Part shown: positions 1 through 28,498 of the stretch, piece after piece
Layout: each line of letters begins with the position of its first letter
Numbering within the stretch: the first letter of the stretch is position 1
Virus record (IMG/VR): IMGVR_UViG_3300046721_000068
Location: 1 to 28,498 of that record
Origin: a virus
Strand: one strand, 5' to 3'
Length of the DNA: 28,498 nucleotides
Position numbers and translations under genes: made by a program
Notes under the pieces: model-generated
Databases searched by the model: none
What the model saw: only the letters and a program-made list of their open reading frames with translations
Told to the model about the DNA's origin: nothing

Positions 1-1
1 C

Positions 2-100
2 CCCCCCCCGCCGCAAAAATCATCACGATTACAACAAGTTAATGGCAAGAAGTTAGAAGACCTGCCGCTCGCGCCGCGGCGCCGGACGCCCAAGCCGTGA
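2..100 (+). CDS. 3' end of a truncated gene of unknown function
   Basis: The window opens inside a reading frame (codons from base 2) that runs without a stop to TGA at 98-100. It encodes about 32 residues rich in Pro, Lys and Arg, which looks like a hydrophilic C-terminal tail. The stop overlaps the GTG start of the next small gene by four bases (GTGA), the junction used throughout this operon, and this is the main support. The run of C at bases 1-9 is at the window edge and reads as Pro codons. Function cannot be inferred from the fragment. Confidence 0.45.
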   Translation, partial: PPPPQKSSRLQQVNGKKLEDLPLAPRRRTPKP

Positions 101-216
101 CCGGCGTCCTCTCCCTGACGGAATGCCGGCGGCGGCGGCGGCTCCGGTTGATCCCGACGCTCGGCGCGATCCTCGTCCTCGAGCTCGTCTGGCTCGCCGT
201 GATGTTATGGGGATGA
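97..216 (+). CDS. Tiny single-pass membrane protein (39 aa)
   Basis: A GTG-started frame encodes a basic N-terminal part (about residues 9-17, mostly Arg) followed by one hydrophobic helix (LIPTLGAILVLELVWLAVML, about residues 18-37). The Arg cluster before the helix suggests the N-terminus stays in the cytoplasm. The start overlaps the upstream stop (GTGA) and the stop overlaps the next start (ATGA at 213-216), so it fits the coupled translation of the operon. The Shine-Dalgarno is poor. Function is unknown; small membrane proteins of this kind in phage early operons may act in superinfection exclusion or host takeover, but nothing here proves that. Not a holin by position, since the lysis genes are elsewhere. 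Confidence 0.5.
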   Translation: MTGVLSLTECRRRRRLRLIPTLGAILVLELVWLAVMLWG

Positions 217-461
217 GCGCCGCCGACCTTTACCGCGCGAAGCGCGACGAGCAGTTCCTAATGGACGAGGCGATCCGGAAGCCGAGGCCGGCCGCCTATA
301 TCGACAAGCCGGTAAGGCCGGAGCAGGCGATCCCCCGGTTACTCGGCGACGAGCTTATCGACGCGAGCCGGGCCGCGGTCGGCGCCTACTACAGCCACAA
401 CGGCGACGGGCTCAACCGCTCGATCCGCTGGCTCGCGAAGCTCGTCGGAGGTGCGGTGTGA
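213..461 (+). CDS. Hypothetical early phage protein (82 aa)
   Basis: The ATG at 213 overlaps the previous stop by four bases. The longer in-frame extension back to 123 is just the shadow of the tiny membrane protein and has an Arg/Ala/Pro composition unlike a protein, so 213 is preferred. The product is soluble and charged, beginning MSAADLYRAKRDEQFL, with a C-terminal amphipathic segment (SIRWLAKLVGGAV). No domain is recognised. Its stop is overlapped by the GTG start of another small membrane gene. It sits before the recombination genes in one transcription unit. Confidence 0.65.
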   Translation: MSAADLYRAKRDEQFLMDEAIRKPRPAAYIDKPVRPEQAIPRLLGDELIDASRAAVGAYYSHNGDGLNRSIRWLAKLVGGAV

Positions 462-601
462 TCGACGATCCCGTGCGCGATTGCCGTCTCCCGTTTACCG
501 CTCGCGCGGTCGTGATCGTCGGGATCGCGCTCGTCGCCTGGGGCGTCGCGATCGGCGCCGCGGTCGCGGTCCTGCGAAGTATCCCGGCGTGCTGGCTATG
601 A
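458..601 (+). CDS. Tiny single-pass membrane protein (47 aa)
   Basis: The GTG at 458 overlaps the upstream TGA (GTGA) and follows a strong Shine-Dalgarno, GGAGG at 447-451, with a 6-nt spacer. The product has a short charged N-terminus (about residues 2-17) and one long hydrophobic helix, AVVIVGIALVAWGVAIGAAV at about residues 17-36, then a short tail with a Cys. The stop overlaps the ATG at 598 (ATGA). It is the second such protein within 0.5 kb. The good ribosome binding site and the overlaps at both ends make it better supported than the first. Function unknown. Confidence 0.65.
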   Translation: MIDDPVRDCRLPFTARAVVIVGIALVAWGVAIGAAVAVLRSIPACWL

Positions 602-873
602 AACTAGAAGATATCGAAGTCGAGATCACCAAGCTCCGGCTAAAACCGGACGATATCGTCGTGGTTAAATGTCCGCTTCCGCTAACCCAGGAGCAGACAG
701 AGGTTTTACAAGCGCGCTTCGCAACGGCCATCCCCGGTCATAAGGTCTTAGTAGTTACGTGGGGATTAGATGTAGGCGTCGCTATTCACCGCAAAATTAC
801 GTCGGAATACTTCAGAATGCGTCGCGAATACGAGGATACGCTAAAGCTACTGGCAAAAAGGGCCGGCTTGTGA
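598..873 (+). CDS. Small hypothetical phage protein (91 aa)
   Basis: The ATG at 598 overlaps the upstream stop; the in-frame extension back to 451 is rejected because it is the Arg-rich shadow of the membrane gene. The protein begins MKLEDIEVEITKLRLKPDDI and alternates short hydrophobic strands (DIVVVKCPLPL, HKVLVVTWGL) with charged helices, suggesting a small alpha/beta fold. I recall similar small proteins ('K-x-x-D-x-V-V-V-K' near the N-terminus) in other phage early regions, but none with a known function. The base composition is clearly more AT-rich than its neighbours, suggesting more recent acquisition. It precedes the nuclease gene with an overlap at 870-873. Confidence 0.75.
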   Translation: MKLEDIEVEITKLRLKPDDIVVVKCPLPLTQEQTEVLQARFATAIPGHKVLVVTWGLDVGVAIHRKITSEYFRMRREYEDTLKLLAKRAGL

Positions 874-1736
874 GCGATCCGATTATCATCCGGGTCTCGT
901 CGCTTACCGGCTATCCGGACTGTCCGCGCCGCGGCGCCGCGCGCTTGTTCTGGCGCGTGATCCGCGACGCCGGCTTCGTCCTCCGCTCGACGAACCGCGG
1001 GATCGGCGCCGCGGTCGGGACCGCGGTCCATCGCGCCGCGGCCCTCTGCTTCGACGTGAAGGCAAAAACCGGCGAGCTCCCGAGCGAAGGTCGCGCGATC
1101 GACTGCGCCGTCTACGAGCTCGCGGACCAGATCGGTCACGCCGAGATCGAGTATGACGGACCGCGCGGCGCGACGCACAACCGGAACACCGCGGAGCAGC
1201 AGACCTCGAGGATGACGCGCGGCTACTGGCGAACGGTCGCGCCGAGCGTCGATCCGATATTGGTCGAGGAACGGCTCGAGGCGGAGATCGCGCCGGGCCT
1301 CGTGTTGAGCGGGCAACCGGATATCGTGGCGCGCGAGCCGGGCTCGATCCGCGATCTAAAGACCGGCGCCCGACTTGGTAGCCACGCGCCGCAACTCGGC
1401 GGCTACTCGCTGCTCGCGCGAAGCCACAAGCTCGACATAACGGAAGCGTCGATCGACTGGGTGCCGCGGGTGCCGCTCGCGAAGCCGCAGCCCGATCCCG
1501 TCTCGGTCCCGGTCGCGATCGCGGCGGCGGAGTCGGCCGCGACGAACATCATCCGGCATATCGAGAGCGACCTCCGGACGTTCCGCGAAGGCGATCCGGC
1601 GCGGCGCATCCTGCCGGGCGATAGTTGGAGCTTCTTAGCGAACCCATCGAGCATGTTATGCGCGGAAAAGTATTGTCCGTGCTGGGGTGTTACCGGGCCG
1701 CATTCCTTCTGCAACGAGTGGAGGGTAAAGGAATGA
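870..1736 (+). CDS. Cas4/RecB-like PD-(D/E)XK nuclease, probable recombination exonuclease
   Basis: The start is GTG at 870, overlapping the previous stop (GTGA) and preceded by AAGGG. The 288-aa product shows the RecB-family nuclease core: an early His in GTAVHRA (H54), GQPDIV with D151, then DLKTG (D162, K164), and QLGGYSLLA (Q175) forming motif IV. One Cys near the N-terminus (C18, in YPDCPRR) and Cys at 264, 269, 271 and 281 near the C-terminus resemble the split iron-sulphur ligands of Cas4 and AddB nucleases, though the spacing is not classical. In phages such enzymes make 3' tails for annealing. The candidate annealing protein lies just downstream, separated by a homing endonuclease. 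No CRISPR genes are nearby, so a CRISPR adaptation role is unlikely. Confidence 0.85.
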   Translation: MSDPIIIRVSSLTGYPDCPRRGAARLFWRVIRDAGFVLRSTNRGIGAAVGTAVHRAAALCFDVKAKTGELPSEGRAIDCAVYELADQIGHAEIEYDGPRGATHNRNTAEQQTSRMTRGYWRTVAPSVDPILVEERLEAEIAPGLVLSGQPDIVAREPGSIRDLKTGARLGSHAPQLGGYSLLARSHKLDITEASIDWVPRVPLAKPQPDPVSVPVAIAAAESAATNIIRHIESDLRTFREGDPARRILPGDSWSFLANPSSMLCAEKYCPCWGVTGPHSFCNEWRVKE

Positions 1737-2239
1737 CAAAAGTAATCCCTCTTACCAGAGGTATGTCGGCGATTGTTGATGACGAAGACTATCACTTAGT
1801 CGCTGCGTTCAAATGGTATGCAGAAAAAGACAATCGTACGTTTTATGCTCGAACCGGAATTTATTCTTCCCGCGGACAGCCGTTCGCAAAAGTCGCAATG
1901 CACCGATTGATTATCGGCGCCGATCCTCGACAAAAGGTAGATCACTGGGACGGCGACGGACTAAATAATCGTCGCGATAATTTGCGGGTGGCGAGCACTT
2001 CGCAAAATGGCGCCAATCAACGTATTTCGATGAACAATACTACCGGGTTCAAGGGAGTGTCGTTTAGCAAGCGCGAAGGACGCTACCAAGCAGCCCTTGA
2101 ATATGGTGGCAAGTTGATCTGGTGCGGATACCACGACACCGCGGCAGGTGCGGCACGCGCTTACGATACCGCGGCGATAAAATATTTTGGAGAGTTTGCT
2201 CGACTTAATTTCCCGAATGATGCCGGCGATGAGCGATGA
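1733..2239 (+). CDS. AP2-HNH homing endonuclease (free-standing)
   Basis: The ATG at 1733 follows GGAGGGTAAAGG and overlaps the nuclease stop. The 168-aa protein has an HNH_3-type nuclease domain, with H57 in MHRLI, D70-H71 in KVDHWDGDGLNN, and RRDNLRVA, followed by an AP2 DNA-binding domain at about 105-160 (TGFKGVSFSKREGRY...GEFARLNF). This is the standard layout of phage homing endonucleases, which cut DNA lacking their own gene and spread by repair. The gene is markedly more AT-rich than its neighbours and separates two genes that normally act as a pair, both signs of insertion. It probably plays no part in the phage cycle. Confidence 0.92.
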   Translation: MTKVIPLTRGMSAIVDDEDYHLVAAFKWYAEKDNRTFYARTGIYSSRGQPFAKVAMHRLIIGADPRQKVDHWDGDGLNNRRDNLRVASTSQNGANQRISMNNTTGFKGVSFSKREGRYQAALEYGGKLIWCGYHDTAAGAARAYDTAAIKYFGEFARLNFPNDAGDER

Positions 2240-2310
2240 CGCCTGTCCAACGTCTCTACATGAAGCAGCGGGACCGCGTCCGCGCGAACGCTAAAAACGA
2301 AAGGAAGTCG

Positions 2311-3357
2311 ATGATGGCGCAGACAGCAGTAACCTCGACCCGGCCGGCGCTCGTTCCGCCGCGCGACGCGAACCCGTTCTCGTCCGGCGAGATCGCGGCG
2401 AACGCGGGAGGCAACCGCGGGATCGTCGCGGTCGAGGCCCAACGAGCGATCGCGGAAGTCCAGGCTCGGATGTGGATCGCGCGAGCGAACCCGCGCGACC
2501 CGATCCGCGCGATGGAGAAGCTGCTCAACGATTGCACCCGGCCGACGCTCGCCGATCACGCCATCTACCAATACGCGCGCGGCGGGACCGATATCCGCGG
2601 TCCGTCGATCCGGCTCGCGGAAGCAATCGCGCAGCGGTGGGGCAATATCGCCTCCGGTATCAAAGAGATGTCGAGGTCCGGCGAATATAGCGAGTGCGTC
2701 GCGTACGCTTGGGACTTGGAGTCGGGCTACTACGACGAGCGGCAATTCCAAGTTAGGCATTGGCGCGATACCAAGTCGGGCGGCTACCAACTGCAAGACG
2801 AGCGCGACATCTACGAACTGATTGCGAATTTCGGCCAGCGTCGGAAGCGCGCCGTCCTGCTGACGGTTATTCCCGGCGACGTGACCGAGGCCGCGCTCGA
2901 GCAATGCGAGCGGACGATGCAAGCCGCGGCCGACGTCTCGCCGGAAGGCGTGAAGAAGCTGCTCGAGGCGTTCGCCGAGTTCGGCGTCAGCCCGGCGCAG
3001 ATCGAGGCACGGATACAGCGCCGGCTCGATGCGGTCCGGCCGGCCCAGGTCGTCGCGCTCCGGAAGATATTTACCTCGCTGCGCGACGGGATGAGCGAGC
3101 CGCTCGACTGGTTCGAGATTATCCGGCCGCCGCTCGCCGAGGCGGCAGCGCCGGCACCGCAACAAGGGGAGGTAGCCGCGGCGCCGCGGAGAGGCCGCGG
3201 GAGGCCGAGAAGCGATGCCGGCGGCAAAGATACTAACGAGGGCGATCCCCCGCCGGTAGAGGCGCCGGAGCCGCCGGTCGAGGTCGATCCGCCGTCCGAG
3301 GAGGCGCCGCGGCAAGACCCGCCGGCCTCGGCCGCTCGCCGGTTGAGTTTCGACTGA
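2311..3357 (+). CDS. Candidate phage recombination (single-strand annealing-type) protein
   Basis: A clear Shine-Dalgarno (AAAGGAAG, 2300-2307) precedes ATGATG at 2311, so I prefer this start. An in-frame ATG at 2236, overlapping the endonuclease stop, would add 25 residues. The 348-aa product carries a stretch I recognise from a widespread phage family: RGGTDIRGPSIRLAEAIAQR (about 94-113), then ERDIYELIANFGQRRKRAVL, VIPGDVTEAALEQCE and RKIFTSLRDGMSEPLDWFE. After about residue 290 it becomes a Pro/Glu/Ala-rich, disordered tail with an AT-hook-like RRGRGRPRS. Members often sit next to phage exonucleases, as here, which suggests a recombination mediator similar in role to RecT or Red beta. That function is inferred. 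Confidence 0.7.
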   Translation: MMAQTAVTSTRPALVPPRDANPFSSGEIAANAGGNRGIVAVEAQRAIAEVQARMWIARANPRDPIRAMEKLLNDCTRPTLADHAIYQYARGGTDIRGPSIRLAEAIAQRWGNIASGIKEMSRSGEYSECVAYAWDLESGYYDERQFQVRHWRDTKSGGYQLQDERDIYELIANFGQRRKRAVLLTVIPGDVTEAALEQCERTMQAAADVSPEGVKKLLEAFAEFGVSPAQIEARIQRRLDAVRPAQVVALRKIFTSLRDGMSEPLDWFEIIRPPLAEAAAPAPQQGEVAAAPRRGRGRPRSDAGGKDTNEGDPPPVEAPEPPVEVDPPSEEAPRQDPPASAARRLSFD

Positions 3358-3566
3358 TGGCGACGCGGGCAGTGCGGACCGCGCTAGATGGGAAGCGGTG
3401 GCGGGTACTCGACTTAATCCCGGAGGCGAGGGCAGCCATCGAGGAGGTAGAGCGCCGGATCGACGAGTTGCCGACGGAGGAACGTCCCGAAGCGAGGCGG
3501 GTATTAGCCGGCGGCAAGGCCGCGATTGATTATTTCGACCGTAAGCTACGCGGGGAACTAGCATGA
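3357..3566 (+). CDS. Small hypothetical protein (69 aa)
   Basis: The ATG shares its A with the upstream TGA (TGATG), and the stop overlaps the ATPase start at 3563, so it is translationally linked to both. The protein is predicted as mostly helical and charged (EARAAIEEVERRIDELPTEE) with a C-terminal IDYFDRKLRGELA. No domain is recognised. Lying between the annealing-type protein and the Rad50-like ATPase, it may be an accessory of the recombination block. Confidence 0.7.
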   Translation: MATRAVRTALDGKRWRVLDLIPEARAAIEEVERRIDELPTEERPEARRVLAGGKAAIDYFDRKLRGELA

Positions 3567-5254
3567 TCGAAGCGCGCGTCCGCGACTTCCGCGGCATCGA
3601 CCGGGCCGACCTCGTCGTCTCGCCGATTGCACTCGTCGGCGGTCGGAACGGCTCCGGCAAGACGTCGCTCGCCCAGGCGATCGGCTGCGTCCTTTGCGGC
3701 GAGACGTTGCCGGTTGCCGGCGTCAACCGGAGCTCGGCCGGCGTGATGATCCGGTCCGGCCGCGACGTCGCGGCGGCGACGGTTCAGTCCGATACCGGGA
3801 CCGCTCGCGTTGACTGGCCCTCGTGCGCTCGACGGACCGAAGCGGAGCCGCCGGAGGCGTCGGTCTACGCGGTCGGCTTTAAGTCGATCGTCGACCGCGG
3901 CGACAAGGACCGGCTCGCAGTTATGTCGACATACCTCCACGCGGCGCCGACGCGGGACGACCTCGACCAAGCGCTCGCGGACCTGACGGAGAAATCGTCT
4001 CCGGAGGTCGTCGAGGCTGTGTGGGACTTGATCCAAGTCCGCGGCGGCTGGGACGGCGCGCACCAAGTCCGGCGCGATCGCGGCGCGGAGCTCAAAGGCC
4101 GGTGGCGCGAGATAACCGGAGCGAACTACGGCTCGAAGGTCGCGTCGATGTGGCGGCCGGACCTCGCCGACGAGCCGCGCTCGATCGAGCAGCTTGTCGC
4201 GGAGGTCGAGACCGCTCGCCAGGAGTTCGAGGAAGCGGTGGCGGTGGCAGCGGTCTCCGGCGAGGATCGAAAGCGGCTCGAGGGTCTCGCGGCCGGCGCC
4301 GGCAACGCCGGGATGGAACTCGCTCGGGCTACCGCGGTCGCGGAGGCGGCGGAGAAGACGCTCGCGGAAGCGGTCGAGGCCCGCGCCGCTTGCCTGCCGG
4401 CTGTCGCCGGCGGCGGCGAAATCCCGTGTCCGCATTGCGGGGGCCTGGTGCTCGTTCAGCGGCGGAACTTGGTCGAGACCGTCCTCGAGAAAGCGCCGCC
4501 GGACCTTGTCGACGAGGCGGAGCTAAAGAAGCGCCGGCTCGCGATTGCTGGTGCGGATGGCGAGATGTCCCGGCGCCGCGGCGACCTCGGGACCGCACAG
4601 GTCCGGCGCGCGGACGCAGACCATGCCCTACAAGCCGCGCTCGCAGCCCGTAGCACGCTGGAAAACTCGCCGCCTGTATCCTCCGGCGCGGACCTCGAAC
4701 GCGCTCGAGCCACGCTAGGCGCAGCGGAGCGGCGGCTTCAAGAGGTCCGGACCAAGCGGCAGGCCGACGACGTCCACCAGAAGGTCGTCGATAACGAGGC
4801 GCTGCTCGCCATCCTGGCGCCGGACGGGCTCCGCGCGAAGAAGCTAATCCGGGTCCTCGACGCTTTCAACGCCGGACCGCTCGCCGCTCTCTGCCGCTCC
4901 GCCGGTTGGGGCGAGGTTACAATCTCGCCGGACCTCGAGGTTCTCTACCGCGGCCGGCATTACGGGCTCGCCTCCGCCTCGGAGCAGTTCCGGACGCGCG
5001 TCGTCCTTCAGATCGCGATGGCCCAGCTCGACGGCTCGGCGCTCGTCATCGTCGACGCCGCGGACATTCTCGACGGACCGGCGCGGTCGGAACTGTTCGC
5101 GATGCTCGAGGATGCCGCGATCCCGGCGATCGTTACCATGAGCGCTGGCCGGCGCGAGCAAGTACCGGACCTCGCCGACGCCGGGCTCGGTCGATCGTAC
5201 TGGCTCGACCGCGGCTTGATCGAGCCGCTCCGCGCGGCAGCGGAGGCGGCGTGA
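3563..5254 (+). CDS. Rad50/SbcC-like ABC ATPase with a zinc-hook motif
   Basis: The 563-aa protein begins with an SMC/Rad50-style N-lobe: MIEARVRDFRGI, then Walker A GGRNGSGKTS (residues 26-35). A helical, Ala/Glu-rich arm follows, interrupted at 289-292 by CPHC, the CxxC zinc hook that dimerises Rad50. The second arm leads to a C-lobe with a degenerate signature motif SASEQ (471-475) and Walker B ALVIVDAAD (493-501), where the usual DE is DA. It is much shorter than host SbcC (around 1000 aa), as is common for phage versions. Rad50 normally works with the Mre11 nuclease; none is visible here, so the Cas4-like nuclease upstream could be its partner. The role is likely recombination-dependent replication or end processing. 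Confidence 0.85.
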   Translation: MIEARVRDFRGIDRADLVVSPIALVGGRNGSGKTSLAQAIGCVLCGETLPVAGVNRSSAGVMIRSGRDVAAATVQSDTGTARVDWPSCARRTEAEPPEASVYAVGFKSIVDRGDKDRLAVMSTYLHAAPTRDDLDQALADLTEKSSPEVVEAVWDLIQVRGGWDGAHQVRRDRGAELKGRWREITGANYGSKVASMWRPDLADEPRSIEQLVAEVETARQEFEEAVAVAAVSGEDRKRLEGLAAGAGNAGMELARATAVAEAAEKTLAEAVEARAACLPAVAGGGEIPCPHCGGLVLVQRRNLVETVLEKAPPDLVDEAELKKRRLAIAGADGEMSRRRGDLGTAQVRRADADHALQAALAARSTLENSPPVSSGADLERARATLGAAERRLQEVRTKRQADDVHQKVVDNEALLAILAPDGLRAKKLIRVLDAFNAGPLAALCRSAGWGEVTISPDLEVLYRGRHYGLASASEQFRTRVVLQIAMAQLDGSALVIVDAADILDGPARSELFAMLEDAAIPAIVTMSAGRREQVPDLADAGLGRSYWLDRGLIEPLRAAAEAA

Positions 5255-5490
5255 CGACCTCAAACGAGATGGCAAAAAGTGACGCGGCCGGCGACGGCAT
5301 GGCGACGGCGGAGCTCCCGGCCGGACCGTGGCATTACGAGACGACCGCGCGGCGCGGCGAGCCGGACGGGACGGGTCACGTCTATATCGTCGACGCAACC
5401 GGCCGGAAGATCATGAGCGTGTGGGGATCGGCGGCAACAAAGATGGCAATCGCCGAGCTCGTCCTCCGCGCGCGGGATGCGGCGCCATGA
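5251..5490 (+). CDS. Small hypothetical phage protein (79 aa)
   Basis: GTG at 5251 overlaps the ATPase stop and follows GGAGG at 5242-5246; ATG at 5269 is an alternative start 6 codons in. The C-terminal two thirds has a pattern seen in many small phage proteins: GPWHYET, then VYIVDATGRKIMSVWG and KMAIAELVLRARDA. This suggests a compact beta-beta-alpha fold. Function unknown. It overlaps the next gene by four bases. Confidence 0.7.
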   Translation: MTTSNEMAKSDAAGDGMATAELPAGPWHYETTARRGEPDGTGHVYIVDATGRKIMSVWGSAATKMAIAELVLRARDAAP

Positions 5491-5657
5491 AGCCGGACCT
5501 ATTCGATCGCGCCGCGCTCCTGGGCGTCGACGTTGTCGGCGACGACCTCGAGCGGTTGCTCGAAGCGATCCACGAGCGCGAATCGGCATTGATGCTCTTG
5601 CGTCACGCCGTGACGCGACGGCTATGCGAACTCCCGCCGCCGGAGGCCAAGGCATGA
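5487..5657 (+). CDS. Very small hypothetical protein (56 aa)
   Basis: The ATG at 5487 overlaps the previous stop (ATGA) and its own stop overlaps the next start at 5654. The product, beginning MKPDLFDRAALLGVDVVGDD, is predicted to be two helices; the second (LLEAIHERESALMLLRHAVT) is amphipathic. No family is recognised. The support is the coupled operon position and normal codon use. Confidence 0.65.
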   Translation: MKPDLFDRAALLGVDVVGDDLERLLEAIHERESALMLLRHAVTRRLCELPPPEAKA

Positions 5658-5941
5658 AAACGAAGAACGTCGAGGCCGGTCGACTCGCGTTCCGGGAGGA
5701 GGGCGAAATGTGGAACGCCTATTGGGCGCCGCGCCAAACGAGCATGGAGGGCGCCATCCTCCTTGGCTCGATCCGGATGGGGATCGCGGTCGAGCCGAGC
5801 GGAAGGATTAAAGACGGGTTTATGGCGCTGATGAAGCGGACCCTCGAGGTCGCGGTAAAGGACGCCCTCGGCACCGAGGTCGCGGCCTGGAACCCGCCGC
5901 AAGTCGCGCCGGAGCGCGAGCGGTCGGGCCGCGGACGATGA
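5654..5941 (+). CDS. Hypothetical protein (95 aa)
   Basis: The start at 5654 overlaps the preceding stop. The protein begins MKTKNVEAGRLAFREEGEMW and has a central stretch MEGAILLGSIRMGIAVEPSG. I recall similar short proteins in alphaproteobacterial prophages and on some plasmids, without a known role. The C-terminus is Arg/Glu-rich. Its stop overlaps the next gene at 5938. Confidence 0.7.
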   Translation: MKTKNVEAGRLAFREEGEMWNAYWAPRQTSMEGAILLGSIRMGIAVEPSGRIKDGFMALMKRTLEVAVKDALGTEVAAWNPPQVAPERERSGRGR

Positions 5942-6297
5942 AGACGAACATCGTCGTCCTGCGGCCGTTCGAGCCGCCGCAGCAAGTCGAGGTCGAATTG
6001 CCGGGCGACCCCACGGTTGCCGAATTGCATGCGGTTCTCGATCCGTTGCTCGGCACCAGCAACTTCGAGCATGTCCGGGTCTATGCCGCCGAGCTGCCGT
6101 GGTTCGGCGAAGACGGCTACCGCGATATGTTCGTCGATGAAACCAGCGCCTTGTACTTCCTGCCGCGCAACGAGCCGGCGACGGAGCTCTACCGCCGCAA
6201 TTGGATGATGCACGAACCGGACCCAGGCCGGGCCGAGGATCAGCCGGCGATCTTTGGCCCGGCGGTATTCTTTCCGGAAAGAATCGTCTGGCGATGA
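5938..6297 (+). CDS. Hypothetical protein, faintly DUF3846-like (119 aa)
   Basis: The ATG at 5938 overlaps the upstream stop. The protein starts with a beta strand and a segment of ubiquitin-like pattern (TNIVVLRPFEPPQQVEVELP, then PTVAELHAVLDPLL), followed by YRDMFVDETSALYFLPRNEP and a closing IFGPAVFFPERIVW. The order (short N-terminal strand, a region with an asparagine-glutamate pair, and a final 'GPAVFF' strand) is reminiscent of DUF3846, a small phage family of unknown function. The similarity is weak and was judged by eye. Confidence 0.65.
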   Translation: MKTNIVVLRPFEPPQQVEVELPGDPTVAELHAVLDPLLGTSNFEHVRVYAAELPWFGEDGYRDMFVDETSALYFLPRNEPATELYRRNWMMHEPDPGRAEDQPAIFGPAVFFPERIVWR

Positions 6298-6581
6298 CCT
6301 ACGGGACCGATCCGCACTTCTGGCCGTACGAGACGACCGGCATCCTCCGGCCGGCGGTCGAGGCATACCTCGCCGGCAGCATGTCGCCGATTCAGATCGC
6401 GGCGATGCGCGCCTATCTCCGGCAATGGATCGACGCGCCGGCCTGGGAACACCTTCTCGGCGATCCCGACGATCGCGCTTGGCTGAAGGGAATGCGGCGC
6501 CGCGTCGGCGGTCTCGAGACGTTCGCGGCGGTTCAGGAGTGGATCGACGAGGCAACCGACGCCGGGATGGACCCGATATGA
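6294..6581 (+). CDS. Hypothetical protein (95 aa)
   Basis: ATG at 6294 overlaps the previous stop (ATGA); the in-frame extension upstream is the shadow of the neighbour and is rejected. The product contains VEAYLAGSMSPIQIAAMRAY and YLRQWIDAPAWE, a helical pattern common in small phage proteins, and a second helix with LETFAAVQEWIDEATDAGMD. No function is known. It is the last gene before a 79-bp spacer, so it may end this group of overlapping genes. Confidence 0.7.
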   Translation: MTYGTDPHFWPYETTGILRPAVEAYLAGSMSPIQIAAMRAYLRQWIDAPAWEHLLGDPDDRAWLKGMRRRVGGLETFAAVQEWIDEATDAGMDPI

Positions 6582-6629
6582 TTTGTACCTCGTCGAGACT
6601 GAAACGCCGCGGAACTTGAAGGTACTAAA

Positions 6630-6640
6630 ACTTGCAAACT
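6630..6640 (+). repeat. TTGCAAACT site in the spacer upstream of the integrase pair
   Basis: The 79-bp spacer 6582-6660 is AT-richer than its surroundings and holds ACTTGCAAACT followed by CCAAAC. The same TTGCAAAC core with a following CCCAAA recurs near 9.86 and 9.98 kb. It lies just upstream of the small gene and integrase at 6661-8008, so it could be an operator or a recombinase arm site. No convincing promoter hexamer pair was found here. Confidence 0.35.
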
Positions 6641-6660
6641 CCAAACGGGACAGCCTAATT

Positions 6661-6888
6661 ATGGCACGTGATCGACTTACTTTCCGACAACGAGACGTTA
6701 CGGCCGCAATCAAGGCGGTCGAGGCGGCGGGTAAATCGGTCGCTCGAGTTGTCGTCCGTAAGGACGGCGTCGAGGTCTTTACAAGCGATCGCGACGACGT
6801 CGAGCCGCTAGAGGGCGGCGAGACGGAAGCCGGTCGACGCATATTGGAGAGGTTGAATGCCCTACCGCATAAAAAGGTCCGCTGCTGA
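6661..6888 (+). CDS. Small hypothetical protein upstream of the integrase (75 aa)
   Basis: The ATG at 6661 begins MARDRLTFRQRDVTAAIKAV, the form of small proteins often found directly before integrases in rhizobial prophages (a short basic helix-turn region, then ARVVVRKDGVEVF). An in-frame TTG at 6583 would lengthen it but has no ribosome site. No good Shine-Dalgarno precedes 6661 either, so weak or leaderless initiation is possible. Its 3' end overlaps the integrase start by 32 bp, which is longer than elsewhere in the operon. An excisionase-like role is conceivable given size and place, but no DNA-binding motif is clear. Confidence 0.7.
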   Translation: MARDRLTFRQRDVTAAIKAVEAAGKSVARVVVRKDGVEVFTSDRDDVEPLEGGETEAGRRILERLNALPHKKVRC

Positions 6889-8008
6889 TAAGGCGCAATT
6901 CCCGCACGTCCACTTCATGGTCGACCGCTACGGGAAGCGGCGCTGCTATTACCGCCGGGACGGCCGGACGGTCGCGATAACCGCGGACCCGATCCGGCAA
7001 GCCGGCTTGTTCCGGAAGCAATACGAAGCCGCTCGCGACGGGACGGCGATGCCGGACGAGGACGAAGGGCCGGCGCCGTCCGGATATAAGATCGGGACGT
7101 GGAACCGCGCGATCGACGATTATCTCGATACCGCGAAGTATGCCGAAAAGGCCGACAATACTAAGAAAGCGTACCGCGAATTTATCGGCCTGCTCCGCGC
7201 GACTTGCGGCGACGAGATGATGCGGAAGACGCCGGCCTGGGCGATCTTTAAGCTCCACGACAACGTCGTTAAGTCCGGCCGCAAGGCTCAGGCGAATACC
7301 TTCCTGTCCGTCCTCGCCGCGGTCGTCAAAATCGGCCGGCTCCGGGGTTGGGTTAAGGACGATCTGCTCGGCGGTCTCGACCATCAAGAGATCGAGAGCA
7401 ATTCGCACCGGCCTTATAGCGACGACGAGGTCGCGATGTGGCGCGCGGCTTATCCGGTCGGGACGATGGCGCGCGCCGCGTTCGAGTTCGCCTATCAATT
7501 CGCCTTGTCGCGCGCGGAGCTTATCGTCCTCTCGCCGGCCCATATCACGGACGGCGTCTTGTGGATTACGAGGATGAAGACCGGGACGCCGCAAACGGCG
7601 AACGTCTTCGCCGATCCGGTTATGGCCGACGTTCTCGCCGCGTTCGCGGACGACGGCGCCGTCGTCGACTTGCAAGGCCGCTCGCCGCTCCCGTTCCTCC
7701 GCAATCAATACGGGAAGCCGTTTCAGTCCTCGACCTTCGGCAAGCAATGGCGCCGCTGGGCGATCGACGCCGGTCTCCCGGCCGACTTTACGATCCACGC
7801 CGCGCGCTCGACGTTCGTAACCGACGCGATGGATACCGGCGTCGCGAACCAAGACGCGATGAAAGTGACCGGACATCTCGACGAGCGCGTCTTCACGCGG
7901 GTCTACGGGAAGAAGCATAACAAGACGCGCGCCGCGGTCCGCGCGCAAGCTGGCGTCCTCGCTGAGCGGCGCAAGCGCTCCGCGGTCGCGCTCCGGGAGG
8001 TCGCGTGA
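6857..8008 (+). CDS. int: Tyrosine-type site-specific integrase
   Basis: The ATG at 6857 follows GGAGAGG. The 383-aa protein starts with a basic arm-binding region (YGKRRCYYRRDG), continues with a SAM-like core-binding domain (about 75-175) and a catalytic domain (about 185-360). All catalytic residues are visible: R219 in ALSRAEL, K241 in RMKTG, H314 and R317 in HAAR, H340 in VTGHLD, and the nucleophile Y350 in TRVYGK. It would insert the phage DNA into the host chromosome and, with a directionality factor, excise it. It sits in the middle of the early + strand genes rather than next to a repressor, and no attP or tRNA fragment could be identified by eye. Confidence 0.93.
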   Translation: MPYRIKRSAADKAQFPHVHFMVDRYGKRRCYYRRDGRTVAITADPIRQAGLFRKQYEAARDGTAMPDEDEGPAPSGYKIGTWNRAIDDYLDTAKYAEKADNTKKAYREFIGLLRATCGDEMMRKTPAWAIFKLHDNVVKSGRKAQANTFLSVLAAVVKIGRLRGWVKDDLLGGLDHQEIESNSHRPYSDDEVAMWRAAYPVGTMARAAFEFAYQFALSRAELIVLSPAHITDGVLWITRMKTGTPQTANVFADPVMADVLAAFADDGAVVDLQGRSPLPFLRNQYGKPFQSSTFGKQWRRWAIDAGLPADFTIHAARSTFVTDAMDTGVANQDAMKVTGHLDERVFTRVYGKKHNKTRAAVRAQAGVLAERRKRSAVALREVA

Positions 8009-8208
8009 TGGCCGGCGCCTATCGCGCGCCGCTCGATCCGGACTGTCCCGCGGTCGCGGATTTTATGCGGAGCCTATTCGACGATCCTATGACCGCTGCG
8101 ATGGGGGCGCCCACGGACGATATTTGTTCGTCGTTCGAGCGCCGGCACCGCAAAGTCTGCGCGCGGTGCCAAGAGTACGGCGCCGCAAATATCGAACTGG
8201 AAGGATAA
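8008..8208 (+). CDS. Small CxxC protein (66 aa)
   Basis: The ATG at 8008 shares a base with the integrase stop, with GGGAGG at 7994-7999 as Shine-Dalgarno (8-nt spacer); a GTG at 8005 is an alternative start. The N-terminal half reads as a flexible acidic region; the C-terminal motif HRKVCARCQEYGAANIE carries one CxxC. I recall this ending in small rhizobial phage proteins of unknown function. One CxxC alone could bind zinc only as a dimer. Confidence 0.7.
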   Translation: MAGAYRAPLDPDCPAVADFMRSLFDDPMTAAMGAPTDDICSSFERRHRKVCARCQEYGAANIELEG

Positions 8209-8212
8209 GAAC

Positions 8213-8401
8213 GTGAAGCCTGGACAACTACGCCGCATCGAGCGGCGCGTAACCTCGCGGCAGATCGGCGGAGACGACGGCTATAGCTGGTGCGTCCTCG
8301 TCGACGGTCGCGTGAAGTGGAACGGGATGGACCGTGGCGAGGCGCAATGGCGCGCTACTCGCGAGCGGGCCGATTTAGTATCGAAGGAGCTCTCGCGATG
8401 A
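8213..8401 (+). CDS. Small hypothetical protein (62 aa)
   Basis: GTG at 8213 lies 7 nt after AAGGA (8201-8205), a good ribosome site that decides this start. The product is short and basic at the N-terminus (LRRIERRVTSRQIGG) and then YSWCVLVDGRVKWNGMDRGE, the strand-turn-strand of a small beta-hairpin protein. Its stop overlaps the next start. No family recognised. Confidence 0.65.
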   Translation: MKPGQLRRIERRVTSRQIGGDDGYSWCVLVDGRVKWNGMDRGEAQWRATRERADLVSKELSR

Positions 8402-8556
8402 TGATGGATAAAGACGAGTGGTTCGAGCAATTCGCCGGCTGTATGGCCGATATGGGTTGCGGCGCCTACGACGAGGGCCGCGTCCTCGCGATGTACGCGA
8501 AGGGCTATTCGCCGGCTGACGCGGCCGGCGAGGAAGCCTGCGAGGACGACCAATGA
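8398..8556 (+). CDS. Small acidic protein (52 aa)
   Basis: The start is ATGATGATG at 8398, overlapping the upstream stop, with AAGGAG at 8382-8387. It is strongly acidic (MMMDKDEWFEQFAGCMADMG, ending in ACEDDQ) and contains GRVLAMYAKGYSPADAA, a short helix-loop-helix. Small acidic early phage proteins are sometimes inhibitors or DNA mimics, but that is only a thought from composition. Overlaps the next gene. Confidence 0.6.
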   Translation: MMMDKDEWFEQFAGCMADMGCGAYDEGRVLAMYAKGYSPADAAGEEACEDDQ

Positions 8557-9047
8557 CCCCGTGCTTCTTCGTCTTCGACGACTCGCCGCCGTTCGCCGGC
8601 TTCGCGTACGGCTCGCGGTGGAACGGCTTCGATAACGTCGCGGTAACTCCCGCGGTCCTCCGGGATATCGTCGCGTGGTTCGAGGCCGGATATCCGGACG
8701 ACGGCAACGACGATCTGCTCGCGATCGAGCCGGACGAGGCCGGCTTGATCTCGCTCGCCTTCGGCTATGCGACGCAGATCGTCGAGGCGCCGGCTTGCGA
8801 GCTATGCGACGGCGCGATAATCGGCTACGGCCACAACGCCTACCCGATCGCGCGCGGCCGGTGCTGCGACGCTTGTAATCCGCAAGTCGTCGCGCGCCGG
8901 ATCGAGCTTTGCCGGGAGGCGCCGGAGACATTCGAGGCTGATGGAGAGCGCGATGCGGCGAAGGGCTTCGACGCCTGCGAGCGCCACGAGTTTTCAAGCG
9001 AGGAAAACTTCGCCGCTTATATGCGCGGCTATGGGGCCAAGCCGTGA
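8553..9047 (+). CDS. Phage zinc-ribbon protein (164 aa)
   Basis: The ATG at 8553 overlaps the previous stop. In the centre is a zinc-binding region: CELC (C82, C85), then IGYGHNAYPIARGRCCDACN (C104, C105, C108), then VVARRIEL. This motif (GyGHNAyPi...G.CCD.CN..VV..R) recurs in small proteins of many phages and mobile elements, with unknown function. The region before it is an N-terminal segment with TPAVLRDIVAWFEAGYPDDG; after it comes an acidic tail. Zinc binding is well supported by the Cys pairs; a nucleic-acid role is an inference. Confidence 0.8.
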   Translation: MTPCFFVFDDSPPFAGFAYGSRWNGFDNVAVTPAVLRDIVAWFEAGYPDDGNDDLLAIEPDEAGLISLAFGYATQIVEAPACELCDGAIIGYGHNAYPIARGRCCDACNPQVVARRIELCREAPETFEADGERDAAKGFDACERHEFSSEENFAAYMRGYGAKP

Positions 9048-9352
9048 TGGAGTTGATCTCCCTAAACCAAGCTGCGGCGCGCGGGATCGCGCGCGTCCGT
9101 AAGCCGGAATGGGCGACGCCGGAAGACCACTTCAAGGTCGATATCGTCGATGGTCGACCGGGACCGTGGCTCCATCTGTTCGCGCCGTTCAATCTCGAAT
9201 GCAACGGACGCGATCCGGTCGACGTCCTCTGGCCCATTCAATTCGGCGCCGCCGCTGCCGACGCTCCGGAGTTCGTCGCTTATACCGGACCGCTCCCGGA
9301 GAGCGACGCCTACAAGGCGGCGGTCGCGCGCTACCGGGAGGCGCCGCGATGA
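9047..9352 (+). CDS. Hypothetical protein (101 aa)
   Basis: The start is the ATG at 9047 sharing its A with the preceding TGA; GTG at 9044 is one codon upstream in frame. The protein begins MELISLNQAAARGIARVRKP and contains FKVDIVDGRPGPWLHLFAPF and DPVDVLWPIQF, a beta-rich pattern. Its stop overlaps the next start. I do not recognise it. Confidence 0.65.
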   Translation: MELISLNQAAARGIARVRKPEWATPEDHFKVDIVDGRPGPWLHLFAPFNLECNGRDPVDVLWPIQFGAAAADAPEFVAYTGPLPESDAYKAAVARYREAPR

Positions 9353-9705
9353 GCTATTTCGTCCGGATTCAATTCAAGCGGCTAGACGCGATCCGGGAGG
9401 GGATGCTCCCGACTATTGAGATCGGCGTCCTCCGGCCGGTTGCGGAGCCGCCGGACGAGGCCGGCTTCGGTCCCTGCGTCCTGTTGCTCGCCGCGCCGGA
9501 TAATCCCCGCGAGCGGCCGGATACCGACTTCGGCCGTTGGGATGGAACCGCATGGTGGTCGACGACCGGCGAGCGCGTCGATCCGGTCGTCGGCTATCTC
9601 CGCTTACCAAACAAGGCGGAGATGGACGTCATCAACGCGGAGGCCGGCGTCGACGAGCGCGAAGGTCGATGGACGCTGACGATTAGCGTCGAGGCGGTCC
9701 ACTGA
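9349..9705 (+). CDS. Hypothetical protein (118 aa)
   Basis: The ATG at 9349 overlaps the previous stop; the upstream in-frame part is an Arg-rich shadow. The protein has MSYFVRIQFKRLDAIREGML, then ERPDTDFGRWDGTAWWSTTG and VVGYLRLP, which resembles the short 'W-D-G-x-x-W...VxGWxxLP' element found in many phage small proteins. The C-terminus is REGRWTLTISVEAVH. Function unknown. Confidence 0.68.
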   Translation: MSYFVRIQFKRLDAIREGMLPTIEIGVLRPVAEPPDEAGFGPCVLLLAAPDNPRERPDTDFGRWDGTAWWSTTGERVDPVVGYLRLPNKAEMDVINAEAGVDEREGRWTLTISVEAVH

Positions 9706-9893
9706 TGAGCGACGAATTTGAATTGTCGATGTCCTCGACGATCGGGGTCGAGCCGCCTGATAAGGCGAGGCTTCGGGTCAACATGGACATGGAGCTGGAT
9801 TGGAAAGTCGCGGCGGAGGTTTTCCGGATAATCCGGCGAGCCGTTTGCAAACCGGCCGCGGAAAGTTTGCAAACTGGCGCCCCAAATGATTGA
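9705..9893 (+). CDS. Small hypothetical protein (62 aa)
   Basis: The ATG shares its A with the upstream stop (TGATG). The protein starts MSDEFELSMSSTIGVEPPDK and includes DWKVAAEVFRIIRRAVCKPA, a likely amphipathic helix. Two GTTTGCAAAC palindromes lie in the last 50 bp of the gene, so its 3' end may be doubling as a control region. Confidence 0.6.
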   Translation: MSDEFELSMSSTIGVEPPDKARLRVNMDMELDWKVAAEVFRIIRRAVCKPAAESLQTGAPND

Positions 9894-9987
9894 TTTTATT
9901 GACGGCGGCTTCCGCTTTACCGATAACGCGGGATTAGCGGGAAACATCCGTGAAACCCTTATAGCGCGCCAGCGAGCTTGCAAACTA
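9843..9987. repeat. Cluster of three TTGCAAAC sites, two of them palindromic
   Basis: GTTTGCAAAC at 9843-9852 and AGTTTGCAAACT at 9864-9875 are perfect palindromes on the same core; CTTGCAAACT at 9977-9987 is a third copy. The second and third are followed by CCCAAA after 4-5 bases, as is the copy at 6630 with a shorter gap. They flank a possible promoter (9899-9927). Repeated palindromes around a promoter are typical of repressor operators, but no repressor gene is visible in the window, so the protein that would bind is unknown. Confidence 0.45.
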
Positions 9988-10044
9988 TCGGCCCAAACGC
10001 CCATAGCGTTGTCAAGCGCTTACAAGATAGCTGGTAAACCGTAA
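9886..10044 (+). CDS. Possible small protein (52 aa)
   Basis: A clean frame starts with ATG at 9886, overlapping the end of the previous gene by 8 bp, and its TAA (10042-10044) is directly followed by the next ATG at 10045, so it fills the apparent 151-bp gap exactly. The product begins MIDFIDGGFRFTDNAGLAGN and ends SAYKIAGKP. Against it: no Shine-Dalgarno, AT-richer codons than its neighbours, and overlap with the possible promoter and TTGCAAAC sites. It may be a chance frame across a regulatory spacer. Confidence 0.4.
   Translation: MIDFIDGGFRFTDNAGLAGNIRETLIARQRACKLSAQTPIALSSAYKIAGKP
9899..9927 (+). promoter_or_regulatory. Possible sigma70-like promoter
   Basis: TTGACG (9899-9904) and GATAAC (9922-9927) are 17 bp apart, which is ideal spacing, with 5/6 and 4/6 matches to TTGACA and TATAAT. 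It lies in the AT-richest stretch of this arm and is bracketed by TTGCAAAC palindromes. It would drive the genes from 10045 on. It lies inside the possible small frame at 9886, so both may not be real. Confidence 0.4.
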
Positions 10045-10263
10045 ATGGCGATGAAAGACCCCGTCCGTAGGTGGAAGACGAGGCCGCCGGGCCTCGAGGC
10101 CGACTTGATCGAGCGCCGGCCGCTTGATCCGATCGACCTCGATATGGCGACGATGCTCGAAATCTCTGACGCTCTCCGAGAGCGAGGCGCGACGTTTATC
10201 AGTGTTGTCGTTTACCGAGGGCGAGCTCCTGGGCGAAGGCTGGTTTATTTGTCCCGTCGATGA
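10045..10263 (+). CDS. Small hypothetical protein (72 aa)
   Basis: The ATG at 10045 directly follows TAA of the possible frame upstream; there is no clear Shine-Dalgarno. The product begins MAMKDPVRRWKTRPPGLEAD and contains LDMATMLEISDALRERGATF then ISVVVYRGRAPGRRLVYLSR, a helix followed by two strands. Its stop overlaps the next start at 10260. Function unknown. Confidence 0.6.
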   Translation: MAMKDPVRRWKTRPPGLEADLIERRPLDPIDLDMATMLEISDALRERGATFISVVVYRGRAPGRRLVYLSRR

Positions 10264-10574
10264 AGACCAGATTGATGTCTAGCTTCCCGCCCTGGCTCGA
10301 TCCGCGGACGCTGCAATGGGCCGCGGACTATTGCGAGCTTATGGGCATCCGCCTCGCCGACGTCGAGAATGCGCCGGGCTCCGTTGGCGCCGACGTTTGC
10401 GCTCGCGGCCTGCGGGACGCGCAAGAGCAGGCTGAAGCGCGTCCGCAGCCGCTACGGCCCGCGCCGCTCCTTAGCCTGCTAGACGGCGCCGGGACCGGCT
10501 CCGGAAAGGGTCAGGTCATTTTCGGCGAAAAATGTAAACCGTCCGAATCGGAGGCGCCGCTCCGCGATGGCTGA
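10260..10574 (+). CDS. Hypothetical protein (104 aa)
   Basis: The ATG at 10260 overlaps the previous stop (ATGA). The N-terminal half has a helical region (PPWLDPRTLQWAADYCELMG, then IRLADVENAPG); the C-terminal half is Pro/Ala/Gly-rich and probably unstructured. No family is recognised. Its 3' end overlaps the next small basic gene by 8 bp. Confidence 0.6.
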   Translation: MKTRLMSSFPPWLDPRTLQWAADYCELMGIRLADVENAPGSVGADVCARGLRDAQEQAEARPQPLRPAPLLSLLDGAGTGSGKGQVIFGEKCKPSESEAPLRDG

Positions 10575-10731
10575 CCGCGACGAAAGACGGCAGAAGGATC
10601 GACGGCGGCGGGCCGAAACGCGCGCGCTGTATATAGCCGTCTACGGCTCGACGCGACTGCTGCGAGGCGCGGAACGCCGGCAGTATAACAATCGACGGCG
10701 CAGGCAGCGCAGGCAGCGGCAAGATGTTTGA
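10567..10731 (+). CDS. Small, very basic protein (54 aa)
   Basis: The frame from ATG at 10567 to TGA at 10729-10731 encodes MADRDERRQKDRRRRAETRA, a short hydrophobic piece (LYIAVYGSTRLLRG), and an Arg/Gln tail. The 3' part contains a tandem CAGGCAGCG repeat. It lies in operon order, overlapping the upstream gene, but its very high Arg content could also mean a non-coding frame. If real it would bind nucleic acid through charge. Its stop codon forms part of the extended -10 element at 10729. Confidence 0.4.
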   Translation: MADRDERRQKDRRRRAETRALYIAVYGSTRLLRGAERRQYNNRRRRQRRQRQDV

Positions 10732-10737
10732 TATAAG
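10729..10737 (+). promoter_or_regulatory. Extended -10 promoter element
   Basis: TGATATAAG is an extended -10 (TGn followed by TATAAG, 5/6 to consensus). No good -35 lies upstream, as is usual for extended -10 promoters. Transcription would start around 10743-10745, which is exactly where the long inverted repeat of the structured leader begins. That coincidence supports both features. Confidence 0.45.
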
Positions 10738-10743
10738 ATGCCG

Positions 10744-10830
10744 GTCCCTTCGCCTGACCGTTGATGACCGAGGCCCGGACCTACCTCCTTGGTCGGGAGT
10801 ACCCAAGGGCCGCACAGCAGGCGAAGGGGC
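10744..10830 (+). promoter_or_regulatory. Structured leader RNA with a 13-bp helix hiding the Shine-Dalgarno of the next gene
   Basis: GTCCCTTCGCCTG (10744-10756) pairs with CAGGCGAAGGGGC (10818-10830) over 13 pairs with one G-U. The 3' strand contains GAAGGGG, the only Shine-Dalgarno for ATG 10837. The 61-nt interior folds further: GACCGAGG can pair with CCTTGGTC, and GGG-AGTA-CCC is a small hairpin. A competing GGCCC/GGGCC pairing also exists. Alternative folds around a sequestered ribosome site are what riboswitches, RNA thermometers and autoregulated leaders look like. I do not recognise a known class. It is not a tRNA, as no T-loop or acceptor end is seen. Confidence 0.5.
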
Positions 10831-10836
10831 GCCTTG

Positions 10837-11016
10837 ATGGCTGACCTATTCCCGCCGACGATCGTGGAGCTCGTCGCCTGCGCGGAGCGCGAGGTCCGCT
10901 TCCGGGAGTTCGTCTATCCGCGGAGGATCGCGACGAAGCGGATGACGCCGGAGAAAGCGGAGCGCGAGATCGCCTTGATGCGCGCGATCGTCGAGGAGCT
11001 CCGTCGCCGCGCTTGA
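10837..11016 (+). CDS. Small hypothetical protein behind the structured leader (59 aa)
   Basis: The start is ATG at 10837, 7 nt after AAGGGG; the extension to 10789 would begin inside the leader and is rejected. The protein begins MADLFPPTIVELVACAEREV and continues as a charged helix (FVYPRRIATKRMTPEKAERE, then IALMRAIVEELRRR). Small phage proteins with this R-x(n)-YP-R-x(4-5)-G/K-x-M-x-x-x-x-A-E-x-E pattern are common and uncharacterised. Its expression is probably controlled by the hairpin that covers its ribosome site. Confidence 0.65.
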   Translation: MADLFPPTIVELVACAEREVRFREFVYPRRIATKRMTPEKAEREIALMRAIVEELRRRA

Positions 11017-11124
11017 TCGGGACGCGGGACCGAAATCAATTTTTTGGCAGGGATTATCAAGCGGCGATCCCGGAAGCCCGCTATGTGCGCACGATCGACT
11101 TTTTGATCGGTCGGAGAGCCTGGG

Positions 11125-11403
11125 ATGAAAAAGATATTGGTTTGCCTAGCGTTGGCCGCGGCCGGAGCCCTGATGATTTCCAATGCTCCGGATATAGGCC
11201 GCAAAGCGCCGGAGGAGTGTCGGCCCAAAGAGCAAGACGTCCGTAGCACGATGGCGATTTTGCGAAGTCAGGGTCATTCGGGACAAGAGCTAATCGACTT
11301 GACGGCGTCGATATCGAAAATCCCGTGCGACCTAGAGCGGCGAGCCAACGCGCACCAGCCGACGCCGCTGCCACCAGCGCTACAAACCTTGATTAAAAAA
11401 TAG
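11125..11403 (+). CDS. Small exported protein with signal peptide (92 aa)
   Basis: ATG at 11125 follows GGAGA. The N-terminus MKKILVCLALAAAGALMISN is a classic signal peptide (two Lys, hydrophobic core), with cleavage likely after about residue 21. The mature part has two Cys (in EECRPKE and IPCDLER) that could form a disulphide bond in the periplasm, and a helix with DVRSTMAILRSQGHSGQELI. A lipobox is not evident. The gene is AT-richer than its neighbours, lies last in the + arm and follows a 108-bp spacer (11017-11124) in which I see no convincing promoter. It may be a lysogenic conversion gene, an envelope exclusion factor or a lysis accessory; none can be shown. Confidence 0.7.
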   Translation: MKKILVCLALAAAGALMISNAPDIGRKAPEECRPKEQDVRSTMAILRSQGHSGQELIDLTASISKIPCDLERRANAHQPTPLPPALQTLIKK

Positions 11404-11404
11404 C

Positions 11405-11782
11405 TTAGTCGGCGCCTTCGATAACGCAGAAGGCGTCGCCGTCGTTGACCCGGCGCCCGTTGCCGCCGCGGAACCGGATCACGCGCTGCGCGACCGGATG
11501 CCGAACCCACTGATCCCAAACAAGTAGACCGTCCGCGGTCTCGGCGACGAAGATCGCGGCATGCGATCGACCGTCGGTGTGGTTGCCGTAGCGTCCGTCA
11601 GGATCGAACGTCGCGATCGCGGTCCCTGGCTCGATCGCGGCGCCGCGGACCGGCTCGCCCGGGTGCCAGCGCGAGGTATGCGGTAAGCCGGCGCACTCCT
11701 GCACGAAGCGGACGCACTGGCCGTTGGCGACGACCTGCCCGGCGTAGGCGTCGGCGTCGTCGGCGATCCACGACATTTTCAT
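11405..11782 (-). CDS. Endolysin: BPSL0067-type amidase/peptidase (125 aa)
   Basis: The start is ATG at 11782 with GGGAGA upstream; a longer frame to 11866 is the Arg-rich shadow of the overlapping small gene. The protein follows the BPSL0067 family pattern, a CHAP/NlpC-like cell-wall hydrolase fold: GQCVRFVQ with C23 as the likely nucleophile, PGTAIATFDPDGRYGNHTDG, then SHAAIF with H74 as the base, and LLVWDQW with D90 as the likely third residue, ending NDGDAFCVIE. It should cleave peptide bonds in peptidoglycan for lysis. No signal peptide is present, so it needs a holin. Its start overlaps (ATGA) the stop of a two-helix membrane gene, which suggests a holin-endolysin pair. Confidence 0.85.
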   Translation of the reverse strand: MKMSWIADDADAYAGQVVANGQCVRFVQECAGLPHTSRWHPGEPVRGAAIEPGTAIATFDPDGRYGNHTDGRSHAAIFVAETADGLLVWDQWVRHPVAQRVIRFRGGNGRRVNDGDAFCVIEGAD

Positions 11783-11940
11783 ATTCTCCCGAGCAGCAAC
11801 AGGATGAGGACGACGAGCAGGACGACGCCGAGCAGGCCGCTCGGAAAATAGCCGTACGTCTGCCAACCCGCATTGTACGGCGCCGGGAAGGCGCCTAGTA
11901 GGAGGACGATTAGAACGACGATCAATACGGTCCCGAGCAT
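11779..11940 (-). CDS. DUF3309-like two-helix membrane protein, holin candidate (53 aa)
   Basis: The sequence starts MLGTVLIVVLIVLLLGAFPA, then a short polar turn with PYNAGWQTYGYFPSG, then a second helix LLGVVLLVVLILLLLGRI. This two-helix hairpin with a Gly/Tyr/Trp loop matches DUF3309, a small family common in Rhizobiales. Size, two membrane helices and the four-base overlap with the endolysin start are what a class II holin would show. DUF3309 proteins are not known to me as holins, so the role is inferred from context. GGAGCAGGG lies before the start and the gene abuts the upstream stop. Confidence 0.8.
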   Translation of the reverse strand: MLGTVLIVVLIVLLLGAFPAPYNAGWQTYGYFPSGLLGVVLLVVLILLLLGRI

Positions 11941-12204
11941 TTACCCTGCTCCTATGCGTTCCCTGCGATCGAGCTTGGCTCGCAAGACGAGATAGTCGAC
12001 CCAGTACGTCGCCGCGCGCGGTTGCGGTATCCCTTCCGCGGTCCCGCGGATGAGGATGCGCGGATGCTGCCGCTTGATCCCGGCGACGACCTCGTCCCGC
12101 GGGAGATACGCCGGGAACTCGGTAAGCCGGCCTCCGACGACGCCGTCGTCGATCGCGGTCGCGTGCCAGCGCGTCCCGACGATCGACAGTTCAGTTAGCT
12201 CCAT
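11941..12204 (-). CDS. Hypothetical protein in the lysis block (87 aa)
   Basis: ATG at 12204 begins MELTELSIVGTRWHATAIDD; the extension to 12303 is an Arg-rich shadow and is dropped. It contains GRLTEFPAYLPRDEVVAGIK and RILIRGTAEGIPQPRAATYW, giving a beta-rich, soluble protein without signal peptide or membrane helix, so it is not an obvious spanin. The stop (11941-11943) is directly followed by the DUF3309 gene. Function unknown. Confidence 0.7.
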   Translation of the reverse strand: MELTELSIVGTRWHATAIDDGVVGGRLTEFPAYLPRDEVVAGIKRQHPRILIRGTAEGIPQPRAATYWVDYLVLRAKLDRRERIGAG

Positions 12205-12221
12205 CCGACCTTGTCTCCGAT

Positions 12222-12854
12222 TCAGTGCGCCAGCTTCGAGGCGATCTCGCGCGCCGCCTGGACCGCGACGTCCTCGGCGGTCGCTTCGGGCGCGGCTACC
12301 CACGCGATATAGATGATGCCGACGAAGGCGTCCGGTCCCGGCGGGATCGGGACGGCGCAGCCTCTCTTAAAGCCGCGATCGGCAAGCCGGGCGACGACCG
12401 GCGAGTGCGTCGTCGGCGATATGTCGGCGCAGGCCGGACGACCGCCGAGGACGTCGACCAACACCTTTATATCCGAGCGGGCCGTAATAACCGGGAGGCG
12501 CCGCGGCTCCGGGATTACCGGCCGCTGACCGTCGTGCCGGCGAGCACCGACAAAGCGCTGCACATTGGCGGAGAGGTCGATCTCCCATATCTGGATCAAG
12601 TCGGCGCCGGTCGTCTCGACCAGCTGCTCGAGCGCCGCCGGTACGTCGGCCGTCTTTAGCGCCACCGAGGACGGCGTAAGCCACGCCTCGAGGAGCTGCT
12701 CGCGCTTGTCGTAAAGCACCCAACCGACGCCGCCCACGACAAAGAGGACGACGACGGCGCCGAGCTTCCACGGGGTGTCGATATAGCCGAGGACGGTCGC
12801 GATATAACCGGCGAGGCCGGTCGGCGCCGGTTGCTTCGGCGCCGGGTCGGTCAT
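12222..12854 (-). CDS. Membrane-anchored GAF-like protein in the lysis block (210 aa)
   Basis: The start is ATG at 12854, overlapping the upstream stop (ATGA); the longer frame is a shadow. After a Pro-rich N-terminus, one membrane helix runs from about 30 to 48 (LGAVVVLFVVGGVGWVLY). The soluble part (about 65-210) has a GAF-like order: VPAALEQLVETTGADLIQIW, the strand with CADISPT, and RGFKRGCAVPIPPGPDAFVG, IIYIAWVAAPE. I recall similar helix-plus-GAF proteins in phage lysis regions, sometimes called putative holins. The fold suggests sensing a ligand or the membrane state at the inner membrane. It could be a holin, an antiholin or a lysis regulator. Confidence 0.72.
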   Translation of the reverse strand: MTDPAPKQPAPTGLAGYIATVLGYIDTPWKLGAVVVLFVVGGVGWVLYDKREQLLEAWLTPSSVALKTADVPAALEQLVETTGADLIQIWEIDLSANVQRFVGARRHDGQRPVIPEPRRLPVITARSDIKVLVDVLGGRPACADISPTTHSPVVARLADRGFKRGCAVPIPPGPDAFVGIIYIAWVAAPEATAEDVAVQAAREIASKLAH

Positions 12855-13159
12855 TTCTTCGGCGCGCTCCGCGCGGGCGGCGCGGCTTCGGCGATCTCGA
12901 TCGGCGGGACCGCCGCGATCGCCTGCTGGTGCTTGTAGCCCTGCGCGAAGCTGAGCGTGTCGTTGATTAGCCGCTGCGACAGGTTGGTATAGAACTCCTC
13001 GTCGCTTACCGCCCTTGCGCCGGGATCGCCCATCGCCATCGCGGCAAACTGGTTGCTGTAGGCGGCTTTCACATCCCCGAGCGTGGGATTCTCGATCGTG
13101 AACGAGTTGGTGTAAGTCCCGGTCGCATCGGTCCACGTCATCGTTACTTGATCGGCCAT
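12851..13159 (-). CDS. Hypothetical protein downstream of the tail fibre (102 aa)
   Basis: The ATG at 13159 shares its A with the fibre stop and has GGGGAG upstream. The protein begins MADQVTMTWTDATGTYTNSF, so beta-rich at the N-terminus, then becomes helical (DEEFYTNLSQRLINDTLSFA) and ends in an Ala/Pro/Lys tail. Its position right after the fibre suggests a fibre accessory or chaperone, which is an inference from place only. Confidence 0.68.
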   Translation of the reverse strand: MADQVTMTWTDATGTYTNSFTIENPTLGDVKAAYSNQFAAMAMGDPGARAVSDEEFYTNLSQRLINDTLSFAQGYKHQQAIAAVPPIEIAEAAPPARSAPKK

Positions 13160-15492
13160 TACGCGCTCCCCTTCATCACCATGTTTTCGAGCGTCTCGAT
13201 GCGAGCCTGTTGCAGCTGTATCTCGGCTTGTTGCTGTTGCATCGCGCGGATAATTAGCGGGGTCAATCTCCCGTAATCAAGTAGCCACGGCTCCATATTG
13301 GCACTTTCGCCACCGGCTCGAACCGCCCACGGGTAAACTTCCATAACCTCTTGAGCAATCAATCCATGCTTCCGGTCGTCATCTCCTATAAACACGAAAT
13401 CACAAACTTTTAATTTCATAAGAGCTTCGAGGCCAGTTTCGGTATTGTTGATTTCGTTCTTTAGCCGAACGTCTGACGCGGTGCCGTAGTTTACCGTGTT
13501 GGATCCGTTCCGTGTGATTGCTCCAACCGTTATGGTGTATCCGCCATCGCTAAACTGGAGCATTGTTGTCGCAGAGTCTGCGCCAGCCGGACCGCTCATA
13601 ATACACATTGGATTAGGCGGGCCTGCCCCAGTTTGACCAAATACACTCAACCTATTCGCCGGCCCAGGAAGGCCCAATCCAGTATTGCCCTGCACCATCA
13701 ATCCATTTGCCGGCGGGATATAGGTTGATGAGTAAGTCGCGCCGAGTGATAAGCCACCGTTTGAGCCAATAGTTAACGCTGAGATTAGCGGCGCCGAGGC
13801 GCCGGCCGCACCTGTGGGTGCTACATAAAAAGTATAACCGAAGGGGTTGACGCTCATCGCGCCCATAGTGCCGGCAGTCGCGTAAACCCAGCCACCGTTA
13901 TAATAACCGTTGAGGCTGAACCCTTGTGTCGACTCGATGGAAACCGCGCCGGCAACGGAGAGCAAAGAATTTGGAGAGATTGTACCGATCCCGACCCTCC
14001 CGCCACTTGAATTGAGAACAAGATTTCGAACATCAGTCCCGGGCTTGGCCGCCTGTATCCATGAATAATCAGTGTCGTGAACACCAAAGAGAAGCATGTT
14101 ATCGGTGTTGGCGCCAGTACCCGTGCTTATTTGAAAAAGGCCACCACCGGAATTAGCAAAACTCGCCGGAGTGCTCGCCCCGACGACAGTAAGTTTGTTG
14201 TTCGGCGCCGTCGTACCGATGCCGACGTAGCCGCTGTCGGCGATCCGCATCGTTTCGACGCTGGTGGCCGTCCCATTCAGTGTGGTGTTGAAAGAAAGAA
14301 AAGCTCCCTGCGCCGTATCCGTCCAATTTTGTGCGGCGAGAGCGGTAATAAGGGCTCGGTTTCCTGCGGAGTATCCGGTAGCCCCGTAACCGTTCCAGAG
14401 CAGATATCCGAGGACATCGTTGGCTTGTAAAGCCGAGGGCGCCGCCGCAGTTCCTCGCGATGCCCTCATGTGGATCGTCGGCGAGACGCCACCACCACCA
14501 TAACCGTCAACTAAAAACCGGCTTACGGTATTATCCGCGCCCGACAATTGCAGCACGGTTCCACTCGGTATCGCAGCCGGCAGCGTTGGTGCGGCGTTAG
14601 TGCTGACGACGAGCCGTGCTCCCGGCGTCGTCGTCCCGATGCCGACGTTGCCGGCGGCGGAACATAAATAGCAGTTGGCTGCGGAGCTTAAACTAAGCGG
14701 CATCCACGCGTTGCCGGCATCATTAAGAACGTTAATCCCCGGCCCAGGCATAAATTGAAGTCGCTGGTCTGGAGCAAATTTTACTTCGAGCTTCGCCCCC
14801 GGCGTCGTCGTCCCGATGCCGACGTTGCCGGCGGCGGAACAGATGTAGCAGTTAGCCGAAGCGTTAACCTGCAACGGCATCCATGTATTGCCGGCATCGT
14901 TAAGGACCGCAATCGCCGCAGCCGCCCCACCACTGGCAATCCCAACATTCTGATCTGCCGCCACCTTGACCGTCAGCTTCTGTGCCGGCGCCGTCGTCCC
15001 GATGCCGACGTTGCCGTTGTGGTCGATCCGCATCCGCTCTTGCGCGCCGAGCGTCCCATTCGCTGTCGTTGACCAATGAAAAAACGTTCCCTGCGACGTG
15101 TCCGTCCAATTCTCAGCCGCGCCCGCGTTGAAATATGCCCGCTCTCCGTAGCCGGTGGCTCCGTAGCCGCTAAACCCAAGCGAGCCGATTATCTCACCCG
15201 ACAGCACAGCCGTCCGTACCGCTGCCGTCCCGTCTGCGCGCCGAAACGATACCGCTCCGGTCTGAGCGAAACCGTCGATTTCGAGACGCGTGGGCGTCCC
15301 ATCGACGCCGCCAAGCTGAAGCACCATCCCGGTTAGCGGCGCCGGCAGCGTTGGCGCGGTGTTGGTCTTGATGACGACCGGCCCGGTGATCGTGCCGCCG
15401 CCGATCGGGAACGGCGTCGTCGACAGCGCGATGGTGCCGTCGTTGGCGACGGCGAATTGAGAGTTGTAGTTGTTCGGGCCGGAGGCGAGCAT
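13159..15492 (-). CDS. Tail fibre with C-terminal S74 intramolecular chaperone (777 aa)
   Basis: ATG at 15492 follows AGGAAGGA. The body is made of Gly/Ala/Thr-rich beta units, many ending in the sequence NVGIGTTTPGAKL or close variants, as in fibre shafts of many phages and bacterial proteins of this type. The C-terminus is a Peptidase_S74 domain: ASDVRLKNEINNTETGLEAL (Ser near residue 672 is the expected self-cleavage site), then RKHGLIAQEVMEVYPWAV, ending in a helical stretch (IRAMQQQQAEIQLQQARIET) that trimerises the fold. The chaperone helps the fibre fold and is then cut off. The shaft shows duplicated modules. This is likely the main host-range protein. Confidence 0.9.
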   Translation of the reverse strand: MLASGPNNYNSQFAVANDGTIALSTTPFPIGGGTITGPVVIKTNTAPTLPAPLTGMVLQLGGVDGTPTRLEIDGFAQTGAVSFRRADGTAAVRTAVLSGEIIGSLGFSGYGATGYGERAYFNAGAAENWTDTSQGTFFHWSTTANGTLGAQERMRIDHNGNVGIGTTAPAQKLTVKVAADQNVGIASGGAAAAIAVLNDAGNTWMPLQVNASANCYICSAAGNVGIGTTTPGAKLEVKFAPDQRLQFMPGPGINVLNDAGNAWMPLSLSSAANCYLCSAAGNVGIGTTTPGARLVVSTNAAPTLPAAIPSGTVLQLSGADNTVSRFLVDGYGGGGVSPTIHMRASRGTAAAPSALQANDVLGYLLWNGYGATGYSAGNRALITALAAQNWTDTAQGAFLSFNTTLNGTATSVETMRIADSGYVGIGTTAPNNKLTVVGASTPASFANSGGGLFQISTGTGANTDNMLLFGVHDTDYSWIQAAKPGTDVRNLVLNSSGGRVGIGTISPNSLLSVAGAVSIESTQGFSLNGYYNGGWVYATAGTMGAMSVNPFGYTFYVAPTGAAGASAPLISALTIGSNGGLSLGATYSSTYIPPANGLMVQGNTGLGLPGPANRLSVFGQTGAGPPNPMCIMSGPAGADSATTMLQFSDGGYTITVGAITRNGSNTVNYGTASDVRLKNEINNTETGLEALMKLKVCDFVFIGDDDRKHGLIAQEVMEVYPWAVRAGGESANMEPWLLDYGRLTPLIIRAMQQQQAEIQLQQARIETLENMVMKGSA
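14621..14855 (-). repeat. Near-identical direct repeats within the fibre gene
   Basis: Bases 14621-14678 and 14798-14855 are almost identical over about 58 bp, 177 bp (59 codons) apart, both encoding the piece ANCY(I/L)CSAAGNVGIGTTTPGA. The close DNA identity points to recent duplication. Larger and older protein duplications occur around them. Such repeats let shaft length change by recombination. Confidence 0.75.
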
Positions 15493-15507
15493 CGGGCTTC
15501 CTTCCTG

Positions 15508-15693
15508 TTAGTCGGCGGCAGGCGTCGGGACTAGCGTCGGCCGGCTCGGCTCCGCGGCCGGCTCCTGTGTCTCGTTGGCGATCGTCACCAATAGCTGACA
15601 ACAGCGGAGATACTCGCCGGCCTCGCGCGGTCCCGTGACCGACACGCGCTCGAGGAAGGCGAGAAGGTTCTGTGCGTCGAGTGGTTTAAGCAT
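15508..15693 (-). CDS. Small hypothetical protein between tail genes (61 aa)
   Basis: ATG at 15693 encodes MLKPLDAQNLLAFLERVSVT, continuing as two predicted helices (EAGEYLRCCQLLVTIANETQ) and a Pro-rich tail. Helical proteins of this size with a Pro-rich C-terminus are common directly before phage fibre genes. No function is known. Confidence 0.68.
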   Translation of the reverse strand: MLKPLDAQNLLAFLERVSVTGPREAGEYLRCCQLLVTIANETQEPAAEPSRPTLVPTPAAD

Positions 15694-15709
15694 GGCGGGT
15701 GCTCCGTTG

Positions 15710-16156
15710 TTAAAAGCGGCGATACCAAGTGCGGTCGGCGGCGTGGTAGCGCCAGGACATGCCGCCGCCGGCTACAAGCATAGTCGAGCCGACGACGACG
15801 TGGTCGAGCGGGTCCGGACAGGAGACCGCGATCGCGGTGATCGTCTGCGAGGTCGATATCTCGAAAATCTGCCCGTCGCTCGGCGTTGGTGGCGTCTTCA
15901 CGAAAAGCGTGGCGATCGTCCCGGCGGGCTGGATGACGATCGCGCCGACGCCGGTCCCGGCGTTTAGCGTCGCGCCGGTTACGGGACGCTGAAAGTCGAA
16001 GCTGATGACGAACGAGCCGCCGAGTAGCGAGTTCATCACCGTCATCATGTCGGAGATCATCGGCAAGAGGTGCTGCCGGTGTCCGCCATGCTGCATATCA
16101 TTCGACGTGCTACCATCGTCGGAGTAAAGATTACCATTAACAAGGACTTGGGTCAT
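15710..16156 (-). CDS. Hypothetical tail-region protein (148 aa)
   Basis: ATG at 16156 has GAGG eight bases upstream, inside the start of the opposing gene. The sequence starts MTQVLVNGNLYSDDGSTSND, then a helix with LLPMISDMMTVMNSLLGGSF, and beta-rich stretches (GAIVIQPAGTIATLFVKTPP, ITAIAVSCPDPLDHVVVGST). It ends with a Trp/Tyr-rich segment (GGGMSWRYHAADRTWYRRF), reminiscent of fibre-like or carbohydrate-contacting ends. Probably a structural protein of the tail tip, inferred from the beta content and neighbours. Confidence 0.7.
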   Translation of the reverse strand: MTQVLVNGNLYSDDGSTSNDMQHGGHRQHLLPMISDMMTVMNSLLGGSFVISFDFQRPVTGATLNAGTGVGAIVIQPAGTIATLFVKTPPTPSDGQIFEISTSQTITAIAVSCPDPLDHVVVGSTMLVAGGGMSWRYHAADRTWYRRF

Positions 16157-16169
16157 GAGGAGAGCCTCA
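16156..16169. promoter_or_regulatory. Shared inverted repeat carrying ribosome sites for both strands
   Basis: TGAGG-AGAG-CCTCA is a perfect 5-bp inverted repeat. On the + strand GAGGAG is the Shine-Dalgarno for ATG 16170. On the - strand the complement of CCTC gives GAGG, the Shine-Dalgarno for the start at 16156. The two genes therefore start back to back with only 13 bp between start codons, and leave no room for separate promoters. Confidence 0.6.
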
Positions 16170-16583
16170 ATGCGGAAAGCCGAGCGTTACGCAGCAAAGG
16201 CATTAGGCGAGCCTGTATATTTCACCGGGAAGGCGTGCCCAAAAGGACACCTTACATTTCGACACACCCACAACGGCGGCTGTGTCGAGTGCGTACGACT
16301 GGCCGGTGTCCGATACCGAGAAACCCGAAAGTTGGACCCGATCGAGAAAGCGAGGCGAGCCGCCGAACGCGCGGCGCTGAAACCTATAAACGCCAGGAAG
16401 CGGCAGGCCCGCTACGTGGCTCGACATCCAGACCGCCGCAAAGCCACTCGCGATAACTGGTATTCTCGAAACCGCCTGAAGATCAAAGAAGCCGAGCAGC
16501 GTAGGCACGCTGAACGACCACACCTCCGAAAAGAGAGACAGAGGCGCTATCATCAGAAACTTCGAGCCCGCGTCATCCGATGA
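16170..16583 (+). CDS. Zinc-binding basic protein, probable homing-endonuclease relative, inserted in reverse orientation
   Basis: The ATG at 16170 is preferred over 16155 because GAGGAG lies at the right distance. The 137-aa product has a zinc knuckle, C23 and H27 in ACPKGH, then C38 and C41 in GGCVECVR, followed by about 90 residues of very basic helix. The knuckle plus basic repeats is the N-terminal module of a family that often ends in an endonuclease VII-type HNH domain. Here no nuclease motif follows, so it is either a short member, a degraded one, or only DNA-binding. It is the only + strand gene within the - strand tail block and overlaps the end of the next tail gene by 11 bp. An inserted mobile gene is the simplest reading. 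Confidence 0.72.
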   Translation: MRKAERYAAKALGEPVYFTGKACPKGHLTFRHTHNGGCVECVRLAGVRYRETRKLDPIEKARRAAERAALKPINARKRQARYVARHPDRRKATRDNWYSRNRLKIKEAEQRRHAERPHLRKERQRRYHQKLRARVIR

Positions 16584-17436
16584 TCTCCTCGAGCTGGATC
16601 GGCACCTCGTCGATGTCGACGGCGTAGTAGCTAAACATGCCGGGGTCTTGGAACTGCGCCAGCATCGCGGTCCGGACCCAATGGACGCGCTCGTCCGGGT
16701 TTGGAACCCATATGACGGGATCGCAGATATCGCGCTGGCGCCGCATCTCGAATTGCTTCGCGAGCGCCTCGTCGTGGGGTGAGCGGAAGCTCCCCTTGAA
16801 CACGCGCGGCTTGGCCCGGTCATCGAAATACTTCGCGCCGCCGAGCGCTTCGGTGGTGACGGTCCGGTATCGGAAGCCGTACTGCGCGCCGTACGAAAAA
16901 TTATAAGCGACTTGGTACTGAGCGGCGATCTCGAGATAGCCGGCCTGGACGTAGCCGGCCGGATTGGTCGGGTCCGAGATGTCGATCCGGATGCCGGCGG
17001 CGTTGTAGTCGTAGCCGACCCACCACAGCCACAGCCACGTCGTCCCGGCGAGCTCGGCGTCGGTATATTTGCCGGTCCAGTAGTTGTCGTCCTCCCACTC
17101 GAGGGTGTCGTACGGGTAGACCTCCGGCCAGACTTCCTCGACGCCGCTATCATAGAGTAGCGTCGTCATCGCCGCTTCGAGGTAGAGACGAATCCGGATC
17201 GTCGCGAGTAGCGAAAAGTTGTGGCGCGCGAGCGCGATAAGACCGACGCGGCGCGTATTGGTCGAGGTCGCCGCAATCGCCGTGTCGATCGCCGCGAGCG
17301 AGATCGTCCGCGCGACCTTCGATAGCGGCATCCGTGTCAAGTTGTCCCGCGGATAAGCGGTCTGCCAGTTGCCGCCGCCGAGGGTGAAGTCCTCGGTGCT
17401 ACTCGGCCAGCCGAGGATGGCGGAGGTGTTAGGCAT
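16573..17436 (-). CDS. Tail protein, hub-distal (287 aa)
   Basis: ATG at 17436 begins MPNTSAILGWPSSTEDFTLG. The pattern NWQTAYPRDNL, then ARTISLAAIDTAIA, RRVGLIALARHNFSLLATIR, is one I recall from phage tail proteins that resemble a discoidin-like fold, used in tail tips to hold carbohydrates or partner proteins. It is rich in Trp and Tyr (TTWLWLWWVGYDYNAAGIRI). It lies after the hub-like protein, consistent with a place at the distal tail. It has no membrane helix or signal peptide. Function is inferred. Confidence 0.72.
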   Translation of the reverse strand: MPNTSAILGWPSSTEDFTLGGGNWQTAYPRDNLTRMPLSKVARTISLAAIDTAIAATSTNTRRVGLIALARHNFSLLATIRIRLYLEAAMTTLLYDSGVEEVWPEVYPYDTLEWEDDNYWTGKYTDAELAGTTWLWLWWVGYDYNAAGIRIDISDPTNPAGYVQAGYLEIAAQYQVAYNFSYGAQYGFRYRTVTTEALGGAKYFDDRAKPRVFKGSFRSPHDEALAKQFEMRRQRDICDPVIWVPNPDERVHWVRTAMLAQFQDPGMFSYYAVDIDEVPIQLEEIIG

Positions 17437-17439
17437 ATC

Positions 17440-18996
17440 TCAGCCCCACAGCGCCAGGATTAGGGTGTTGCGGATCGAATTATATTCCATGCCGGTGATG
17501 ACCATGTTGCGGCCGGTATCGTAGCCGAAGCGGTCGATAATCACCCGGACGGTCTGGCCGAGGTCGAGCGACTGTAGCGCTTCCGGCGTCAGCGGCGTGT
17601 CGATCTCGATAAAGTCGCGCCGGACTTTGTAGAGCGCGAGGACGCGATCGGCCTCGGCCTGCGCGTCGGCTTGGTTCGCGAGGAGCGTCGTCACCTCTTT
17701 CTGAACCGCGAGCGGGTTCGCGATCTGGACGGAAGCGTCGCTCGAGATCACGTTCCGGTCCGCGACGGCGAGATAAGTCCGGTCGGTATCGCTGACGCTT
17801 CCGGCGACGGTCGTCCCGGTCAGGACCGTGTAGTTGTGGGCATAGGAAAGCGAGACGCGCCACGTCGGGACGCCTTTGTCTTGGTCGTTCGTCGAGAGGA
17901 AGCGGCAGTCGAGGATATCGAGGTCGCCGACCTCGGCGTCGGTGCCGAGACCAAACTTCCGCAGCGTCGTCGTCGGCGAGCTGCTCGGTGACTCCATCCG
18001 TTGCATACGGAACTGGCCGATCCGGTCGAAGCCGTACCACGCGCCAACGCTCCCGAGCACTTGATCGAGCGCCGCGGAAAAATTGGTCTCGTTCTCGAGC
18101 CAGATACCGACGACTGACGAGTTGTCGGCATCGAGCGCCGCGACGTCCGACATATTGACATCGCCGGCCGGGATGCCGCCGGTCCCGGTGACGATCGCAA
18201 GCGCGACCTGGGCGGCGGTACGGCCCGCGGCCCCGGGTCCCTGGTAGATGTCCGCGCTAACGCCGCCGGTCGGGCTCGTGCGGATACGGAAGTAACCGCC
18301 GGCCGGCCAGAGCCGGTATTGACCGGGCGACGGCTGGTTCGCGTCCATGTCTGCTTGATCGGTGTAGTTGGCGCCGCGGGAGAGTAGGGCGCCGGCATCG
18401 CGGACGGCGAGGACGTCTTGCACGGGACCGTCATTCACGATGAACTCGAGCCGGGCCGTATTCACGCAGACCACGGTAGCGTTGCCGACTTGCCCGTAGG
18501 CTTTCGACTTCGGCTTGCCCTTCAGATTGTCGGCGCCCTCGAGCCCGTCCGGGAGGACGTTGTCTCCGGCGAACTTGTCGGGCTGTAGGTTCTGCTGAAG
18601 GTCTTGGAGCCGGTCCTTTAGCCGGATGCGGACCGTCTCGAAGTCGAACAGCGCCTGTTCGACACGTCCGACAATAAACGGGACGAAGCTCGAATAGGGG
18701 TCTTGATCGTCGCCGAGTAGGATCGAACACGCCTGTCCGGCGAGGCCGAAGTCCCGGAGATTGTCGAGCTCGCCGTCCGGGTTCGCGATCGTCAAGTCGC
18801 CCTGACTGACGGCGCCAGCGCCGCCCGTCGTGTTCTTGCCGAAGATATCGCGGCGGAAGGTCGGGAGGTCTTTAAGCCGGTTGTCGTACGGTCCCGGCGC
18901 GGTCGGGTGAAGGTAGGGCTGCGAGCTAAAGCGGAGCGTCGTCACTGCCGCGGCGCCGGTATCATAAGCCGCGATCTCGACGAGGTAGGTTAGCAT
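17440..18996 (-). CDS. Baseplate hub-like tail protein (518 aa)
   Basis: The ATG at 18996 shares a base with the tape-measure stop. The first part (TLRFSSQPYLHPTAPGPYDN, then FRRDIFG...GDLTIANPDGELDNL) and VRIRLKDRLQDLQ are typical of tail proteins that follow the tape measure and form the hub. A middle part has AYGQVGNATVVCVNTARLEF, and the C-terminal third has ADAQAEADRVLALYKVRRDF, IEIDTPLTPEALQSLDLGQT and VRVIIDRFGY, the pattern of the T4 gp27-like hub barrel (path, linker, late strand). It probably closes the tube end below the tape measure. Confidence 0.8.
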   Translation of the reverse strand: MLTYLVEIAAYDTGAAAVTTLRFSSQPYLHPTAPGPYDNRLKDLPTFRRDIFGKNTTGGAGAVSQGDLTIANPDGELDNLRDFGLAGQACSILLGDDQDPYSSFVPFIVGRVEQALFDFETVRIRLKDRLQDLQQNLQPDKFAGDNVLPDGLEGADNLKGKPKSKAYGQVGNATVVCVNTARLEFIVNDGPVQDVLAVRDAGALLSRGANYTDQADMDANQPSPGQYRLWPAGGYFRIRTSPTGGVSADIYQGPGAAGRTAAQVALAIVTGTGGIPAGDVNMSDVAALDADNSSVVGIWLENETNFSAALDQVLGSVGAWYGFDRIGQFRMQRMESPSSSPTTTLRKFGLGTDAEVGDLDILDCRFLSTNDQDKGVPTWRVSLSYAHNYTVLTGTTVAGSVSDTDRTYLAVADRNVISSDASVQIANPLAVQKEVTTLLANQADAQAEADRVLALYKVRRDFIEIDTPLTPEALQSLDLGQTVRVIIDRFGYDTGRNMVITGMEYNSIRNTLILALWG

Positions 18997-21900
18997 CAGC
19001 CAAAGGCTTGTCGGCGGAGATCGGTTTCGATCGAGACGAGCGCGTCGTGCTGGGCATCAGTGTGCGCGGACATCCAAATATCAAACTGGATCGTCACCTC
19101 GGTTAAGAGGTGAATATATTCGTGTATCTGGAAAAGCTCGTCGAAGCAGCGGCTAAACCAATAATTCAGCGTGTCGCGGGTCGCGTTCACGATGTTGTAG
19201 AGGTTCTGGTTCCAGGCGACTTCGTTGCCGGTCAGATTATTGATGCTGCCGTTGATCGCGCTCAGCCACCAGTTGTTGTCGGAACGGAGCCACGAGACCT
19301 CGCCCGCGACCTGTCCGGAGTTACCGGTCGCGGCGACTTGGGCGACGATGGTGTTCGCCGCGGTATAGGTCGCCGCAATGTTGCTGACGCTCATGCTCCC
19401 GATCGCGCCGATTACGCCCTCGCCGGAAGTAATCGTCGCGGCCATGTTCAAGCCGTTGGCGCCGTACGTCGCCGCAATCATGGTATTCGCCGCGGCGAAA
19501 ATCGAGTTCGTGACGCTATTGGTGGCGCCGGCGATCATGTTGATGATGTTCACGGCGTTGTTGTTGGCGTTGCCGACCTCGGCGTTCCCCCACGCGCCAA
19601 TCGTCCCGCAGGTGGCATTCCCCCAAGCCGCTACGGTCCCGACGATCGCGTTCCCCCACGCTTCCGTAACCCGCCAGTTGGTATCTAGGCCCGCCCAGGT
19701 CGTGTAGTTGATAAGGTTGCTCCAATCGCGGATCGTGCGGATCGTCGCGTCGAGCATCGCCCAGGTGGTGTAGTTGATCGCGTTGCCCCAGGCGGCGACA
19801 GTATTGATAAGTGCGAGCGTCCAGTCGGCATTCGATTGCACTACCCAGGTCGAGTAGGCAGCGATCTGCTGATAGATCGCATTGCTCCAGGCGGCGTTGT
19901 CGCCGACGATCCATCCCGCCGAATTGTAGATCGCGGTCGCGACTTGCACGTCGCCGACTGTTATTCCGGCGAGCGATTGAAGGGCTGCGATCTGCGCGTC
20001 GCCTTTGGCGATAAGCGCGTTCGTCCCGGCCTGGGTCGTTGCCGCGACGTTCGCCGAGGCCGCCTCCGTCCTCGATCCGAGCAGCGCCGTGCTGTCATAG
20101 GCCGCCGCGACCGTGGTGTCGGTCGTCGCCTGCGCTATCGCCGCTTGCGACATTGCAACGTCTTTACCCTGCGCCAGCAAGGTCGTCGTCCCGGCCGCGG
20201 TCGTCGCGGTTAGCGTCGCGACCGCCTTGTCATTCCGGGACGCGACCTCGGCCGACGTCGCGTTCGCGGTCCACGCTAGTTGTGCGGTGTTGTCGTTCGC
20301 CGACGCGCGCGCTGCGTCGCTGGTCGCCGTCGCCGTGTCGATGATCTGTCGCGCCGAGGCATTGCTCTGCGCGACGATCGAGGCCGCGGTCGTGTTGGTC
20401 GTGTTGACGACCGCGGCGGCGTTTAGCTCGTTCTGCGCCGTCAGCGCCGCGGCCTGCTGCGCGTTGGCGGAGAGTAGCGCTCCGGCGTTCGCTTCCTGCT
20501 GGGCCAAGAGGTTCGAGGTGTCCTCTTTACTTCCGGCAATGAGGGTCCTCGCGTTGTCCTCGTTCGAGGCGAGTAATGCCATCGTCCCGCTTTTGGTCGC
20601 GGCGGTGCTGTAGTCGACCGCGCTCGCCGTGTTGTTCGCCGCGGCGGCGATCTGCGCTCCGGTGGTTAGCGTCGCGCCGGTCGCGAGGTTTAGGCCGGTC
20701 GTCGTCGCGCCGACGATCCTGGCCGAGCTCTCGATCCCGTTCTGGACGATCCCGTTCGTCGAGTCGATCGCGGCATTGACGATCCGTGTCGAACTCGCGC
20801 CGGTCTCGGTGACAATGTCCCGCGCGGTCGATCGCGCGTTGTCGACGATCGCCGCGTTCGTCGCGATCGTCGTCCCGATGATCTGCTGAGCGCTCGCGCT
20901 TGTCGCATCCGAGACGCCGTTCACGGTCGCGGTCGCGCCGGTCGTAATCGCCTCGACGATCGCGTTCGTGCTTGTCTGCTGGGCGTTCGGGACGCCGGGA
21001 AGCGCGGCGAGTGCGGCCTTCGCCTGCTCCCATTCCGCGGCGCCCGGCGCCGAGCTCGCGAACCATCCGACGAGCGCTTGCCGGAGCTCGTCCGCAATCG
21101 CGGTAATGCCTTGTAGCGCGTTGACGTCGCCGCCTTGGGCCAAGCCGAGCTGTGTCTGGAACTGCGCTCGAGACGCCTCCAAGCGGCTTTGCGGGCTGGT
21201 GTAGTCCGCGCCGCTCGCCTCCTGCGCGTTGAGGTATTGCCGTATCTGTAGACCGGCGGCGAGGATCGCGTTCGAGCGCTGCTGCGCGTCGGCCTGCGCC
21301 TGCGTCGCCGCGGCGGCGTCCTTCGTTGTCTGGACCATCCCGGCCGCTTCGTCGACCCACGCGGCAAAAGCCGGGTTGAGCTCGGCGAGCGTCTTGCGGG
21401 CGAGCTCAAGCTGGTCGTTATTCAGTCCTTGCAGGATCGTCAGCGCGGCGCGGTGCTCGGTCTCGGCGATAACGCCTTGCCGGTCGTCGCCGAGGTTTAG
21501 CGCCTTGGCATTCGCCTGCGCCGCTTGCCGGGCCTTATCCAAGTCGCGGAGCTGCGAGAGGAAGCCCTGCCCCGCGGCGGTGTCGTAGTCCTGCTGTATC
21601 TGGTAGGCGGCGGCTTGCCGGTTCGTCTCGAGCGTTAGCGCCGCGGTCGCGTCGGCCGCATCTTTCGCCGCCTTCGCGAGCGCCGGGAGATCGGTAAAGG
21701 CGAGAGTGCCAAAGCTGGCGATTACCTCGTCGAGCTGCGGTCCGGTGAGCTGAGTAAGCACGTTCTGAAGTTGTGCGTCGACCGTCCCGCCTAGCTTGTC
21801 TTGAACGGCCCGGCTTGCGCCGATCGCGGAGGCGTCGCGCGCCATCGTCTGGTAGTTGTCGAGGATGTCCTGAATGTTGTTGAGGAAGTCCTTCCCGGTC

Positions 21901-24900
21901 GCGGTGTTGAACGCCTTGTCGACCGCCTTTGCGAAGTCGTCATTCAGTCGCTTGGTCGCTTCGGCGAGCGCGGCATTTACCGGATCGAGCGATAGCCCGA
22001 ATTGCTCGGTCTGCGTCGTCAGTCCGTCAAACAGCGTAGTTATTTGGTTCATCGCCGTTTCAAACGGCCCGATTGCAACCGTACCCTGTTCGACCGTCGA
22101 GAACGCGCTATCGGCTGCGGTCTGGAGCTTGTCGTATGCCGCAGCAAAGTCGAGCGCCGCGTTGATCTGGTTCGGGTCGCTGATGTTGTGCAGGACTTTT
22201 TGGACGGTCTCGGAAACGCCGGTAAGGTTGTCCCGGAGGGCGATCAAGCCGGCCGCGATCGCGCTCGAGGCGTCGGCGAATTTATATTCCTGCCCCTGAT
22301 AGGAGAGCTTGATCCCGTCACGGCTACCGGCCTGGACGCTGACAGCGCCGCCGGGTAGTACCGCGCCGGGTATCGCGAGCGCCCGTGTAACCGCGGCTGC
22401 GAGCGTCTGGCCGATCTGGCTCGCGGTCGCATCGTTCTGCGCATTCCCTCCCGACTGCGCATTCATAATCTGGCCGGTCGCTAGATTGATAACGCCGCCG
22501 CTGGCTTGGTCCGGCTTCTTCGTCCCGCCGCCGAATAGACCGCCGAGACCGCCACCGGCAAGCCCGCCGATCAAGCCGCCGGCAATCGTCCCGACGACCG
22601 GGAAGAAGCTACCGAGCGCCGCTCCGGCGAGCGCTCCGCCGGCACTCCCGATCGTCCCGCCGGTCTTGTTCCCGCCGAGGACGGTGTTCAGTAGCGAGCC
22701 GGCGCCGAAGCCGAGGCCGGCGCCGCCGAGGAAGCTCCCGAAGGTTGAGCCGAAGACCGAGCCGGCCGGAGCGCTGAGTCCGAGGTCGGAAAGCTCGGTC
22801 GCCGATAGCCCGCCGTATTGAGCGAGCGGCCCCGATGCTTGAAATCCTAGATTGGTGCCGATGGTGTTGTTGAGGAAGTCGCCGGCCTTGCTGAACAACC
22901 CGCCGCCGCTGCCGCTGCCGCCGAAGATGTCCTTCAGCAAGCCGCCGCCTTGTAATAGCGTCCCGGTATTAAGTCCGCTGGTGCTGCTAGTACCGCTCGC
23001 GCCGCCGCCGCCTATGTTGCCGATCGCGCTTAGGGTCCCGCCGATCGAGCCGTACTGCGAGCCGACCGCGCCGAAGCCCAAGCCGGTAAGGACGGTCCCG
23101 ATTATCGGTTTGATGATCGAGCCGGTGACGAGGTTCTGTAGGATCGACGCGATAGTGGACTTCACCGTCGCGCCCCAGTCGGTGACTTTCTTCCCGCTGA
23201 AGATATCGCCGAAGGCGGTCCCGAGTGTCGTCACGGCGGTGTCGGCGACGGACTTGATCGCGTCGTTGATGCCCTGCTGCGCGCGGCTCGCCTCGGCGAG
23301 TTGGATGTTCGCTTGCGAGTACGCCTCGACACTTTTAAGGGTGGTGTTGTAGATCGCGTCCGAGGTCGTCAGCCCGCGCGCTTGCAGGTCTTGCTTGGTT
23401 TGGAGCAACAACACCTGGTGTTGTATTTCTTCGCTCGTCTGGCCTTGGAGTTTCGCTTCCAGTTCGAGCACCTGTATCTGGTTGGTGCGCTGGTTGTTCT
23501 GTTGCTCGAGCTGATAGGTCTGCTGCTGAACGTCGTTCTTTTTGATTAGCGCTCCGGTGACGGTCGTAATCGCCTCGGCCTGCTTAATTAGCGCCGGGTT
23601 GCCGGTGGCGATCGCTTTCGCGAGCGCGTCGTGCGTCGCCGTCGCGACTTGGTTCTCGAGGACCGCTTCATGCTCCGCCGCGGTTCCCTTCGCGGTGGCG
23701 TCGGCGAGACGGGTACTGGCGCCGAGCTGTAGTTCGAGCGCCGGTAATGCCTTTGCTCCGGCGGCGAGCGCCTCGGCCGCGCTGGCCTTTAGGATCGCCG
23801 CCTTTTTCTGCTCGACGTTCGCCGCGGTCCCGGTCATTACCGCATATTCGGCCTGCGCCTGCGCCGCCGCTTGCAGTCCCGGTATCTCGCCTTTGAGGAA
23901 CCCCTCGGTGGTCGCCAGGATGCCTTGTGTCTGCTTGTCTTCGTTCGCCGCGGTTAGCGCGAGTTGCGCGTCGTATGCCTTCAGCTTCGCCGTTACGGCA
24001 TTGGTGATGTAATCCTTTTTATAATCGCCCTCGAGGCCCTTCGACTCCGCCGCGAGTGTCGCCTCGGTACGGGCCTGGACCTCCGCGAGCGCCCGTCCTT
24101 GCTTGCCGAGCTCTTGATTATAGAGGGCGAGGTCGGAGCGCTGCTTGGCGACGATATTCGCCTGCGCCTCGCTGGTATCTTGCTTAGTCCGCGGAGCGGT
24201 AGTGCTGACGTCCGGGAGGTAGGCGGGCGTTCCCGGCTTCGATGTCAGTCCGCTGGCGAGGCCGGAGGCGAGCTGCTCGGCAACGGCGCCGGCCTTTGCG
24301 GTGGAGGCCGGATTTTGCGCGCGCTCGAAATTATCCATCGCGATCGCAGCTTCCTTCGCTGTCGTCGTCGCGAGAATGGTCTTGAACGCCTCAAACTCCT
24401 TCCCGGTAAACTCCGACCAGACGACCTCGAGCTGCCCCAGCAGATTGTCACCAGCCGCCTTATAGGCTGGCTGACGACTACCGAGCGCCTGGGCGATGCC
24501 ATAAGCGCCGGACTTGGGATTTACCGCTGTCGGGTCTAGTGAAGACCCGCCGCCGCTCTCGACCGCGAGCGCAGCGACGATCCCGGTCGCGTGCTCGAGC
24601 GCGAGACCTTTATCGAGGAAGAACTGGATCCCCGTCCGGATACTATCCGCTCCGGCGCCGGTCGCTGTCGGTGGGCCGAGATTAGTACCACCCGGAGCGC
24701 CGGCCGCTTGTGCCGCCGCCGCGGCTCGCGCGCCGGTCGGATCGTCGCCACTCCATTGCGGTAGGTGGGCCTTGCCCCACTCCCACAGGTCTTTGAGAAG
24801 CTGCAGTTCATGCGCGGTGTTCTTGATTAGGATATTAAATTCTTTGAAGAAATCTGTGACGATCGCAAGAGCTGGCGGGCCGAACTCGTCGAGGAACTTG

Positions 24901-26156
24901 TTCCACGTCGTCCTCAGCTCGGCTAGGGCTTCCTGCCACGGGGTCTTCATCGCGGCGGCGACGCCAGCAAACTTATTGGCGAGCGCCTGTAGTTCGATTA
25001 TTCGCTGCGCGTTCTCGTCGCGCGCCATCTTGCTCGCGTTGATCGCGGCCCGCTCGGCATCGGTGTATTTGACGCCTAGCGTCTCGTTGAGTTTCTCGAG
25101 CTCGTCCGCGGTGCCGGAAGCCGCCTTGCCGAGCTTCTCCGCCCAACTGACGATATCGCCGCCGCGGTTCGCGGTGATGTTCTCCGCCAGTTGCGCGAGG
25201 AACGGGACCGATCCCTTGTCGAGCCCCGGAATAGTGATAAGGGCCTTGATCGCCGCCTGCGCCTTGTCGGCTTCCTCGCCTTGGTTGATGAGCGCTTTGG
25301 TGGCGACGTTGAGTTTCTCGGCCGTTATCTCGCCAGTATCGCCCATCGTCTTTAGGGTGATGTTGTAGTCTTTAAGCCGCTGGTTATCGGCCGCGGCGTG
25401 GGCGGCGAGGTAGGCGATCGCGGCGCCGAGCGCGACGACCCCGGCAATCGCAGCGGTCGTCGGCGTGATGAAGTTGCCGAGCATCCCGATCGCTTCACCG
25501 AAGGCGCCTTTAAGGCCACCGGGACCGGAAGCGGCGAAGGACAGGTGATTGAGCTGCGCCGTCAGCGCTTGTGTCGGTGGTGCGCCGAGGGCGAGTTGCT
25601 CGGCCATCGAGCGGATCGAGTGAAACGCCGACTGACCTTGTACCGATAGGCCCTCGTGCGCCTTGGCGTTGTCGTTGACCGCGTGGGTGCTGGCGTTCAA
25701 TCCCGCGGTCTGCTGGGCGCCGGTCTTCACGTTGTCGTTCGTCGCTCGGCCGACCTTGTCGAGCGCCGCGATCTGCGAATCGTAGCGCGCATTGACAAGC
25801 GCGAGCGCGCGCGCCCGATCCTCCGCGGTTCCGACTTGGTCACGCTCGAAGGCGGCGACACGAGCGAGGCCGGCTTGATACTGCTGATTGATCCGCGTCG
25901 CTCGGTCCATCGAGGCGAGCCAGCGGTCGAGCTGCGCCGTCGAGGTCTGTTTCGCCGCGGCGCCGCGCGTCTCGACGACGGTAACTTCCGCGACCGAAGC
26001 CGCCATCTCGTCATTGGCGGCTGTTACTTTCGCCGCGGAGGCTGCGGCCTTGTCCTCGGTGTCGGCGAGCTTCGCGAGCGCGGCGTCGGCCTGCTTGACT
26101 TGCTCGACGCCGTCGACTTGCAGCTTGTAAAGCGCAGTGGTGACGATATCAGCCAC
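18996..26156 (-). CDS. Tape-measure protein with lysozyme-like domain and long 11-residue repeats (2386 aa)
   Basis: The start is GTG at 26156 with GAGG seven bases upstream. Residues about 1-220 are coiled coil (ALYKLQVDGVEQVKQADAAL), followed by a hydrophobic segment at about 230-252. Residues about 500-617 look like a phage tail lysozyme: an early helix with IQFFLDKGLALEHATGIVAA, then ESGGGSSLDPTAVN and SGAYGIAQALGSRQPAY, with E in AVESGG as the likely acid. Coiled coil continues, then a Gly-rich hydrophobic region at about 1155-1215. From about 1760 to 2190 the chain is an 11-residue repeat. A helical tape of this size would set a tail of roughly 350 nm at 0.15 nm per residue, unless the repeats serve another role. 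Confidence 0.92.
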   Translation of the reverse strand: MADIVTTALYKLQVDGVEQVKQADAALAKLADTEDKAAASAAKVTAANDEMAASVAEVTVVETRGAAAKQTSTAQLDRWLASMDRATRINQQYQAGLARVAAFERDQVGTAEDRARALALVNARYDSQIAALDKVGRATNDNVKTGAQQTAGLNASTHAVNDNAKAHEGLSVQGQSAFHSIRSMAEQLALGAPPTQALTAQLNHLSFAASGPGGLKGAFGEAIGMLGNFITPTTAAIAGVVALGAAIAYLAAHAAADNQRLKDYNITLKTMGDTGEITAEKLNVATKALINQGEEADKAQAAIKALITIPGLDKGSVPFLAQLAENITANRGGDIVSWAEKLGKAASGTADELEKLNETLGVKYTDAERAAINASKMARDENAQRIIELQALANKFAGVAAAMKTPWQEALAELRTTWNKFLDEFGPPALAIVTDFFKEFNILIKNTAHELQLLKDLWEWGKAHLPQWSGDDPTGARAAAAAQAAGAPGGTNLGPPTATGAGADSIRTGIQFFLDKGLALEHATGIVAALAVESGGGSSLDPTAVNPKSGAYGIAQALGSRQPAYKAAGDNLLGQLEVVWSEFTGKEFEAFKTILATTTAKEAAIAMDNFERAQNPASTAKAGAVAEQLASGLASGLTSKPGTPAYLPDVSTTAPRTKQDTSEAQANIVAKQRSDLALYNQELGKQGRALAEVQARTEATLAAESKGLEGDYKKDYITNAVTAKLKAYDAQLALTAANEDKQTQGILATTEGFLKGEIPGLQAAAQAQAEYAVMTGTAANVEQKKAAILKASAAEALAAGAKALPALELQLGASTRLADATAKGTAAEHEAVLENQVATATHDALAKAIATGNPALIKQAEAITTVTGALIKKNDVQQQTYQLEQQNNQRTNQIQVLELEAKLQGQTSEEIQHQVLLLQTKQDLQARGLTTSDAIYNTTLKSVEAYSQANIQLAEASRAQQGINDAIKSVADTAVTTLGTAFGDIFSGKKVTDWGATVKSTIASILQNLVTGSIIKPIIGTVLTGLGFGAVGSQYGSIGGTLSAIGNIGGGGASGTSSTSGLNTGTLLQGGGLLKDIFGGSGSGGGLFSKAGDFLNNTIGTNLGFQASGPLAQYGGLSATELSDLGLSAPAGSVFGSTFGSFLGGAGLGFGAGSLLNTVLGGNKTGGTIGSAGGALAGAALGSFFPVVGTIAGGLIGGLAGGGLGGLFGGGTKKPDQASGGVINLATGQIMNAQSGGNAQNDATASQIGQTLAAAVTRALAIPGAVLPGGAVSVQAGSRDGIKLSYQGQEYKFADASSAIAAGLIALRDNLTGVSETVQKVLHNISDPNQINAALDFAAAYDKLQTAADSAFSTVEQGTVAIGPFETAMNQITTLFDGLTTQTEQFGLSLDPVNAALAEATKRLNDDFAKAVDKAFNTATGKDFLNNIQDILDNYQTMARDASAIGASRAVQDKLGGTVDAQLQNVLTQLTGPQLDEVIASFGTLAFTDLPALAKAAKDAADATAALTLETNRQAAAYQIQQDYDTAAGQGFLSQLRDLDKARQAAQANAKALNLGDDRQGVIAETEHRAALTILQGLNNDQLELARKTLAELNPAFAAWVDEAAGMVQTTKDAAAATQAQADAQQRSNAILAAGLQIRQYLNAQEASGADYTSPQSRLEASRAQFQTQLGLAQGGDVNALQGITAIADELRQALVGWFASSAPGAAEWEQAKAALAALPGVPNAQQTSTNAIVEAITTGATATVNGVSDATSASAQQIIGTTIATNAAIVDNARSTARDIVTETGASSTRIVNAAIDSTNGIVQNGIESSARIVGATTTGLNLATGATLTTGAQIAAAANNTASAVDYSTAATKSGTMALLASNEDNARTLIAGSKEDTSNLLAQQEANAGALLSANAQQAAALTAQNELNAAAVVNTTNTTAASIVAQSNASARQIIDTATATSDAARASANDNTAQLAWTANATSAEVASRNDKAVATLTATTAAGTTTLLAQGKDVAMSQAAIAQATTDTTVAAAYDSTALLGSRTEAASANVAATTQAGTNALIAKGDAQIAALQSLAGITVGDVQVATAIYNSAGWIVGDNAAWSNAIYQQIAAYSTWVVQSNADWTLALINTVAAWGNAINYTTWAMLDATIRTIRDWSNLINYTTWAGLDTNWRVTEAWGNAIVGTVAAWGNATCGTIGAWGNAEVGNANNNAVNIINMIAGATNSVTNSIFAAANTMIAATYGANGLNMAATITSGEGVIGAIGSMSVSNIAATYTAANTIVAQVAATGNSGQVAGEVSWLRSDNNWWLSAINGSINNLTGNEVAWNQNLYNIVNATRDTLNYWFSRCFDELFQIHEYIHLLTEVTIQFDIWMSAHTDAQHDALVSIETDLRRQAFG
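19586..20880 (-). repeat. Eleven-residue (33-bp) repeats coding region of the tape-measure gene
   Basis: Reading the protein in steps of 11 puts an aliphatic pair in register many times: II-GTT, IV-DNA, IV-TET, IV-NAA, IV-QNG, IV-GAT and so on to LI-AKG, about 27 units, with one 3-residue phase skip. After a further phase shift, Trp (or Tyr, Met, Gly) recurs every 11 residues for ten units, seven of which are Trp. On the DNA this shows as TTCCCCCA at 33-bp steps near 19584, 19617 and 19650. An 11-residue periodicity is the hendecad of right-handed or straight coiled coils. Confidence 0.85.
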
Positions 26157-26165
26157 GGGACGACC

Positions 26166-27088
26166 TCATCGCCGCCGGATCGACGGCGGCGGCGGGAGTG
26201 TGCGATGCGGGATCGAGGCAATACTCGGCGATGCCCGCGCCTGCTGTTGCTGCCGGTTCTCGGCGTTGCTCTTTTCGGCGAGGATCGCCGCGCGGAGCAT
26301 CCCGAGCTGAACTAAGGCGCGCGCTTCCCACGGCTCGATCCGGCCGACGCCGGCTAGGTCTTGCCACGCGCGGAGCGCTTCCCAGGTGACGACCGGCGGG
26401 CCGAAGCCGGAGACCGGCAGGCCGAGCGATATCTCTTGAAACCAGCGCCACAAATACTCGATCGCGTCCGGGAACTCCGGACCGCTGACGGTGACGAGCG
26501 CCGGTAGCTGCACCGGCTGTTCGCGCCGGCCGGGCGCGCGGAAGGCGGCGGGTATCTTCGCCCACTGTGCCGCGGCCGACTCGGCGTGGTCGCGCTCCGT
26601 CGCGCCATCTACGGCTTGTCGGTTAGCTCGGAACTCGTCCTCGGCCCATTCAATGAGGTCGGCGACGAGACCGGCGTAAAATTTCCGCGGTCTGCTTGAA
26701 ACTCGAACACTTGGTCTCTGATCCACCGCGCCGCCGGAGCGCCGTATATCCGGCGCGCGTTCTCCGGCGAGAACGGGACTTCGAGCGGCGTCCCATCGAG
26801 GCTGAGCAACTTCCAGTCGGCCGTGAGCGAGACTAGAAGGTCGGTCTCGTTCGCCTCGGTTTCCTCCGGCGTGATCGTCGCCCGGCCGCGCATTTTATAA
26901 ATCCGGCGCAGGACTTCCCGGTCGTGCCGGCGCGCGATCTGCGAGTCACCGGAATAGACGTCGACCCAGCCTTCGTTGCCGGCTGGATCGCGGAGCGGCT
27001 GGCGGGTCTGGTAGTGTAGCAAGATCATCCGCTGCGGCTTGTCGACCGCGAGCGATAGAGCGCCGAGCGCTTCTTCGATACTAAGCAT
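26166..27088 (-). CDS. Tail assembly chaperone, long frameshift product (G-T type, about 307 aa)
   Basis: Reading starts at 27088 in the G frame and slips back one base at 26678-26684, continuing in the -1 frame to TGA at 26166-26168. The two frames overlap for 118 bp, and the second has no strong ribosome site for the ATG at 26726. After the slip the chain reads YAGLVADLIEWAEDEFRANR, then AAQWAKIPAAFRAPG and PDAIEYLWRWFQEISLGLPV, ending in a Pro/Gln-rich tail. In lambda and many siphophages the G and G-T proteins load the tape measure, and the long form binds tail tube subunits. The place between tube protein and tape measure fits. The stop overlaps the tape-measure ribosome site. Confidence 0.85.
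26609..27088 (-). CDS. Tail assembly chaperone, short product (G type, 159 aa)
   Basis: ATG at 27088 follows GGAG about eight bases upstream. The protein begins MLSIEEALGALSLAVDKPQR, with MILLHYQTRQPLRDPAGNEG, DREVLRRIYKMRGRATITPE and ENARRIYGAPAARWIRDQVF, and ends in a short tail specific to this form (after the slip site, to ELTDKP). This is the normal product if no frameshift occurs and is expected to be made in excess. Helps tail assembly around the tape measure and is not part of the virion, by analogy with lambda G. Confidence 0.85.
   Translation of the reverse strand: MLSIEEALGALSLAVDKPQRMILLHYQTRQPLRDPAGNEGWVDVYSGDSQIARRHDREVLRRIYKMRGRATITPEETEANETDLLVSLTADWKLLSLDGTPLEVPFSPENARRIYGAPAARWIRDQVFEFQADRGNFTPVSSPTSLNGPRTSSELTDKP
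26678..26684 (-). other. Programmed -1 ribosomal frameshift site
   Basis: On the - strand the sequence in the G frame is GGA AAT TTT ACG, containing the heptamer A_AAT_TTT, a perfect X_XXY_YYZ slippery site. Slipping by -1 gives AAA TTT, then TAC GCC GGT, which enters the second frame exactly. The tail chaperone context is where such sites are conserved across long-tailed phages. Confidence 0.85.
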
Positions 27089-27159
27089 AGGACGTGCTCC
27101 ATTGGCGGCTGGTGGCGGAGATGCGAAAGAGGACGCGCCGCCCGCCAGCGACGCGCCCT

Positions 27160-27188
27160 CGGTAGCGCTACCGCCCCGCTTGCGCGGG
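27160..27188 (-). terminator. Paired hairpins after the major tail gene
   Basis: The 140-bp spacer 27089-27228 holds a perfect 14-bp palindrome, CGGTAGCGCTACCG (27160-27173), and one base later a stem CCCGC/GCGGG around 4 bases (27175-27188), which on the - strand transcript is a GCAA tetraloop. No run of U follows, so this would not be a classical terminator. It could slow transcription or protect the 3' end of the abundant tube mRNA. A direct repeat GGCGCGTC lies nearby. Confidence 0.4.
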
Positions 27189-27228
27189 ACAGTTGACCCG
27201 TGGCGGCGGGACGACTTGGCGGCTGTAA

Positions 27229-28488
27229 TTACGTCGCCTCGGTGTCGGTGAACTGGATGGTGGTTTGCGGGACGCCGGCCGCACTGCCGACATACTTCAG
27301 CGCGGTAAACGGAAGCGTCAACGACTGGCTTCCCATCCCCTGGACCGCGACGTCGGCATCGGAAAACTTGACCCGCGGGAGATAGAACGAGCAGGCCGGA
27401 GCGCCGGGATGGTTCGTCGTGGTAAGATAGACGAGGATGTCGATCTCGTCCTCGTTCAAGAAGTTGTTGATAAGGTCGGCGCCTTCGAGCATGGCCGTCA
27501 CCTGTCCGGTGAGGGCCGCGGAGCCGAGGAACACTTCCGGGACGAAGTCCTGGCCGACGACCGCGTCCGAGGCCGGCGTAAGGTTCATCGCGAAATTGAT
27601 CCCGGTCACGACGCCGACGACCGAGCCAGCGACGCGGAGCATTCCATTGACCGCCGCGAAAATCCCGGTCGTCGTCTCCGGTGCCGGTGCGGTAAAGAAC
27701 GGCGCCGGGATCGTGTCGGCCTTAAAGACCTCCATGTCGCGGCCCATCATCGGGAACTCGATCGTCGCGAGACCGGAGGCCGGCAACGTAACGGTGAAGC
27801 CGCCGACCCGGCACTCGGTGAATAGCCGCGAGATCGCGATGTCTTCGTGGTAGGTCTCGAAGGCGAACTTCCGCGAGACGAACCCGGTCGACGGGATGAT
27901 GAGATGCCCGCCGGTCGTCGTCAGCGTGAAGGTCAGCTCGGCCGCCATCGTAACCGGCGGCGGGAAGACCTGGACCGTCGAGTTCGTCACGCCGCTAAAG
28001 CCGCAGGCAATGAAGTTCACGCCGTTATTCGCCGCGCCCGGTCCGGTCAAGCCGGAGAGCCGGAAGATGCTCCCGACGTGCAAGCCGAGCGCGACGGGAT
28101 CGCCGGAGCCGAATTGAAGCGTCGACGTCGCCGCGTCGCCGACAACGCTCGTCAGCCCGGTGTTGGTAAGCGTAACCGGCGGCGCGCTTGTCCCGCGGGT
28201 CGACGCCTCGAACAAGTCCCAGTAGGTGCCGGGAGAGTATTCGCCCGTGATCGAGCCGGTGACGCGGCGCGTTCCGTGGCGAAAGTCGACCGTCTGCCGG
28301 TCGCTCCGGATTTCAGTCGCCGAGTAACTGTCCTTGGCGAGCTTTAGTGTCGAAGCGACACGGCGGAGCGTCTGCGCTCCGGACGGGCCGGGATCGGTAT
28401 TCGAGACGGGTTGCGTGTTCGACTGAATGGCGCCGGTTGCGTAAGCCTTATACGCGACCCGAGCGCTTACGCCTTCGGCGAGCGACAT
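27229..28488 (-). CDS. Major tail tube protein, Phage_tube_2-like (419 aa)
   Basis: ATG at 28488 begins MSLAEGVSARVAYKAYATGA. The region TLRRVASTLKLAKDSYSATE, IRSDRQTVDFRHGTRRVTGS, TGEYSPGTYWDLFEASTRG is the hallmark of the Phage_tube_2 family. A central insertion (about 110-200, with FGSGDPVALGLHVGSIFRLS) is likely an Ig-like or surface decoration. The C-terminal half resumes the tube beta barrel (DFVPEVFLGSAALTGQVTAM, ILVYLTTTNHPGAPACSFYL). It forms the stacked tube through which DNA leaves. It precedes the chaperones and tape measure in the usual order. Only 10 bp lie upstream in the window, so its ribosome site is not fully seen. Confidence 0.9.
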   Translation of the reverse strand: MSLAEGVSARVAYKAYATGAIQSNTQPVSNTDPGPSGAQTLRRVASTLKLAKDSYSATEIRSDRQTVDFRHGTRRVTGSITGEYSPGTYWDLFEASTRGTSAPPVTLTNTGLTSVVGDAATSTLQFGSGDPVALGLHVGSIFRLSGLTGPGAANNGVNFIACGFSGVTNSTVQVFPPPVTMAAELTFTLTTTGGHLIIPSTGFVSRKFAFETYHEDIAISRLFTECRVGGFTVTLPASGLATIEFPMMGRDMEVFKADTIPAPFFTAPAPETTTGIFAAVNGMLRVAGSVVGVVTGINFAMNLTPASDAVVGQDFVPEVFLGSAALTGQVTAMLEGADLINNFLNEDEIDILVYLTTTNHPGAPACSFYLPRVKFSDADVAVQGMGSQSLTLPFTALKYVGSAAGVPQTTIQFTDTEAT

Positions 28489-28498
28489 TTTGGTGCTC

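Follow-up and report, generated by a model that had tools for sequence, protein, structure and literature searches.

The C-terminal quarter of the tape measure protein (TMP) of an uncultured metagenomic phage consists mostly of a proline-free lattice of about 50 eleven-residue units (hendecads), the length of which varies among related TMPs. This region is probably a tip-side hendecad rod, that is, a spacer of variable length that would act as both a ruler and a removable plug. The window, i.e., the entire stretch of DNA analysed here, is the complete IMG/VR record IMGVR_UViG_3300046721_000068, a linear fragment of 28,498 nt.

The Tape Measure Protein and Its Gene Neighborhood

The TMP is encoded on the minus strand (18996..26156) by an ORF of 2386 amino acids with a GTG start; the window base for residue i is 26156-3(i-1). 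The TMP_2 family (PF06791) matches within the N-terminal 480 amino acids (residues 179-361, E=4e-11), and the lysozyme part has a match (E=4e-14) to phrog_9570, which is annotated as 'tail length tape measure protein'. The gene order in this locus is tail tube (PF18906), chaperone (phrog_313), TMP and a downstream tail protein (phrog_8917). By family homology as well as gene order, the protein is assigned as a siphovirus TMP. The gene for the tail assembly chaperone G/GT (26166..27088, minus strand; phrog_313) contains a slippery heptamer, A AAT TTT, at 26684-26678, which is in frame according to a frame check, and an overlapping -1 frame extension that stops about 10 bases short of the TMP start; a programmed frameshift, in the same arrangement as in lambda G/GT, is likely.

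The TMP also includes a tail lysozyme module (24177..24719, minus strand; residues 480-660) in which Phage_lysozyme2 (PF18013) matches at about residues 510-630 (E=2e-12). This cell wall-degrading module is swapped among close relatives: the TMP of contig L004 contains a VanY-type peptidase (PF02557; 4566-5078), and in L003 (4989-5651), L010, L015 and L016 the same position is occupied by sequence without a domain match. A glycine-rich hydrophobic stretch is located at residues 1000-1215. Elsewhere in the window, there is a gene for a phage-type integrase (PF00589; 6857-8008, plus strand), so the phage is probably temperate. Comparison of the full-length TMP with cultured phages produced matches to the lysozyme domain only (Twort-like and Bacillus phages), and scans of the genome collection with the downstream tail protein and with the TMP found no relatives.

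The Eleven-Residue Lattice

The lattice (19317..20972, minus strand) extends over residues 1729-2280 and was recovered by a lattice HMM as a single run of 552 residues, or about 50 units, without a phase slip; this HMM was trained on the TMP family itself, so the independent evidence comes from block-wise Fourier analysis and shuffle tests. Within residues 1759-2191, the autocorrelation of hydrophobicity is 0.34 at lag 11, 0.37 at lag 22, 0.25 at lag 33 and 0.24 at lag 44 (z from 5 to 8); the lag-11 value is reached by no shuffle, and lag 7 is flat. Over the complete lattice, the lag-11 autocorrelation has z=7.4 and was reached in 0 of 3000 shuffles performed inside 22-mers, a null model that keeps the local composition. 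The 11/3 harmonic is significant in all three blocks tested (z=6.3, 6.7 and 11.6) and the 7/2 harmonic stays at background; a control region of equal length from the same TMP (residues 1000-1551) gives no signal at 11. These results support a hendecad (11/3) and not a heptad pattern. Thus, both the hendecad pattern and the autocorrelation peak at 11 proposed in a sequence-only reading of this DNA are borne out, with additional peaks at the multiples of 11. The same reading counted about 37 units at 19586-20880 (residues 1759-2191), in the C-terminal half of the protein; the repeat is real but the count was too low, and the region actually lies in the C-terminal quarter.

Proline is absent from the 552 lattice residues, against 13.4 expected (P about 1e-6), and is nearly absent in all relatives too. 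N/Q/S/T are abundant in the lattice, and charged residues are few. The lattice stops about 106 residues before the C-terminus of the TMP, where it is followed by a C-terminal cap (18999..19316, minus strand; residues 2281-2386) that ends with LRRQAFG and is found in the whole clade, as indicated by the alignment and by L076.

The lattice comprises four blocks, all on the minus strand, that differ in the residues marking the units. In block 1 (20598..20960; residues 1733-1853), aliphatic residues occupy phases 4/5. The Ala-rich block 2 (19971..20597; residues 1854-2062) has aliphatics at phases 7/8, with one aliphatic pair per 11 residues and a strong period-11 signal. Block 3 (19575..19970; residues 2063-2194) contains a ladder of Trp at phase 5, along with Ile/Val at phases 2, 9 and 10 and a partial 22-residue superperiod, and the lattice continues through the Gly/Asn-rich block 4 (19317..19574; residues 2195-2280). 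Within a block, the angle of the hydrophobic face hardly changes, but from one block to the next the face rotates (85, 1, 187 and 229 degrees); the change from aliphatics to Trp is such a rotation, from about 1 to 187 degrees, and leaves the 11-residue lattice uninterrupted. The Trp residues of the ladder (2090, 2112, 2123, 2145, 2167, 2178 and 2189) are spaced by 22, 11, 22, 22, 11 and 11 residues, that is, they take seven of ten successive lattice positions in one phase (P=1.5e-5), exactly as had been noticed from the sequence. In residues 2106-2150 (19707-19841), a 22-residue superperiod of the form INYTTWAxLD is apparent, with Trp alternating between two phases and lag 22 exceeding lag 11.

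The units themselves are degenerate. Near-neighbor units are 20-24% identical at the protein level, neighboring units are 42% identical in DNA compared to a null of 33%, and a search of the DNA for a 33-bp tandem array found none. The dN/dS ratio between the window TMP and that of L010, the closest relative, is about 0.2-0.4, which indicates purifying selection. This combination of degenerate units, the lack of a 33-bp array and the low dN/dS implies that the lattice is maintained at the protein level. Conservation against L010 is higher at core positions of the lattice than at other positions in block 1 (0.88 vs 0.64), slightly higher in block 2 (0.79 vs 0.70) and not higher in block 3 (0.60 vs 0.65).

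Relatives and Length Variation

The viral contigs L003, L004, L010, L014 and L016 (L014 being a near copy of L016), L015, L018, L019 and L076 encode related TMPs that share this C-terminal end. All of these except L076 were included in the lattice HMM scan, and each scanned protein possesses the lattice, with lengths from 335 to 552 residues and, in some cases, one or two phase slips. Several of the length differences correspond to whole units. The L004 protein differs from the window protein or L010 by two indels of exactly 55 amino acids, with flanks that are roughly 65-80% identical; L003 differs from L016 and L019 by an indel of exactly 11 amino acids; and L010 and L015 show a diagonal shift of 55 amino acids. 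Among pairwise diagonal shifts of at least 5 residues, multiples of 11 account for 13 of 30 in the repeat part compared to 9 of 80 in the N-terminal part, although these counts share ancestry and hence are not independent. Other indels, of 4, 6, 124 and about 288 residues, are not multiples of 11, so the possibility that all indels consist of whole units was rejected; these indels count against the hendecad rod.

The ladder varies as well: the window protein and L010 both have seven Trp, L004 has four and the remaining proteins have three; the last three are invariant in the seven-sequence alignment. In the L076 protein, the Trp ladder is missing, as are about 288 residues. Its TMP frame holds one in-frame TAA (L076:7192), either a mutation or an assembly error, and the ladder is missing from the part after this stop. 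The switch of the hydrophobic face from aliphatics to Trp is present in L010, whereas in the short relative L016 the Trp residues keep to the face of the aliphatics before them (63 to 70 degrees). The switch is a feature of the closest relatives and not of the short ones, and thus is not a conserved property. The register change singled out in the sequence-only reading is therefore a real rotation, shared with L010, but its status as a special, conserved property is not supported.

Some forty additional TMP-like proteins, linked through the downstream gene, were also compared, and no long 11-residue run was seen outside this clade. Shorter runs are present in the cyanophages Microcystis phage yong1 and Leptolyngbya phage Lsp-JY19, and there are a few isolated short windows elsewhere. 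In the cyanophage TMPs L008 (residues 1750-1937) and L009 (1651-1849 of the long ORF), a short run of LGxxLxxLAxx follows the same conserved domain.

Comparison with Known Repeats

TMPs with tandem 11-residue units that carry Trp or Phe and change in number through duplication and loss have been described in Clostridium botulinum prophages and Staphylococcus phages (Belcaid et al., 2011; PMC3271669). The window TMP resembles these proteins in its tandem units of period 11, the aromatic residue at a fixed position and the changing number of units, as manifest in the indels of 55, 55 and 11 amino acids and the range of lattice lengths. It differs in that aliphatics mark most of the units and Trp only the last part; furthermore, the seven Trp spread over ten positions do not form the seven consecutive [FW]x(10) of pattern 1 of Belcaid et al. 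Apart from the lysozyme domain, the search of the phage collection gave no sequence similarity to these phages. The repeat had been considered far longer than a normal coiled coil, and indeed it is long, but it is not the longest, given that a published C. botulinum prophage TMP has 825 repeat residues, or 75 units (PMC3271669).

Other comparisons are more distant. The TMP of TP901-1 (Mahony et al., 2016; PMC5099701) also contains 11-residue repeats, which carry Trp/Phe, but the spacing is a mixture of 11 and 18 and the host is Gram-positive, in contrast to the uniform 11 observed here. The TMP of HFTV1 (PMC12494034) is likewise a long helical tape, a structure that is predicted for the window protein, and its C-terminus is located in the baseplate hub; however, this protein is far shorter (341 amino acids) and is a solved hexameric coiled coil. 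The H protein of phiX174 (PMC7354561) shares the hendecads and the amide-rich surface, but its repeat is short (three hendecads plus heptads), the phage is tailless, a decameric tube has been shown, and there is no sequence match to the present region. Altogether, the window TMP is a clear further example of the known TMPs with 11-residue repeats, with a mainly aliphatic marker, and is not a new kind of system.

A Probable Helical Spacer of Variable Length

Eleven residues make three full turns of a helix, so units could be gained or lost without disturbing the hydrophobic stripe and the tape could change its length. Such addition of whole units would explain why part of the observed length changes are multiples of 11. 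Each chain is expected to fold into a very long alpha-helix that is free of proline and carries an 11/3 hydrophobic stripe, and the chains, three or six by analogy, would pack together along this stripe to give a nearly straight rod. During assembly, the rod would fill the tail tube, with its length counting the tube rings, and at infection it would exit before the DNA does. In TP901-1, tails become shorter when deletions are made within the TMP repeats (PMC5099701). The HFTV1 TMP, a hexameric coiled coil, spans the tube and has its C-terminus at the baseplate (PMC12494034), and in lambda a three-helix coiled coil is formed by the C-terminus of gpH within the tip (PMC10721106). The C-terminal end of the TMP is at the tip in both of these phages, and the repeat segment most likely lies near the tip end.

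Structure prediction is consistent with a helical region but supports it weakly. AlphaFold monomer models covered 686 and 335 residues. The model from seven sequences is helical nearly throughout, with single helices of 92 and 167 residues and no strand (mean pLDDT 43), and a second run for the Trp part is also helical and contains no strand (mean pLDDT 36). Globular domains, which had been named as the outcome that would contradict a rod, are not predicted, but at such pLDDT values the models do not firmly exclude anything. A profile search against the PDB (E<=1) gave no sequence match to solved structures. Gly, Asn and Thr, which are poor formers of isolated helices, are common in the lattice and most of all in blocks 3-4; this counts against a helical rod.

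The Trp Ladder and Alternative Roles of the Repeat Region

The Trp ladder appears to be a local, variable form of this lattice toward the tip. That the ladder differs in length among relatives and is missing from L076 argues against an essential role, and helix-helix packing or chaperone docking would be the likeliest functions, rather than an essential function of its own. The sequence-only reading suggested that the ladder could pack against the inner tube wall or the host membrane. Docking, in which the ladder would be a track for the G/GT chaperone that is released as tube rings take its place, is possible but less likely than not. It was proposed for lactococcal phage p2 from the 11-residue spacing of aromatics, as relayed in PMC3271669 and PMC5099701, and a G/GT chaperone with a slippery site is encoded just upstream of the TMP; however, one whole repeat of the TP901-1 TMP could be replaced by alanines without effect (PMC5099701), and the ladder shrinks from seven to three Trp and is missing in L076. 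Docking is compatible with the helical spacer, and both can hold.

It is considerably less probable that, after ejection, the hendecad region becomes an alpha-helical barrel that conducts DNA across the periplasm in the manner of phiX174 H, with Trp at the membrane interface. The piloting tube of H is built of hendecads and heptads and is lined by amide and guanidinium side chains (PMC7354561), and the present region is similarly rich in N/Q/S/T and poor in charge, with a Trp cluster near the C-terminal end. Nevertheless, the PDB profile search retrieved no relative, the H tube domain included; L076 dispenses with the ladder and about 288 residues, and in other relatives the ladder ranges from 3 to 7 Trp; and the glycine-rich stretch at residues 1000-1215, judging by composition, is the better membrane candidate. 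Even more doubtful is a combination of the two functions, whereby the rod would serve as a ruler within the tail and, once ejected, as a helical, amide-lined conduit that crosses the periplasm, the face switch at the Trp block representing the opening of a packed rod into a membrane-associated channel.

A different fold, with the 11-residue unit as a rung of a beta-solenoid or as an amphipathic, lipid-binding segment of the synuclein type, seems very unlikely. The single aliphatic pair per unit in block 2 and the beta-branched, Gly/Asn-rich Trp block would fit this fold, but each block tested has a significant 11/3 harmonic, neither model contains a strand, and the region is Ala-rich and free of proline. 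Finally, that the pattern is a by-product of recent tandem duplication of DNA, without structural selection, can be practically dismissed: some indels measure exactly 165 bp or 33 bp, but there is no 33-bp array, neighboring units are 42% identical in DNA compared to a null of 33%, and dN/dS is low.

Implications for Tail Length

Most tape measures have no visible unit, whereas here the unit is clear, and the clade provides a clean natural series of lengths, from about 30 to 50 units, with ladders of 0 to 7 Trp and some insertions of exactly five units. An insertion of 55 residues would span 82.5 A at 1.5 A per residue, which, as an inference from this one pair of indels and not as evidence, would be close to two tail tube rings, the published thickness of a ring being 38.5-42.8 A (PMC8718954). 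The ruler function proposed for the helical spacer is thus directly testable: if it is true, tail length in this clade would change stepwise with the number of hendecads.
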